From NCBI GenBank assembly GCA_946537255.1, contig CAMNFS010000002.1, positions 27,713 to 91,712 of the forward strand: a DNA stretch of 64,000 bases. The letters are read 5' to 3'. The notes under the pieces are model-generated. The model saw only the letters and a list, made by a program, of their open reading frames with translations, searched no databases and was not told the DNA's origin. Positions 1-64,000 of the stretch are shown here, one piece after another. The DNA comes from an uncultured Erysipelotrichaceae bacterium (GTDB lineage Bacteria; Bacillota_I; Bacilli_A; Erysipelotrichales; Erysipelotrichaceae). Position numbers and translations under genes: made by a program. The stretch's first letter is position 1. Each line of letters begins with the position of its first letter.

Positions 1-1
1 A

Positions 2-499
2 TTCATTGAAAAAGCCGGAGTGGATGAAGAGGATGCACCTCTGCTCTCCTGCATCGTAAAGGATCTTTCCGCCATTCCGGATACCGCCGCGTCCGCTTCC
101 TTTCAGGCGGCGAAGCATATGTTCCAACAGTATGCCGAAGGCGGAAGAGAACGTCGGCTTCTGTATGTCGACTATGAATCGAGATACCGGGCAAAGGCGG
201 GAAGTGACACCTCGGAAGGGGTGAAGCAGAAGGATGCCAGAGACCAGAATGTGGATACGCTGGATTATTTTTTCAGTTTTCTTCTGAAGTTTTTTATGGA
301 TGCCCTGTCATATGACGGCGGCACGACCTCATGGTATCATAGGGCTGTGTCGGCGGAAAAAGTTCAGAATACCCGCCGGCAGCTGACAGAAAAAGTAAAG
401 ATCGCGGGAGAATCCCGTGACCGTGTCAACAGAAACAATGATCTGAGCCTGCTTCTGGCACAGGCATTGTTCAGACTGGAGGAATGCACCAATGATTAA
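2..499 (+). CDS. holB: DNA polymerase III delta' subunit, C-terminal part (cut by window edge)
   Basis: The open frame runs in from the left edge, so only about 165 C-terminal residues are visible and the GTG at 20 is internal. Delta' is a clamp-loader subunit that helps place the sliding clamp on DNA. The visible part is helical and lacks the AAA+ motifs, as expected for the C-terminal collar domain. Identification rests mainly on context: in many Firmicutes holB precedes ricT and rsmI in this order, and it overlaps ricT by 8 bases here. Sequence similarity alone is weak in this domain. Confidence 0.75.
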   Translation, partial: FIEKAGVDEEDAPLLSCIVKDLSAIPDTAASASFQAAKHMFQQYAEGGRERRLLYVDYESRYRAKAGSDTSEGVKQKDARDQNVDTLDYFFSFLLKFFMDALSYDGGTTSWYHRAVSAEKVQNTRRQLTEKVKIAGESRDRVNRNNDLSLLLAQALFRLEECTND

Positions 500-1757
500 C
501 AGAGAAACAGACACAAGAGTTCCCCGGGCTGCCGAACAGCCGTCTGTCCATTATGACTATTCCGTATCGGTCCGCTTTCGGAACAGCGGCCGGTCCTATT
601 CATTCGGAACCAGCAGGAATGATCTGAAGCCCGGTGACAAAGTGGTTGTGGAGACAAGTCAGGGCATGGAGCTGGGGGAAGTACAGGGCGGATGTACGAG
701 CACATCGATCTATCCTTCTTCCCGGATGCCGTCAAAGCCGATTCTCAGAAAAGCAGACGCAAATGATCTGCAGGATTACGAAGACAATCTCAGAGCCGGC
801 AAGGAGGCGTTCAGGATCTGTGAACAGGAGATCAGGGATCTGGATCTTTCCATGCATCTGCTGTCGGCGGAATACATGCTGGACCGCTCCAAGATTCTGT
901 TTGTCTATCAGGCGGAACAGCGGGTGGATTTCCGGGAGCTGCTCAAGCGGCTGGGAAGCCGCCTGCACTGCCGGATTGAACTGCGTCAGATCGGTGAGCG
1001 CGACAAGGCAAAGATGATCGGCGGAATCGGCATGTGCGGGATGGAATGCTGCTGCGCAAGATTCAAGACCAAGACCGATGTAATATCCATCAATATGGCC
1101 AAGAATCAGCTGCTGGCACTGAATACGGAAAAACTGTCCGGCATGTGCGGAAAGCTGATGTGCTGTCTGAAGTATGAGGACGCCAATTACAAAGAGATCA
1201 CAGCCGGACTTCCCAAGATGGGCGCGCATGTGGAATATCAGGGCGTGATGTACCGGGTGACCTCCATGAACGTCATGACCAATGAGGCCAGGCTGGAAAA
1301 CAGTGAAAGCTATCAAGTGATTACGATTGACGAGCTTCGGGAGAATACGGTCGTCCGCAAGGGAATTGCGGTAGGCAGAAAGAGCCGCGAGAGAAACCAG
1401 AAGCAGACGCACATCGCTCCGGGTGTACGGGATGTCAAGGAGCCCCGGGCAGCCTTCTCCGCCAGTGACAGTGAAAAGAGCCGCGGGATCTCGGCGGAAT
1501 CCAAGGATACCTCTCATCAGAAAGAAGCGGAGCTCAGGAATCTGCGCAATGAGCGCCGTTCCAAACCTCAGAAGGAAGCTGCCTCCGCTTCATCCGGAAG
1601 CCGCCGCGGCGGAAACAGCAGCAGCGGCGGAAACAGGCAGCGCCGGGAGAACCGCCGTCGGCCGGAGCCGCAGACAAATAACCCCAACGTTACGGTAAGG
1701 AGTTTCAAATCCTCGAAGAAAAAAGCGGAAGAAGCCGCCAGGGGAAGCGAAAAATGA
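492..1757 (+). CDS. ricT: PSP1-domain protein RicT (YaaT family) with long basic tail
   Basis: RicT belongs to the Y-complex (RicA/RicF/RicT) that in Bacillus binds [4Fe-4S] clusters and supports RNase Y-dependent mRNA processing. The PSP1 core spans about residues 20-290. Around residues 178-225 lies the cysteine-rich signature GMCGMECCCARF followed by GMCGKLMCC, the probable cluster ligands. The protein is 421 residues against about 275 in Bacillus. The extra ~120 C-terminal residues are a low-complexity Lys/Arg/Ser/Gly-rich tail, plausibly RNA-binding (inference). It overlaps holB upstream, and its stop overlaps the rsmI start (ATGA), so the three genes are probably translationally coupled. 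Confidence 0.9.
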   Translation: MINRETDTRVPRAAEQPSVHYDYSVSVRFRNSGRSYSFGTSRNDLKPGDKVVVETSQGMELGEVQGGCTSTSIYPSSRMPSKPILRKADANDLQDYEDNLRAGKEAFRICEQEIRDLDLSMHLLSAEYMLDRSKILFVYQAEQRVDFRELLKRLGSRLHCRIELRQIGERDKAKMIGGIGMCGMECCCARFKTKTDVISINMAKNQLLALNTEKLSGMCGKLMCCLKYEDANYKEITAGLPKMGAHVEYQGVMYRVTSMNVMTNEARLENSESYQVITIDELRENTVVRKGIAVGRKSRERNQKQTHIAPGVRDVKEPRAAFSASDSEKSRGISAESKDTSHQKEAELRNLRNERRSKPQKEAASASSGSRRGGNSSSGGNRQRRENRRRPEPQTNNPNVTVRSFKSSKKKAEEAARGSEK

Positions 1758-2608
1758 TCCGGCAGAAAAGCTTTGAAAACGAAAAGCCGACCCTGTATCT
1801 TGTCGCAACACCGATAGGGAATCTTTCGGAAATGACACCGCGGGCAGTTGAAATACTGAAAAGTGTCAATGTGATTGCCTGTGAGGATACCCGGACCAGC
1901 GGGCAGATGCTGAAGCATTTTGATATTCATAACCGTCTGATCTCCTATCAGAATTTCAATGAAGAAAGCTCCACCCATGGCATTATCGGAATGCTTGCGC
2001 AGGGACAGAACATCGCGCTGATTTCAGATGCGGGGTATCCCCTGATCAACGATCCCGGCCAGCGGGTGGTAAGCGAGGCTTCCGCACTCGGATATAATGT
2101 TGTGCCGGTTTCCGGAAGTTCCGCGGTGCTCAACGCCCTCGTTGCCAGCGGCCTGGTGGCGCAGCCGTTTCTGTTTGTCGGCTTTCTGCCGCAGTCGGAT
2201 ACGGAGCGCCGTCGCAGACTGAAGGAATTTGCGAACTATCCGATGACACTGATCTTCTATGAAAGTCCTCACCGCATCACCCGCTGTCTGAAGTCCTGCC
2301 TTGAAATACTCGGTGACCGCCGCTGTGTGCTGGCGCGGGAAATGACCAAGCTCCATGAGGAATTCATCCGCGGAACCGTGAAGGAAATCCTTGAGGTTTC
2401 CGAAGAACTCAAGGGAGAAATGGTCATTGTCATGGATGGAAACAAGGACGACTACCGGAAGGATGTTGACTACAGCGCGCTGATCAACATGGTCCATGAA
2501 AGAGTTGCCTCCGGCATGGCCCGCTCGGAAGCGGTCAGGGAAGTGGCAAGCTCGGCCGGCATTTCCCGGAACCGGCTGTATGATCTTTTTCATAACAGAG
2601 AAAGCTGA
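1754..2608 (+). CDS. rsmI: 16S rRNA (cytidine1402-2'-O)-methyltransferase
   Basis: RsmI uses S-adenosylmethionine to 2'-O-methylate C1402 in the decoding centre of 16S rRNA. The protein has 284 residues, the usual length. It opens with the family signature LYLVATPIGNL at residues 14-24, followed by ACEDTRTSG and the glycine-rich SDAGYPLINDPG motif of the tetrapyrrole-methylase-like fold. The ATG overlaps the ricT stop. Position after holB and ricT matches the conserved Firmicutes cluster. Confidence 0.95.
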   Translation: MIRQKSFENEKPTLYLVATPIGNLSEMTPRAVEILKSVNVIACEDTRTSGQMLKHFDIHNRLISYQNFNEESSTHGIIGMLAQGQNIALISDAGYPLINDPGQRVVSEASALGYNVVPVSGSSAVLNALVASGLVAQPFLFVGFLPQSDTERRRRLKEFANYPMTLIFYESPHRITRCLKSCLEILGDRRCVLAREMTKLHEEFIRGTVKEILEVSEELKGEMVIVMDGNKDDYRKDVDYSALINMVHERVASGMARSEAVREVASSAGISRNRLYDLFHNRES

Positions 2609-2622
2609 AGGGAGAAAGGAAT

Positions 2623-3315
2623 ATGGCAACAGCTGTATATATTGCGGCGGCAGTTCTTCCGGCTGTGTTTCTGATGGTTTATATCTACCGTCAGGACAAG
2701 GTGGAAAAAGAACCGGGCGGACTGCTTCTGAAACTGGTCTTCGCCGGAGTGCTGTCGGCTTTTGCGGCAATTGTTCTGGAACAGGCCGCGGATTATGTCA
2801 TGTCCATGTTCAAGTATTCCTCGGAAACGGATTATCTGATCAAATCAGCTGTTTCCGTGGGAATTGCTGAGGAGGCGAGCAAGCTGTTCTTCCTGTATCA
2901 CGGATCCTGGAATGATCACAACTTCAATTACCTGTTTGACGGAGTGGTATATGCCGTATTTGTATCACTGGGCTTTGCGGCGCTTGAGAATGTGTTCTAT
3001 GTGTTCTCCTATGGACTCTCGGTTGCTCTTCCAAGAGCGCTGCTTTCCATACCCGGACATATGTGTTTTGCGGTGTTCATGGGACTGTTCTATGGAACCG
3101 CCAAGAAACATGATATCTACGGAAGGGTGAAGGAAAGAAAGCGGGATCTGTTTCTGGCATTTCTGATTCCTGCCTTCTTTCACAGCTTCTACGATGCCTG
3201 TGCAATGGTGGAATCCGACACATCGATGACGATATTCGCCATATTCATTCTCATCATGTATGGACTGGCGTATGCTCTGATCCGCAGAACATCAAAAAAG
3301 GATAAGGAATTCTGA
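2623..3315 (+). CDS. prsW: PrsW-family glutamic intramembrane protease
   Basis: A 230-residue multi-pass membrane protein. The family's glutamate motif EExxK is present (E83, E84, K87 in GIAEEASK). Conserved membrane histidines follow in PGHMCF and FFHSFYDACA. In Bacillus, PrsW makes site-1 cleavage of the anti-sigma factor RsiW, but many family members have unknown substrates and no sigma/anti-sigma pair is adjacent here. An AAGGAG-type site precedes the ATG 14 bases after rsmI, suggesting cotranscription, and a hairpin terminator follows directly. Confidence 0.85.
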   Translation: MATAVYIAAAVLPAVFLMVYIYRQDKVEKEPGGLLLKLVFAGVLSAFAAIVLEQAADYVMSMFKYSSETDYLIKSAVSVGIAEEASKLFFLYHGSWNDHNFNYLFDGVVYAVFVSLGFAALENVFYVFSYGLSVALPRALLSIPGHMCFAVFMGLFYGTAKKHDIYGRVKERKRDLFLAFLIPAFFHSFYDACAMVESDTSMTIFAIFILIMYGLAYALIRRTSKKDKEF

Positions 3316-3338
3316 GGCACTCTCCGGGTGCCTTTTTG
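3315..3338 (+). terminator. Rho-independent terminator after prsW
   Basis: AGGCAC and GTGCCT arms flank a short loop and are followed by a T-run, immediately after the prsW stop codon. Confidence 0.7.
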
Positions 3339-3349
3339 TTAAGACAGAA

Positions 3350-3371
3350 AGAAAACCGCACAGCGCGGTTA
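3350..3371 (-). terminator. Terminator of the 3374-3862 gene
   Basis: AACCGC/GCGGTT arms around 3354-3370. Read on the minus strand the hairpin is followed by a T-rich stretch, just past the stop of the minus-strand hypothetical gene. Confidence 0.6.
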
Positions 3372-3373
3372 TG

Positions 3374-3862
3374 TCAGAAGGGAAGATCGTCGCTGGAAGG
3401 ATCGTACAGGATTCCTTCCGGTTCAAGATCCTCCAGTCCCTGTTTCATAGAGAGGACACGGGAGATTTCTGATTCGATTTCCCGGTGCATGGCCTTCAGG
3501 GATTCGAGGTAGAAGTCCTGCAGCTGGGTATTGTTTACGAGCTGATCCCATTGCGGAAAGACTTCCTTCAGCGCGCTTCCAAGTCTTGATCCCTGAGTCA
3601 GTTCAAGCAGACTGGCCCGGGGATTGGTTTCTCCGATCAAAGAGGAGATCATCTGCCCGATCACTTCGCATTCAAGCTGACTGCGGAAGAGTTTCTCATT
3701 TCCGGTATACGGATCAGACGAAAGCGCGTGATGAAGGGCAGACATGACCTCCGGGGAACTGGCTGCTTCCTGCATCATCTGCCGGTATTCATCCACCATG
3801 AATCCTGCGACCGCCTTTTTCGCTTCCTTCCTTCTGCGTTTCTTTCTCATCGCTCCTGCCAT
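3374..3862 (-). CDS. Hypothetical protein, 162 aa, unrecognised
   Basis: I do not recognise this family. The open frame extends further upstream, but the start chosen here (MAGAMRKKRRR) has a GGAGG six bases before it. The N-terminus is strongly basic (MRKKRRRKEAKK). The rest is a mostly helical, soluble acidic protein ending in DPSSDDLPF, with no signal peptide or membrane segment. It stands alone, convergent with prsW and divergent from the leucine operon promoter, and its own terminator overlaps its end. Confidence 0.7.
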   Translation of the reverse strand: MAGAMRKKRRRKEAKKAVAGFMVDEYRQMMQEAASSPEVMSALHHALSSDPYTGNEKLFRSQLECEVIGQMISSLIGETNPRASLLELTQGSRLGSALKEVFPQWDQLVNNTQLQDFYLESLKAMHREIESEISRVLSMKQGLEDLEPEGILYDPSSDDLPF

Positions 3863-3992
3863 AAAAACCTCCGACTTCCTGTAGAATAGCACATTATGAA
3901 TCATTTCTTCTGTTTTCCCATCAGAAAAGCGATGGAAAAGAAAGCGGCCGGGACAGCCCGTACATCCTGCATGCCCATGGCAAGAAAATTTC

Positions 3993-4021
3993 TTGACGAA
4001 TAAACCGGCAGTTGATAGTAT
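3993..4021 (+). promoter_or_regulatory. Promoter of the leuA T-box leader
   Basis: TTGACG at 3993-3998, 17-base spacer, TAGTAT at 4016-4021. This is a good sigma-A match placed just upstream of the T-box leader, giving a transcript start near 4028. Confidence 0.75.
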
Positions 4022-4027
4022 TTTGCC

Positions 4028-4293
4028 AATAGGCAAATGCGATGACGGGGAAAAATACGGGAATGCGCGCCGCAGAGAGCTGTCGGAGGGTGAAAGACAG
4101 CACCGCTGAACCGGAATACCTGGCCCCTAAGCAGCGAGGCTGAACAGTGCAGTAAGCCGAGCCGGCTGTCCACCGTTAAAATGGGCACGATTCGCCATTG
4201 GCTGATCGAGTGAGCGGCCGCATATGCGGCAAGGAGAGTGGTACCGCGGTAAGTTATGACTTCCGTCTCTCAGCAGGGAGATGGAAGTTTTTT
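4028..4293 (+). promoter_or_regulatory. T-box riboswitch, leucine type (CTG specifier), before leuA
   Basis: The T-box consensus AGAGTGGTACCGCGG is at 4235-4249. It is followed by a terminator hairpin with ACTTCC/GGAAGT arms and a T-run at 4259-4293. Stem I contains the AGAGAGC motif at 4074-4080 and a distal hairpin. GGGG (4047-4050) can pair with CCCC (4124-4127), which places the codon CTG (4120-4122) plus a purine at the specifier position. The UGGU bulge fits a tRNA with discriminator A. Uncharged leucine tRNA should therefore antiterminate and switch on leuA onward. The specifier call is by alignment with the second T-box in this window. Confidence 0.88.
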
Positions 4294-4328
4294 CATCTCC
4301 GGAGCATCTGAAAAAGGAGGAACTGAAC

Positions 4329-6005
4329 ATGATGGATTACACAAAGTACGCGCCTGGCTATTATCCCGCCCCGTCAGGATATGACACCTGGGTCAGAAAG
4401 GACCACATTGAAAAAGCGCCTGCGTGGTGCAGCGTCGATCTGCGCGACGGCAATCAGGCACTGATCATTCCGATGAGTCTGAAGGAAAAGCTGGAATTCT
4501 ATGACATGCTTGTGAAAATCGGATTCAAGGAGATCGAGGTCGGATTCCCTGCCGCGAGTGAAACGGAATATGAATTCCTCCGTACGCTGATTGATGAAAA
4601 CCGGATTCCGGAGGATGTGACGGTTCAGGTGCTTACCCAGTGCCGCGATCATATTATCCGCAAAACGTTTGAAGCGGTCCGAGGCGCTCCTTCGGCTGTC
4701 ATTCATTTCTATAACTCCACCAGTGTTGCCCAGCGCGAGCAGGTGTTCAAAAAGAGCAAGGAGGAGATCAAGCAGATCGCCGTTGACGGGGCAAAGCTCG
4801 TCAAGCAGCTCTCAGAGGAATACGAAGGAAACTTCCGGTTTGAGTATTCGCCGGAGAGTTTTACCGGAACCGAGCCGGAATACGCGCTTGAGGTCTGCAA
4901 CGCGGTTCTCGATATCATGAAGCCGACAAAGGAAAAGCCGATGATCATCAATATTCCATCGACTGTTCAGATGTCCATGCCGCATGTATATGCGACCCAG
5001 ATTGAATATATCTCCAGGAATCTGAAATACCGGGATGCCGTGATCCTTTCTCTTCATCCGCATAATGACCGTGGAACCGGCGTAGCGGACGCCGAGCTCG
5101 GCCTGCTTGCCGGGGCAGACCGGATTGAATGCTGTCTGTTCGGAAACGGGGAGCGGACCGGAAATGTGGACGCAGTAACCCTTGCGCTGAATATGTACAG
5201 TCATGGTGTGGATCCGAAACTCGACTTTTCGGAAATGCCGAAGATTGCCGAAGTGTTTGAAAGAGTAACCCGCATGCCGGTTTATCAGAGAAGTCCATAC
5301 GCCGGCGAACTGGTATTCGCAGCCTTCTCCGGAAGTCACCAGGACGCGATTGCCAAGGGCATGAACTACCGGGCTGACCGCAAGGATCACCGCTGGACGG
5401 TACCTTATATTGTTATTGATCCGCATGATATCGGACGTACCTATGACGCGGACATCATCCGCATCAATTCTCAGAGCGGAAAAGGCGGGATCGGCTTCAT
5501 TCTTGAACAGAACTACGGCTACACCCTGCCGCCGAAGATGCGGGAAGAACTCGGCTATGCGGTCAAGGAGGTCTCTGACACCGGTCATAAGGAGCTTAAG
5601 CCGGATGAGGTCTATCAGGTATTTGCGGACCGTTATCTGAATATCAGTGAGCCGATGGCACTTACCAAAGTGCACTTCATGCAGGAGGAAAACGACAGGA
5701 TCGCCGCTTCCGCAAAGCTTCTGCTTCATGGGGACGAGCACCGTGTGCTGGGCGAAGGAAACGGCCGTCTGGATGCCGTTGCCAATGCGGTGCGTGAAGA
5801 TACCGGAACGCACTTTGTGCTTGAAACCTACAGTGAGCACGCCCTCGACAGCGAATCAAGCAGCCGGGCAGCCAGCTATGTCGGCCTGAGATGGGCGGAT
5901 GGATCCATCAGCTGGGGTGTCGGAACGGATACGGATATTATCCGCGCCGGCATCAAGGCGCTTGTCTCAGCGTTCAATAACGGATATGTAAAGGAGAACC
6001 ACTGA
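4329..6005 (+). CDS. leuA: 2-isopropylmalate synthase (LeuA2 type)
   Basis: Condenses acetyl-CoA with 2-ketoisovalerate, the first committed step of leucine synthesis. The protein is 558 residues. A TIM barrel starts with the DLRDGNQAL substrate/metal motif near residue 37, and the metal-binding HPHNDRGTG with [10 protein letters not shown] follows near 240-280. A C-terminal allosteric LeuA_dimer domain follows. The start was chosen for the AAGGAGG at 4314-4320. An earlier in-frame ATG at 4281 lies inside the terminator hairpin. First gene of the T-box-controlled leu operon. The sequence resembles the longer LeuA2 clade rather than Bacillus LeuA. Confidence 0.95.
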
Positions 6006-6006
6006 T

Positions 6007-7272
6007 ATGGCAATGACGATGACCCAGAAGATTCTGGCGGCGCATGCGGGTCTGCCCGAGGTAAAGGCCGGGCAGCTGATCAATGCGAAGCTGGATCTTG
6101 TCCATGGAAATGACATCACCACGCCGGTTGCGATCAATGAATTTGAGAAGGCCGGATTCAGCAGAGTGTTTGACAGAGACAGAGTTTCCATCGTACTCGA
6201 TCACTTTGTCCCGAACAAGGATATCAAAAGCGCTACCCAGTCCAAACAGTGCCGTCTGTTTGCCCAGGCGCAGAATGTCAGTCATTTCTATGATGTCGGA
6301 ACCATGGGCATTGAACATGCATTACTTCCGGAAAAAGGCGTTGTCGGGGCCGGCGATTGTGTGATCGGCGCGGACAGCCATACCTGCACGTATGGTGCGC
6401 TTGGTGCCTTTTCCACAGGTGTCGGATCAACGGATATGGCGGCCGGAATGGCTTCGGGATATGCCTGGTTCAAGGTTCCCTCCGCGATCAGGGTAGTTCT
6501 TACCGGAACGCTTCCGAAACGGGTGACGGGCAAGGACGTGATTCTCAGCCTGATCGGAAGAATCGGGGTGGACGGCGCCTTGTACAGAAGCCTTGAATTC
6601 ACCGGTCCGGGGGCACACGCGCTTTCCATGGATGACAGGTTCTGCATCTGCAACATGGCGATTGAGGCCGGCGCGAAGAACGGCATCTTTCCGGTAGATG
6701 AAAAGACCATTGCCTATATGGAAGGAAGAACCGAACGTCCCTATACGGTATATGAGGCAGATGCGGATGCGGAATATGATGAGACAATTGAAATCAATCT
6801 CAGTGATCTGGTTCCGACTGTTTCCTGGCCTCATCTTCCCGAGAATACCCATCCGGCATCGGAAGGATCGGATATAAGGATCGATCAGATTGTGATCGGC
6901 AGCTGTACCAACGGCCGCATGGAAGATATGGAAGCGGCCTATGAAATACTCAAGGGCAGAAAGATTGCGCCATGGGTCAGAGGCATCATTATTCCGGCGA
7001 CCATGGAGGTCTTCAGGGAATGCATCACCCGCGGGTACATGACTGCCTTCATTGACAGCGGCTGTATTATTTCCACACCGACCTGCGGACCGTGCCTTGG
7101 CGGATACATGGGCATCCTGGCGGAAGGAGAACGGTGTGTTTCCACCACCAACCGCAACTTCGTCGGCCGTATGGGTCATGTAAAGAGCGAAGTCTATCTT
7201 GCGAGTCCGTTTACCGCGGCCGCAAGCGCGCTGAATGGATATATTACCGATCCAAGAACGATCGGAGAATAA
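6007..7272 (+). CDS. leuC: 3-isopropylmalate dehydratase large subunit
   Basis: With LeuD it isomerises 2-isopropylmalate to 3-isopropylmalate through a [4Fe-4S] cluster. The 421-residue size matches the short prokaryotic/homoaconitase-like LeuC group. Cluster cysteines are visible in IGSCTNGR and [10 protein letters not shown], and [13 protein letters not shown] is the third ligand motif. It begins one base after the leuA stop, so coupling is tight. Confidence 0.95.
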
Positions 7273-7285
7273 GGGGGAAGAGAAC

Positions 7286-7771
7286 ATGAAAGCAGAAGGC
7301 ACTGTATTCAAATACGGCGACAATGTCGATACCGATGTCATCATTCCTGCCCGTTATCTCAATACCCAGGATGCGAAGGAACTTGCGATGCACGCGATGG
7401 AGGATATTGATGCGGAGTATGTGAAGAAGGTTCAGCCCGGTGACATCATGGTCGGCGGGTGGAACTTCGGCTGCGGATCCAGCCGGGAACACGCTCCGCT
7501 TGTCATCAAAACCAGCGGCGCATCCGTTGTCATTGCCAAAAGCTTTGCCAGGATTTTCTACCGCAATGCCATCAATATCGGCCTGCCGATCATGGAGTGT
7601 GAAGCAGCGGCTGACGCAATTTCCGCCGGGGACCGGGTCAGTGTGGATTTTGACAGCGGTGAAATCCGGGACGAGACAACCGGCCAGGTATTTCACGCCG
7701 CCCCGTATCCGGAATTTCTGCAGAAGATTATCTCTGCCGGCGGTCTTATGAATTCAATCAGGGAGAAATAG
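7286..7771 (+). CDS. leuD: 3-isopropylmalate dehydratase small subunit
   Basis: Swivel domain partner of LeuC, 161 residues. It has the family N-terminus ([15 protein letters not shown]) and the GSSREHAP active-site loop. An in-frame ATG at 7235 lies inside leuC. The start at 7286 is preferred because AGGGGGAAG precedes it and homologues begin there. Confidence 0.94.
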
Positions 7772-7773
7772 AC

Positions 7774-8844
7774 ATGGAAAAGAATATTGCGGTGATCCGG
7801 GGCGACGGATCCTCTCCGGAGTTTGTCAGAGAAACCCTCCGGGTTCTGGATCGGATCGCGGAAAAATACGGCCACACATTCCGGTACACGGAAGTGGCAA
7901 TGGGCGGCGATGCGATCGACAAGTACGGAGATCCGCTGCCGGAAGCGGAACTGCAGAAATGCAGAGAGAGTGACTCGGTGCTGCTGGGATCTGTCGGCGG
8001 TCCCAAATGGGACAGCCTTCCGGGTGATAAGCGGCCGGAAAAGGGTCTGCTCAGACTGCGGGCGGGAATGGGACTTTATTCCAACTCCCGGCCGGCAAAG
8101 ATCTGGAAGCAGCTCAGTGATGCCAGTCCCTTGAAGCGCAGCATTGTGGATCAGGGAATTGATTTTATTATTGTAAGAGAACTGACCGGCGGTGTTTATT
8201 TCGGTGAGCATAAGACGGAAACCGTCAATGGTGAGGAAAAGGCCAATGATGACATGGTCTATACCGAGCATGAAATTGAACGGATCGGACGGATCGCCTT
8301 TGAGACCGCGCGCAAACGCAGAAACAAGGTGACCTCGGTCGATAAGGCCAATGTGCTGGATACTTCAAGACTCTGGCGGAAGGTCATGCACCGTCTGAAG
8401 GAAGAATATCCGGATGTTGCCTATGAGGATATGCTGGTGGATAACTGTGCCATGCAGATTGTGAAGAACCCGGCCCAGTTCGATGTCATTGTGACAGAGA
8501 ACATGTTCGGTGATATTCTTTCGGATGAAGCAAGCATGATTACCGGCTCGATCGGCATGATTCCTTCCTCCTCGCTTGGCGAAGGAACGGTCGGCGTCTA
8601 TGAGCCGATTCACGGAAGTGCGCCGGATCTTGCCGGTATGGACAAGGTCAATCCGATGGCCTGCATTCTCAGCGCCGCGATGATGCTTAGATACAGCTTC
8701 GCGATGGCCGAGGAAGCGGATGATATTGAACGCGCGGTCGGAAAAGTCCTGGATCTTGGATTCAGGACCGCGGATAATCAGAGTGAAGGATGCACGGTGC
8801 TTGGCACCGCTGCAATTACGGATGAAATACTGAAACAGATCTGA
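7774..8844 (+). CDS. leuB: 3-isopropylmalate dehydrogenase
   Basis: NAD-dependent oxidative decarboxylation of 3-isopropylmalate to 2-ketoisocaproate. 356 residues, normal length. Visible landmarks are the IRGDGSSPEF start, LLGSVGGPKWD, LRLRAGMGLYSNSRP, the metal-binding DILSDEASM, and the NAD-binding EPIHGSAPDLAG. Starts two bases after leuD. Confidence 0.95.
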   Translation: MEKNIAVIRGDGSSPEFVRETLRVLDRIAEKYGHTFRYTEVAMGGDAIDKYGDPLPEAELQKCRESDSVLLGSVGGPKWDSLPGDKRPEKGLLRLRAGMGLYSNSRPAKIWKQLSDASPLKRSIVDQGIDFIIVRELTGGVYFGEHKTETVNGEEKANDDMVYTEHEIERIGRIAFETARKRRNKVTSVDKANVLDTSRLWRKVMHRLKEEYPDVAYEDMLVDNCAMQIVKNPAQFDVIVTENMFGDILSDEASMITGSIGMIPSSSLGEGTVGVYEPIHGSAPDLAGMDKVNPMACILSAAMMLRYSFAMAEEADDIERAVGKVLDLGFRTADNQSEGCTVLGTAAITDEILKQI

Positions 8845-8862
8845 AACAGCAGGAGGATGCCT

Positions 8863-10497
8863 ATGAATGGTGCGGATGCAGTAGCGAAATGCCTGGAGCT
8901 TGAAGGCGTGAAGACAGTATACGGATATCCCGGCGTGGCGATCTGCCCGGTTTATGACAGTCTGATGGAAACGGGGATTCATACGGTGCTGGTGCGTTCG
9001 GAAGCCAACGCAGCACATGCCGCATCCGGCATGGCCCGGATCAGCGGTGAAGCCGGTGTGTGTATCTGTACAAGCGGACCGGGCGCGACCAATCTCATTA
9101 CCGGAATTGCGACCGCCTACGCGGACAGTATTCCTCTGGTATGCATTACCGGTCAGGTCAAACTGGATCTCATCGGCGGTGATGTGTTCCAGGAAGCGGA
9201 TATTACCGGCGCGGCGGAGAGCTTTGTGAAATACAGCTATCTGGTACGGAAGGCTTCTGATATCCCCCGCATTTTCCGGGAAGCGTTTCATATTGCCACA
9301 ACCGGAAGACGGGGCCCGGTCCTGATTGATATTCCGGTTGATGTGCAGAATACCGAGATCAGGAAGTTTGAATGGCCGGAAGAAGTGAATCTGCGTACCT
9401 ACAAGCCGACCTTCCGGGGCAATCCGATGCAGATCAGAAAAGTGGTCCATGCCCTGGAAACCTGCGAGCGTCCGATTCTCTATACGGGTGGCGGTGTGCA
9501 CCTCTGCAAGGCGGCGCCGTTAGTCAGAGAGTTCGCGGAAAAATACCGGATTCCGGTGGTCTCCACAATGATGGGCATCGGAACCATGCCTTCCAGACAT
9601 GAGTTATACATGGGCATGGCCGGCAACAACGGCAACCTCGCCGCCAACAAGGCGATCCATGATTCCGATGTGGTGATTCTGGTCGGAGCGCGGCTCGCGG
9701 ATCGGGCAGTGAATGATCCGCAGAAGATGCTGGCGCACAAGACGCTGATTCACATTGATGTCGATCCCGCGGAAATCGGCAAGAACGCGGCATGTGATCT
9801 TCCGATTGTCGGTGATGCCCGGGCGATCTTTGAGGATATGCTCAAAGAGGAAATCACTATGAAGGACATTACCCCATGGTCAATGGCTCTGCGGGAAATC
9901 CGCCAGAAGAAAAGCCGGCGGGTTGTGCCGGAGAGATTTACGGATCCGGCGGTATTTGTAAAAACCCTGTCCCTGGCCATGGATGAAAATGCGGTATATG
10001 TTGCGGATGTCGGTCAGAATCAGATCTGGAGCTGTGCCAATGTCGTGATGCGGGAAGGAAGATTTCTGACCAGCGGCGGCATGGGAACGATGGGATACGC
10101 GCTTCCCGCGGCGATCGGCGCCAAGATGGCGGACCGCAGCCGTCAGGTCGTATCCGTCAGCGGTGACGGCGGCTTCCAGATGGCCATGATGGAACTTGCG
10201 ACCATGAATCAGGAAGATCTTGATCTGCGCATTGTTGTCTTCAATAATGCGGCTCTTGGCATGGTGAGAGAGTTTCAGATGTTCTCGCTGAACAGACGGT
10301 ACACGATGGTTGACCTGAACGGCGGCCCGGATTATGAAAAACTGGCGGATGCCTATGGAATCCGTTATATGAGAATCGATGACAATGAGGGGATCGAAAA
10401 GAAGGTTCAGGAATTCCTTTCCGGAACCGGCAGTGTGCTTCTCGAAGTGACGGTGGATCCGGACGGGGTTGTGCGGAAAGCAGGTGGCAGTAAATGA
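8863..10497 (+). CDS. ilvB: Acetolactate synthase large subunit, divergent paralogue 1
   Basis: ThDP enzyme joining two pyruvates (or pyruvate plus 2-ketobutyrate). The start at 8863 is preferred over the ATG at 8857, which abuts the AGGAGG. The catalytic glutamate is kept (E47) but sits in RSEANAAHAASG instead of the usual HEQGA context, and the N-terminal loop reads YPGVAICP rather than YPGGAV. The ThDP motif SGDGGFQM and the GMV region are present. F471 in GMVREFQ replaces the Trp that in E. coli AHAS II (W464) favours 2-ketobutyrate. Cotranscribed with leuACDB and followed by its own small subunit gene. I infer a pyruvate-preferring enzyme for leucine/valine. Confidence 0.88.
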   Translation: MNGADAVAKCLELEGVKTVYGYPGVAICPVYDSLMETGIHTVLVRSEANAAHAASGMARISGEAGVCICTSGPGATNLITGIATAYADSIPLVCITGQVKLDLIGGDVFQEADITGAAESFVKYSYLVRKASDIPRIFREAFHIATTGRRGPVLIDIPVDVQNTEIRKFEWPEEVNLRTYKPTFRGNPMQIRKVVHALETCERPILYTGGGVHLCKAAPLVREFAEKYRIPVVSTMMGIGTMPSRHELYMGMAGNNGNLAANKAIHDSDVVILVGARLADRAVNDPQKMLAHKTLIHIDVDPAEIGKNAACDLPIVGDARAIFEDMLKEEITMKDITPWSMALREIRQKKSRRVVPERFTDPAVFVKTLSLAMDENAVYVADVGQNQIWSCANVVMREGRFLTSGGMGTMGYALPAAIGAKMADRSRQVVSVSGDGGFQMAMMELATMNQEDLDLRIVVFNNAALGMVREFQMFSLNRRYTMVDLNGGPDYEKLADAYGIRYMRIDDNEGIEKKVQEFLSGTGSVLLEVTVDPDGVVRKAGGSK

Positions 10498-10982
10498 AGC
10501 GGATATTTTCAGTACTGGTGGAAAACCGGTCCGGTGTTCTGAGCAAGGTGTCAGGCCTTTTCGCAAGACGGTCATTCAATATTGATTCGCTCGCAGTCGG
10601 TGAGACCAATGATCCGGATGTCTCCTGCATGACGATCGTATCCAGCGGCAGCAAGCAGACCATGGAGCAGATTGAAAAGCAGCTCAACAAGAAACTGGAT
10701 GTCATCAAGATCAAGAGTTTTGAGAACTGGCAGAGCATCACCAGGGAACTGATCCTGATCAAACTGAGATACAACAAGTCCAACCGTGAGGAAATACTTA
10801 CCATCTGCACGCTGGCCGGTGCCAGAGTGGTCGACGCCGGGAAACGGACCATGATGGTGGAAATGTGCGATACGCCGGAGAAGGTACAGATGCTGCTGGA
10901 TCTTCTGTCCGGCATCAGTATCGCCGAAGTGGCACGCACCGGTACGCTGGCGCTGCAGCGGTGTGTGGATACGGAACACTGA
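10494..10982 (+). CDS. ilvN: Acetolactate synthase small (regulatory) subunit 1
   Basis: A 162-residue ACT-domain protein with the family start RIFSVLVENRSGVLSKVSGLFARRSFNIDS split over residues 3-32, followed by the C-terminal ALS_ss domain. Such subunits activate the large subunit and bind feedback amino acids. Its ATG overlaps the ilvB1 stop. It is clearly distinct from the second small subunit gene at 19582. Confidence 0.92.
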   Translation: MKRIFSVLVENRSGVLSKVSGLFARRSFNIDSLAVGETNDPDVSCMTIVSSGSKQTMEQIEKQLNKKLDVIKIKSFENWQSITRELILIKLRYNKSNREEILTICTLAGARVVDAGKRTMMVEMCDTPEKVQMLLDLLSGISIAEVARTGTLALQRCVDTEH

Positions 10983-10984
10983 AT

Positions 10985-11042
10985 ACAAGGAAGGCAGAGA
11001 AGACCGCAGGGATCCATGTCCGCAGTCTGATCCGCCTTTTTT
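10985..11042 (+). terminator. Weak candidate terminator after ilvN1
   Basis: AAGGC near 10989 can pair with GCCTT ahead of the TTTTTT at 11036-11041, with weaker inner pairing. It would end the leu operon. The stem is imperfect. Confidence 0.4.
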
Positions 11043-11167
11043 CAGCACCTGCTGAGGGAGAGGAAAGATTCATGGAGAAGCTGGATCATCCGCGCCCTGT
11101 CAGACAGGATCTTCCATAAAGGACAGGCGGAAATCGAAAACATTCATTCATCCAGGAAAAATAGAAA

Positions 11168-11180
11168 TATAATTTTGCTA
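11168..11180 (+). promoter_or_regulatory. -10 box six bases before the GGDEF gene start (leaderless-type)
   Basis: A perfect TATAAT at 11168-11173 is followed by exactly six bases and the ATG at 11180. Transcription would begin at or next to the start codon. No Shine-Dalgarno site is present and no clear -35 box is seen. Confidence 0.65.
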
Positions 11181-12631
11181 TGGAAGACAGAAACCGGATT
11201 ATCAAACTGATCAGTGTCATTGTATTTCTGAGTTTTCTTCTGTCTACCGCGGTAGCGCTGGTTTCGCTGCGGTCGATGGGCACAAGGAATCAGAGAGAGC
11301 TTTCACGTGTGCTTGCGGCTCAGATCTATGACACGATCAGTATTGAACTTGGCGAACCTACCGTTGTCGCAAGAACGATGGCCAATGATCAATTTCTGAG
11401 AGATCTTATGAAAAGGGAAGATGCGTTCAGTGAAGAAGAATTCACCCGCATCATGAAAGACTATCTCCGCGGCATCCGGGAAGGGCTGGACTACGAAGCC
11501 GCCTTTACGGTCTCCTCCGGCAGCCGGCGCTATTATACCTATGAAGGACTGAGCAAGATCATTGATCCGGATCATGTTGCCTATGACCGCTGGTATACCA
11601 ATTTTGTGGATTCCGGAAAGGCGTACGCGCTGGATGTGGACAATGATGAATTCAGTCAGAACGCCTGGACGGTATTTGTGAATTCCCGTCTGGAAGATAT
11701 TGACAGAAATCTGCTCGGCGTATGTGGGGTCGGATTCCACATGAAGAAGAGTCAGGCACTGTTTACGGACCTGGAAAACCAGTATCATGTGAAAATCTGT
11801 CTGATTGACCGGAACCGGGTCATTCAGGTGGATACCGATGAAAGCCGGATTGAAACCAAGTATGAAAAGGATCTGAATCTCAGCGGTATCGATCAGAACA
11901 GTTATGTCTATCAGAGTCTTGGCAGAGGGGACTTCACCGTCAGTAAGTATGTGGAGAGTCTGGACTGGTTTCTGGTGGTGGAGAATACCGAAAATGAACG
12001 GTTCAATTCCTATCTGAATATCATTGTGATGAATCTGATTCTGTTCGCGTTTGTCATGGTGGTGATGTACATCTCTCTGCGGATCATCATGTCGCATACG
12101 GACCGTCTGACCAATGCGTCATTCCGGGATGAGTCCACCGGTCTGTATAATCGCCGGGCCTTTGAAGAGGACAAGGCCAGGATTGCGAAAAACGGACTGG
12201 GCGGGAATCTGATCTATCTGATTGCGGATGTCAATGGTCTCAAAACGGCAAACGATACCCTGGGGCATACAGCCGGAGATGAACTGATCCGGGGTGCCGC
12301 GGACTGTCTGAGGGTGTGTCTTGATCCGTATGGGAAGATCTACCGGATCGGCGGAGATGAATTTGCGGCGATTCTGAATATGAGTGAGGAGAAATTTCAG
12401 GAAGTGCTGAAGCATCTGAAGGAGAGTGTGGACAGCTGGTCCGGAAAAGAGGTCAGTGAACTTGCCATGTCAATCGGCAGTGCCTCAGAAAAGGAATTTC
12501 CTTCTGAAAATATCACCGAGCTGATCCGGATCGCGGATGAGCGCATGTATGAAGCGAAAGAGGCGTATTACCGCGATACCGGGAAAAAACGCCGGAACCG
12601 GCAGATCGTGGAAGCGGATCAGAACAAATAA
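11180..12631 (+). CDS. Membrane-anchored diguanylate cyclase (sensor + GGDEF)
   Basis: 483 residues. TM1 lies near residues 8-29, then an extracytoplasmic sensor region of about 245 residues (Cache-like by layout), TM2 near 276-300, and a C-terminal GGDEF domain. The active motif IGGDEF at about 391-396 is intact, and DESTGLYNRRAFEED plus DVNGLKTANDTLGH match cyclase motifs, so it should make c-di-GMP. The product-inhibition RxxD site normally just before GGDEF is absent (DPYGKIYR). No EAL or HD-GYP partner is in the window. It stands alone downstream of the leu operon and has a leaderless-type promoter. Confidence 0.9.
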   Translation: MEDRNRIIKLISVIVFLSFLLSTAVALVSLRSMGTRNQRELSRVLAAQIYDTISIELGEPTVVARTMANDQFLRDLMKREDAFSEEEFTRIMKDYLRGIREGLDYEAAFTVSSGSRRYYTYEGLSKIIDPDHVAYDRWYTNFVDSGKAYALDVDNDEFSQNAWTVFVNSRLEDIDRNLLGVCGVGFHMKKSQALFTDLENQYHVKICLIDRNRVIQVDTDESRIETKYEKDLNLSGIDQNSYVYQSLGRGDFTVSKYVESLDWFLVVENTENERFNSYLNIIVMNLILFAFVMVVMYISLRIIMSHTDRLTNASFRDESTGLYNRRAFEEDKARIAKNGLGGNLIYLIADVNGLKTANDTLGHTAGDELIRGAADCLRVCLDPYGKIYRIGGDEFAAILNMSEEKFQEVLKHLKESVDSWSGKEVSELAMSIGSASEKEFPSENITELIRIADERMYEAKEAYYRDTGKKRRNRQIVEADQNK

Positions 12632-12637
12632 AGAAAA

Positions 12638-12664
12638 CGGCCGGGATTTCCGGCCGCAGTTTTG
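12638..12664. terminator. Bidirectional terminator between GGDEF gene and nptA
   Basis: CGGCCGG/CCGGCCG arms with a 5-base loop at 12638-12656. T-rich on the plus-strand side and A-rich on the other, lying between convergent genes. Confidence 0.75.
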
Positions 12665-12673
12665 CTTTTGGGA

Positions 12674-14350
12674 TCAGAGTGCGGTAGATGCGATGATTTC
12701 ATCATCGGAAAGATCGGAGGTGAGTCCGGTTACCGCGGACTTGGCAACGTTGCAGCAGTGGTCGCCCATACGTTCAAGTGTACCGAGGATATCACTGTAG
12801 ATGGACTCCGCAACGGGAGATGTGCAGACTTTTTTGCTCATCCGGGTGAAGTGCGTCTGCCGGAATTCGATTTCCATATTGTCGAGGTTTCCTTCCATCT
12901 TCAGAAGCCGGCTGTAATCCACCGCGTTTCTGGTCACGAAGATTTCCGCGGACAGATCGAACATGTCAAACAGAAGCTGATACATCTGCGAAATGTCGGA
13001 GATCGCTCCTTCTGTAAAGGCTTCTTCCTTGGAAAAGACCATGTCGTAGAATTCAGAGAGGTTGGCGGCGAGATCGCCGATCCGTTCATAGTTCTTGACT
13101 GCGTCAAACTGGAAGCGGACATCCTCACTGTTTTTGGAAGAGAGATTCGAACGGGAATTCAGTTTGATCAGGTAATCGGTAATTCTCAGATCGAAGCTGT
13201 TGATCATGGATTCCAGTTCCTTCATCTTGTCGACTTTGATTTCCTTTCCGCTGCTTCGCAGGAAGGTTTCCGAATGGGTGATGGAGAGGCGGACCAGATC
13301 GATCATCTTGAGAATTGCCTGCTGGCTGGCAGTGATCGCAGCCGATGGCAGGGAGGCGGAGATGCCGTCATCCAGTTCATTGAGATCCACCCGGGAGTGG
13401 GGTGTTTCCTTGCCGGGAATCAGACGGGTGACAAGCGCCACGAGCTTGTCGGAGAACGGCAGGAAGAGAAGGGTTGTGACGGTTTTGAAGATGATGTTGG
13501 CAATAGCGATCTGCATCATTGGATTGGTATTGCCGGCAATGGCCTGAATGAAGCTGGAGTATGGGATCAGAAGGATCATGCCGATGACGGTTGAGATCGC
13601 ATTGATCAGGGTATGCAGAGCGGCTGTCCGCTTGCCGGCGACCGATCCGCCGATGGAGGCGAGAATTCCGGTCATCGTTGTTCCGATATTGGCACCGAAC
13701 ATGAACGGCAGAGATGCGGAGAAGGTGACTGCCCCGGCCTGATACAGCTTCTGAATGACACCGATGGTTGCGGCGCTTGACTGTACCGCGGCAGTAAGCA
13801 GAATGCCGGCAAGCAGAGCGAGCATCGGATTCTTGCTCATGGTAAGAGCGAAGGATTCAAAGCCGGGCATGTTTTTCAGATCGGCCAGTGCATCTCCCAT
13901 GGCGGACATTCCGAAGAAGATGAGACCGAATCCAAGAATGACGTTTCCGTAATACTGAATTTTGATTTTCTTTGCGAAGCATATCAGCATCGTTCCGATA
14001 AAGATGATGAACATCGCATATTTGTCAATATGGACCGAGATCAGAAATGATGTGATCGTGGTTCCGATCGTCGCGCCAAAGATAATGCCGGCGGCCTGCT
14101 CCAGCGACATGAGTCCGGCCCGGACAAGACCGATGGTTATGGCGGAAGTGGCCGAACTGGACTGCATGATGATGGTGATCGCTATGCCGATGAGCAGGGC
14201 GGAAATCCGGTTGGAGGTATATTTGTTGATCATGTCCCGCAGCTGATCTCCGGCTGCGGATTTCAGCCCGTCCCCCATGAATTTGATGCCGAACATGAAC
14301 AGGCCGAAGCCTCCGAGTATCATTCCGTAATTCAATGATGACAGTCCCAT
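12674..14350 (-). CDS. Na/Pi-cotransporter family membrane protein with PhoU-like domain
   Basis: 558 residues. The N-terminal ~310 residues form the NptA/YjbB-type fold with two inverted repeats, each carrying the QSSS-type signature (MQSSSATSAITIGL and VQSSAATIGV). The C-terminal ~200 residues are helical and PhoU-like (DLAANLSEFYDMVF, LERMGDHCCNVAKS). The family exchanges sodium and phosphate, and E. coli YjbB exports phosphate. The gene sits behind what looks like a Mn2+ riboswitch and its terminator, so a link to manganese or Mn-phosphate homeostasis is possible (inference). AAGGGG precedes the ATG. Confidence 0.9.
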   Translation of the reverse strand: MGLSSLNYGMILGGFGLFMFGIKFMGDGLKSAAGDQLRDMINKYTSNRISALLIGIAITIIMQSSSATSAITIGLVRAGLMSLEQAAGIIFGATIGTTITSFLISVHIDKYAMFIIFIGTMLICFAKKIKIQYYGNVILGFGLIFFGMSAMGDALADLKNMPGFESFALTMSKNPMLALLAGILLTAAVQSSAATIGVIQKLYQAGAVTFSASLPFMFGANIGTTMTGILASIGGSVAGKRTAALHTLINAISTVIGMILLIPYSSFIQAIAGNTNPMMQIAIANIIFKTVTTLLFLPFSDKLVALVTRLIPGKETPHSRVDLNELDDGISASLPSAAITASQQAILKMIDLVRLSITHSETFLRSSGKEIKVDKMKELESMINSFDLRITDYLIKLNSRSNLSSKNSEDVRFQFDAVKNYERIGDLAANLSEFYDMVFSKEEAFTEGAISDISQMYQLLFDMFDLSAEIFVTRNAVDYSRLLKMEGNLDNMEIEFRQTHFTRMSKKVCTSPVAESIYSDILGTLERMGDHCCNVAKSAVTGLTSDLSDDEIIASTAL

Positions 14351-14366
14351 ATTTTTCCCCTTTTGT

Positions 14367-14392
14367 AAAAAAACACACAGCCCTGCTGTGTG
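14367..14392 (-). terminator. Expression-platform terminator of the nptA-like leader
   Basis: A perfect 8-bp CACACAGC/GCTGTGTG stem with a 3-base loop is followed on the minus strand by seven Ts, only 16 bases before the start codon. In this position it is an attenuator rather than a gene-end terminator. Confidence 0.85.
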
Positions 14393-14406
14393 CGGTCTTC
14401 AGATTC

Positions 14407-14541
14407 CATTTCCGACTCATACACAGCAAAACAACTATGTATGAGTCTCACAATTTCAGAGAAGCCGGGTGCGTGCCGCACCGTGCTGACGACTTTCCCC
14501 CACAGATACTGTGCCTGTTACTCCCTCATTCCGTAGAAATG
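14407..14541 (-). promoter_or_regulatory. yybP-ykoY (Mn2+) riboswitch aptamer
   Basis: Read on the minus strand the leader shows, in order: GGGAGTA (14519-14525); a CACAG/CTGTG hairpin; AAGTCGTCA (GTCGTCA at 14487-14493); a GGTGC/GCACC stem; CCGGC (14464-14468); and a long GACTCATACA/TGTATGAGTC hairpin. CATTTC/GAAATG could close the basal stem. This matches, from memory, the order and sequence of the Lactococcus yybP-ykoY manganese aptamer (GGGGAGUAG, GUCGUCA, CACCGGC, GACAUAC hairpin). A terminator follows directly. The basal stem is the least certain part, since a TATCAT -10-like box overlaps it. Confidence 0.75.
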
Positions 14542-14694
14542 ATACCATGAACCTCGCTGAAAAAAGAGAAAAAACTGCGCCGCGCCGAAGCTTCATGCCG
14601 GCATGGAAACCGGAAAGGAAATTCACGCAATGAAACAAATGGATTTTGTTTCATAAATAGTTGAGCATTTTTCAGAAAAGTAGCGTGCGGTTTC

Positions 14695-14724
14695 TTTACA
14701 AGAGGAGTCTGCTTCAGGTAAACT
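14695..14724 (+). promoter_or_regulatory. Probable promoter of the ilvA T-box leader
   Basis: TTTACA at 14695-14700, 18-base spacer, TAAACT at 14719-14724. A moderate sigma-A match, correctly placed ahead of the T-box. Confidence 0.55.
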
Positions 14725-14730
14725 TGACGT

Positions 14731-15000
14731 AATCGAGAAATGCATTCAACGGGGAGTGGCGCTGAATCAGCCGGAACCAGAGAGCTGCCGTCTGGTGAAA
14801 GGCAGTTCCGGAACTCAGAGCAGATCACCCCGCAGCAGGTCCGCTGAACCAGCAGTAAGCGGAAACGGCAGGCACCGTTATCAGAGCCGGCAGGTTGATC
14901 GACCTGAATGAGCGGCCGTCACAGACGGCAAGAAGAGTGGTACCGCGGAAGCAGAATAAGGCTTTCGTCTCTTGTACAGACAGAGGGGCGGAAGCCTTTC
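14731..15000 (+). promoter_or_regulatory. T-box riboswitch, isoleucine type (ATC specifier), before ilvA
   Basis: T-box consensus AGAGTGGTACCGCGG at 14934-14948. The terminator hairpin at 14958-14999 has AAGGCTTTCG/GGAAGCCTTT arms and a short T-tract. Stem I carries AGAGAGC and a GCTGCC/GGCAGT distal hairpin. GGGG (14751-14754) faces CCCC (14828-14831), leaving ATC (14824-14826) followed by A at the specifier position. It should sense uncharged isoleucine tRNA and control ilvA-ridA. Confidence 0.88.
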
Positions 15001-15020
15001 ATATATTTGGAGGAAAGCAC

Positions 15021-16226
15021 ATGGTTTCATTGGACAGGATCTATCAGGCAGCATTCGTACTCAAGGATATTGCCCGCAGGACAGATCTCATCGCCGCCCC
15101 AAGACTCAGCAGTGACGGCAATCTTTTCCTGAAGACGGAAAATCTTCAGATTACCGGAAGTTTCAAGGTCCGGGGCGCTTACTATAAGATTTCCCGGCTG
15201 ACCGAGGAAGAAAAGAGCAAGGGCATCGTGGCCTGTTCTGCCGGCAATCATGCCCAGGGTGTCGCGCTTGCGGCAGCCCGGATGGGCATTCGTTCCGTTA
15301 TCTGCATGCCGGACAGCGCGCCCATCATGAAGGTGGAAAGCACCAAGGCACTCGGTGCCAAGGTATGTCTGGTCAAGGGATCCTATGATGATGCCCATGA
15401 CAGGGCAGTCGAACTTCAGAAGGAAACCGGCATGACCTTCATTCATCCGTATGATGACGAGGATGTGATTGCCGGCCAGGGAACCATCGGACTTGAGATT
15501 CTTGAACAGCTGAGCGACGTGGAAGCAGTCATTGTTCCGGTCGGCGGCGGCGGTCTTCTCAGCGGTGTTGCCTGCGCGATCAAGCAGCTGAATCCTGCCG
15601 TAAAGGTCTATGGCGTACAGTCGGCCGGAGCGCCGTCCATGGCCAACGCCTTCCATAATCATAAATGGGAGGCACTGGACAAGGTGTCCACGTTTGCGGA
15701 TGGCATCGCGGTCAAGAATCCGGGTGAGCTGACCTACGAGATCATCAGCAGCTGTGTGGATGACGTGGTTACGGTTACGGAAGATGAAACCGCAGCAGCG
15801 ATTCTTGCCCTGATTGAAAAACAGAAGCTGATCGCGGAAGGAGCCGGTGCGGTTCCTGTCGCAGCGGCAATGTTCGGCAAGCTGCCGATTCAGGGAAAAA
15901 AGACCGTATGTCTGGTTTCCGGCGGCAATATTGATGTCAACATTCTCTCCCGCGTCATTACAAGAGGTCTTGTGATGAGCGGAAGAAACACCACTCTGCT
16001 GATTGCTCTGACGGATAAGCCGGGACAGCTGCAGAAGGTCAGTGAAATTGTCGCATCCTGCGGAGCCAATGTTGTATCCGTGGATTATGACCGCAGTGAC
16101 ACGAACATGGCGATTAATGACTGCTATCTCAGAATCGGCATGGAAACAAGAAATCACGCGCAGATCGAAGAGATCAGAAAGAAACTTTCCGAAGCCGGGT
16201 TCACACTGGTCAAGGAACGTGCATAG
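15021..16226 (+). CDS. ilvA: Threonine ammonia-lyase (threonine deaminase)
   Basis: PLP enzyme converting threonine to 2-ketobutyrate, the entry to isoleucine. 401 residues: a PLP domain with K49 in TGSFKVRGAY, SAGNHAQGVA, and the phosphate loop VGGGGLLSG, followed by one C-terminal ACT domain (TTLLIALTDKPGQLQKV). This is the short single-ACT form also found in Clostridium-type catabolic enzymes, but the isoleucine T-box argues for a biosynthetic role. An in-frame ATG at 14895 lies inside the leader, and GGAGG precedes the ATG at 15021. Confidence 0.93.
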   Translation: MVSLDRIYQAAFVLKDIARRTDLIAAPRLSSDGNLFLKTENLQITGSFKVRGAYYKISRLTEEEKSKGIVACSAGNHAQGVALAAARMGIRSVICMPDSAPIMKVESTKALGAKVCLVKGSYDDAHDRAVELQKETGMTFIHPYDDEDVIAGQGTIGLEILEQLSDVEAVIVPVGGGGLLSGVACAIKQLNPAVKVYGVQSAGAPSMANAFHNHKWEALDKVSTFADGIAVKNPGELTYEIISSCVDDVVTVTEDETAAAILALIEKQKLIAEGAGAVPVAAAMFGKLPIQGKKTVCLVSGGNIDVNILSRVITRGLVMSGRNTTLLIALTDKPGQLQKVSEIVASCGANVVSVDYDRSDTNMAINDCYLRIGMETRNHAQIEEIRKKLSEAGFTLVKERA

Positions 16227-16237
16227 GGAGAAAGAAT

Positions 16238-16618
16238 ATGACAAAGGTAATTGCAACAGACAAAGCGCCGGCAGCGGTCGGCCCCTACTCACAGGCTCTA
16301 TCAGTCGGCAGCCTCGTGTTTGCCAGCGGTCAGATTCCCCTCGATCCGGCAACGGGTACGATCGTCGGGACCACTGCGGCGGAGCAGGCGGAGCAGGTAT
16401 TCACCAACATTGAAGCTGTCCTCCGCGAAGCCGGTCTTGCCATGAAGGATGTCGTAAAGACCACGGTTTTCCTGACGGATCTCAATGCGTTCGGCGCTGT
16501 CAATGAGGTATACGCGAAGCATTTTGTTCAGCCGTTTCCGGCACGGTCCTGTGTCGAGATCAGTGCTCTGCCCAAAGGCGCGCTGATTGAGTGTGAGGTC
16601 ATTGCCTGCAGGGAATAA
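16238..16618 (+). CDS. ridA: RidA family 2-iminobutanoate/2-iminopropanoate deaminase
   Basis: A 126-residue YjgF/YER057c/UK114 protein that hydrolyses the reactive enamine/imine intermediates released by threonine and serine dehydratases. Start KVIATDKAPAAVGPYSQA and the C-terminal arginine motif PARSCVEISALPKGALIE are typical. Twelve bases after ilvA with a GGGAGAAAG site, so it is coexpressed with the enzyme that makes its substrate. Confidence 0.95.
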   Translation: MTKVIATDKAPAAVGPYSQALSVGSLVFASGQIPLDPATGTIVGTTAAEQAEQVFTNIEAVLREAGLAMKDVVKTTVFLTDLNAFGAVNEVYAKHFVQPFPARSCVEISALPKGALIECEVIACRE

Positions 16619-16645
16619 AAAAACCCGGGTCATAAGACACCGGAT
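16617..16645 (-). terminator. Terminator of the DUF815 gene, overlapping its end
   Basis: On the minus strand a CCGG-x-GTC/GAC-CCGG hairpin with one bulge is followed by seven Ts, between the convergent ridA and DUF815 genes. Confidence 0.6.
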
Positions 16646-17823
16646 TTGATCTGCTCGATAAACTGACGTGCGACCCGCGGCGTTCTGCCGCCGGCTCTCA
16701 GAGCATATTGCTCAGCCCGTTCGCAGAGTTCGGTTTCATCCATTGTGACACCGTATTCCTTTGCGACTTCCTTCACGATATAGAGATACCGGTTCTTGTC
16801 CGGCTTCTGGAAGGTGACAATCAGCCCGAATCTTGCGGAGAGAGACAGCAGTTCCTCACGGGTGTCATTCTCATGAATGTCATCTCCCATGCGGTCTGAC
16901 ATCAGCTCGCGGATCATATGCCTGCGGTTGGATGTGGCAGCTACAATCGTATTGTCGCTTCTCTCGCTGACGGATCCTTCCAGAATGGCCTTGAGGGCTG
17001 CGAAGTTGTCATCGTAGGTGGAGAAGCTCAGATCGTCAATGAAGAGAATGAACTTCAGCGGCTGATCGGCAAGCTCGGAAAGAACGTCGGGAATCTGGTA
17101 CAGCTGGTTCTTCTTGACTTCAATGAGTCTCAGACCCTGATCCGCATATTCATTGGCAATCGCCTTGATCGTGCTGGACTTGCCGGTTCCCGCGTCGCCA
17201 TACAGCAGCATGTTCACAGCCGGTTCCCCACGCAGCAGCGCTTCGACATTGGCAATGATTTTCGACCGTTCCGCTTCATAGCCCGGAAGCTCTGAAAGAC
17301 GCCGGGAATCGGGGGTGCGGACGGGAACAAGCCTGTCCTCTTTCAGGGAGAAGACGTGGGCTTCTGCAAACATACCGTAGCCTTTCACGGAAACTTCCTC
17401 CAGATGGTGGAGATATTCCTTCTTGAAGTCGATTGCGTAGATTTTCCAGGGAGTGAACAGGCCGGCGGAATCCCAGGTGAAGTCACTCAGAACAACCATC
17501 GACGCATCTGCGAGAACCTTCAGCTCCCGGATTACGGAAGCGTCTATGGTGCCGTTGGATTCCCCGCAGGCGTGCATGCGCACAGCGGCATTCTCGTCAT
17601 TCAGAACGGCATTCAGCAGATACAGGGACCAGCAGTCACCGGAGGCAAACAGAAGAGACTCGAAATTTCCGCAGGCATCGGCGAATTCAAGGTCCGAAAC
17701 GGATCTGAGCATTTCATTGAAAGCAGCCACTACAGGATCGCTGTTCAGACCGCGGAAAACAGCAAGGGTGCGCATTCTTGCATACATGACATGCGCATAG
17801 GTAAGATCTAAAGTATCAGTCAT
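16630..17823 (-). CDS. DUF815 AAA+-type ATPase
   Basis: 397 residues. An N-terminal ~200-residue variable region precedes an ATPase domain with Walker A GDAGTGKSS, Walker B FILFIDDLSF, a sensor region AATSNRRH and C-terminal TPRVARQFIEQ. This is the DUF815 family of P-loop proteins, whose role is unknown. It is not obviously related to amino-acid synthesis although it separates ilvA-ridA from ilvB2 on the opposite strand. The start was set at MTDTLDLTY because GAGGTG lies seven bases upstream. A longer in-frame start at 17859 is less likely. Confidence 0.85.
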   Translation of the reverse strand: MTDTLDLTYAHVMYARMRTLAVFRGLNSDPVVAAFNEMLRSVSDLEFADACGNFESLLFASGDCWSLYLLNAVLNDENAAVRMHACGESNGTIDASVIRELKVLADASMVVLSDFTWDSAGLFTPWKIYAIDFKKEYLHHLEEVSVKGYGMFAEAHVFSLKEDRLVPVRTPDSRRLSELPGYEAERSKIIANVEALLRGEPAVNMLLYGDAGTGKSSTIKAIANEYADQGLRLIEVKKNQLYQIPDVLSELADQPLKFILFIDDLSFSTYDDNFAALKAILEGSVSERSDNTIVAATSNRRHMIRELMSDRMGDDIHENDTREELLSLSARFGLIVTFQKPDKNRYLYIVKEVAKEYGVTMDETELCERAEQYALRAGGRTPRVARQFIEQIKSGVL

Positions 17824-17900
17824 GATATTCACCTCGAAACAGTATTGTTTACGATTCAAAAGTATATTCCAAATTCATACAGGAGACAAAGGAGGATTGA

Positions 17901-19580
17901 ATGAAACTCAACGGTTCCCAGATCTTTGTGGAAGTCCTCGCGGAGCAGGGCGTAGATACCCTGTTCGGGTATCCGGGCGGTGCAGTACTGAATCTTTATG
18001 ATGAACTCTACCGCAATCAGGACAGAATCCATCACTACATGACTGCCCATGAACAGGGCGCCTGCCATGCGGCGGACGGATATGCCCGGGCGACCGGCAA
18101 GACCGGTGTCGTTCTTGCGACCAGCGGTCCGGGTGCGACAAACCTGGTGACCGGGATTGCGACGGCGTTCATGGACAGTGTTCCGCTTGTGGCATTTACC
18201 GGCAATGTCGGTACCGGCGGGCTCGGCAAGGATTCCTTTCAGGAAGCCTATATTGAAGGCATCACGATGCCGATAACGAAGCATAACTATACGGTTCGGC
18301 ATATCGAGGATCTCGCGGAGATCATGCGGGAGGCTTTCCGGATTGCCCAGACCGGACGGAAGGGACCGGTGCTGGTGGATATTCCGAAGGATATTTCCGC
18401 GGCGGTGTGTGAATTCACTCCCAGACAGAAGGTAGTCCCGGAAGTCAATCAGAACTTTGATACCGGCGCGCTGATGAAGTGTGCGGAAGTGCTGAATGAA
18501 GCGGAGCGGCCGATTATCTATTTCGGAGGCGGCGTGGTTTCTGCGGATGCGGCGGATGAGCTGCGGCTCATTATGGAGAAGGCGGATATTCCGGCGACCT
18601 GGACGCTGATGGCAAAAGGCGTGCTGGAAGATGAGGATCCGCTGAACCTCGGACTGATCGGCATGCATGGAAGCTTCGCCAGCAACAAGGCAATTGACGG
18701 AGCGGATGTGGTGCTCGCGGTCGGGACAAGGTTCTCTGACCGGGTTGCCCTGAATCCGGCAAAATTTGCCCGCAGGGCAAAGATCATTCAGATCGATATT
18801 GACGCATCGGAAGTGGATAAGAATGTCAGTGTTGACTGCTCGGTGATCGGAGATGCGAAGATTGTTCTTGGGGCTCTTGCCGGGATGCTCAATGACGCGG
18901 ATCACAGTGAATGGAGGGAAACCATTCAGCAATGGCAGGATATGGACTTCGTGCCCGGCGACAGTGAAACCGAGCTGAAGCCTCATCAGATTCTGGAAAC
19001 CATCTGTGACCTTGCGGGAGATGATACGGTCTATGTCACGGATGTCGGCCAGCATCAGATGTGGGCGGCTCAGTACCTGACTCATGTAAAGCCAAGACAC
19101 TTTCTTACCAGCGGCGGTCTTGGAACGATGGGATACGGATACGGAGCGGCGATCGGAGCTCAGATTGCGCTGGGCAGACAGCAGCGGGTCGTGCATCTGA
19201 CCGGAGATGGAAGCTTTCATATGAACCTCAACGAAGGCGTGACAGCGGTATCCTATGATCTTCCGGTGATCACGGTGATCTTCAACAATCAGGTGCTCGG
19301 AATGGTGCGGCAATGGCAGACGCTGCTGTATGAAAAGCGGTATTCCAGCACGGATCCTCACCGCAGAACCGATTACGTAAAGCTCGCGGAAGGATTCGGC
19401 GCAAAGGGGTATCACTGCGAAACGCCTGCGGAATTCAGAAAGGCATTTCTGGATGCGCTGGATAATGAAGGTCCGAGCTGGATTGAATGTGTGATTGACA
19501 AGGATGAAAAGGTCCTGCCGATGATTCCGGCCGGCGCCACGATCGAGGACATTATCCTGGCGGACGGAATGGAGGCATAA
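17901..19580 (+). CDS. ilvB: Acetolactate synthase large subunit, canonical paralogue 2
   Basis: 559 residues with the usual acetohydroxyacid synthase landmarks: FGYPGGAVLNLYDEL, catalytic E51 in AHEQGACHAADGYAR, ThDP motif TGDGSFHMN, and GMVRQWQ with W472 at the position of E. coli AHAS II W464, which favours 2-ketobutyrate. AAAGGAGG precedes the ATG. Heads the ilvB2-N2-C-D-E block, close to ilvA, and so is the better candidate for isoleucine synthesis. Confidence 0.95.
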   Translation: MKLNGSQIFVEVLAEQGVDTLFGYPGGAVLNLYDELYRNQDRIHHYMTAHEQGACHAADGYARATGKTGVVLATSGPGATNLVTGIATAFMDSVPLVAFTGNVGTGGLGKDSFQEAYIEGITMPITKHNYTVRHIEDLAEIMREAFRIAQTGRKGPVLVDIPKDISAAVCEFTPRQKVVPEVNQNFDTGALMKCAEVLNEAERPIIYFGGGVVSADAADELRLIMEKADIPATWTLMAKGVLEDEDPLNLGLIGMHGSFASNKAIDGADVVLAVGTRFSDRVALNPAKFARRAKIIQIDIDASEVDKNVSVDCSVIGDAKIVLGALAGMLNDADHSEWRETIQQWQDMDFVPGDSETELKPHQILETICDLAGDDTVYVTDVGQHQMWAAQYLTHVKPRHFLTSGGLGTMGYGYGAAIGAQIALGRQQRVVHLTGDGSFHMNLNEGVTAVSYDLPVITVIFNNQVLGMVRQWQTLLYEKRYSSTDPHRRTDYVKLAEGFGAKGYHCETPAEFRKAFLDALDNEGPSWIECVIDKDEKVLPMIPAGATIEDIILADGMEA

Positions 19581-19581
19581 G

Positions 19582-20067
19582 ATGGCAGAAAAAACATATC
19601 CGCGCTCTGTAATCAGTATTCTGGTAGAAAATCATTACGGTGTTCTTGCCAGGATTGCAAGCATGTTCAACCGCCGGAGCTTCAATATCGATTCCATCGC
19701 CGCAAGCGAGACGATTGATCCGGGCATCACCAGAATCACCATCACCGTGCACTGCGATCAGAATACCCTCAAGCAGATGCTGCTGCAGACAGAACGGCTT
19801 GAGGAAGTCAGAAAGGTATTTCTGCTGAGCACGAACAGCCTGCAGAGAGAGCTGCTGCTGATCAAAATTGCCTGTGATTCTTCAAACCTTCCCGCCCTGC
19901 GGGATATTGCCGGTGTATACAAGGCAAAGATCATAGATCTTTCCCCGGAAAGTCTGGTCATGGAACTGACTGGCAAACCGGAGAAAATTGATGGTTTCCT
20001 CAAGATGTTTGGAAATTATAATGTACTGGAGATGTGCCGTACCGGGATTACGGCACTGGATCGCTGA
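19582..20067 (+). CDS. ilvN: Acetolactate synthase small (regulatory) subunit 2
   Basis: 161-residue ACT-domain regulatory partner, starting two bases after ilvB2. Shows SILVENHYGVLARIAS and FNRRSFNIDSIAASET, typical of IlvN/IlvH. Probable partner of the large subunit just upstream, and clearly diverged from the copy at 10494. Confidence 0.95.
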   Translation: MAEKTYPRSVISILVENHYGVLARIASMFNRRSFNIDSIAASETIDPGITRITITVHCDQNTLKQMLLQTERLEEVRKVFLLSTNSLQRELLLIKIACDSSNLPALRDIAGVYKAKIIDLSPESLVMELTGKPEKIDGFLKMFGNYNVLEMCRTGITALDR

Positions 20068-20097
20068 TAGAACAGGAAAAAAGGAGAGAACATTATT

Positions 20098-21111
20098 ATG
20101 GCTATCAAAAAGTATTACGATTCTGACTGCAATCTTGGCGTACTGGATGGAAAAACTGTAGCGGTGATCGGTTTCGGATCACAGGGACATGCGCATTCCG
20201 AGAACCTCGCGGAATCCGGCGTGAATGTCGTCGTAGGTCTTCGGGAAGGAAGCGGCCACTGGGAAAAGGCTGCGAAGTTCGCGGAAACACACAAGAACTT
20301 CCGGGTCATGAGCATTGAAGACGCTGCCGAGGCAGGCGATATCGTCATGATGCTGGTACCGGATGAAAGAGCAGCTGATATTTACAACAAGCTTGTCGCT
20401 CCGCACATGAAGGAAGGCGATACGCTCGCATTCGCGCATGGATTCAATGTCCACTTCCAGTTTGTAAAGCCGGCAAAGAATCTCAACGTCATCATGATAG
20501 CTCCGAAGGGTCCCGGACATGTTGTCCGTTCCACATATACGGAAGGCCAGGGCGTTCCGTCTCTGATCTGCATTGAGCAGGATTATACCGGAAACGCAAA
20601 GGAAATCGCGCTTGCATATGCGTGCGGTATCGGCGCTGGCCGTGCCGGCATTCTTGAGACCACATTCCGTGAGGAAACCGAGACCGATCTCTTCGGTGAG
20701 CAGGCTGTTCTCTGCGGCGGTGTATGTGAACTGATCCACGCTGGTTTTGATACGCTTGTTGAAGCAGGATATGCGCCGGAGATGGCATACTTTGAGACCT
20801 GCCATGAGATGAAGCTCATCGTTGACCTCATCAACAAGGGCGGTTTCGGACTCATGCGCTATTCCATTTCCAACACTGCTGAATATGGTGACTACCGGAC
20901 TGGAAAGCGTCTGATCACGGAGGAAACCCGCAAGGAAATGAAGCAGATTCTCTCGGAGATTCAGGACGGTACCTTCGCAAGCGAATTCATGCAGGAAATG
21001 TCCAGCGGCCGTCAGGCAAAGTTCCTTGCGATGCGCAAGAAGGAAGCGGAACATCCGATCGAAAAGGTCGGCGCGGAACTTCGCTCCATGATGAGCTGGC
21101 TCAAGAAATAA
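20098..21111 (+). CDS. ilvC: Ketol-acid reductoisomerase
   Basis: Class I KARI, 337 residues, NADPH-dependent conversion of acetolactate or acetohydroxybutyrate to the dihydroxyacids. The dinucleotide motif [17 protein letters not shown] is near residue 22, and the knotted C-terminal domain includes the metal-binding DLFGEQ and [19 protein letters not shown] precedes the ATG. Confidence 0.97.
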
Positions 21112-21132
21112 GAGACTTCGGGAGAAGAGGCT

Positions 21133-22791
21133 ATGCGCAGTGATAATGTGACAAAAGGACCGGAACGGGCGCCCAACCGGAGTCTGTTCTATGCCCTTGG
21201 GTATACCAGGGAGGATCTGGAAAAACCACTGATCGCGGTAGTATCCGCGCACAGTGATATTGTTCCGGGTCATATGAATCTTGACAAGCTGACCGAAGCG
21301 GTCAAAGCCGGCATTGAAGCCGCTGGCGGAACCCCGTTCATGGTTCCGGCCATTGGTGTATGTGACGGGATCGCGATGGGACATATCGGCATGAAGTATT
21401 CGCTTGCCAGCCGTGAGCTGATTGCGGACAGCACCGAAACCATGGTCATGGCGCATCAGTTTGACGGTGCGGTACTGATTCCCAACTGCGATAAGATCGT
21501 ACCGGGCATGGTCATGGCGGCAGTACGCATGAATATTCCTGCCGTTGTCTGTTCGGGCGGACCGATGCTGGCAGGAAGATACGATGGAGAGGAAGTCAGC
21601 CTTTCCAAGATGTTTGAAGCGGTCGGTGCCTACAAGGCAGGCATGATCAGTGATGAGAAACTGGAGGAATGCACGCAGAACTGCTGTCCTGGCTGCGGTT
21701 CCTGTTCCGGCATGTATACTGCCAACAGCATGAACTGCCTGTGCGAGGCAATCGGAATTGCGCTGCCTGGAAACGGAACCATCCCGGCAGTCTACGCGAA
21801 GCGTCTGCAGCTTGGCAGACTGTCCGGTGCGGCGATCATGAACATGGTCAGAAACAACATTACGGCCCGTGACATCATCAACGAGCGCAGCATCCGCAAC
21901 GCTCTGACCTGCGACATGGCGCTTGGATGCAGCACCAATACCGTGCTCCATCTGCTTGCGATTGCCAAGGAAGCGGGGATTGAAATGGATCTCAATCTGT
22001 TCAATGAGATCAGTGCCAGAACCCCGAATCTCTGTCATCTTGCCCCGGCGGGACCGACGCATATGCCGGATCTCTATGCGGCAGGCGGCATTCCGGCCGT
22101 ACAGGCGGAACTCGCGAAAAAGAATCTCCTGGATCTTGACTGCATGACCGTAACCGGCATGACAGTCGGAGAGAATATTCAGGGCGCGAAGGTGCTCAAC
22201 ACCAACGCGATCCGTCCGATTGAAAGTCCGTACAGTGAAACCGGCGGACTGCAGATTCTGTTTGGAAATATCGCGCCGGATGGCTGTGTGGTAAAGCGCA
22301 GCGCAGTTGCGGCGGAGATGCTTGTTCATGAAGGCCCGGCGAGAGTCTTCAATTCCGAGGACGACGCGATTGCGGCAATCTATGACGGCAGAATTGTTCC
22401 GGGAGATGTTGTTGTGATCCGTTATGAAGGACCGATGGGCGGTCCGGGCATGCGGGAGATGCTGAACCCGACCAGCGCGCTGGCAGGGATGAAGCTCGAT
22501 ACCACCGTGGCTTTGATTACGGATGGGCGCTTCTCCGGCGCAAGCCGCGGAGCTGCCATCGGACATGTCTGTCCGGAAGCCTGCGCCGGCGGACCGATCG
22601 GTCTTGTGGAAGAGGGAGATATCATTGCCATTGATATTCCCAATGCGTCTGTAAACGTGAAGGTCAGTGATGAAGAACTCGCTGCCCGCAAGGCGGCATG
22701 GGTGAAGCCGGAACCGAATATCACCACCGGATGGCTCGGCAGATACGCTAAACTCGTTGACGGTGCGAATCACGGCGCGGTCATGAAATAG
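21133..22791 (+). CDS. ilvD: Dihydroxy-acid dehydratase
   Basis: Fe-S dehydratase giving the 2-keto acid precursors of valine and isoleucine, 552 residues. Cluster cysteines appear in PNCDK and [28 protein letters not shown] and GHVCPEA are family motifs near the C-terminus. Situated 21 bases after ilvC in the same operon. Confidence 0.97.
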
Positions 22792-22807
22792 GAAAAGGAG
22801 ACAGGAG

Positions 22808-23884
22808 ATGCTTGATATCAAGTTTATTGAAGCGGAATCACTGAAGGAAAAACCAAAAGATGAAACCAAGCTCGGCTTTGGAAAAATCTTCACGGACTAT
22901 ATGTTCCTGATGGATTATGACAAGGGCGTCGGATGGCATGATCCGAGAATTGAACCCTATCATCCGTTCTCGATCGCTCCGGGCTGCGTCATTCTGCATT
23001 ACGCTCAGGAAGTGTTTGAGGGTCTGAAGGCTTACCGCACCGCGGATGGAACCATTCAGCTGTTCCGCCCGGACTGCAATGCGTCCCGTATGGTAGACAG
23101 CTGCGAAAGACTGTGCATACCGAGTGTGGATCCTGAAGACTTCGTACAGGCGGTCAAGGCTCTTGTGGAAGTGGAAAAGGACTGGGTACCTCATGCCGAA
23201 GGCGCCAGCCTCTATATCCGGCCGTTCATCTTTGCGACCATGGAGCAGCTGGGCGTACACGCAAGTTCCAGTTATACCTTCTGCATCATTCTTTCTCCAT
23301 CCGGTGCTTATTACGCAACCGGGCTCGCACCGGTCCGCATCTATGTTGAGGATGAGTATATCCGTGCCGCGCCTGGTCTTACCGGTTTTGCGAAATGCGG
23401 CGGAAACTACGCCGCTTCCATCAAGTCCGGCGAACTTGCGGAAGAACTCGGGTATTCTCAGGTGCTCTGGCTGGATGGCGTGGAACACAAGTATGTGGAA
23501 GAAGTCGGATCCATGAACATCTTCTTCAAGATTGACGGAAAGATTTATACCGCACCGTGTGTCGGCACCGTGCTTCCGGGTGTTACCCGCCGTTCCATCA
23601 TTGAACTGTGCCGGGACTGGGGGTATGAAGTCATCGAAGGAAAAATTGCGATTGAGGATATCATGAAGGCCGGTCATGAAGGCAGGCTGGAAGAGGTATT
23701 CGGATCCGGTACGGCGGCGGTAGTGTCACCGGTCAAGGAACTGAAGTACATGGATGACACAATCATTATCGGAGATGGCAACATCGGCAGCTTCACCCAG
23801 AAACTGTACGATACAATGACCGGCATGCAGTGGGGCAGAATTCCCGATACCAAGGGATGGATTGTTCCCGTCTGCAAAGCCTGA
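22808..23884 (+). CDS. ilvE: Branched-chain amino acid aminotransferase
   Basis: Class IV PLP transaminase, 358 residues, the last step for valine, leucine and isoleucine. The PLP lysine is in TGFAKCGGNYAAS, and EEVGSMNIFF and the GSGTAAVVSPV C-terminal motif mark the BCAT group II family. Last gene of the operon, followed by a terminator. Confidence 0.96.
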   Translation: MLDIKFIEAESLKEKPKDETKLGFGKIFTDYMFLMDYDKGVGWHDPRIEPYHPFSIAPGCVILHYAQEVFEGLKAYRTADGTIQLFRPDCNASRMVDSCERLCIPSVDPEDFVQAVKALVEVEKDWVPHAEGASLYIRPFIFATMEQLGVHASSSYTFCIILSPSGAYYATGLAPVRIYVEDEYIRAAPGLTGFAKCGGNYAASIKSGELAEELGYSQVLWLDGVEHKYVEEVGSMNIFFKIDGKIYTAPCVGTVLPGVTRRSIIELCRDWGYEVIEGKIAIEDIMKAGHEGRLEEVFGSGTAAVVSPVKELKYMDDTIIIGDGNIGSFTQKLYDTMTGMQWGRIPDTKGWIVPVCKA

Positions 23885-23896
23885 ACACTGTTTTTG

Positions 23897-23934
23897 AAAA
23901 AGTATCTCTTTCGAAAAGGGATACTTTTTTCTTT
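23897..23934 (+). terminator. Terminator of the ilvB2NCDE operon
   Basis: AAAAGTATC/GATACTTTT arms with an internal CTTTCGAAAAG and a strong T-run. Directly after ilvE. Confidence 0.85.
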
Positions 23935-24037
23935 TGCGTCACAGGGAAAGCAGCCGGGATGGAGAAAAATCTCATATTCTCCCTGAGAGAATATGAGGCT
24001 TTGGACAATATGAGAAGGAATGCTGAATATATGCTGC

Positions 24038-25264
24038 TTACTTTCTGAAAGCTGAATGACAGTAGGAACCGGGCGTCATGCCGTATTTCTTTTTGAACAG
24101 CTCGATGAAGTGGGAGTGAGAAGAAAATCCCAGCATGATGTAAATATCAGAGGACTTCAGATTTTTCTGCTGAAGGAGACTGACCGCTTCCTTCAGTTTT
24201 TCTTCCGTTATGAAGGACTGCAGAGACTGATGCATGTCTTTTTTGAAAACAGCGGAAAGGGTATTGCGGTTGACGGGAATGAGGGAGGCAATTTTCTGTA
24301 CGGTCAGCGGCTCGAACAGATGGCTGCGCACATATTGTATGGCTTTGCGTGTATAGACAGAGTAACCCTTCAGGGCGCTTGCCTCATGCACTTTGTCACA
24401 GAGTGTCTCAAGCACATGGCGCGTGAAACGTTCGATTTCCATCGGGCTGTACATGTGATCCAGTTCCCGGCACCAGGACTCGGAAACCGTGAGCGTGTAG
24501 TCAGGATCCGTACCGTTGGAGAGAGCGATTTCCATCATCTGCCTGAGACGGACGACAAATTCATATTTGATCTGCTGCAGGGGGTCTTCTGAGAATGAGC
24601 CGGCAGATCCGTTGTGGGGACTGCGTATGGCAAGATCCAGCATTGCTCTGTCACCGCTGGCAATCGCATGGGCAATGCCGGAATAGTAGGATTCTGAGAT
24701 GTGAGGAAACGGCTCACTTGGATAAGGATCCGAATCGGAAAGAATATGCAGGTCTTCATGCGGTATGATATTCAGCAGTTCGTAAATACGGTAATACTGC
24801 AGATCCGGCGCGAATGATCCGACACAGAGGTATTTTGCCATTGACGCAAAGGAAGCCAGCTGATGCCGGGAGAGAATGGGCTGTCTTCGCAGCAGGGTGT
24901 AATACCATGCGAGCCTCTTTTCCTTGATCGTATAATCTACAATGCGCGTGTCAAAGGAACCGTTTCTGGAAGAGAGAACCGGCTCACTCAAAAGAAAACC
25001 GGTCTCATCCAGCCGTACGATCACAACGCTGCAGAACTGACCGGTTTCAACCATAGCGGTACTTGTCCATGGCTGCTGGTTCTGCAGCGTTGAAAGAGCC
25101 GGTATGAGAATTCCTTCCCTGCCGCAGTCTGATAATTCCGGCGGAAAGGAAAGAAGCACTTCATCGTTCAGAGTGTGGATCTGAAAAGAGATTCCCGTCG
25201 TGAGATAGAGAGTTTCCAGAGCAGTTTTCTTCTGGACAGTCAGATTCAGTGTTTTAACAGCCAT
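24038..25264 (-). CDS. AraC-family transcriptional regulator
   Basis: About 408 residues. A long N-terminal region without recognised motifs precedes a C-terminal AraC DNA-binding domain with two helix-turn-helix units (VQKIASLIPVNRNTLSAVFK, then SSDIYIMLGFSSHSHFIELF). It is divergent from the beta-glucoside PTS operon and is its likely regulator, perhaps an activator. The ATG at 25264 has AGGT seven bases upstream, while the ATG at 25270 is only one base from it. Confidence 0.85.
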   Translation of the reverse strand: MAVKTLNLTVQKKTALETLYLTTGISFQIHTLNDEVLLSFPPELSDCGREGILIPALSTLQNQQPWTSTAMVETGQFCSVVIVRLDETGFLLSEPVLSSRNGSFDTRIVDYTIKEKRLAWYYTLLRRQPILSRHQLASFASMAKYLCVGSFAPDLQYYRIYELLNIIPHEDLHILSDSDPYPSEPFPHISESYYSGIAHAIASGDRAMLDLAIRSPHNGSAGSFSEDPLQQIKYEFVVRLRQMMEIALSNGTDPDYTLTVSESWCRELDHMYSPMEIERFTRHVLETLCDKVHEASALKGYSVYTRKAIQYVRSHLFEPLTVQKIASLIPVNRNTLSAVFKKDMHQSLQSFITEEKLKEAVSLLQQKNLKSSDIYIMLGFSSHSHFIELFKKKYGMTPGSYCHSAFRK

Positions 25265-25387
25265 ATTCATTACCTGGAAATGATTGCAAATCTGATATTA
25301 TATTAGCATTTCAGACAGTCCTGAGACTTTTTAATTTGCTAAGATATTTCCATAAATACGCGTATTCATCATTTGAAATCTGGAACA

Positions 25388-25447
25388 GGGTGTGATTCTG
25401 TCTTTTTCTTTCGACGGAAAACAGAATCCCATCATCCCGGTATTTTT
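25388..25447 (+). promoter_or_regulatory. Leader hairpin before the PTS operon (possible attenuator)
   Basis: A perfect 8-bp GATTCTGT/ACAGAATC stem (25394-25401, 25421-25428), extended imperfectly outward, is followed by TTTTTT at 25443-25448 and lies 30 bases before the PTS gene start. It does not match the LicT/BglG antiterminator site I know, and no BglG-type gene is adjacent. The AraC regulator and this hairpin are the only control elements I see. Confidence 0.4.
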
Positions 25448-25477
25448 TGTCTATGGAGAGAAAGGAAGGAGATAAAA

Positions 25478-28346
<2,869 letters not shown>

Positions 28347-28363
28347 GAAGGAGATCAAACGAC

Positions 28364-28876
28364 ATGGGATTCTTTGACAAGCTGTTCAAGAAGGAAGAAG
28401 AGATCAGTCTTCCCCCGGTTGAAGTCGGTGATGATGCGATTGTTGCGGTTGCGGATGGACAGATGATTGACGTAGCAAAGGTATCTGATCCGGTATTTGC
28501 GGAAAAGATGATGGGTGACAGCACGGCATTCAGCTATGATGGCGGAAAAGTCGTTCTCTGTGCTCCGGCGAACGGAACTCTGTCAGTCTTATTTCCGACC
28601 GGCCATGCATTCGGGATTACCAGAAGTGACGGAGTTGAACTGCTGGTGCACTGTGGTGTCAACACGGTGGAAGCCAAGGGAGATGGCTTCCGCCTGCTGA
28701 ATAAAAAACAGGGAGACACAGTCAAGGCAGGAGATCCGATTGTAGAAGCAGATATCGGGAAATTATCCGCAAAGTACGACATGAGCACAATGCTTATCAT
28801 CACAAATCCAAATGGAAAGGAATTCCATTTCCTGGAACCGCAGCCGGTAAAGCGCGGCCAGAGCGTCATTCAGTAA
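28364..28876 (+). CDS. PTS glucose-family EIIA component
   Basis: 170-residue soluble EIIA domain (Crr-like) carrying phosphate from HPr to EIIB. The two active-site histidines are visible in TGHAFGI and LLVHCGVNTV. Probably serves the EIIBC encoded upstream, which lacks a fused IIA. Last gene of the operon. Confidence 0.93.
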   Translation: MGFFDKLFKKEEEISLPPVEVGDDAIVAVADGQMIDVAKVSDPVFAEKMMGDSTAFSYDGGKVVLCAPANGTLSVLFPTGHAFGITRSDGVELLVHCGVNTVEAKGDGFRLLNKKQGDTVKAGDPIVEADIGKLSAKYDMSTMLIITNPNGKEFHFLEPQPVKRGQSVIQ

Positions 28877-28901
28877 AGAATTCAAAACTGTTATTATCCG
28901 G

Positions 28902-28938
28902 AAAAGAGGGTAGATACAATTGCTTACCCTCTTTTCAT
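28902..28938 (+). terminator. Terminator of the beta-glucoside PTS operon
   Basis: AAAAGAGGGTA/TACCCTCTTTT, an 11-bp perfect stem ending in Ts. Confidence 0.88.
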
Positions 28939-29034
28939 TGGGTTCTGAAAGCCCATGCCCGCATGTTTGAAAAGGGATGTTTTTTCGTAAGAGGAGTCTG
29001 ATGCAGAGATCGAAACAGTAAAAAAATGCGTTCG

Positions 29035-29097
29035 CCAATGCGATTTCTGAAGCGTTTGAAGGCATTGGGAAATGATTCGGGTTATAATTTCCGGGTA
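29035..29097 (+). promoter_or_regulatory. Leaderless-type promoter with flanking inverted repeat
   Basis: TATAAT at 29083-29088 is followed by eight bases and the ATG at 29097, with no ribosome binding site. An inverted repeat CCAATGC (29035-29041) / GCATTGG (29062-29068) brackets the -35 region and could be an operator (inference). Confidence 0.5.
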
Positions 29098-29702
29098 TGA
29101 AGAAGCCGATTCTATATATGCCGATTGGACTGCCTGGCAGCGGGAAAAGCACATATCTTTCCAGGATCGCGGATATTGTTATTGTTTCCGGAGACGGAAT
29201 CCGCCGGGCCATGTTCGGTGATGAAGGAATACAGTACACTGATACATGGCTGAAGGCACTGTGTTATGACCCTTCCAGGATGTCGGAAAATCAGAAAAAA
29301 TCTGCCTGCAGTGAGGTGGTGTGGACGATTGTTGACAAGCGGATCATCCAGCTTCTGAAAAGCGGGAAAAGTGTCGGCTATGATGGTATCAATACGGACG
29401 AGACATTACGCCGCGCCGCCATCCGCCGCTTTCAGCCGTTTGCGGATATTCACGGGCTCTATTTTAAGGTGGATCCGGCTGTCTGTCTGGAGCGGAACCG
29501 AAACCGGAAGCGGCAGGTCGAGGAAGAATGGCTCAAAGGGCTGGCATCGCACATTGCGATTCCAAAGCTCATGGAGGGATTTCAGATCATCGATGTGATT
29601 GATGAAAACGGTGCGGTGATCCAGAGGCTTGACGGAACATCGGATGAGGACCGCACGGGAAATAAGGATTTTGGAAAAGGAAGTATGAAAAATGATCTAT
29701 GA
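29097..29702 (+). CDS. P-loop kinase-like AAA_33 family protein
   Basis: 201 residues with Walker A GLPGSGKST at residues 11-19, a distal DGINTDETLRRAAIRR segment and a lid-like CLERNRNRKRQVEEEW, resembling polynucleotide-kinase-like or zeta-toxin-like small kinases. The substrate is unknown. The start has no Shine-Dalgarno site and lies just after a -10 box. Its end overlaps the following cysteine synthase paralogue by 11 bases, so the two are probably cotranscribed. Confidence 0.75.
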   Translation: MKKPILYMPIGLPGSGKSTYLSRIADIVIVSGDGIRRAMFGDEGIQYTDTWLKALCYDPSRMSENQKKSACSEVVWTIVDKRIIQLLKSGKSVGYDGINTDETLRRAAIRRFQPFADIHGLYFKVDPAVCLERNRNRKRQVEEEWLKGLASHIAIPKLMEGFQIIDVIDENGAVIQRLDGTSDEDRTGNKDFGKGSMKNDL

Positions 29703-30621
29703 AAATATACTCGAAGCAGTAGGACACACACCTTTGATCCGTCTGAATCATATGGTGGAAGAAGAAAGTGCACAGGTGCTGGTGAAGATGGAAGGCCTGA
29801 ATGTCGGGGGTTCCATCAAGACAAGAACCGCGCTGAATATGATTCTTGAAGCTGAGAAAAAAGGACTGGTTCATCCGGATTCCATTATTGTGGAGCCGAC
29901 CAGCGGAAATCAGGGCATCGGCCTGGCACTGGTTGGGGCGGTAAAGGGATACCGGACGATTATCATCATGCCGGACTCTGTCAGTGTGGAGCGCCGCAAG
30001 CTGGTCTGCCATTATGGCGCTGAGGTGATACTGATTCATGACGACGGAGATATCGGAAAATGCATGGATGAATGTCTGCAGACAGCGCTGAGAATGCAGA
30101 AAGAAGATCCGAAGGTATTTGTGCCGCAGCAGTTTGCCAATCCGGATAACAAACTTGCCCAGTACAGATTTACGGCAGCGGAAATTCTGGAGGATGTGAA
30201 CGGCCCGATAGACGGTTTCTGCAGCGGCATCGGCACCGGCGGCACGATCAGCGGGATCGGTGAAGCCCTGAAGGAAAAAAATCCGCAGATTGAAATCTGG
30301 GCAGTTGAACCGGAAAACGCCGCGATTCTTGCGGGCGGAAACATCGGTACGCATCTGCAGATGGGAATCGGCGACGGTATTATTCCGGATATTCTGAATA
30401 TGGAGATCTACAATGATATCTGTATCATTTCCGATGAGGATGCCCTGGAAACTTCCAGACGTCTTGCCAGAGAAGAGGGACTCATGTGCGGTATCTCCAG
30501 CGGAACCAATGTCGCGGCGGCACTGCGGCTGGCAAAGAAGCTTGGAAAAGGCAAAACGGTTGTCACCGTGCTTCCGGATACCGCGGAGCGGTATTTTTCC
30601 ACCCCGCTGTTTCTGGATTGA
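29692..30621 (+). CDS. Cysteine synthase family PLP enzyme
   Basis: 309 residues of the CysK/CysM beta-replacement family. K in GGSIKTRTALNM binds PLP, TSGNQGIGLA is the substrate loop (the usual form is TSGNTGIGLA), and the glycine-rich GIGTGGTISG binds the PLP phosphate. Probably makes cysteine from O-acetylserine and sulfide, but the T-to-Q change in the substrate loop and the odd partnership with a P-loop kinase gene leave the true substrate open. AAGGAAG lies upstream, inside the kinase gene. Confidence 0.85.
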   Translation: MIYENILEAVGHTPLIRLNHMVEEESAQVLVKMEGLNVGGSIKTRTALNMILEAEKKGLVHPDSIIVEPTSGNQGIGLALVGAVKGYRTIIIMPDSVSVERRKLVCHYGAEVILIHDDGDIGKCMDECLQTALRMQKEDPKVFVPQQFANPDNKLAQYRFTAAEILEDVNGPIDGFCSGIGTGGTISGIGEALKEKNPQIEIWAVEPENAAILAGGNIGTHLQMGIGDGIIPDILNMEIYNDICIISDEDALETSRRLAREEGLMCGISSGTNVAAALRLAKKLGKGKTVVTVLPDTAERYFSTPLFLD

Positions 30622-30735
30622 CGGACATTCTGAAAGAGCGGAAGGGTGCTTTCTTTCCGCATGGATGAAAAGAAACAAACGGTGTAAAAATACAAATTAC
30701 ATGACAGAAAACAACCGGGGACAGATAAAAAGAAG

Positions 30736-30748
30736 TAGAATATAAGCA
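30736..30748 (+). promoter_or_regulatory. -10 box six bases before the M15 peptidase start (leaderless-type)
   Basis: TAGAAT at 30736-30741, six bases, then ATG at 30748. No Shine-Dalgarno sequence in between. Confidence 0.55.
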
Positions 30749-31518
30749 TGGATGCGTTCAGGGAATACAAAGGAAAGATTATTACGATTATCGTGCTGAT
30801 CATAGCGATTGTGATCGGCCTTATTATATTGAATCTCAAAAGCTGCGCAGGCAGAAAAAAGCCTGAGCCGACTCCCACTCCGACTCCGGAAGTGACTGCA
30901 GAGCCGCTGCCGACGGTGGAACCGGAACCAACCCCGGAGCCGACTCCGGAGGTGGATCTTACTTCAGATGAATCCATCACCCGGTATATTTCTCAGAAAT
31001 ATCCGATATCCGAGTCGTATGTGCCGTCTGATCTGCGAACGGTCAATGTTCATGTCTCAAAGCCGCAGCAACTGCGTTCGGAAGCCGCGGACAAACTGGA
31101 AGAGATGTTCAAGGCCGCCATTGACGACAGAATCTATCTGAAACTTGCCAGCGGGTACCGTTCCTACCGGGAACAGGCGGATCTGCACAGCTACTATACC
31201 CAGACAAGAGGCGCATACTATGCCTCCATCGTAGATGATCATCCCGGCGCAAGTGAACATCAGCTTGGCCTTGCGGCGGATATCGGATGCTGGAACGGTG
31301 CCTGTGAACTGAGCTACTGCTTTACGAACTATCCGGATTATACCTGGCTGAAGGAAAACTCCTGGAAATACGGATGGATCGAACGGTATCCGGAAGGAAC
31401 GCAGTCACTGACCGGGATGGCATACAGCCCATGGCATTACCGCTATGTGGGAATTGATGAAGCCGCGAAGATTCACGAAAGCGGCAAGATCATGGAACAG
31501 TATTACAACATTCAGTAA
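30748..31518 (+). CDS. M15 family D-alanyl-D-alanine carboxypeptidase
   Basis: 256 residues. N-terminal membrane anchor (residues ~10-28), a Thr/Pro/Glu-rich spacer (PTPTPTPE repeats, ~35-70), then a VanY/DacB-type M15 domain acting outside the cell on peptidoglycan stem peptides. Zinc ligands are visible in SEHQLGLAADIG (H and D) and SPWHYRYVG (H), with SGYRSYREQ as the family motif. Stands alone, followed by a terminator. Confidence 0.92.
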   Translation: MDAFREYKGKIITIIVLIIAIVIGLIILNLKSCAGRKKPEPTPTPTPEVTAEPLPTVEPEPTPEPTPEVDLTSDESITRYISQKYPISESYVPSDLRTVNVHVSKPQQLRSEAADKLEEMFKAAIDDRIYLKLASGYRSYREQADLHSYYTQTRGAYYASIVDDHPGASEHQLGLAADIGCWNGACELSYCFTNYPDYTWLKENSWKYGWIERYPEGTQSLTGMAYSPWHYRYVGIDEAAKIHESGKIMEQYYNIQ

Positions 31519-31611
31519 ACGGAAAAGAAATCGCCTGGAAGATTTGGGTTTCATTCAGCAAAATCTGAACCGGAAGTCTCTGAAGTCCATGACCATACGA
31601 ACCTTATGAAC

Positions 31612-31640
31612 GGGGAACGGAAAGTTCTCCTTTCTTTTTC
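31612..31640 (+). terminator. Terminator after the M15 peptidase gene
   Basis: GGGGAAC/GTTCTCC stem with a GGAAA loop and a T-rich tail. Confidence 0.75.
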
Positions 31641-32081
31641 CTTCCCGGCCGGAGGCACAGCGGCATTGATCCACAGTCTCATTCCGGCATGATTCGCGGG
31701 CAGGGAAGAAAGCAGAGAACAGCAGAAACAGATTCAGATGTTAAGAAACAAGAGTCGGCTTAATGACCGGGGATCTGCGAAGAATGTGCATGGGGACTTC
31801 ATGATAATCGGAAGACATGCATGCAGATCGGAAATCAGGTGCGCCGGCAGATGAAACAGGATGCGCAGATCCGCCGGTTTGGATAATTGGGCAGGGAACC
31901 CTGCCTGCAGACTTCAGGTGCATCTGCTTCCATTTAAGGCTTCTCATACACAGCCGGCTTTCTGCCTGCGGCAGAATTTACAGGATCCGGTATCCTTCCT
32001 GCAATCTGCGTTTTCATGGAAGCACACTGCTGATCCATCATTGAATAGCCAGGCAGCAGAAACAGAATCAGTCATCACAAT
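31641..32081. other. Gene-poor gap of about 440 bp
   Basis: No protein-like reading frame with a ribosome binding site is seen on either strand. It contains a GGCAGGG/CCCTGCC hairpin near 31889-31904 and ends at an unpaired plus-strand terminator (32082). It could hold an untranslated RNA or a decayed gene. I recognise no known RNA family. Confidence 0.4.
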
Positions 32082-32108
32082 GCCCACCGGGATTTCGGGC
32101 TTTTTTTG
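32082..32108 (+). terminator. Orphan plus-strand terminator
   Basis: GCCC/GGGC arms followed by seven Ts. No plus-strand gene precedes it after the M15 terminator at 31612. Confidence 0.55.
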
Positions 32109-32191
32109 ATCATGCGGGAGGTGCATGTAAGAACGGAGAAAGCAGCTTCTTTGTATTGGCATGCATGTTCATTTCCCGCTTTACTGAAATG

Positions 32192-32221
32192 AAAAAGGAC
32201 CTTCGAATCGCCGAAGGTCCG
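32192..32221 (-). terminator. Terminator of asnA
   Basis: GGACCTTCG/CGAAGGTCC stem at 32197-32220. On the minus strand it is followed by a T-run, just past the asnA stop. Confidence 0.85.
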
Positions 32222-32247
32222 TATGAGAAAACCTGGATCATGTCTCT

Positions 32248-33258
32248 TCAGAGCAGAGGGATATTGTGCTTCGCGCAGGAATCGATCATTTCCTGAGGCC
32301 AGATGCTTGCCTGGACTTCCCCGATGTGTGCTTTGTTCAGCAGCAGCATGCAGAGCCGGCTCTGGCCGATTCCGCCGCCGATGGTAAACGGAAGTTCGCG
32401 GCGGAGGATCATCTGATGATAGGGAAGTGAGAGTCTTCCCTCACAGTGATTTGCCCGGCACTGGCTCTGGATGGATGCTTCGTTGACCCGGACACCCATG
32501 GAAGAGATTTCAAGAGCCAGAGACAGACTTGGCAGCCAGAACAGAAGATCGCCGTTCAGGTTCCAGTCATCATAGTCCGGAGCGCGGCCGTCATGAGGCC
32601 GTTTGGAACGGTTCAGCGGCCACCCGATCTGTTTGATGAAGACACAGCCCTTTTCCCGGGTGATTGCGGTTTCCCGATCCTTGACGGAAAGATCCGGATA
32701 GCGGTCCTCGAGTTCCTGACTGGTGATGAAATACACATCGTCGGCAAGATGGCAGACAGCCTGAGGATATTTGTACCATACCTCATGTTCCATATGCTTG
32801 ATGATTTTGAAGATTTCTCTGACGGTTTCTTCCAGCGTCTCTTCCGTACGTTCCTCTTCCGTAATCACCTTTTCCCAGTCCCACTGATCGACATAGGCAC
32901 TGTGGAGATTGTCGAGCAGTTCATCCCGGCGGATCGCATTCATATTGGTATAGAGGCCTTCGTGAACACCGAAGCCGTATTTCTTCAGGGCAAACCGCTT
33001 CCACTTGGCAAGCGACTGCACGACTTCAATTCTCTCTCCGCTCATTTCCTGCATTTCAAAGGAAACCGGACGTTCAATGCCATTGAGATCATCATTCAGA
33101 CCGCTCTTTCTGGTGACAAACAGCGGTGCGCTGATCCGGGAAAGGTTCATTTCCTTTCCGAATTCCTTCTGGAAGGTATCGCGGATGTATTTTATGGCCT
33201 CCTGCGTCTCACGCACGGAGAGAATCGGATCGTATCCCTTTGGAAGAGTGAGCTTCAT
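32248..33258 (-). CDS. asnA: Aspartate-ammonia ligase
   Basis: 336 residues, ATP-dependent asparagine synthesis from aspartate and ammonia, related to class II aminoacyl-tRNA synthetases. The motif-3-like [14 protein letters not shown] near the C-terminus and the N-terminus [17 protein letters not shown] are diagnostic. AAAGGGGG precedes the ATG. No T-box is seen in its leader. Confidence 0.96.
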
Positions 33259-33460
33259 ATGAAATCCCCCTTTAAACTGACAGACACTATTTTAATCATT
33301 CAGACCTCGAAAAGGAATGTCTGTTATTATGATTTTGAAAATTATTATGAAAAATAATGCGGTTTTTCTGTAACATTTTCATTCCGCTGCTGGTTTTCCT
33401 TCTCTGACATGTCCATGCCAGTATGGAAGAGGGGAAATGTAATTCTGAGGACCATTCGAT

Positions 33461-34165
33461 ATGCAAAAGCCATCATTATGGGAACGTCTGCAGTACTGGT
33501 TTGACAATCCGATGGAAAAGAGATCAGGAAATCTGATTTCTCTGCTTCAACGCACAGGAAGAAGATCAAAAAGCGTGTTCCGGCATCTTGTCTGAACTGT
33601 CTGTCCGGTATGAGGAAACAGATCTTCTGGATGAAGAGGCGATGAAGGAGATTGTGAAGAAATACTGGCATGTGGTGATTCTGAGCCCGCAGTCCGGTGA
33701 GGATGAAAAGGATGACATGAAGACTGCGCTTGAGCTGCTTCGGCTGCGGGATCTTCGCGCCCGGCATGGACTGCGGTTCAATATCACAGCCTCGATGGAG
33801 AAGGGGAGAAATCAGCAGCTGGTGGTCAGTGATGACCATACGGATTTTGTGGCAGCCTCCAATCTCTCCGCGCTGTTTCTTGCCCAGATGGCTGAGAATC
33901 CCCAGCTGCATCCGATGTTTTCCGAGCTCTTGTCCAATGAGGGAAATGAAATTCTGCTGATGAAGGCAAAGCAGTGAACGCGGAAGGAGAAATGACCGTA
34001 AAGGATCTCAGAAAGGCAGCGCCCAGACACCATTTCATCCTGCTTGGATATCGGACGGAAGAAAACGCGTGTGTCTTCAATCCATATCTTTCCGACAGAC
34101 TGACTCTGAACAAAGATCAGTATCTGATTCTGATCGGACCAGGGCTCTCTTCTGCATACATATGA
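33461..34165 (+). pseudogene. CASTOR/POLLUX-type ion channel, degraded remnant
   Basis: Three pieces of one family lie in order but not in one frame. An N-terminal piece from ATG 33461 reads KPSLWERLQYWFDN, the family start. A second piece (about 33537-33977, different frame) gives the late C-terminal region, including SDDHTDFVAASNLSALF and AENPQLHPMFSELL. A third (33974-34165, first frame again) gives the end, with CVFNPYLSDRL. The pore and both RCK cores, some 400 residues, are missing. So there is a large internal deletion plus two frameshifts. Family assignment is from recall of homologues. Confidence 0.7.
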
Positions 34166-34226
34166 AAGAGGGATAAGGAAAAGCAGCGGAAATCCGGAAG
34201 GGATCCGCTGCTTTCAGGAACCGGCT

Positions 34227-34952
34227 TCAGCCGAATATTTCTTCGGAAAGGCCGATGAAGTCAAGGATCCTTGACTCTTCGACATTCAGGATAAGACGCT
34301 CCGGGAAATGAACTTCTTCCAGAAACGCCTCCGCTTCCCTGGTCATGCCGACCCAGAAGGGATCGTGGGCATCTGAACTGACGATGATGGGGACATCCAT
34401 CTTTTCGCACAGCTGAAGCATTTCCGTGTAGTTCTCCCGGAAGTTCAGCCGGTTTGGCTTGCGGAAGGAACTGCTGTTGACCTCGAGGGCAACATGCCAG
34501 GTTTTCGCGGCCTCCACCAGCCTTGGATAACAGAGCGGGGTATGAGAGTCATCCGGATGAGAGATGAAGCAGACTTTCGGATCTTTCATGAAGGCGATGA
34601 CGTTGTCGGTATTCTGATCCATTCCCGCGTTTTCATAACAGGTGGTATGGATGCCGGCAAGCGCATAGTCCAGTTTCTTCATGCATTTCGAGTCGAGCAG
34701 ATTGACACCGTCATTGGTGACGTTGAGCTCACAGCCATGGATGATATGCACGCCATACAGAGTGCGGGGAATTACATCCAGTGCTTTGAAATAGAATGGA
34801 TCGCAGGTTCCCGGGATGCCCGGACCATGCTCGCTGAGGCCGAGCAGGGAAAGTCCTTTTTCACTCGCGGCCTGTGCCATCTCCCGGATCGTGCCGTAGG
34901 CATGGCCGCTGGCAATGGTATGAGTATGGATATCGCATGTCAGAGTCATCAT
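34227..34952 (-). CDS. PHP-domain phosphatase, YcdX-like
   Basis: 241 residues. Polymerase-and-histidinol-phosphatase fold with metal-binding motifs DIHTHTIASGHAYG, LSEHGPG, a central GCELNV, SHPDD and the late SSDAHD. Such enzymes are trinuclear metal phosphatases whose physiological substrate is unclear. Starts 12 bases after the ABC exporter gene on the same strand with AAGGAAGG upstream, so probably the last gene of that operon. Two ATGs in tandem leave the start uncertain by one codon. Confidence 0.9.
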   Translation of the reverse strand: MMTLTCDIHTHTIASGHAYGTIREMAQAASEKGLSLLGLSEHGPGIPGTCDPFYFKALDVIPRTLYGVHIIHGCELNVTNDGVNLLDSKCMKKLDYALAGIHTTCYENAGMDQNTDNVIAFMKDPKVCFISHPDDSHTPLCYPRLVEAAKTWHVALEVNSSSFRKPNRLNFRENYTEMLQLCEKMDVPIIVSSDAHDPFWVGMTREAEAFLEEVHFPERLILNVEESRILDFIGLSEEIFG

Positions 34953-34963
34953 CTGTTCCTTCC

Positions 34964-36817
34964 TTACGCGCCTGCTTCCTCAAACTGGGAGTTGTAGAGT
35001 TTTGCGTAGAATCCGTTTTTCGCAAGCAGCGCATCGTGTGTACCTGATTCTACAATATCTCCGTGATCCATGCACAGAATCAGATCCGCGTTTCGGATGG
35101 TGGAAAGGCGGTGAGCAATGACAAAACTGGTTCTTCCCTTCATGAGATTTTCCATTCCTTTCTGAATCAGGATCTCCGTTCTTGTATCAACGGAAGAAGT
35201 CGCCTCATCCAGAATCAGAATCTTCGGATCGGAGAGGAAAGCCCTGGCGATTGTGAGAAGCTGTTTCTGACCCTGCGAGATATTGGTGGATTCCTCATTG
35301 ATCACGGTCTGATATCCATCTTCCAGAGTGCGGATGAAGTGATCCACATAAGCAGAGTCCGCTGCCTGAATGACTTCTTCATCGGTGGCATCCATGCGTC
35401 CGTAGCGGATGTTTTCCATAATGGTGCCGGAGGAAAGCCATGCGTCCTGAAGCACCATGCCGAAGGCATCCCGCAGATCATGCCGGGTCAGGGATTTGGT
35501 GTCAATGCCGTCAATCCGGATCGTTCCCTGATTGATTTCATAGAAGCGCATCAGAAGCTTGACGATGGTGGTTTTTCCGGCGCCGGTCGGACCGACTATG
35601 GCAATCTGCTGGCCGGGCTGAATATCCGCGCTGAAGTCGTGAATAATGATGTTGGATGGATCGTAGCCAAAGCTCACATGATCAAATGTGACCTTTCCCT
35701 TCACAGTCAGAGCCCCGGTTTCATCCCGTATGGAAGAAGGGCTGACCGGATCCGGTTCTTCTTCCTTTTCCTCGAGGAACTCAAATACCCGCTCTGCCGC
35801 AGCTGCGGTGCTCTGCAGCACATTCATCATCTGCGCGGTCTGGGTGATCGGCTGGTTGAAGGAACGGACATACTGAATGAATGCCTGGATGTCACCGATC
35901 GCAAGACCGTTGTGAATGGAAAGATATCCGCCCAGCACACAGCATCCGACATAACCGATGTTTCCGATGAAGCCGGTGATCGGCTGCATGAGACCGCTCA
36001 TGAACTGTGCTTTCCAGCCGGCATTGTAGAGCTGTTCATTCAGCCGGTCAAACTCCTTTACCGAACGTTCTTCCCCGCTGAATGCCTTCATGACAATATG
36101 ACCGCCGTACATTTCTTCGATATGGCCGTTGACTGCTCCGAGTGTGGACTGCTGTGCCTTGAAGAACGGCTGGCTTCTTTTCACAACCGCGGCGGCGGCC
36201 ATGCCGGACAGAGGCACAACGACCAGAGCCATCAGGGTCAGCTGCCACGAGATTCTTATCATCATGTACAGAACGCCGCATACAGTGACAAGAGAAGTGA
36301 AAATCTGCTGGATAGACTGGTTCAGGGACTGGGAGACGGTATCGACGTCGTTGGTGACGCGGGAAAGGACTTCGCCATGTGTCTGTCTGTCAAAGTAACT
36401 CAGGGGAAGCCGGTTGATCTTCTGACTGATTTCCTTTCGGAGGCTGTACGTCACGTTCTGGGTGACGCCTGCCATCATCCATCCCTGAATATAGGAAAAC
36501 AGCATCGACAGCACATAGATCACGGTAAGGATTTTCAGGATCGAAATAATTTTATTGAAATCAATGACTCCGGTATTCGTGTATTTCGCCGCGAGCCCTT
36601 CCGCCAGGGTTGTTGTGGCGGTGCCGAGAATCCGCGGCCCGATGATGGAGAAGACAGTGGATGCGATGGAAAAGAGGATGATAATCAGCAGCTGAAAGCG
36701 GTATGGCTTCAGATAGCGCAGCAACTTGAAGATACTGCCTCTGAAATCCTTTGCCTTGTCGCCTGCCATCATGCCGCGGCCGTGCGGGCCGCCCTGGTTT
36801 CTTCTGTTCTGACTCAT
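34964..36817 (-). CDS. ABC exporter half-transporter, catalytically complete NBD
   Basis: 617 residues: six-helix transmembrane domain (~30-330), then a nucleotide-binding domain with Walker A GPTGAGKTT, signature ISQGQKQ, and Walker B ILILDEATSS with the catalytic glutamate. It overlaps the upstream half-transporter gene by four bases, and together they form a heterodimeric multidrug/lipid-type exporter. The N-terminus is a Gly/Arg-rich cytoplasmic segment. Confidence 0.93.
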   Translation of the reverse strand: MSQNRRNQGGPHGRGMMAGDKAKDFRGSIFKLLRYLKPYRFQLLIIILFSIASTVFSIIGPRILGTATTTLAEGLAAKYTNTGVIDFNKIISILKILTVIYVLSMLFSYIQGWMMAGVTQNVTYSLRKEISQKINRLPLSYFDRQTHGEVLSRVTNDVDTVSQSLNQSIQQIFTSLVTVCGVLYMMIRISWQLTLMALVVVPLSGMAAAAVVKRSQPFFKAQQSTLGAVNGHIEEMYGGHIVMKAFSGEERSVKEFDRLNEQLYNAGWKAQFMSGLMQPITGFIGNIGYVGCCVLGGYLSIHNGLAIGDIQAFIQYVRSFNQPITQTAQMMNVLQSTAAAAERVFEFLEEKEEEPDPVSPSSIRDETGALTVKGKVTFDHVSFGYDPSNIIIHDFSADIQPGQQIAIVGPTGAGKTTIVKLLMRFYEINQGTIRIDGIDTKSLTRHDLRDAFGMVLQDAWLSSGTIMENIRYGRMDATDEEVIQAADSAYVDHFIRTLEDGYQTVINEESTNISQGQKQLLTIARAFLSDPKILILDEATSSVDTRTEILIQKGMENLMKGRTSFVIAHRLSTIRNADLILCMDHGDIVESGTHDALLAKNGFYAKLYNSQFEEAGA

Positions 36818-38982
36818 GCGAGTTCCTCCTGGCTTAACTGGGAGTAAGCAATTTCCTGATAGACCGAGCAGGTTTTCATCAGCTCATCATGGGTTCCCAT
36901 GCCGGTGATCTCTCCCTTGTCGAGAACGATGATCCGATCTGCCCCACGGATTGTACTGATCCGCTGAGCGACAATCAGAACCGTTGATTTTGTTTTCTGG
37001 ATCATCTGATCAAGGGCGCTGCGAAGGCGTGCGTCCGTTGCGTAGTCAAGGGCGGAGAAGGTGTCGTCGAAAATGTAGACCTGGGCGTTTCTCGTAAGGG
37101 CTCTTGCGATGGACAGACGCTGTTTCTGGCCGCCGGAAACATTGGTTCCTCCCTGGGCGATCGGCTCCTGAATTCCGTTTGGCATGCGGTCTACGAATTC
37201 TGCGGCCTGAGAAACCTCGAGGGCATTCCGGATCCTGTCTTCATCCGCGTTTTCATCCGCATAGCGCAGGTTGCTTTCCACGGTTCCGGAAAACAGAACT
37301 GCCTTCTGGGGGATATATCCGATCCTCTCCCGGAGATCCTTCTGTTTCAGGCTGCGGATGTCGATGTCCCCGAAGGTGATGCGGCCTTCCGTAACGTCAA
37401 AGAATCGGGGGATCAGATTGACCAGTGTGCTTTTGCCGGAGCCGGTGGAGCCGATAAAGGCAACCGTCTCCCCGGGCTTTGCCTCGAAGCTGATATGCTT
37501 GAGTACATATTCCTCAGCCTTTGGATAGCGGAATGAGACATCGTGGAAGACAATGGGCTGATTGCCTTCGGGAAGCGTTTCCGGCTGATCAGGATCGACA
37601 ATTGCCGGTTCGGTTTCCAGAACTTCGAAGATCCGCCGGGCACTGACGCTTGAGCGGGGAATCATGATAAAGATCATGGCGATGAACATGAAGGACATCA
37701 GCACATGCATGGCATACTGCAGGAACGCCATCATGTCACCGATCTGCATGGTGCCGAGATCAATCTGCCGGCTTCCGAACCAGATGATCAGAACCGAAAT
37801 GAAACTCATCAGGAATGTCATGGCCGGCATGATGGTCGCAAGGGCACGGTTGACGAAGATGTTGATGCGGGTGATATCACGGTTTGCTTCATCAAAGCGT
37901 TTTTCCTCCGTCTCTTCATTGATGAAGGCACGGATGACAAGAATGCCGGACAGCTGTTCTCTTATGACAAGATTCAGCCGGTCAACCAGTTTCTGAATGA
38001 TACGGAATTTCGGCATGGTTGTAACAAAAGCGGCAAGCAGAAGAATGACAATGGCCAGCAGCACCCAGGAAAGAATCCAGACCATATCGCCATAGCGCAT
38101 GACCTTGAACAGAGAGGTAAGACCCATGAACGGGGCAAACAGCACAATCCGAAGGAGCATGGTCATGACCATCTGAACCTGCTGAATGTCATTCGTTGTC
38201 CGGGTAATCAAAGAAGCGGTTGAGAAGCGGCTGAATTCCTCACTGGAGAAGGATTCAACCCGTCGGAATACATCGGAACGCATGGTGCGGCAGGCTCCGG
38301 TTGCTGTTCTTGAGGCAAGAAAGGAGGAACCTACTGCGCAGAGGCTTCCGACAAGTGTGATCAGCAGCATCACCATTCCTTCATTCAGAATGTACCGGTT
38401 CTGCATCCTTTCGGTATTGACGCCGAGGGCGGCATATTCCTGTTTCATAAGAATGCGCACTGCCCCGAGAAGATTGTCATCGGTATACTGACCGGTCTTT
38501 TCCTCAGCAGCGGCCTTGATCTGTTCCGCAAGCATCGGATTGTCTGCGGCTGCGGCATAGAACTGCTCGGAAGAGGAGAATCCGGAAGCTTTCAGAATCT
38601 CCGGGTTTTCCAGCATGCCGGTGATCAGAAAGGACTTCTGCAGTGCCTCCTGGCGCGGGTCTGTCTGATTTCTCAGAACATAGATGGGTTCGCTCTGATT
38701 CAATGGATATTCCGGTGAAGTTCCAACCGGTTTCTGCTCATACGCGTCCGAAAGAACGGTTCTGTTTTCCGGTGACAGGAACAGTTCCATGTGTTCATAG
38801 GTGGATAAACGCAGGGCAGCGGGAACGGTGTCGGTAATTCCTCCGTACTGAATACCATAGGTGACAATTCCGGACATGTAGTCCGGAAGAGCAAGCTCAC
38901 ACTGCACCTGGCCGAAGATCAGGGCAATGACCGCGAGTACGGAAAGCCAGTATGGCTTGAGGTAACGAAGTGCTTTTCTCAT
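36814..38982 (-). CDS. ABC exporter half-transporter, degenerate NBD, large outer loop
   Basis: 722 residues. After TM1 comes a roughly 180-residue hydrophilic insert before TM2, predicted outside the cell, then the rest of the membrane domain and an NBD with Walker A GSTGSGKST and signature VSGGQKQR. Walker B ends in IFDDTFSALD: Asp replaces the catalytic Glu, as in the degenerate site of heterodimeric exporters such as TM287/288. The start is MRKALRYLKPYW, with AAGGAGG just upstream. A longer frame back to 39072 would cross the palindrome in the leader. Confidence 0.92.
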   Translation of the reverse strand: MRKALRYLKPYWLSVLAVIALIFGQVQCELALPDYMSGIVTYGIQYGGITDTVPAALRLSTYEHMELFLSPENRTVLSDAYEQKPVGTSPEYPLNQSEPIYVLRNQTDPRQEALQKSFLITGMLENPEILKASGFSSSEQFYAAAADNPMLAEQIKAAAEEKTGQYTDDNLLGAVRILMKQEYAALGVNTERMQNRYILNEGMVMLLITLVGSLCAVGSSFLASRTATGACRTMRSDVFRRVESFSSEEFSRFSTASLITRTTNDIQQVQMVMTMLLRIVLFAPFMGLTSLFKVMRYGDMVWILSWVLLAIVILLLAAFVTTMPKFRIIQKLVDRLNLVIREQLSGILVIRAFINEETEEKRFDEANRDITRINIFVNRALATIMPAMTFLMSFISVLIIWFGSRQIDLGTMQIGDMMAFLQYAMHVLMSFMFIAMIFIMIPRSSVSARRIFEVLETEPAIVDPDQPETLPEGNQPIVFHDVSFRYPKAEEYVLKHISFEAKPGETVAFIGSTGSGKSTLVNLIPRFFDVTEGRITFGDIDIRSLKQKDLRERIGYIPQKAVLFSGTVESNLRYADENADEDRIRNALEVSQAAEFVDRMPNGIQEPIAQGGTNVSGGQKQRLSIARALTRNAQVYIFDDTFSALDYATDARLRSALDQMIQKTKSTVLIVAQRISTIRGADRIIVLDKGEITGMGTHDELMKTCSVYQEIAYSQLSQEELA

Positions 38983-38996
38983 AGACCTCCTTGGAA

Positions 38997-39018
38997 GATG
39001 ACCTGCATGCAGGTCATC
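38997..39018. promoter_or_regulatory. Perfect 22-bp palindrome before the ABC exporter operon
   Basis: The half-site GATGACCTGCA is followed directly by its exact reverse complement, centred between 39007 and 39008. It lies 14 bases upstream of the exporter start codon on the minus strand and downstream of -10-like boxes (TATATT or TATCCT). It is typical of an operator for a dimeric repressor such as MarR or TetR, though a hairpin in the mRNA is also possible. No regulator gene is adjacent. Confidence 0.65.
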
Positions 39019-39136
39019 CGTTCTGAATTTCTTAATATAAAGAAGGATAAATCTTTCAGGCAGTGTTCGCAACGGGATTGCATCGGAATGCCGGAGGATC
39101 AGGAGGAAGAGCGGGCAGTCAGGAAGGAAAACAGGT

Positions 39137-40213
39137 ATGATGGAGGAGAAAGGGTATGAAACTATGAGAGAAGAAAAACTGTATTTTGCGTCAGATTATC
39201 AGGAAGGCATGGCGGATGAAATCCTTGTCCGTCTTCAGGAAACCAACCGGACACCGACTGCTGGATACGGACAGGATCCCTATTCGGAATCTGCCAGGAC
39301 CAGAATCCGCGAAGCAATCGGGATACCGGAGGCTGAGATCTATTTCCTGAGCGGCGGAACGCAGACCAACGCGACTGTGATCGACGGACTTCTGAGAGGA
39401 TATGAAGGAGTGATCGCGGCCGATACCGGACATATTGCAATGCATGAGGCAGGAGCGATCGAATTCGGCGGACATAAGGTGCTTACAGTTGCCGGAGAAA
39501 ACGGAAAGATCCGGGCTGATATCCTTGCGGCATGGCTGAAAGCCTTTTATCAGGATGGAAACCATGATCATATGGTGTTTCCGGGTATGGTCTATATTTC
39601 CCAGCCGACGGAATACGGAACCCTGTATTCACTTGGAGAACTCACGGAACTGCGCGGAATCTGCGATACCTACGGCCTGAAGCTCTACGTGGACGGTGCC
39701 CGTCTTGCCTATGCGCTGGCGAGTGAGGAGAATACCGTCAGCCTTGCGGATCTTGGCAGGCTGTGCGATGTCTTCTATATCGGCGGAACGAAGTGCGGCG
39801 CCGTGATCGGTGAGGCCCTGGTGATTGCAAAGCCGCAGCTGATTCCCCATTTCTTTACTGTCATCAAGCAGCATGGTGCGCTTCTTGCCAAGGGAAGGCT
39901 GGCAGGAGTTTCCTTTGATACCCTGTTTGACGGCGGCCTGTATGAGCGGCTTGGCAGACGGGCGCTGCGGATGGCAGACACACTGCGGAAAGCTCTGGTG
40001 GATCAGGGCTGGCGGTTTCTGTTTGAAACATCGACCAATCAGATCTTTCTCATCATTGAAAACGGGAAATATGAAAAGCTGCAGGAGGATGTGGTCTGCA
40101 GTTACTGGGAACCGTTTGATGAAAAGCATACCGTGATCCGTCTGGCCACCAGCTGGGCAACTGGAGAAAGAGAGATCGAACAGCTGATTCAGATAATGAA
40201 GAGACTGTCCTGA
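39137..40213 (+). CDS. Low-specificity L-threonine aldolase
   Basis: 358 residues, fold-type I PLP enzyme splitting threonine or allo-threonine into glycine and acetaldehyde. Family start LYFASDYQEG, FLSGGTQTNATVID, the aspartate motif LYVDGARLAYAL and the PLP lysine in YIGGTKCGAVIGEA. AGGAAGG supports the ATG at 39137, while the ATG at 39164 matches the start of homologues better. The choice is unresolved. Monocistronic by appearance. Confidence 0.9.
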   Translation: MMEEKGYETMREEKLYFASDYQEGMADEILVRLQETNRTPTAGYGQDPYSESARTRIREAIGIPEAEIYFLSGGTQTNATVIDGLLRGYEGVIAADTGHIAMHEAGAIEFGGHKVLTVAGENGKIRADILAAWLKAFYQDGNHDHMVFPGMVYISQPTEYGTLYSLGELTELRGICDTYGLKLYVDGARLAYALASEENTVSLADLGRLCDVFYIGGTKCGAVIGEALVIAKPQLIPHFFTVIKQHGALLAKGRLAGVSFDTLFDGGLYERLGRRALRMADTLRKALVDQGWRFLFETSTNQIFLIIENGKYEKLQEDVVCSYWEPFDEKHTVIRLATSWATGEREIEQLIQIMKRLS

Positions 40214-40390
40214 GAAATTTCAATCACTTCCGGAATCTCTCTGCGGCAGGTATTTGCTGGCTTCAGGCCTTTCAAACATAAAACGCGGGAAAAATACCCC
40301 CCGTTTCCTTTTTGGAAAAAGAGAATTTTGGTTGTGAATGCAGAAGGCAGAGATTATTCTTGAGACGGAAAGATGGAGGAAGAGACAGAT

Positions 40391-41035
40391 ATGAAGCTGC
40401 AGGCAGCACTGGATACGCTGACGCTGGAAGAGTGCCTCACACTGCTTGAGGAAACCAGAGGAAGTATTGATATTGCCGAGGTCGGCACACCGTTTGTGAT
40501 TGAGGAAGGAATGAAGCCGGTACGGGTATTCAAGGAAAAATTCCCGGAGATTGAGGTGCTGGCGGATGTGAAGATCATGGACGCCGGGGAATATGAGGCT
40601 GACAAATGCTTTGAGGCAGGTGCGGATATCTGCACGGTGCTCGGTGTTTCCAACAACGCGACCATTGAAGGGGTTGTAAAAAGCGCGAGACGGCATGGAA
40701 AAAAGGTCATGGTGGACATGATTGAGGTACCGGATCTTGCGGAAAGAGCAAAGGAAATCGATGCCATGGGTGTGGATTATATCTGTGTGCATACAGCCTT
40801 TGATGTTCAGAAAACCGGAAAAGATCCGCTGGATGAGCTGCGGGTTCTCAACCGGGTGATAAAAAACGCCAGGCCGGCAGTGGCGGGAGGCGTCAAGCTG
40901 AATACCATCGATGCGATTGTTGATGAAGGCGCGGAGATCATTGTGGTCGGCGGCTTTATCTGCAATGCGGCGGACAGGGCGGCGACCGCAAAGGAACTGA
41001 AGAAACATCTGAAACAGGAAGGAGGAACAGAATGA
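40391..41035 (+). CDS. hxlA: 3-hexulose-6-phosphate synthase
   Basis: 214-residue TIM-barrel enzyme of the orotidine-decarboxylase superfamily that joins formaldehyde to ribulose 5-phosphate, or runs the reverse to supply pentose phosphate. Active-site motif DVKIMDAGEYEADKCFEAGAD and C-terminal GGFICNAADRA are typical. The start at 40391 has GGAGGAAG upstream. Overlaps hxlB by four bases, forming a ribulose monophosphate pathway pair. Confidence 0.9.
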   Translation: MKLQAALDTLTLEECLTLLEETRGSIDIAEVGTPFVIEEGMKPVRVFKEKFPEIEVLADVKIMDAGEYEADKCFEAGADICTVLGVSNNATIEGVVKSARRHGKKVMVDMIEVPDLAERAKEIDAMGVDYICVHTAFDVQKTGKDPLDELRVLNRVIKNARPAVAGGVKLNTIDAIVDEGAEIIVVGGFICNAADRAATAKELKKHLKQEGGTE

Positions 41036-41592
41036 ACAACAGAGAATACGCGGCAGTTGTCACAAAGGAACTCGAGCAGACGCTCGGTGCGATTGATGTG
41101 AATGCCACGGAAGCGTTTGTTTCCCTGCTTCTTGAAGCAGATGAAATCTTCTGCGCCGGAGCCGGAAGAAGCGGATTTCAGATCCGCGGCTTCGCGATGC
41201 GGCTCATGCATATGGGAAGAACCTCCTATATGGTGGGAGAAACCTGTACGCCGAATATCACTGACAAGGGTCTGCTGGTGATCTGCAGCGGCAGCGGTTC
41301 TACCAAATCCCTGGTCAATCATGCCAATAAGGCAAAGGAGGTCGGAGCCAAAGTAGCCCTGATAACGATCAATCCGAATTCTCCGATCGGTGAGCTTGCG
41401 GATGTGGTCATCGAGATTCCGGGTGTTTCACCCAAATCCGCGGTACAGGGAAGTGTGAAATCCATTCAGCCGATGGGATCGCTGTTTGAACAGAGCGAAG
41501 GCATCTATCTTGATATCGTGATCATGATTCTGATGGAGAAGCTTGGTCTTGACAGCGATACGATGTTCGGCCGCCACGCAAACATGGAGTAA
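41032..41592 (+). CDS. hxlB: 6-phospho-3-hexuloisomerase
   Basis: 186-residue SIS-domain isomerase converting hexulose 6-phosphate to fructose 6-phosphate. GAGRSGFQIRGFAMRLMHMG near residue 42 and the CSGSGSTKSLV phosphosugar motif are clear. ATG overlaps the hxlA stop, so the two enzymes are made together. Confidence 0.92.
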   Translation: MNNREYAAVVTKELEQTLGAIDVNATEAFVSLLLEADEIFCAGAGRSGFQIRGFAMRLMHMGRTSYMVGETCTPNITDKGLLVICSGSGSTKSLVNHANKAKEVGAKVALITINPNSPIGELADVVIEIPGVSPKSAVQGSVKSIQPMGSLFEQSEGIYLDIVIMILMEKLGLDSDTMFGRHANME

Positions 41593-41596
41593 GGAT

Positions 41597-41950
41597 ATGA
41601 AACAGGAACTGGTGAAATTTGTGGAAAAGCCCTGGGGCTATGAAAAATGGATTGCGGTAACGGATCAGTATGCAATGAAGGAAATCTTTCTGAAGAAAGG
41701 AAGCCGCTGTTCGCTTCAGTATCATAATCAGAAGGAAGAACACAGTTACCTGCTGAATGGCCGGGTATCGGTGGAAGAGGATGATGAAAACGGCGTCCTT
41801 GTGACAAGGGAATACGGTCCCGGGGAGTGCTGGCACGAAAAACCGCTGGCAAAGCACCGGGTGACGGCGCTGGAGGATGCAGTGTTCATCGAGGTTTCCA
41901 CTCCACATCTTGATGATGTAGTCCGGGTACAGGATGATTTCGGACGCTGA
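41597..41950 (+). CDS. Cupin-domain protein (phosphomannose isomerase type II-like)
   Basis: 117-residue single cupin. The N-terminus KFVEKPWGYEKWI and the metal-ligand region SLQYHNQKEEHSYLL resemble the cupin of mannose-6-phosphate isomerase type II. Four bases after hxlB, so the third gene of the hexulose operon. A sugar-phosphate isomerase or binding role beside HxlAB is plausible, but no function is established. Confidence 0.75.
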   Translation: MKQELVKFVEKPWGYEKWIAVTDQYAMKEIFLKKGSRCSLQYHNQKEEHSYLLNGRVSVEEDDENGVLVTREYGPGECWHEKPLAKHRVTALEDAVFIEVSTPHLDDVVRVQDDFGR

Positions 41951-41986
41951 TTTCTTCCTGAAAAACACAATAAAAGGCAGTCAGAT

Positions 41987-42016
41987 GCGGCAGTACCTCG
42001 ATCCGGCTGCTTTTTC
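41987..42016 (+). terminator. Probable terminator of the hxl operon
   Basis: GCGGC/GGCTGC arms (with one G-T pair) and a T-run, four bases before the end of the convergent gene. Confidence 0.5.
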
Positions 42017-42019
42017 TGT

Positions 42020-42745
42020 TCAGCTGACTTTCGCATCAGGACAGCGGCTGATGATGAATTCCCTGACAAAATCAAAGTCCCTGTCTTCGGCATAGACCTG
42101 ATTTCTGTCGAGACCCTGATCGACATGAATCGTATGATGATTCCTGCGCACCCTTATGGATTTTACTTTGCTGAATTCCGTGGTCATCACGGAGCGGGCT
42201 GCCGCTGACAGGCCGGCTGCGGTCATGCCGGTGGTTCCGGAAGCGGCACCTGCGAGGGCAGTGAGCCAGCCAAGCGCTTCGGCTTTGCTGAACTGCTTTG
42301 GCATCTGAATATGTGACACCTCTGTTTCGCTCATTTCAAACAGAACCTGATACTTCCATCCATACATCGCAGCGACAATCAGATACGAAAGAAGCGTGAT
42401 GACAAGGAAGACCGCTGCCAGAATCAGAAACATCCGGACCATGGCCGCCAAAGAACCGCTTCCCTGCAGAAGATCGGAAATCAGGACAACCAGAAAAACA
42501 GCGCCGAAGGAAATTCCCATCACCTTCATCACGGTGCCGAGAATCACCGGGTTTTTCAGCATGTCATATTCATAGCTCCAGCGATAGATGCCATCCGGGC
42601 ACAGCTGAATATTCTCTGTGACCATTTGCGCGCTTTTTTCAGCACGGGCCAAAGACTTCGAGTCCATCCGGATGATTTTTTCCCCGCACCCGGGGCAGAA
42701 CAGTGCCTGATCGGGAATCTGCCGACCGCAGTGATCACAGTACAT
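42020..42745 (-). CDS. Zinc-ribbon membrane protein, unknown function
   Basis: 241 residues. The N-terminal zinc ribbon is CDHCGRQIP...CPGCG (two CxxC pairs, residues 3-20), then two transmembrane helices near 75-95 and 105-130, and a C-terminal soluble region with a glycine/alanine-rich segment (ALAGAASGTTG). This is a common Firmicutes layout without known role. AGAGAGG precedes the ATG. The lipoprotein gene upstream on the same strand may be cotranscribed. Confidence 0.8.
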   Translation of the reverse strand: MYCDHCGRQIPDQALFCPGCGEKIIRMDSKSLARAEKSAQMVTENIQLCPDGIYRWSYEYDMLKNPVILGTVMKVMGISFGAVFLVVLISDLLQGSGSLAAMVRMFLILAAVFLVITLLSYLIVAAMYGWKYQVLFEMSETEVSHIQMPKQFSKAEALGWLTALAGAASGTTGMTAAGLSAAARSVMTTEFSKVKSIRVRRNHHTIHVDQGLDRNQVYAEDRDFDFVREFIISRCPDAKVS

Positions 42746-42809
42746 GGCATACCTCTCTTTCTGAATACAGATGGTTCTTCTTTTCCCTGAACCTGCAGGA
42801 GCGTTGTTT

Positions 42810-43325
42810 TCAGAATTCCGTCCGGAAGGAGCCGCCGGAATCCGGAAATACCGTAAGACTGACTGCCATCATGGAGTCGGCGTTTGGATAATACAGCAGC
42901 GTAACCGCATAACTGCCGTCAGATGATTCTGAGATGGATTCAAGATCTGTATTTCCGCCGACGGCATATCTGAGACTGGAATCTTTCAGTTTTTCGTGGA
43001 ATTCCTGGAGCGTAAGGGTTCTGCTGTACTTCATGTCCTCATACAGCTGCTTCAGCCGCCGTTGGTCCTCCCCATCGGAATCAACGGAAAAATCATCGTG
43101 GAAAACCACATTGGCATTGATCTCACTGAGATCCTTAAGGATGGTCTGGATATAGGCATATACTTCCGTGTCGCCCCAGGTTTCCTTCAGAGCTTCCTGC
43201 TGTCTGTTCCATTCCTTCCAGGCAGTTTCCGAACGGGGACCGATCATATGATCCCCCGGACTGCAGGCAGAAAGCGACAGGAATACCGCCAGTATGACAG
43301 TCACAGGCAAAGCATGTATTTTCAT
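42810..43325 (-). CDS. Putative lipoprotein, unknown function
   Basis: 171 residues. Signal peptide with lipobox LSAC at about residues 18-21, followed by a soluble, charged domain that I do not recognise. The start at 43325 is supported by GGAGG nine bases upstream. Predicted to be anchored to the outer face of the membrane. Confidence 0.8.
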   Translation of the reverse strand: MKIHALPVTVILAVFLSLSACSPGDHMIGPRSETAWKEWNRQQEALKETWGDTEVYAYIQTILKDLSEINANVVFHDDFSVDSDGEDQRRLKQLYEDMKYSRTLTLQEFHEKLKDSSLRYAVGGNTDLESISESSDGSYAVTLLYYPNADSMMAVSLTVFPDSGGSFRTEF

Positions 43326-43360
43326 GGAAGAAATCCTCCGCATTTTTGTTCGGTTTTTTC

Positions 43361-43390
43361 AGTATAGAAAACAGCGGATCCGTTCAGCAA
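43361..43390 (-). promoter_or_regulatory. Promoter of the lipoprotein gene
   Basis: On the minus strand TTGCTG, 18-base spacer, TATACT, with the start codon 36 bases further. Confidence 0.6.
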
Positions 43391-43534
43391 TGGCAGTTCA
43401 TGAACAGACATGTGCTTTTTGCGGCAACAGGATTCTGCCTTTTGGAAGGGGAAGAAGCAGCGCGGCTTCACTCATGAAAAGTGTTCCTAATATAAGGAAA
43501 GCGGCGCCTGAAAGAAAAATGCCATAACTATTCC

Positions 43535-43563
43535 TTTACAACCGGGAGTAAATTCAGTACGAT
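43535..43563 (+). promoter_or_regulatory. Promoter of the purine operon
   Basis: TTTACA at 43535-43540, 17-base spacer, TACGAT at 43558-43563. Transcription would start near 43570, about 185 bases before purE. Confidence 0.6.
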
Positions 43564-43569
43564 AACCCT

Positions 43570-43737
43570 GTTCCTTTAAGGATTGGATGCCCAGTGAGGC
43601 GGAAAGGGGCAGTAATTGTGATGTACCTGTACAGAACACACAAACTGTTGAAAACCTTTGCCGGTATGAACCGCGGCATTTTTGAGAGAACAGCAGCTGA
43701 CTGCCTGTGATCGCTTTTGTGACCGCAGGCTTTTTTT
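43570..43737 (+). promoter_or_regulatory. Structured leader of the purine operon with terminator (possible attenuator)
   Basis: Between the promoter and purE are several possible stems: GCCC/GGGGC near 43588-43608, ACAG/CTGT near 43634-43651, GCCG/CGGC near 43663-43679. A terminator at 43703-43737 (GCCTG/CAGGC plus seven Ts) ends 19 bases before the purE start. The layout is that of a riboswitch or attenuator, but I cannot match it to the purine, ZTP or PRPP/ykkC consensus. Confidence 0.6.
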
Positions 43738-43755
43738 GATTTCAGGAGGAGAGCC

Positions 43756-44250
43756 ATGAAAAAAGCAGCGATTATTATGGGGTCGGACAGTGACTGGTCC
43801 GTGATGAAAAAGGCGGCCGTGACGCTGAAGGGATTCGGAATTCCTTTTGAGGTGCACGTATATTCTGCCCATCGTACGCCCGAGGAGGCCGGACGTTTTG
43901 CGGAAACCGCAAGAGAGAACGGCTTCGGGGTTCTGATAGCCGGGGCGGGAATGAGCGCGGCACTTGCCGGAGCACTTGCCGCAAAGACCACCCTGCCGGT
44001 GATCGGCGTTCCGCTTGGAGCGACACTTCAGGGGATGGACGCGCTTTATACAACGGTCATGATGCCTCCGGGAATCCCGGTCGCATCGGTCGGTATTGAC
44101 GGGGCGAAGAATGCGGCCATGCTCGCCGCGGAAATCCTCGCGGTTGAAGATGATTCTCTTGCGGAGGTTCTGAAGAAGGAAAAGGCAGCCATGCATGACG
44201 CGGTTCTGGCAAAGGACGCCGCTCTGCAGGCGGAAGTGGAAAAACTGTAA
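43756..44250 (+). CDS. purE: N5-carboxyaminoimidazole ribonucleotide mutase
   Basis: 164-residue class I PurE, converting N5-CAIR to CAIR. IIMGSDSDWSVMKKAA at the start and SAHRTPEEAGRFA are the substrate-binding motifs. CAGGAGGAGAG precedes the ATG. First gene of the purine operon; purK is not in the window. Confidence 0.96.
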   Translation: MKKAAIIMGSDSDWSVMKKAAVTLKGFGIPFEVHVYSAHRTPEEAGRFAETARENGFGVLIAGAGMSAALAGALAAKTTLPVIGVPLGATLQGMDALYTTVMMPPGIPVASVGIDGAKNAAMLAAEILAVEDDSLAEVLKKEKAAMHDAVLAKDAALQAEVEKL

Positions 44251-44286
44251 GAGTTCGGCTCTGAAAAGAAAGGCATTGGAGGACAT

Positions 44287-45330
44287 ATGGGTAAAAGCTA
44301 CAGTGACAGCTATAAAGCGGCAGGCGTGGATGTGACAGCCGGTTATGAATCTGTTGAGCTCATGAAGGAACATGTCGCAAAGACAAAAATCCCCGGTGTT
44401 CTGGATTCCATCGGCGGGTTCGGAGGTCTGTTTGCGCCGGAGATTTCCGGGATGAAAAAGCCGGTTCTGGTATCCGGAACGGACGGCGTGGGGACCAAGA
44501 TCAAGCTGGCGTTTCTGATGGACCGTCATGATACCGTCGGCATTGACTGTGTGGCCATGTGCGTCAATGATGTGATCTGCGCCGGCGCAAAGCCTCTGTT
44601 TTTTCTGGATTATATTGCCTGCGGAAAGAATGTTCCGGAAAAAATCGCGCAGATTGTCAAAGGAGTGAGCGAAGGCTGTGTACAGGCCGGCTGCGCGCTG
44701 ATCGGCGGAGAAACCGCGGAACATCCGGGCCTGATGCCGGAAGATGAATATGATCTGGCGGGATTTACGGTGGGAATTGCGGATGAGGAAAGGATAATCG
44801 ACAAGGCTTCCGTTCAGGCGGGAGATGTCATCATCGGTCTTCCTTCAAGCGGCGTGCATTCCAATGGATTCTCGCTGGTCCGCAAGGTATTCGATATTGA
44901 GCACTGTGATCTTTCCGCCTATGAAGCTGAACTTGGAAGGCCGCTGGGAGAGACTCTGCTTACGCCGACCGTGATCTACGTAAAGCCGGTACTGAAGCTT
45001 CTGGAGCAGGTTCCGGTCCATTCGCTTGCCCATATTACGGGCGGGGGATTCTATGAAAACCTGCCGCGGGCATTCGGCGAAACCCTGAGCGCACGGATTC
45101 AGAAAGGGGCCTGGAAGATCCCGCCGATCTTCTCCCTGATTCAGAAGAAGGGAGGCATTTCCGATCATGACATGTACAATACCTTCAATATGGGGATCGG
45201 CATGGCAGTGATCACCGGCAGGGAAGATGCCGACCGTGCAGTGCGGATCCTTCGGGAAAACGGAATAGACGCGGTGAGGATCGGAACAGTTGAGGAGGGA
45301 GATCACAGTGTGATCTTTGATGGAGAGTGA
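44287..45330 (+). CDS. purM: Phosphoribosylformylglycinamidine cyclo-ligase (AIR synthetase)
   Basis: 347 residues, closes the imidazole ring using ATP. GTDGVGTKIKLAF and LIGGETAEHPGLMPEDEYDLAG are family hallmarks. Overlaps purN by four bases. Confidence 0.96.
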   Translation: MGKSYSDSYKAAGVDVTAGYESVELMKEHVAKTKIPGVLDSIGGFGGLFAPEISGMKKPVLVSGTDGVGTKIKLAFLMDRHDTVGIDCVAMCVNDVICAGAKPLFFLDYIACGKNVPEKIAQIVKGVSEGCVQAGCALIGGETAEHPGLMPEDEYDLAGFTVGIADEERIIDKASVQAGDVIIGLPSSGVHSNGFSLVRKVFDIEHCDLSAYEAELGRPLGETLLTPTVIYVKPVLKLLEQVPVHSLAHITGGGFYENLPRAFGETLSARIQKGAWKIPPIFSLIQKKGGISDHDMYNTFNMGIGMAVITGREDADRAVRILRENGIDAVRIGTVEEGDHSVIFDGE

Positions 45331-45941
45331 AGAATATCGCGGTATTTGTAAGCGGGGGAGGAACCAACCTGCAGGCCCTGATTGACAGTGAAAAAGCAGG
45401 AAAGTTTCCAAACGGCAGAATCAAGCTGGTCATTTCCTCATCAGCGGATGCCTATGCTTTGAAGCGGGCGGAGCAGGCCGGGATTGAAACCATGGTGGTC
45501 CGCCGGCAGGACTACACAAACGGAGATCTCGCGGATCGTTTCCTTGCGGATGTCTGCCGGGATCATGATATCGATCTTGTTGTGCTGGCCGGTTATCTTT
45601 CGATTCTCGGCAGCAGCTTCATCCGGGCCTTTCCGAACCGGATTCTGAATATTCATCCATCCCTGATCCCTTCGTTCTGCGGCAGGGGATTCTATGGTCT
45701 GAAGGTGCATGAGGCAGCTCTCGAACGGGGCGTGAAGGTTACCGGCGCAACCGTGCATCTTGTCAATGAGATTCCGGACGGCGGGCCGATTCTTCTGCAG
45801 AAGGCCGTGGAGGTACTGGATGGAGATACACCGGAAATCCTGCAGAAAAGAGTAATGGAACAGGCAGAGTGGAAGCTTCTGCCTGAAGCGGTAAGAATAA
45901 TGTGTGAACGACTGGAGGAGAATGGACATGAAACCTGTTGA
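45327..45941 (+). CDS. purN: Phosphoribosylglycinamide formyltransferase
   Basis: 204 residues, 10-formyl-THF-dependent formylation of GAR. SGGGTNLQALID at the start, catalytic NIHPSLIPSF and the late HLVNEIPDGGPIL motif are present. GTG start overlapping the purM stop. Confidence 0.95.
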   Translation: MKNIAVFVSGGGTNLQALIDSEKAGKFPNGRIKLVISSSADAYALKRAEQAGIETMVVRRQDYTNGDLADRFLADVCRDHDIDLVVLAGYLSILGSSFIRAFPNRILNIHPSLIPSFCGRGFYGLKVHEAALERGVKVTGATVHLVNEIPDGGPILLQKAVEVLDGDTPEILQKRVMEQAEWKLLPEAVRIMCERLEENGHETC

Positions 45942-46638
45942 TTTATTTGAAACCCTGAGAAACAATCCCTATCCCGGCCGCGGCATCGCGATCGGCAAGA
46001 CACCCTGCGGAAAGAAACTCAGAATTGCCTATTTCATCATGGGCCGAAGCGAAAACAGCCGCAACCGCATTTTCAAGGAGACGGAAGACGGCATCCGCAC
46101 CGAGGCGTTTGATGAGTCGAAGATGGTGGATCCGAGCCTGATCATCTACGCGCCGGTACGGGTATACAAGGACGCCACGGTGGTGACAAACGGCGATCAG
46201 ACCGATACCATTGTGGAATATCTGAAACAGGGAAAAACCTTTGAGGATGCCCTTCGGTCAAGGACCTTTGAACCGGACGGTCCGAATTTTACCCCGCGGA
46301 TATCGGCTATTGTCCGCGGTGATGCCTACGCGATGGCAATTGTGAAAAGCGCGGAAGGAAATCCTGACAGTGTACGCAGGTATTTCTTTGACTACGAACA
46401 GGAACTTCCCGGCTTCGGACATCTGATTCATACTTATGAAACCGACGGAAATCCGCTTCCTTCCTTTGAGGGAGAACCAACGCTCTGGCAGATGGTCAAG
46501 GAACCGTTCGAGGATTTCTCGGACCATGTATGGGAAGCGCTGAATCCTGACAACAAGGTATCCCTGTTCACCCGTGTGATTGACCTGGAGAGCGGCGAGA
46601 CACGGACACGTATCTATAACAGAAATCTGGAGGACTGA
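45928..46638 (+). CDS. IMP cyclohydrolase, PurO-like stand-alone enzyme
   Basis: 236 residues. Resembles the archaeal-type PurO family (NPYPGRGIAIG near the start, IYAPVRVYKDATVVTNGDQTDTI split over ~75-100), which closes the purine ring to give IMP. It replaces the cyclohydrolase half of the usual bifunctional PurH. The neighbouring gene encodes only the transformylase half, which supports this role. The start at 45928 has GGAGGAG eight bases upstream. Overlaps the purN end by 14 bases. Confidence 0.85.
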   Translation: MKPVDLFETLRNNPYPGRGIAIGKTPCGKKLRIAYFIMGRSENSRNRIFKETEDGIRTEAFDESKMVDPSLIIYAPVRVYKDATVVTNGDQTDTIVEYLKQGKTFEDALRSRTFEPDGPNFTPRISAIVRGDAYAMAIVKSAEGNPDSVRRYFFDYEQELPGFGHLIHTYETDGNPLPSFEGEPTLWQMVKEPFEDFSDHVWEALNPDNKVSLFTRVIDLESGETRTRIYNRNLED

Positions 46639-46642
46639 ACAT

Positions 46643-47821
46643 ATGGCAAATGAACTTGAACTGAAATACGGCTGCAACCCAAATCAGAAGCCTTCCCGCA
46701 TCTTCATGGCGGACGGCAGTGACCTTCCCGTTACCGTACTGAACGGAAGACCGGGCTATATCAACTTCATGGATGCGCTGAACAGCTGGCAGCTTGTCAG
46801 GGAACTGAAGGCCGCGACCGGACTTCCTTCCGCTGCGAGTTTCAAGCATGTTTCCCCGGCCGGGGCTGCGGTAGGACGGCCTCTGAGCGAAGTGGAGCGG
46901 AAAATCTATTTTGTCGAACAGGAGAATCTTTCTCCGCTTGCATGTGCCTACGCCAGAGCAAGAGGCGCTGACCGCATGAGCTCCTTCGGTGATTTCGCGG
47001 CACTGTCTGATATCTGTGACGCGGATACTGCCGCTCTTCTCAAGCCGGAAGTTTCTGACGGTGTCATCGCTCCGGGCTATACGGAAGAAGCACTCGCGAT
47101 TCTCAGAACCAAGAAGAAGGGCAATTACAATGTCCTGCAGATCGATGTGAACTACCGCCCGGATCCGATTGAACGCAAGCAGGTGTTCGGGATTACCTTT
47201 GAGCAGGGCAGGAATGAGATTGTCATTGATGACCGTGCGGTAAGCAATATTGTTACGGAAAACAAGGATCTTCCGGAAGAGGCGAAACAGGATCTTCTGA
47301 TTGCGCTGATTACTCTGAAATATACTCAGAGCAACTCGGTTGCCTATGCGAAGAACGGTCAGGTGATCGGTGTCGGTGCCGGTCAGCAGAGCCGGATTCA
47401 CTGTGTGCGGCTGGCTGGCGACAAGGCGGACCACTGGTGGCTGCGTCAGAGCCCCCAGGTTCTGAATCTTCCATTCCGGGCGGATATCAGAAGACCGGAC
47501 CGCGACAACGCCATTGATGTCTATATCGGAAACGAATATATGGATGTCCTGAAGGACGGCGCATGGCAGTATTACTTTACCGAGCAGCCGGCGGTGTTTA
47601 CGGAAGATGAGAAAAAGGCATGGCTTGAAAAGAATGACGGTGCAGCGCTTGGAAGCGATGCGTTCTTCCCGTTTGGAGACAATATCGAACGGGCTCACAA
47701 GAGCGGTGTCAGATATGTGGTGGAACCGGGAGGCTCCATCCGGGATGACAATGTCATCGAGGCGGCGAACAGATACGGAATGGTCATGGCATTCAACGGC
47801 ATCCGTCTGTTCCATCACTGA
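46643..47821 (+). CDS. AICAR transformylase, stand-alone (PurH transformylase half)
   Basis: 392 residues matching the transformylase domain of PurH: LKYGCNPNQKPSRIFM at the start and the catalytic Lys-His pair in SFKHVSPAGAA, then the QSNSVAYAKNGQVIGVGAGQQSR region spread near 230-255. The N-terminal IMP cyclohydrolase (MGS-like) domain is absent and is supplied by the gene before it, four bases upstream. Uses 10-formyl-THF to formylate AICAR. Confidence 0.92.
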   Translation: MANELELKYGCNPNQKPSRIFMADGSDLPVTVLNGRPGYINFMDALNSWQLVRELKAATGLPSAASFKHVSPAGAAVGRPLSEVERKIYFVEQENLSPLACAYARARGADRMSSFGDFAALSDICDADTAALLKPEVSDGVIAPGYTEEALAILRTKKKGNYNVLQIDVNYRPDPIERKQVFGITFEQGRNEIVIDDRAVSNIVTENKDLPEEAKQDLLIALITLKYTQSNSVAYAKNGQVIGVGAGQQSRIHCVRLAGDKADHWWLRQSPQVLNLPFRADIRRPDRDNAIDVYIGNEYMDVLKDGAWQYYFTEQPAVFTEDEKKAWLEKNDGAALGSDAFFPFGDNIERAHKSGVRYVVEPGGSIRDDNVIEAANRYGMVMAFNGIRLFHH

Positions 47822-47842
47822 GATAAAGACAGGAGGCATTTT

Positions 47843-49126
47843 ATGAAGGTGCTTGTAGTAGGAGGAGGCGGACGGGAACACGCCATTATCCGGAAACTGA
47901 AGGAAGGACATCCGGATCTTGAGATACTGTGCGCTCCCGGCAACGGCGGCATTTCCGCAGACGCGGAGTGCGTCGCGGTCTCTGCTGTGGATGTGGAAGG
48001 AATGGTCGCTCTGGCAAAAGACAGGCAGGTGGATTTTGTCTGTGTGACACCGGATGATCCCCTGGCACTGGGCATGGTGGACGCGATGAAGTCCGCCGGA
48101 TTTGCGGCTTTCGGCCCGGATCAGGCGGCGGCCCGTATCGAATCAAGCAAGGTTTTCGCAAAGAATCTGATGAAGAAATACGGCATTCCAACAGCCGGAT
48201 ATGAGGTGTTTGATGATCCTGCGAAGGCTCTGGACCATATCCGCACGGTCAACCGCTATCCGGCGGTGATCAAAGCGGACGGGCTTGCCCTTGGCAAAGG
48301 CGTCATTATCGCGATGAATGAATCCGAAGCGGAAGCAGCCCTTCAGCATCTGATGGTGGACAGGGCATTCGGGGAATCCGGAAGCCGGGTTGTCATTGAA
48401 GAGTTTCTGAGCGGAACGGAAGTGTCCGTGCTTTCCTTTACGGATGGGAAAACCATTGTTCCGATGGTGTCATCGATGGACCATAAGCGTGTCAATGACA
48501 ATGATGAGGGACCGAATACCGGCGGGATGGGGACAATCGCGCCCTCGCCGTTCTATACTGCCGAAATTGCGGATCGATGCATGAAGGAGATTTTTCTGCC
48601 GACCATGAAAGCAATGGCGGCGGAGGGATGTCCGTTTTCGGGATGCCTTTATTTCGGACTGATTCTGACCGCGGACGGGCCGAAGGTGATTGAATACAAC
48701 AGCCGCTTCGGCGATCCCGAGACCCAGGTTGTTCTGCCCTTGCTGGAAGGGGATCTGCTGGCTATCATGCGTGCATGCGCATCGGGCAGTCTGAAGCCTG
48801 ACATGGCTGCCTGGAAGGAAGCGGCCTGTGCCTGTGTCATTGAGGCCAGCGGCGGTTATCCGGGTTCCTATGAAAAGGGCAAGGTGATTTCCGGACTGGA
48901 TGAAGCCGGCCAGCATGAAGGCGTGACGGTCTATCATTCCGGAACAAAGAAGGAAAATGGAAAATATCTTACAAACGGCGGCCGGGTGCTTGGCATCAGT
49001 GCGACAGGAAAGACACTGGCACAGGCACTGGCCACGGCATATGAAGGCGTGAAGGAGATCACCTTTGACAGGATGCATTTCCGTCACGACATCGGTCAGA
49101 AAGCGCTGAAAGGAAATAACGCATGA
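47843..49126 (+). CDS. purD: Phosphoribosylamine-glycine ligase
   Basis: 427-residue ATP-grasp ligase making GAR. VVGGGGREHAI at the start, GLALGKGVI, EEFLSGTEVSVLSF and the metal-binding EYNSRFGDPETQVVLP are diagnostic. Its stop overlaps the purL start. Confidence 0.97.
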   Translation: MKVLVVGGGGREHAIIRKLKEGHPDLEILCAPGNGGISADAECVAVSAVDVEGMVALAKDRQVDFVCVTPDDPLALGMVDAMKSAGFAAFGPDQAAARIESSKVFAKNLMKKYGIPTAGYEVFDDPAKALDHIRTVNRYPAVIKADGLALGKGVIIAMNESEAEAALQHLMVDRAFGESGSRVVIEEFLSGTEVSVLSFTDGKTIVPMVSSMDHKRVNDNDEGPNTGGMGTIAPSPFYTAEIADRCMKEIFLPTMKAMAAEGCPFSGCLYFGLILTADGPKVIEYNSRFGDPETQVVLPLLEGDLLAIMRACASGSLKPDMAAWKEAACACVIEASGGYPGSYEKGKVISGLDEAGQHEGVTVYHSGTKKENGKYLTNGGRVLGISATGKTLAQALATAYEGVKEITFDRMHFRHDIGQKALKGNNA

Positions 49127-52100
49127 CAGTTTATCGTTGTTTTGTAGAAAAGAAGCCTGCCTATGGCGTGGAAGCGCAGGCGGTGAAGGAGAATCTCGAA
49201 ACCGTATTCCGCAATGGCGAAATCAAGGGCGTCCGGGTGTTCAACCGGTATGATCTTGAGGGGCTTGAAGAGGAAGACTACCGCAGAGCCGCAGCTTCTG
49301 TTCTTTCCGAGCCGCAGGTCGACAATCTTTATGATGAGAAGGCGCCTGCCAGTGATCCGGATGAATGGGTACTCGGAGTGGAATACCTGCCGGGGCAGTT
49401 TGATCAAAGAGCGGATTCCGCTGCCCAGTGCATTCAGCTGATGACCTGCAGGGCGCGGCCGGATGTCCGCACCGCACGCATCTACTATATCCGCGGTGAT
49501 TTTTCAGAAGCGGATCAGAAACGGATCCGGGAGATTCTGATCAATCCGGTTGAGGCAAGGGAGGCATCGCTTGAAAAACCTGCGACAATCCGCATGGACT
49601 ATGCGGTTCCTGATCTTCCGCCGGTTCTGGAAGGGTTTACCCGCAGAAGCCGTGAGGAACTGGAAGAAATGCGGCAGTCCATGGGACTGGCGATGGATAC
49701 GGCCGACATGGAATTTCTGCAGTCCTATTTCCGGGATGAAGAAAAACGGGATCCGACCGTGACAGAGATGCGGGTGATCGATACCTACTGGAGTGATCAC
49801 TGCCGGCATACGACCTTCAATACGATTCTTCAGAATATCCGGATTGAACCGGAGTATATTCAGAAAACCTTCGATGCCTATCTTTCCCAGCGTCGGGAAC
49901 TCTATGCCGGACGCAATGACAAGCCGGTTTCTCTCTGGGATCTTGCGACGATCGGAGCCAAGGCTCTGAAGAAGCAGGGAAAGCTGACGGATCTGGATGA
50001 GAGTGAGGAAATCAATGCCTGTTCCGTACGGATTCCGGTGGATGTGAATGGGAAGAACGAGAACTGGCTTCTGATGTTCAAGAATGAAACCCATAATCAT
50101 CCGACGGAAATCGAACCGTTCGGCGGCGCGGCAACGTGCCTTGGCGGAGCGATCCGCGATCCTCTCAGCGGCCGGTCCTATGTTTATCAGGCCATGCGGA
50201 TCACCGGCGCAGCCAATCCGCTGACGCCCGCGGAAGAAACCATGAAAGGGAAGCTTCCGCAGCGCAAGCTGACAGTGACGGCTGCCCAGGGATACAGCTC
50301 CTATGGAAATCAGATCGGTCTTGCGACCGGACATGTCCATGAACTCTATCATCCGGGCTATGTAGCCAAGAGAATGGAAATCGGCGCGGTTCTTGGCGCG
50401 GCGCCGTCCGCCAATGTCATCCGCAGGAAGCCGATGCCTGGCGATGTTGTGATTCTTCTCGGCGGCCGCACTGGCCGTGATGGATGCGGCGGGGCAACCG
50501 GCTCAAGCAAATCTCATACGGTTTCCTCACTGGAAACCTGCGGAGCGGAAGTACAGAAGGGAAACGCTCCGGAAGAGCGCAAGCTGCAGCGTCTTTTCCG
50601 TAATCCGGAAGCGACCCGGATGATCAAGCGATGCAATGACTTCGGTGCCGGCGGCGTTTCAGTTGCCATCGGGGAACTTGCGGACGGGCTTCTCATCGAC
50701 CTTACAAAGGTACCGAAGAAATACGAGGGCCTGGATGGAACGGAACTGGCGATTTCCGAATCCCAGGAACGGATGGCTGTTGTCACCGCTGCGGCGGATG
50801 CGGAAAAGTTCCGGAAGCTTGCGGATGAAGAGAATCTGGAATCGACGATTGTCGCGGAGGTGACGGAAGAAAAGCGCCTGGTCATGAAGCTCAACGGCAC
50901 AACGGTTGTCTCATTGTCCCGTGCCTTCCTTGATACCAATGGCGCAAAACGTTACGCGGATGCGGAAATCACGATGCCGGAAAAAAAGACGGAACCATCG
51001 GATCTTTCTTTTACGGAACGGATGAAGAACCTGGTCAGCGATCTGAATGTTGCAAGCCAGAAGGGCCTGGTGGAGCGGTTTGACTCTACGATCGGTGCCG
51101 GTACGGTGCTGATGCCTTATGGCGGAAAATATCAGCTTTCTCCGTCTCAGGCGATGGTCTGCCGGATTCCGGTTCTGGGCGGGGAAACAACCACCTGTTC
51201 TTTGATGGGATGGGGATTTGATCCGTATGTTTCCTCCGTCTCACCGTTTCTTGGAGCACAGGAAGCGGTCATTACCAGTATTGCCAAAGTGATTGCGGCG
51301 GGCGGAAGTCAGGAAAAGTGCTGGCTGAGCCTGCAGGAATTCTTCGGTCATACCGGCACGGATCCAAAACGCTGGGGCACACCGATGGCAGCGCTGCTGG
51401 GCGCGTGGAAAGCACAGATGGAGCTTGGCGTCGCGGCTATCGGAGGAAAGGATTCCATGTCCGGAACCTTCGAGAATATTGATGTTCCTCCGACTCTGGT
51501 CAGTTTTGCGGTTTCTGTTTCCTCCACTGACCGCATCCTTTCCACGGAGTTCAAGGGCAGCGGCCACCGCATCGTTCTTCTGAAGCCGGATCGGGATTCT
51601 GACGGGCTTCCGGAATACAGAAGCGTGAATCTGATTTTCCGTGAAGCGGAAAAGATGATCGCTTCGGGAAATGTCCTTTCATGCCGTACGCTTGAAAGAG
51701 GCGGTATCGCCGAGGCAGTGTTCAAGATGGGTCTTGGCAACGGCATCGGTGTACACCTTGAAAGCGGGGTTTCCATTGATGCGCTGTTTGAAGACGCGGC
51801 CGGCGCATTTGTGATGGAGGTGAAGGATGAGGCCGAGCTTCCTGTCAATGCGGAAGTAATCGGTACGACTTCAGATCTTTATGTGCTGTCCAGAGGGCTG
51901 GAGATTCTTTCCATGGAGGAACTGCAGAGTCTCTGGGAGGCAAAACTGGAGCCGGTCTTCCCGTATCTGAAGCAGCCGGAGGAAAAACAGATTCCTGCCT
52001 TCAGCTGCCGGCAGAAGAAACCCATGCATGCAGGATACGTGACGGAACATCCGCATGTTCTGATTCCGGTATTCCCCGGAACCAACTGTGAGTGGGACAC

Positions 52101-52848
52101 CGCCGCGGCATTTGAAAAGTATGGAGCCGAGGCGGAGATATTTGTCATCCGCAACCGTACTTCGGAGGAAATCGAAGACAGTGTGAACCGGTTCGCGGCC
52201 TCGATCGCCAGAAGTCAGATCATTGCGCTTCCAGGCGGATTCTCCGGCGGTGATGAGCCGGACGGATCCGGTAAGTTCATTGTCAGTTTCTTCCGCAATC
52301 CGAAAATCAGGGACGAGGTGCACCGGCTTCTGGATGAGCGCGAGGGTCTGATGCTTGGAATATGCAATGGCTTCCAGGCATTGATCAAGCTCGGTCTGGT
52401 TCCGTATGGACATATCGTGGATACGGATGAGCACAGCCCGACCCTGACCTTCAATTCCATCGGCCGGCATCAGTCCATGCTGGTAAGAACCCGAATCGCG
52501 ACAGACCGCTCTCCATGGCTCAGCTTCTTTGAGACCGGTGAGATTCACCATGTGGCCATCAGTCACGGGGAAGGCCGGTTTATCTGCGAACCGAAGCTGT
52601 TTGATCAGCTTGTGAAGAACGGACAGATCGCATGCCAGTATGTGGATCCTGAGGGACATCCCACCAGCAATATCCGTTTCAATCCGAACAATTCCTACAT
52701 GGCGGTGGAAGGCATCATCTCCGCGGATGGAAGAATTCTCGGCAAGATGGGACACAGCGAAAGAAGCGGCAACGGCCTCTATCAGAACATTCCGGATCTG
52801 AAAACACAGGAACTTCTGTTCCGCGGGGCAGTTGAATATTTCCGTTAG
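49123..52848 (+). CDS. purL: Phosphoribosylformylglycinamidine synthase, single-chain
   Basis: 1241 residues, glutamine- and ATP-dependent conversion of FGAR to FGAM. N-terminal PurS-like and linker regions, a pair of AIR-synthase-like domains (SDHCRHTTFN, FKNETHNHPTEIEPFGGAAT), and a C-terminal class I glutaminase with the nucleophile in LGICNGFQALIKLG and the His/Glu in SHGEGRF. The fused form replaces separate PurS-PurQ-PurL of Bacillus. Last gene of the operon. purF, purC, purB and purK lie elsewhere. Confidence 0.96.
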   Translation: MTVYRCFVEKKPAYGVEAQAVKENLETVFRNGEIKGVRVFNRYDLEGLEEEDYRRAAASVLSEPQVDNLYDEKAPASDPDEWVLGVEYLPGQFDQRADSAAQCIQLMTCRARPDVRTARIYYIRGDFSEADQKRIREILINPVEAREASLEKPATIRMDYAVPDLPPVLEGFTRRSREELEEMRQSMGLAMDTADMEFLQSYFRDEEKRDPTVTEMRVIDTYWSDHCRHTTFNTILQNIRIEPEYIQKTFDAYLSQRRELYAGRNDKPVSLWDLATIGAKALKKQGKLTDLDESEEINACSVRIPVDVNGKNENWLLMFKNETHNHPTEIEPFGGAATCLGGAIRDPLSGRSYVYQAMRITGAANPLTPAEETMKGKLPQRKLTVTAAQGYSSYGNQIGLATGHVHELYHPGYVAKRMEIGAVLGAAPSANVIRRKPMPGDVVILLGGRTGRDGCGGATGSSKSHTVSSLETCGAEVQKGNAPEERKLQRLFRNPEATRMIKRCNDFGAGGVSVAIGELADGLLIDLTKVPKKYEGLDGTELAISESQERMAVVTAAADAEKFRKLADEENLESTIVAEVTEEKRLVMKLNGTTVVSLSRAFLDTNGAKRYADAEITMPEKKTEPSDLSFTERMKNLVSDLNVASQKGLVERFDSTIGAGTVLMPYGGKYQLSPSQAMVCRIPVLGGETTTCSLMGWGFDPYVSSVSPFLGAQEAVITSIAKVIAAGGSQEKCWLSLQEFFGHTGTDPKRWGTPMAALLGAWKAQMELGVAAIGGKDSMSGTFENIDVPPTLVSFAVSVSSTDRILSTEFKGSGHRIVLLKPDRDSDGLPEYRSVNLIFREAEKMIASGNVLSCRTLERGGIAEAVFKMGLGNGIGVHLESGVSIDALFEDAAGAFVMEVKDEAELPVNAEVIGTTSDLYVLSRGLEILSMEELQSLWEAKLEPVFPYLKQPEEKQIPAFSCRQKKPMHAGYVTEHPHVLIPVFPGTNCEWDTAAAFEKYGAEAEIFVIRNRTSEEIEDSVNRFAASIARSQIIALPGGFSGGDEPDGSGKFIVSFFRNPKIRDEVHRLLDEREGLMLGICNGFQALIKLGLVPYGHIVDTDEHSPTLTFNSIGRHQSMLVRTRIATDRSPWLSFFETGEIHHVAISHGEGRFICEPKLFDQLVKNGQIACQYVDPEGHPTSNIRFNPNNSYMAVEGIISADGRILGKMGHSERSGNGLYQNIPDLKTQELLFRGAVEYFR

Positions 52849-52880
52849 AACAGGGGAGAGAGCATCTCCTCTGTTTTTTC
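52849..52880 (+). terminator. Terminator of the purine operon
   Basis: AACAGGGGAGA/TCTCCTCTGTT stem with a 5-base loop and six Ts, directly after purL. Confidence 0.9.
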
Positions 52881-52927
52881 TTGAAGAAAAAGTTCAGACA
52901 GCGGTTGAGAGAGGACTCAAACAGAAG

Positions 52928-52943
52928 TAAGATAAACAGGCAA
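52928..52943 (+). promoter_or_regulatory. -10 box nine bases before the MATE gene (possible leaderless start)
   Basis: TAAGAT at 52928-52933, nine bases, then ATG at 52943. No Shine-Dalgarno at proper spacing. Weaker case than those at 11180, 30748 and 60492. Confidence 0.4.
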
Positions 52944-54292
52944 TGGAAAAAGAAAGCACCGCAGCACTTCTGAAGGAAACACTCCGGATGGCCTGGCCCG
53001 CTGTTCTGGAGAGTTTTTTCATTTCTCTTGCCGGGATGATCGATACCCTGATGGTTTCTTCTCTTGGTACGTACGCGGTGGCGGCTGTCGGACTGACCGT
53101 ACAGCCGAAATTCATTTCCCTGGCGGTTTTTCTTTCGGTCAATATCGCTGTTTCGGCTCTGGTTGCCCGTCGGCGCGGGCAGGGGGAGCAGAAGGAGGCG
53201 AACCGGATTCTTCTGACCGCGGTTTACTTTACAGCAGCGGCCTGTATCGTGATTTCCTGCGCAACGGTCCTTTTCTCCTCACAGATTATTTCCCTGTGCG
53301 GCAGCGGCCCGGATACGCACGATCCGGCTGTTCTGTACTTCAATATCATTCAGGAAGGAATGCTGTTCAATGTCATTTCGCTTGTCATAAATGCGGCACA
53401 GCGCGGCAGCGGAAATACCCGTATCGCCATGACTACCAACGTCACCTCTTCCTTGATCAATATTCTCTTCAATTATCTTCTGATCGAAGGTCATTTCGGC
53501 TTTCCGGCACTGGGCCTGAAGGGGGCAGCGATCGCTACGGTGCTTGGCACCGTTGTGGCAGCCCTGCTTTCCATCCATTCTCTGTTTCGGCCGCAGGGGT
53601 ATCTTTCCATCTTTCTGATCGCAAGGGAAAAAATACAGGCCAGTATGGAAGTTCTTGTCAGTATTCTGAAGTTTGCCGTCAATCTGTTTCTCGAGAACAT
53701 CGCGATGCGGATCGGCTTTGTATATACTGCTGTGATCGCGGCCGGACTTGGCACTAATGCGTTTGCGGCCCACAATGTCGGAATGAACATTCTGGGTCTG
53801 ACCTTTTCGCTGGGAGACGGCATGCAGTCGGCGGCGGTTGCCCTGATCGGCCGCAGTCTTGGAGAGGAAAAGCCGGAAAAGGCCCGGCGGTATGGAAATC
53901 TCTGTCAGCGGACAGGTCTTGTCATTGCCTTCTGCGTATCGGTCCTTCTTCTGGTTTTCGGAAGAAAGATTTTCGGTCTTTTCTTTCAGGATGAGGAAGT
54001 TCTGGATATGGGTGTTCTGATCACACGATATATCATGATCATCGACTTCTTCCAGATTTCCCAGGTGATCTATGCCGGGGCCCTCAGGGGAGCGGGAGAT
54101 GTGCGGTATACGATGCGGGTTGCGCTGATTGCGGCGGCGGTCATCCGCACCGGCGTAACGTTTCTGCTTACAAGTGTGATTCCGATGGGCCTTTCCGGAA
54201 TATGGATGGGAGTTCTGGCGGATCAGCTGTGCCGGTTTGTTCTGTTTTCCCTCCGTTTCCGGCAGGGGGACTGGGTCAGCCTTCGAATATAG
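52943..54292 (+). CDS. MATE-family efflux transporter
   Basis: 449 residues, twelve predicted membrane helices arranged as two repeats. The start WPAVLESFFISLAGMIDTLM and the second-half LGTNAFAAHNVGMNILGL are typical of MATE/NorM-type Na+ or H+ antiporters exporting drugs or metabolites. Substrate unknown. Single gene between the purine operon and trkAH. Confidence 0.9.
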   Translation: MEKESTAALLKETLRMAWPAVLESFFISLAGMIDTLMVSSLGTYAVAAVGLTVQPKFISLAVFLSVNIAVSALVARRRGQGEQKEANRILLTAVYFTAAACIVISCATVLFSSQIISLCGSGPDTHDPAVLYFNIIQEGMLFNVISLVINAAQRGSGNTRIAMTTNVTSSLINILFNYLLIEGHFGFPALGLKGAAIATVLGTVVAALLSIHSLFRPQGYLSIFLIAREKIQASMEVLVSILKFAVNLFLENIAMRIGFVYTAVIAAGLGTNAFAAHNVGMNILGLTFSLGDGMQSAAVALIGRSLGEEKPEKARRYGNLCQRTGLVIAFCVSVLLLVFGRKIFGLFFQDEEVLDMGVLITRYIMIIDFFQISQVIYAGALRGAGDVRYTMRVALIAAAVIRTGVTFLLTSVIPMGLSGIWMGVLADQLCRFVLFSLRFRQGDWVSLRI

Positions 54293-54297
54293 GATCG

Positions 54298-54325
54298 TTG
54301 CGTTTCTTTGAATTCGCAGTACAAT
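54298..54325 (+). promoter_or_regulatory. Promoter of trkA-trkH
   Basis: TTGCGT at 54298-54303, 16-base spacer, TACAAT at 54320-54325, followed by a 40-base leader with GAGAGG before the trkA ATG. Confidence 0.6.
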
Positions 54326-54366
54326 CTATGGAGTAACACGGATTTTCTATTTGAGAGGTGTGCAGT

Positions 54367-55728
54367 ATGAAAATTCTGATTGCGGGCGGCGGAAAGATCG
54401 GCTCGGCACTGACGGAGCAGCTTTCCGGAGAAGGACATGAACTGACCGTTATCGATTTCGATCCGGATGTCCTGGAGGATATTCAGGAGAGATATGATGT
54501 CATTACCGTACTTGGCAACGCCGCAAGCATGGCGGTGCTGGAAATGGCAGACGTTAAGAGTGCAAATCTCATCATTGCGGCGACAGACAGAGATGAAGTC
54601 AATATGCTTACCTGTCTTACTGCTCACCGGATGAATCCGAAGGCGGTGACAATCGGCCGGATCCGGAATCCGGAATACCGGTATCAGGCATATGAGATGC
54701 GGGATATGTTCGGTCTGTCACTGGCAGTCAATCCGGAACAGAGAGCTGCCCATGAAATTGCCCGTCTTCTGAAATACCCCGGGTTTCTCAGCATCGATAC
54801 CTTCGCCAAGGGAAACGCGGATATTGTCGAACTGAAGGTGGACGCCAACAGTCCCCTGAAGAATAAAACCCTTTCCCAGCTTCCTAATATTATTCATACC
54901 AAGGTGCTGGTGTGCGCGGTTCAGAGAAACGGTGAAACCTTCATGCCGGACGGTCATTTTACCATCCGGGAAAACGACCTGCTGTTTATCACGGCCGCCA
55001 CAGAGAATCTGACCCACCTTCTGAGAAATCTCGGCATCATTGCCAAGAAGGCAAAGCGGGTACTGATCATGGGCGGCGGAAAAATCAGCTACTATCTGGT
55101 TCAGGAACTGCAGGATACCGGCATGGAGTGCACGATTGTCGAAAAGGATCACCTGCGCTGCGAGGAACTTGCCTCTCAGCTTCCCAATGTGACGATTGTG
55201 GAAGGTGACGCGAGTTCTCAGGAATTTCTTGACAGTGAAGGGGTTGGCTACAGTGATGCCGTTGTCACGCTCACCGGCATGGATGAACTGAATATTGTCA
55301 TTTCCCTGTATGCCCATACCCGCAATGTATCTCAGGTCATCACCAAGCTGAGCCACGCGGAAAACAACAAGATTCTGGACTCTCTGGAAATCGGGTCCGT
55401 TATTTCTCCGAAGGAACTGGCGAGCTTTTCGATCGTTCGTTATGTCCGGGCCATCCAGCATAAGGAGGGCGGCGCGATTACGATTCACAGAATCGGCGGC
55501 GGAAAAATCGAAGCAATTGAATTTGAAGTCAAGGAAGACACGAAACATGTCGGAGAACAGCTCAGGAATATCAAAACCAGAGACGATGTCCTGATCTGCG
55601 CCATCACGGATCACAGGAAGATTGAGATCCCTTCCGGAAGTTCCCGTTTCGCTGTCGGAAATACAATGGTAGTTGTCACTTCCAGCATCAGCCAGATCCG
55701 GCAGCTGAACGATATCTTTGAGGACTGA
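54367..55728 (+). CDS. trkA: Trk potassium uptake regulatory subunit TrkA
   Basis: 453 residues, two tandem RCK units, each an NAD-binding Rossmann fold (IAGGGKIGSALTEQL near residue 4, IMGGGKISYYLVQEL near 237) plus an RCK_C ligand domain. It gates the TrkH channel encoded downstream. The ATG at 54367 is chosen over an upstream GTG because GAGAGG is correctly spaced. Confidence 0.95.
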   Translation: MKILIAGGGKIGSALTEQLSGEGHELTVIDFDPDVLEDIQERYDVITVLGNAASMAVLEMADVKSANLIIAATDRDEVNMLTCLTAHRMNPKAVTIGRIRNPEYRYQAYEMRDMFGLSLAVNPEQRAAHEIARLLKYPGFLSIDTFAKGNADIVELKVDANSPLKNKTLSQLPNIIHTKVLVCAVQRNGETFMPDGHFTIRENDLLFITAATENLTHLLRNLGIIAKKAKRVLIMGGGKISYYLVQELQDTGMECTIVEKDHLRCEELASQLPNVTIVEGDASSQEFLDSEGVGYSDAVVTLTGMDELNIVISLYAHTRNVSQVITKLSHAENNKILDSLEIGSVISPKELASFSIVRYVRAIQHKEGGAITIHRIGGGKIEAIEFEVKEDTKHVGEQLRNIKTRDDVLICAITDHRKIEIPSGSSRFAVGNTMVVVTSSISQIRQLNDIFED

Positions 55729-55731
55729 TCT

Positions 55732-57198
55732 ATGCGGTATGCGATGAATTACAGGCTGATCGGCCGCATTATCGCGCCGCTTCTTCTGATTGAAGCAGTG
55801 TTCATGATACCGGCATGGGGCATTTCCATGGTTCATCATGAGATGAATGCGGCGTTTGCGATTCTCAAAAGTCAGCTGATCATTCTGGTGGTGGGCGGTA
55901 TTCTCTGGGTGCTTACCCGCAGAAGCGAGCACGGGTTTTATGCCAAGGAGGGACTGGTCGCGACCGGGTTTGCCTGGCTGGTGCTTTCTCTGCTCGGAGC
56001 GCTTCCGTTCTATATCTCCCGGGAAATTCCTTCCTATGTGGACTGTGTGTTTGAGATGGTCTCCGGCTTTACAACAACCGGATCCTCCATTCTCGCGGAT
56101 GTGGAAGCCATGGACAAAGGACTGCTGTACTGGCGCAGTTTCAGTCACTGGGTCGGCGGCATGGGAGTTCTTGTATTCCTGCTTGCGGTCGTTCCTCTGG
56201 CCGGGAAAAACGAAGGCTTTACCCTGCATATTCTGAGAGCGGAGTCACCGGGTCCCTCGGTAGGAAAGCTTGTGCCGCGGATGCGTCAGACAGCGATGAT
56301 TCTCTATATTCTCTACATGGTGCTCACGGTGCTGGACCTGCTCTTTCTGCTTCTGGGCGGAATGCCGGTATTCGACGCGGTATGTACTGCCTTTGGGACG
56401 GCAGGTACCGGCGGCTTCGGGGTCCGGGCGGATTCCATGGCGAGCTACAGTCCGTACCTGCAGAATGTCACAACCGTGTTCATGCTGCTGTTCGGAGTGA
56501 ATTTCAGCTGTTATTATCTGCTGCTTCTGAAGCGGTTCAGAGAAGTGTTCTTCGATGAGGAACTGCGTCTATACATCATGATTGTCGTTTCCAGCATTCT
56601 TCTGATTGCCTGGAATATCAGCGGTCTTTACGCAACCACGGAGGAAGTGTTCCGGCATTCGGCATTTCAGGTTGCGACGGTGATTTCCACGACCGGTTTT
56701 GCGACAACGGACTTTGACCTCTGGCCTTCCTTCTCAAAAGCGATTCTTCTGTTTCTGATGCTCAGCGGCGCCTGTGCCGGATCAACCGGCGGCGGTATGA
56801 AAGTCGCAAGGCTTCTTCTTCTGATGAAGAGTCTGCGCCGCAACTTCCATGCCAACCTGCATCCGTCCGAAGTCCGCAAGGTGCGGATGAACGGCAGCGC
56901 CGTTGATGAAAAGGTCATGAACAACGTCAACGGCTATCTGATCGCCTATGCGGCCATCATCGTATTGTCTTTCCTGATTCTGTCACTGGATGGATTCTCA
57001 ATGGAGACCAATTTCTCCGCCGTCATGGCAACCTTCAACAATATCGGCCCTGGCTTTGCGGCGGTAGGTCCGGTATGCAACTTTGCGGCCTACAGTCCCC
57101 TGTCCAAGATCGTCATGATCTTCGACATGCTCGCTGGAAGGCTGGAAATCTTCCCGATTCTGGTTCTGTTTTCCAGAAGCACCTGGAAGAAAAACTGA
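55732..57198 (+). CDS. trkH: Trk potassium uptake channel subunit TrkH
   Basis: 488 residues, four pore repeats whose filter-like motifs are visible in order: TTTGSSIL, GTAGTGGFG, STTGFATTDFD and NNIGPGFAAVG. Forms the K+ translocating channel gated by TrkA, whose gene ends three bases upstream. Confidence 0.95.
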   Translation: MRYAMNYRLIGRIIAPLLLIEAVFMIPAWGISMVHHEMNAAFAILKSQLIILVVGGILWVLTRRSEHGFYAKEGLVATGFAWLVLSLLGALPFYISREIPSYVDCVFEMVSGFTTTGSSILADVEAMDKGLLYWRSFSHWVGGMGVLVFLLAVVPLAGKNEGFTLHILRAESPGPSVGKLVPRMRQTAMILYILYMVLTVLDLLFLLLGGMPVFDAVCTAFGTAGTGGFGVRADSMASYSPYLQNVTTVFMLLFGVNFSCYYLLLLKRFREVFFDEELRLYIMIVVSSILLIAWNISGLYATTEEVFRHSAFQVATVISTTGFATTDFDLWPSFSKAILLFLMLSGACAGSTGGGMKVARLLLLMKSLRRNFHANLHPSEVRKVRMNGSAVDEKVMNNVNGYLIAYAAIIVLSFLILSLDGFSMETNFSAVMATFNNIGPGFAAVGPVCNFAAYSPLSKIVMIFDMLAGRLEIFPILVLFSRSTWKKN

Positions 57199-57205
57199 TT
57201 CAGCT

Positions 57206-57235
57206 GCCGTCAGGGATGAACTGACGGCTTTCTTC
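57206..57235 (+). terminator. Terminator of trkAH
   Basis: GCCGTCAG/CTGACGGC perfect 8-bp stem followed by TTTCTT. Confidence 0.8.
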
Positions 57236-57249
57236 CGAAGTCTGATTTC

Positions 57250-57282
57250 AAAAAACGCATGTTCAGTGATCATGCGTTTTCT
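57250..57282. terminator. Bidirectional terminator between trkH and the ECF gene
   Basis: AAAACGCATG/CATGCGTTTT stem, T-rich on both strands, overlapping the end of the minus-strand ECF gene. Confidence 0.7.
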
Positions 57283-57800
57283 GTCTCTGGATCCGTCCGG
57301 TGGGATGCGCTGAGGCGTCTCAGCGCTTTCACACAGGGCTCAAAGAGAAGAAGATCAATGATGAAATTGGAAATGCCGTGAACCAGGTCATATGGGATGC
57401 CCGCAATCCACCAGGCGACTGCCGCATTCCATCCGTTCATGATGAGGGTGGGAAGCGAACAGAAAAGCCCGAAAAGCAGTCCGAAGATACCGGCAGCGCA
57501 GGCGTGCAGAAGACGGGACTGACAGTTTCTCAGCAGATGTTCCAGAAGAATCAGAAGCGGCCAGATGTAGAAATAGGTTATGGTCCAGATACTGACACCC
57601 CACCAGAGCGTTTCAATCGCCGCGAACAGAAGGGCGGCCTTCAGACTGTCCTTCCACCCGAATACCTTTGTATAGGTCATCAGAAGAAGCGTGATGAGTT
57701 CCACATTGGCAATGGAATTCAGAGCGAATTTTGCGGCTTCCAGAAGGGCGGTCATCACCGCAATCCGGACCAGATGATATACCGATCCTTTTTTTCTCAT
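57270..57800 (-). CDS. ECF transporter substrate-binding (S) component, probably cobalamin-related
   Basis: 176 residues, about six hydrophobic helices, with AVMTALLEAAKFALNSI near the start as in ECF S components, and no ATPase domain. It would work with a shared EcfA/A'/T module encoded elsewhere. It begins three bases after the DUF4430 gene, and both lie downstream of a cobalamin riboswitch on the same strand, so cobalamin or a corrinoid precursor is the likely substrate (inference). Confidence 0.82.
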   Translation of the reverse strand: MRKKGSVYHLVRIAVMTALLEAAKFALNSIANVELITLLLMTYTKVFGWKDSLKAALLFAAIETLWWGVSIWTITYFYIWPLLILLEHLLRNCQSRLLHACAAGIFGLLFGLFCSLPTLIMNGWNAAVAWWIAGIPYDLVHGISNFIIDLLLFEPCVKALRRLSASHRTDPETENA

Positions 57801-57803
57801 TCC

Positions 57804-58208
57804 TTACTTCTCGTAGGCAAGCGTGTAGACATCCTTATCGGTGACAGGCTGCTCGCTGATTCCATAGCTGCCGTATTCACCGTTTACATAAACTGCCCAA
57901 TAGCTCTGATCCTTGCTGAAATCCGCTGTCAGGCCATTGACGGAAGTAATGTACAGTCCATAGTCCCCATCCTGGGTTTCCATGGTGAAGCTGCTGTTTT
58001 TCGTCAGCTCCTCAAGGGCAGCCGCAAGATACTGGGAGTCGGTATTCTCCTCATAACGCGTCGTCTGACCGTGATCGTCGGTTACTTCAACCGTGATATG
58101 CTTCGTGCCTTCTGCTGTTCTGGGACGGTTCAGAAAATAAACCGCTCCAAGCAGAAGCGCCAGCAGAATGGTTCCGATCAGTACAGCCTGTGTTTTCTTG
58201 TTCCTCAT
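57804..58208 (-). CDS. Membrane-anchored DUF4430 (transcobalamin C-domain-like) protein
   Basis: 134 residues. One N-terminal transmembrane anchor (~8-27), then an extracytoplasmic DUF4430 domain with the characteristic QSYWAVYVNGEYGSYGIS and DKDVYTLAYEK. DUF4430 resembles the C-terminal domain of transcobalamin/intrinsic factor. With the riboswitch upstream and the S component downstream, it is a plausible surface capture protein for corrinoids. AAGGAGG precedes the ATG. Confidence 0.88.
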   Translation of the reverse strand: MRNKKTQAVLIGTILLALLLGAVYFLNRPRTAEGTKHITVEVTDDHGQTTRYEENTDSQYLAAALEELTKNSSFTMETQDGDYGLYITSVNGLTADFSKDQSYWAVYVNGEYGSYGISEQPVTDKDVYTLAYEK

Positions 58209-58298
58209 GTCTTTCCTCCTTAAAAAGCCGAAGACAGCACATGCGGAAAAAACTTTCCTGACAAGCGCTGCCAATTCCTCGTGGCTCACTCTTGAATG

Positions 58299-58470
58299 GA
58301 CGCAGGCAGGTCTCCTGGCTTCCGTGTATTCTTCCCGCAGCCTTCTCAGTTTCCCAATGGCTCTTTATGCGGAAACACCCGGTTCACAGTGACGAGATCG
58401 CACAGGATTCACACCTGTTTCCCTATTCTGGATGACCAGTGAATTGCTTCACTCATCCCACCTGCGCCGT
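58299..58470 (-). promoter_or_regulatory. Cobalamin riboswitch
   Basis: On the minus strand the conserved elements occur in order: a GCGCAGGTG 5' base, GGGAAACAGGTGTGAATCCTG (read as GGGAA then GGTGNNAATCC), GTCACTGTGAACCGGG, GGGAAACTGAGAAGG, and the B12-box-like GCCAGGAGACCTGCC near 58305-58319. The basal GCAGG/CCTGC arms close it. It lies about 90 bases upstream of the DUF4430 start. Whether it acts by termination or on translation is not clear. Confidence 0.92.
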
Positions 58471-58532
58471 TTCAGAAAAATAATCGTTCTGATCGTACCA
58501 CAGCCTCTGTGTCATTGCAAAAAAGAGAGAAA

Positions 58533-58553
58533 GAAAAACGCGCGGATGCGCGT
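58533..58553 (-). terminator. Terminator of the zinc-finger hypothetical gene
   Basis: ACGCGC/GCGCGT stem with a GGAT loop, followed on the minus strand by five Ts and a T-rich stretch. Also separates that gene from the cobalamin riboswitch. Confidence 0.8.
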
Positions 58554-59455
58554 CATTTCTCTTCTGTCGGTTCTTCGCGTTTGTTGTATCGCAGCTGATA
58601 TTCGCCATTGACTTCAAGGGTGCTGCCGGCGTCAAGCCTCACCCGGCCGGGTTTGACATAATGTACTTTGCCGTTGGCGTCCCGTACGGAGAGGTCAGCT
58701 TCATCCACCGGATTCACCCAGTAGACACCGCTTTTGATATTCTTCGGAACACTGTATCTTCCTGAGGTCAGTGTCATCGTGTTTTCGCTGGCAAGATAGA
58801 TCAGGCTCTTTTTCTTGTTCTCCAGCGCGTTGACTGCCATGTGATACAGATTGGAACGAAGATGAAACAGATCCGCGTTCGGGGTGTGATAGGTGTATTC
58901 CTGTCCGTGTTCCAGAACATGAACGGCTTCGGTATCCGTGTGGGTGGTCACGATGCTGGATAGACGATGGACGTTGATGAACATCTTGGACATGAAGTAC
59001 AGGGCTGCGTCTGTTTCATACAGTACGCCCTCGGCTTCCGTGGTTCCGCTTTCGTTCCGGGCATTCGGCAGATTGTTGATATCCTTTCTTCCGATGTCAG
59101 TGATCTTGGTGACAGCCGGAACTCCCGGTATCTGGACTGAGGAAACCGTAATGGAAGCCTCCCGCACATTCACACAGTGCTCTCCTTCATGCATGCGCAT
59201 GGTCTGAATCGGAAAATATTTCGCTATGACATCAGCGGGCTTGTGATGTTCCAGATAATCTCCCATCATCATTTCCCGCATATAGGGCTCAGCAGTGACA
59301 AGCAGCTGAAACAGATCATATTTTACCGGCAGGTTGTATTTCTGTATGGTTTTCCTGCAGTTCTTGCAGATATAGTGTCCGTCTGGAAGTGACTCCGGCT
59401 GCCGGAACAGTCCGCGTCCTTCTTCGAGACAGAAATCACAGATTTTATTTGCCAT
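58553..59455 (-). CDS. Zinc-binding hypothetical protein, unknown function
   Basis: 300 residues. The N-terminus has a treble-clef-like zinc site (CDFCLEEG then CKNCRKTI, residues 6-36), resembling DUF4428-type domains. The middle shows a regular alternation of polar segments with YHTPNADLFHLRSN, and the C-terminal third is beta-rich (SGRYSVPKNIKSGVYWVNP). I know no function. GGAGG lies five bases before the ATG. Soluble, no signal peptide. Confidence 0.75.
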   Translation of the reverse strand: MANKICDFCLEEGRGLFRQPESLPDGHYICKNCRKTIQKYNLPVKYDLFQLLVTAEPYMREMMMGDYLEHHKPADVIAKYFPIQTMRMHEGEHCVNVREASITVSSVQIPGVPAVTKITDIGRKDINNLPNARNESGTTEAEGVLYETDAALYFMSKMFINVHRLSSIVTTHTDTEAVHVLEHGQEYTYHTPNADLFHLRSNLYHMAVNALENKKKSLIYLASENTMTLTSGRYSVPKNIKSGVYWVNPVDEADLSVRDANGKVHYVKPGRVRLDAGSTLEVNGEYQLRYNKREEPTEEK

Positions 59456-59487
59456 GTGATCCTCCGTTCTCTAACTAGCATTTTACG

Positions 59488-60405
59488 TTATCCTGATAGA
59501 ATTTCCAGTACCCGAATACTGATCTCTTCTGATTCCTGATTCTGAATGATTCCCTTCTGAATCCGGTCAATGAAGGTCTGAATTTCAAATGTGAATTCCG
59601 AACGGAAAGAAGATGAAAACACTTCTTCCCGCTCCGCGCTCAGTGTACAGGTTCTGGCTTTCCAGAACTGTGGGCAGCTGATGGTTCCTTCTGTACCATA
59701 CACCTCCAGGGAACAGAATCCATCCTGAACCATGGAATATTCAGCCGTAAGCTTCAGCCCTTCCTTTTTCATGGTCACTGTCCCGGAAAGCGGTACGCCA
59801 TTCTGCTCGGAAAGTATTTCCCTTTCAGTTTCCGAATGGTCCGGGTGAAACAGTCCGATCAGAACGGAAAGCGGATAGCAGCCGACATCATAGAGAGCAC
59901 CAGATCCTGGACCGGACATGCGCCAGGCATCCACAGAATGGTGATCATTGCGGCAGAATCCGGCCCGGGCAGAAGACACCGTTCCGATCCTGTTTTCTTT
60001 CAGCCATCCGCGGATGGTCTGATAAACCGGAAGATACAGGGCTTTCTGTGCTTCCATCAGTACAAGTTTTCTTTCCCATGCCTTTGATAACAGGTTCATC
60101 CAGCTTTCCGCGGTCAGAACAGCGGGCTTTTCACACAGCACATGAAGACCGGCTGAAAGACAGGCAGAGATCAGTGCCTCGTGGGTACTGTTCGGGGTGC
60201 TGATGTATACCGCATCCGCGGGTTTTTCCCTCAGAAAGTCAGTAAGAGTCATAATACGCGGAACGGAATACTGTGCGGCGTATCCCCTGACGTTTTCAGG
60301 ATGTCTTGAAACAAAGGCCGATGTCATGGCGTCATTGATATCGCGCATGCCTTCCATGAACCGGCGGGAAATGGCGCCGGGCCCGATTACAGCGATTCTG
60401 ATCAT
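59488..60405 (-). CDS. Gfo/Idh/MocA-family oxidoreductase
   Basis: 305 residues. N-terminal Rossmann domain with VIGPGAISRRFMEG and the family motif CEKPAVLT containing the catalytic-site lysine, then a C-terminal alpha/beta domain (MSGPGSGALYDVGCYPL). NAD(P)-dependent dehydrogenase of sugars or inositols; substrate unknown. Of three close ATGs, the one at 60405 has GGGAG eight bases upstream. Confidence 0.9.
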   Translation of the reverse strand: MIRIAVIGPGAISRRFMEGMRDINDAMTSAFVSRHPENVRGYAAQYSVPRIMTLTDFLREKPADAVYISTPNSTHEALISACLSAGLHVLCEKPAVLTAESWMNLLSKAWERKLVLMEAQKALYLPVYQTIRGWLKENRIGTVSSARAGFCRNDHHSVDAWRMSGPGSGALYDVGCYPLSVLIGLFHPDHSETEREILSEQNGVPLSGTVTMKKEGLKLTAEYSMVQDGFCSLEVYGTEGTISCPQFWKARTCTLSAEREEVFSSSFRSEFTFEIQTFIDRIQKGIIQNQESEEISIRVLEILSG

Positions 60406-60479
60406 ATGCATGTCTCCCTTTAACATCCTAGCAGAGCGTCAGAAGAAAAGCAGTCTTTCGTTTTTCAGGACGGAGGCGC

Positions 60480-60492
60480 TAGAATAAATTCA
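60480..60492 (+). promoter_or_regulatory. -10 box six bases before the hydrolase start (leaderless-type)
   Basis: TAGAAT at 60480-60485, six bases (AAATTC), then ATG ATG at 60492. A GGAGG motif lies upstream of the -10 box, too far to serve translation. Confidence 0.6.
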
Positions 60493-61448
60493 TGATGAAA
60501 CTCGTTTTATGGGCAGTACTTGTTTTTCTCATCGTGATGTTTTCTGCGGGTGCCTTTTTCTTCCGGTTCGCGATTACCCGGAACGGTGCTCCTCTTCCGG
60601 GAAAGAAATCCCCGTCATCCGTCGACCTCAGGCCATGGGAAAAATACAGGACCATGCACAGTAAGCAGTATGACTGGCTGAAATCCCAGCCGAAAAAACT
60701 GCTTTCCATTTCTTCAAAGGACGGTCTGAAACTTTCGGCCCGGTATTTTGAATGTGAAAGCCCGGAACGGGTTCTGATCTGCGTGCATGGATACCGCGGT
60801 CAGCCGGAACATGATTTTGCGGCTGTTTCGGGCTGGCTTCATGATCATCACTGCAATCTTCTTCTGATTGATCAGAGGGCTTCCGGAAGAAGTGAAGGAA
60901 AATACGTGACATTCGGAGCGAAGGAAAAAAACGATATCTGTGCCTGGAGTGAGTATCTGGATTCCATCCACTCCGGAGTGCTTCCGATCTATCTGTACGG
61001 GATATCAATGGGCGCTTCCACGGTCCTTATGGCAGCCGATCAGAAGCTGCCGGCTTCCGTGAAAGGGATGATCGCTGACTGCGGCTTTACTTCCATCGGT
61101 GATATTTTCGAGGTGCGGGTGAAGGAATCCTTTCACCTTCCGCCATATCCTCTGATGTACTTCATGCGGTTCTTCTGCTTTCTGATTGCCGGTTTCCGCT
61201 TCCGGGATGCGGATGCGCGAAGCGCGCTGGCGAAAGCTTCTGTTCCGGTCCTTTTTCTTCATGGTCTGGAGGATCATTTTGTGCCTCCGGAAAACAGTGT
61301 CCGTAATTATCAGGCCTGCCGTTCCGAAAAGAAAATCGTTCTGATACCCGGCGCGGTTCATGCCAGTTCTTCTTCCGAGAATCCGGAATTATATCAGAAC
61401 AGTCTGGCGGAGTTTTTCAGTTTTCATGAGGAAGGACGGAATCAATGA
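60492..61448 (+). CDS. Alpha/beta hydrolase, membrane-anchored
   Basis: 318 residues. N-terminal transmembrane anchor (~5-25), then an alpha/beta hydrolase with the nucleophile elbow GISMGAST, oxyanion region CVHGYRGQPEHD, acid in FLHGLEDHFVPPE and His in PGAVHASS. Related to the YqkD/BAAT-like group of unknown substrate. Overlaps thpR by four bases. Leaderless-type start. Confidence 0.88.
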   Translation: MMKLVLWAVLVFLIVMFSAGAFFFRFAITRNGAPLPGKKSPSSVDLRPWEKYRTMHSKQYDWLKSQPKKLLSISSKDGLKLSARYFECESPERVLICVHGYRGQPEHDFAAVSGWLHDHHCNLLLIDQRASGRSEGKYVTFGAKEKNDICAWSEYLDSIHSGVLPIYLYGISMGASTVLMAADQKLPASVKGMIADCGFTSIGDIFEVRVKESFHLPPYPLMYFMRFFCFLIAGFRFRDADARSALAKASVPVLFLHGLEDHFVPPENSVRNYQACRSEKKIVLIPGAVHASSSSENPELYQNSLAEFFSFHEEGRNQ

Positions 61449-61996
61449 AAAAGAACGACAGTTCCATTCTGTTTGCGGCAGCTGCGGTAAGCAGAGAGAC
61501 AGAAAATGAATGTGTGCGGATCCAGGATCAGATGCGAAGGACGATACCGGGAAGCTATCCTGACCAAAGAAATTTTCATGTAACTTTTGCGTATCTTGGA
61601 AATGTTCCGAATGAACGGTGTCAGGAAGCGGCCGCGGCCGCAGCGGCTGTCCCGCTGCATGCGGGCATGCTGGTGTTTGACCATCTGGAAAATTTTGCGG
61701 GAGGCCGGGGAGATACCATTGTCCTTGCCTCAGAGCCAAATGAGGCACTTGCGGAATACCGGGCACGGCTTCATGCGGAATTTCAGGCGCGCGGATTTCC
61801 GCCGGAGGCATCGGTCTTTATTCCTCACGTCACGCTTGTGCGGGCAAAAATCAGCCATGTGGATATTTCCTCCCTGGCGGTGCTGAAAACATGCACGCAG
61901 ATTGACCGGGTGATTGTATACCGTTCCTTCCAGATGAAAGGGAGAAGAATCTATGAACCGGTAATATGTCAGGGGCAGGAGGCGGCTTTGCAGTAA
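61445..61996 (+). CDS. thpR: RNA 2',3'-cyclic phosphodiesterase
   Basis: 183-residue 2H phosphoesterase. The two HxT catalytic motifs are visible in NFHVTFAYLG and IPHVTLVRA. Members open 2',3'-cyclic phosphate at RNA ends (LigT/ThpR). An alanine run (EAAAAAAAV) sits in the middle. Coupled to the hydrolase gene by an ATGA overlap. Confidence 0.9.
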   Translation: MKKNDSSILFAAAAVSRETENECVRIQDQMRRTIPGSYPDQRNFHVTFAYLGNVPNERCQEAAAAAAAVPLHAGMLVFDHLENFAGGRGDTIVLASEPNEALAEYRARLHAEFQARGFPPEASVFIPHVTLVRAKISHVDISSLAVLKTCTQIDRVIVYRSFQMKGRRIYEPVICQGQEAALQ

Positions 61997-62367
61997 TCAC
62001 CCTTTGATCAAACGGGCTTTAACGCGGATGCGGGCAGAAAAAGTCAGGAATGTACGTGCCAAAGAAAGACATTCCAGACAGCTTCGATCCCGTTATTTAT
62101 CCAGGCTGATTGGATTCATGATGACACGAGCCGAATATGAGAGATCGAAAGAAGAGAGGCAGGTACGGCAGTGCCTGTTTTTGTTACTTTGGAAAGTGAG
62201 GTCATGGTGTGTCCATGTCCTTTTTGGAAAACTCCTGGCACAGAAAATGAAGGTCCGGGTTCATGGAAGAAAACAGAAACTGCAGAAAGGAATCATCCAC
62301 GCCGGGACAGGGCAGGATATGACAGGAAGCGGCAACTTTTGTACAATTTCCTCGAGGCGGGAAAATT
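61997..62367 (+). other. Non-coding 3' region with terminator
   Basis: About 370 bp without a convincing gene. One open frame crosses it but has no ribosome binding site, and its composition is not protein-like. It holds a terminator at 62157-62183 (AGGCA/TGCCT then five Ts), likely ending the hydrolase-thpR transcript, and a TACAAT at 62341 that may be the -10 of the following gene. Confidence 0.5.
62157..62183 (+). terminator. Terminator downstream of thpR
   Basis: AGGCA/TGCCT arms with a 10-base loop followed by TTTTT. Confidence 0.55.
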
Positions 62368-63039
62368 ATGAATACAAAAGCAGTCATATTTGATTTTGAT
62401 GATACGATCGGAAACCGGGAAATCTACAGTTATACAACGTTCTGCGAGGTACTGGATCTGAAATATCCGGATCTCGACCCGTGGAAAAGAGAAGCGGTTG
62501 TCCAGCATATGATGGTCTATGATCAGAACGGGGAAGTCGGCCGGGATTATGTCAGAGAAAGAATTCTCGGAAAGTTCGGCATCGACATCGGTGAGGATAT
62601 CCAGCAGTACTGGATTCAGCATCAATGGCGCAATACTGCGGTTTATGATGATACGGATTTGGTGCTTCATGAGCTGAAAAACCGCGGTTACCGTCTTGGT
62701 ATTCTGACCAACGGTACCGTGGAAGGACAGTCCGGCAAAGTGGAGAAAAGCGGGATCGCGGATCTTCTCGATGCGGTTGTGATCAGCGGCGCGACACCAT
62801 ATAAGAAACCGGATCCGGAAATATTCCTTCTGACGGCGGAGAAGATGCATATGAATCCCCGGGAATGCGCCTATGTCGGTGACATGTTTCTCAATGACAT
62901 GTACGGAGCGCACTGTGCCGGGATGCGGCCGATCTGGTACTGGCCGCACGGATTCCGGAAAGTTTCGGTAGAGATTGAACGCATTCAATGCCTCAGTGAT
63001 CTTCTGGATCTGTTTCCGAAATTAGAAAGAGAGGAATGA
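62368..63039 (+). CDS. HAD-superfamily hydrolase
   Basis: 223 residues with HAD motif I FDFDDTIG, motif II LGILTNGT, motif III lysine in ATPYKKPDPEIF, and motif IV YVGDMFLNDMYGA. A phosphatase of the phosphoglycolate/beta-phosphoglucomutase-like group; substrate unknown. GAGGCGGG precedes the ATG. The next gene follows after four bases. Confidence 0.9.
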   Translation: MNTKAVIFDFDDTIGNREIYSYTTFCEVLDLKYPDLDPWKREAVVQHMMVYDQNGEVGRDYVRERILGKFGIDIGEDIQQYWIQHQWRNTAVYDDTDLVLHELKNRGYRLGILTNGTVEGQSGKVEKSGIADLLDAVVISGATPYKKPDPEIFLLTAEKMHMNPRECAYVGDMFLNDMYGAHCAGMRPIWYWPHGFRKVSVEIERIQCLSDLLDLFPKLEREE

Positions 63040-63043
63040 AGCA

Positions 63044-63925
63044 ATGAAGAAATCAATCATTGCCGATGAGATCAGTTCTGACCTTGAAGAGGCGTTCGCT
63101 GTAATTCATGAAATGGGATTTCCGTATGTCGAACTTCACAATGTGTTTGGGAAAAGCATCGAACAGCTCAGTGAGGAAGAAGTTCATACGGTCAGGGCGC
63201 TTTTGAAGAAGTATGATCTGAAGGTTTCCGATCTTGCCTCTACGGTCTTTTTTCTCTGCCCGCTGAGGGAAGGGGATGAAGTCAGGGGATTCAGTGATTC
63301 CTTCCACGCGGTGACCGGAACCGTCAAGGATCATCTGCGATGGCTTGAGAATGCCTGCCGGACAGCGTCTTTGCTGGAATGCCCGAATATCCGTCTGTTT
63401 CCGTTCCGGTTTCCGGAAAACCGGAAGCCGCCGTTTGGAACGAAGGAGGATATGATGAGGATCGCGGATGCGATACGCATGGCTTCGGATACCGCGTCCT
63501 CCTGGCCGGTGACACTGGTTGTGGAAAACTGTCCGTACTCCCATCTTCCCAAGGGACAGATGACTCTCGAACTGGTCCGCATGGTGGATCGAAACAATGT
63601 GAAGCTTCTTTATGATCCGGCGAATTCCTACCGGGCGGTAAAGGAAAACGTGCCGGAGGAATATCTCGGCTGGGATACGGTATCGGAAGTCCGGCAGATT
63701 CTGCCTGAAATCCGTCATGTGCATGTCAAGGACTATCATTATGATCCCGCGGTCCGGCCGAAACCATTCATTCATGTGCCGTGCGGGGAAGGGGATCTGG
63801 ATTATCCATCTGTTTTCAAGGTGCTGAAAAAAGGCGCATATGAGGACGCCTGTTCTCTCGAACCGGAGGTATCACGGCAGGGAGCCATACAGTCCATGAA
63901 ATGGCTGAAGGAGATGAATCTCTGA
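63044..63925 (+). CDS. Sugar phosphate isomerase/epimerase-like TIM-barrel protein
   Basis: 293 residues of the xylose-isomerase-like TIM-barrel family (AP endonuclease 2 fold). Metal-ligand motifs include the central VVENCPYSH (Glu), KLLYDPANSYR (Asp), HVHVKDYHYDP (His) and the late CSLEPEVS (Glu). Probably acts on a sugar or polyol. AAAGAGAGGAA lies before the ATG, overlapping the end of the HAD gene, so the two are cotranscribed. Confidence 0.88.
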   Translation: MKKSIIADEISSDLEEAFAVIHEMGFPYVELHNVFGKSIEQLSEEEVHTVRALLKKYDLKVSDLASTVFFLCPLREGDEVRGFSDSFHAVTGTVKDHLRWLENACRTASLLECPNIRLFPFRFPENRKPPFGTKEDMMRIADAIRMASDTASSWPVTLVVENCPYSHLPKGQMTLELVRMVDRNNVKLLYDPANSYRAVKENVPEEYLGWDTVSEVRQILPEIRHVHVKDYHYDPAVRPKPFIHVPCGEGDLDYPSVFKVLKKGAYEDACSLEPEVSRQGAIQSMKWLKEMNL

Positions 63926-63926
63926 A

Positions 63927-64000
63927 CTAGTGTTTCTTCTTTCCCGGAAAAAGCCACATGATCCGGTACAGAATCCGCCGGAAGGGCGTGTCCCCTCCGT
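63927..64000 (-). CDS. C-terminal end of a minus-strand gene cut by the window edge
   Basis: Reading into the window from the right, an open frame ends at TAG (63929-63927) with the basic tail RIMWLFPGKKKH. Too short to identify. It is convergent with the TIM-barrel gene. Confidence 0.35.
   Translation of the reverse strand, partial: GGDTPFRRILYRIMWLFPGKKKH

Follow-up and report, generated by a model that had tools for sequence, protein, structure and literature searches.

Riboswitches of the yybP-ykoY (Mn2+) class, as known from E. coli alx and mntP, L. lactis yoaB, and X. oryzae (RF00080), share with the element described here the internal loop L1 (GGAGUA/GAGAC), helices P1, P1.2, P2, and P3, a seven-base loop L3 with an invariant adenosine, and an ON-type logic acting through P1 stabilization. 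The N7 of this adenosine (A41 in L. lactis, A48 in X. oryzae) selects Mn2+ (PMC6754395). The S. pneumoniae mgtA leader is reported to be a three-way-junction yybP-ykoY switch that binds both Mn2+ and Ca2+ (PMC9495176, PMC11434433; citing Martin 2019). Among phosphate transporters, S. aureus NptA, which carries PhoU, is a phosphate importer whose gene is controlled by PhoPR, and E. coli YjbB is insufficient for phosphate import (PMC13170248). Riboswitch control of such genes was absent from the literature searched; full-text searches returned no paper describing a Na/Pi cotransporter (NaPi) target of a Mn2+ riboswitch, a result compatible with a prior mention in the primary papers of the class.

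The locus examined here lies in the window, a 64,000-nucleotide stretch of DNA from an uncultured Erysipelotrichaceae bacterium, and is encoded on the minus strand. Its gene (12674..14350) starts with ATG at 14350 and encodes a protein of 558 amino acids with two Na_Pi_cotrans repeats, both QSS repeats intact, and a C-terminal PhoU domain (PF02690, E 5.9e-60; PF01895, E 5.5e-21; NF037997 above cut-off). This architecture, which agrees with the initial annotation of the target as NaPi-PhoU, is common to S. aureus NptA and E. coli YjbB and suggests a Na+-coupled phosphate transporter of the NptA type; whereas nptA is under PhoPR, the window gene follows a candidate riboswitch. An extended -10 promoter-like element, TGG-TATCAT (14539..14547), lies about 9 nt upstream of the aptamer. 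A consensus promoter scan gave this element no score, a good -35 being absent, and a TGnTATnAT-like element with equal spacing to the aptamer occurs in most homologous leaders. The aptamer itself (14438..14530), delimited by model match, conservation, and covariation, is of the P4-less, three-way-junction type. Covariation and folding support a P1 switch helix in which the 5' strand AUGAG (14525..14529) pairs with the 3' strand CUCAU (14441..14445), the latter being common to a downstream anti-P1 hairpin. The 5' half of L1, GGAGUA (14519..14524), faces its 3' half GAGA (14449-14446), and L3, UCAGCAC (14483..14489), holds a putative Mn2+-coordinating adenosine at 14487, assigned from the sequence and the residues in PMC6754395. 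Next come the 13-bp anti-P1 hairpin GACUCAUACAUAG...GCUGUGUAUGAGUC (14414..14447), an intrinsic terminator of 9 bp, GCACACAGC-AGG-GCUGUGUGU with a U tract (14367..14393), directly 5' of the ATG, and a Shine-Dalgarno-like AGGGG (14357..14361). The landmarks that had been pointed out beforehand were all located, namely GGGAGTA at 14525-14519, GTCGTCA at 14493-14487 followed by the GC-rich P3 apical stem and CCGGC, the hairpin GACTCATAC at 14447-14414, and the terminator (14393-14367) before the start codon. Computed folding of the leader was more stable than that of 200/200 dinucleotide shuffles (z -3.6), and a plasmid nucleotide search with the leader as query gave no match. Elsewhere in the window, two T-box leaders were observed at 14736-14975 (+) and 4033-4273 (+), the former ahead of a gene that resembles threonine dehydratase and diverges from the NaPi-PhoU leader, along with a cobalamin riboswitch at 58288-58480 (-; 100.5 bits). 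A T-box or cobalamin leader was ruled out at the NaPi-PhoU locus itself.

Judged from its sequence, the leader is a conserved, covarying aptamer with a complete yybP-ykoY core consisting of L1, P1, P1.2, P2, P3, and L3. The internal loop GGAGUA ... GAGAC closes onto the P1 switch helix, and GGAGUA together with AGAC was found in 165/165 compared sequences, E. coli alx and mntP among them. The adenosine at 14487, equivalent to A41 of L. lactis and A48 of X. oryzae, is the third base of L3 in the window (UCAGCAC), as it is in L. lactis (UCAAUUC) and X. oryzae (ACAUACU). The core of E. coli alx (GGGAGTAAC / TCGTCATTACG / CCGG / GTGAGACC) is nearly identical to that of the window (GGGAGTAAC / TCGTCAGCACG / CCGG / GTGAGACT). 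In a longer reading, the alx leader runs GGGGAGTAAC ... GATCGTCATTACGATG ... CCGGTC ... P4 ... GTGAGACC, whereas the window leader runs GGGAGTAAC ... GTCGTCAGCACGG ... CCGGC ... GTGAGACT, without P4. No hairpin lies between P3 and the 3' half of L1, giving a three-way rather than a four-way junction; a short single-stranded linker, often UUAAA, takes the place of P4, and the segment after CCGG spans 15 nt in the window compared with 46 nt in alx. The absence of P4 is shared with the three-way-junction Mn/Ca riboswitch of S. pneumoniae mgtA, whose target is a P-type ATPase, whereas the element in the window precedes NaPi-PhoU rather than a known Mn exporter and is not recognized by RF00080.

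This last point bears on the Rfam covariance search that the initial annotation had proposed as a check. With RF00080 (current name Manganese; gathering cut-off 45 bits), neither the window nor the leader matched at E 10, no match passed the cut-off genome-wide, and 0/295 genomes of the phylum passed it, so that the score did fall below threshold. However, the same library copy also missed the E. coli mntP and alx switches at the gathering cut-off; the miss at the window therefore carries no refuting force, and the RF00080 score was discarded as a test of membership. The printed RF00080 consensus lacks the P1 pairing and most of the 3' core; the E. coli mntP and alx riboswitches that it missed lie at L244:2955-3200 and L245:3360-3590. 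R1 is a covariance model trained solely on NaPi-gene leaders. R1 scored 78.9 bits at the window aptamer, a member of its training set (E 1.2e-17 in its own genome). Its best match in 14 kb of E. coli was the mntP leader (14.2 bits, E 0.028), it recovered 4/4 places where RF00080 gives signal in the phylum sample, and it matched in 53/295 phylum genomes. SSRC10 (RF02617) had no match in the window and weakly matched four mntP-linked loci (L153, L202, L174, and L185) with scores of 27-36 bits, the cut-off being 56. RF02617 probably represents the S. pneumoniae mgtA three-way-junction switch; the layout of this "Streptococcus sRNA 10" is that of a P4-less Mn riboswitch, and its classification as an sRNA is probably mistaken.

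Upstream sequences of 43 orthologue loci from rumen and gut Erysipelotrichaceae revealed that about half share the leader. Its consensus is TGAGGGAGTARC - P2 hairpin - AAGTCGTCATCACGG..CCCGGCTTTCTTAAATTGTGAGACTCATAC, downstream of which lie another hairpin, the terminator, and the ribosome-binding site. An alignment of 23 aptamers (A1) supported P1, P1.2, P2, P3, and the P3 apical stem, with 84% of cells paired, 65 double-changed cells compared with 21 in shuffles, and a covariation of 0.39 against 0.21, well beyond slid registers. In sixty further copies, mostly located before other genes (A3), 95.7% of cells were paired and double changes numbered 312 compared with 84 in shuffles, this alignment being fitted to the model. 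Together, covariation and conservation ruled out a chance terminator. On the NaPi tree, the presence and absence of the switch was clustered, requiring 6 changes compared with approximately 13 in shuffles. The sister of the window gene (L036; 82% protein identity) carries, upstream of position 4001, a truncated aptamer whose 5' half is joined straight to the terminator, which provides direct evidence for loss of the switch.

R1 found the element in 104/120 relatives, with up to 8 copies per genome; the copy numbers are approximate because most of the genomes are metagenome-assembled. NaPi-PhoU is a recurrent target, preceded by the element in roughly half of the close orthologues, in a second NaPi paralogue within one genome (G026, L116), and in two further lineages whose NaPi-PhoU genes have 33-36% identity (L221 and L236). 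The 131 copies with the best scores form a sample that favours NaPi-like aptamers; in these, the first long gene encoded a CaCA exchanger (the commonest), NaPi, an uncharacterised 550-aa membrane protein, a flotillin-type or HflK-type SPFH protein, an ABC ATPase, MntP, a CitMHS-type permease, DUF975, NUDIX, or a P-type ATPase. Six of the CaCA cases in this set and several outside the genus were mntP-CaCA pairs, and the element outside the genus also preceded mntP, P-type ATPases, and CaCA. In the genome of the window, the NaPi copy was the sole copy found by R1; the best mntP gene of that genome (C10) has no such leader, and neither a Na_Ca_ex family gene nor a Cation_ATPase_C match was detected there. 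Membrane proteins of ~550 aa, without a Pfam or NCBIfam match in the one representative scanned, were observed behind the riboswitch in 13 loci (L144, L148, L161, L164, L175, L179, L181, L189, L198, L199, L123, L139, and L156). Genes of the SPFH/flotillin and HflK types also followed it (L124, L133, L134, L177, L183, L188, L195-L197, L205, and L218; and L126, L136, L146, L149, L157, L159, L168, L187, L193, and L194), one of them in a genome of another family (L218). SPFH/flotillin, ABC, CitMHS, DUF975, and the uncharacterised membrane genes were not described as targets in the literature searched.

The helices of the expression platform were computed to be mutually exclusive. P1 (14529-14525 with 14445-14441) cannot coexist with the 13-bp anti-P1 hairpin (14447-14414), whose 3' strand (14427-14421) can alternatively pair with the terminator 5' strand as an antiterminator, and the same computed exclusivity among P1, anti-P1, antiterminator, and terminator was obtained for the window and most NaPi leaders. 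The anti-P1 hairpin was present in 22/22 NaPi leaders and the terminator in 20/22, and in 15 of 20 the antiterminator complementarity was higher than in 95% of shuffles. These exclusive helices predict a transcriptional ON switch. At high Mn2+, the ion would bind between L1 and L3 and stabilize P1. Forming P1 would occupy the anti-P1 hairpin's 5' strand and leave its 3' strand (GCUGUGU) free to pair with the terminator's 5' half, blocking termination and permitting transcription of NaPi-PhoU. At low Mn2+, the anti-P1 hairpin would form at the expense of P1, the terminator would fold, and transcription would stop. The computed energies were -62.5 kcal/mol for the OFF state, -51.6 for the ON state, and -51.0 for P1 plus terminator. 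With P1 forced, terminator and antiterminator were nearly equal (-51.0 and -51.6 kcal/mol). The OFF state is favoured in free folding, and the ON state would therefore require ligand together with co-transcriptional kinetics.

The assignment of the leader to the Mn2+ riboswitch class, as put forward at the outset, is supported by the complete and conserved core, the covarying helices, the ON-type platform of exclusive helices, and the recurrent association of the element with NaPi-PhoU and, in relatives, with mntP, mntP-CaCA pairs, and P-type ATPases. We estimate a probability of about 80% that the leader is a compact, P4-less yybP-ykoY riboswitch, responsive to Mn2+ and acting by transcription antitermination before NaPi-PhoU. 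That it might instead be an ordinary attenuator or promoter-proximal terminator resembling a Mn riboswitch by chance would fit the lack of an Rfam match, but this is extremely improbable given the strong covariation, a core nearly identical to that of E. coli alx, and model matches before mntP and P-type ATPases in many genera.

The identity of the ligand deserves closer weighing. Since mntP, mntP-CaCA pairs, and P-type ATPases are among the genes behind the element, it is most likely Mn2+. A credible alternative is Ca2+, with which the compact switch would sense Ca2+, or Ca2+ plus Mn2+, in vivo and govern a regulon mainly devoted to Ca2+/phosphate balance (CaCA, P-type Ca/Mn ATPases, and NaPi). 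The predominance of CaCA as the first long gene among the best-scoring copies is consistent with such a role, as is the S. pneumoniae mgtA RNA, for which a higher affinity for Ca2+ than for Mn2+, yet stronger activation by Mn2+, is reported (PMC9495176). Nevertheless, we regard this regulon as unlikely, since mntP and mntP-CaCA pairs follow the element in several families, tying the CaCA genes to Mn export; the Mn2+-selecting L3 adenosine is kept across the matches, and the window's own genome has neither a Na_Ca_ex family gene nor a Cation_ATPase_C match. The sequence of L3 was observed to track the downstream gene (L153, L166, L173, L178, L184, L190, L201, L202, L208, and L210), mntP-linked copies having mostly ACAUACU, as in E. 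coli mntP, and others UCAUCAC-like sequences close to E. coli alx. A family member that had drifted to another ligand could account for the NaPi-type L3 (UCAUCAC), given that ACAUACU occurs in 8/10 mntP-first copies and in no NaPi copy, and that both L3 types exist within one genome (G023: L190 and L205). E. coli, however, has a similar split between mntP (ACAUACU) and alx (UCAUUAC), both annotated as Mn2+ exporters, and a comparable difference separates the L3 sequences of the X. oryzae and L. lactis switches, both of which bind Mn2+ (PMC6754395), which makes such drift quite improbable.

With Mn2+ retained as the most likely ligand, the switch probably turns the NaPi gene on at high manganese. 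The initial suggestion of phosphate efflux induced by high manganese overreaches: S. aureus NptA imports phosphate and YjbB is insufficient for import in E. coli (PMC13170248), which leaves efflux as just one possibility, and the three-way-junction type is reported to bind Ca2+ as well (PMC9495176). We infer that Mn2+ would be the signal, that it would raise expression, and that an altered phosphate flux would be beneficial under excess Mn2+, for example through phosphate buffering or complexing Mn2+, or through rebalancing of phosphate via the PhoU domain. More tentatively, the compact switch of this rumen lineage may govern a global regulon that responds to metals and spans up to 8 operons per genome. 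Such a regulon would connect Mn2+, possibly with Ca2+, to the transport of phosphate, the exchange of cations, export by ABC systems, and membrane organisation by SPFH/flotillin proteins, and its two L3 types would be set for different metals or for different thresholds of metal. Erysipelotrichaceae and their relatives commonly carry the compact P4-less form, which the current Rfam model does not see and which precedes many genes without a Mn2+ link in the literature searched; an improved covariance model would alter the known distribution of the riboswitch class. A family of phosphate transporters becomes a probable target of the Mn2+ riboswitch, and a link between manganese and phosphate in bacteria becomes directly testable.
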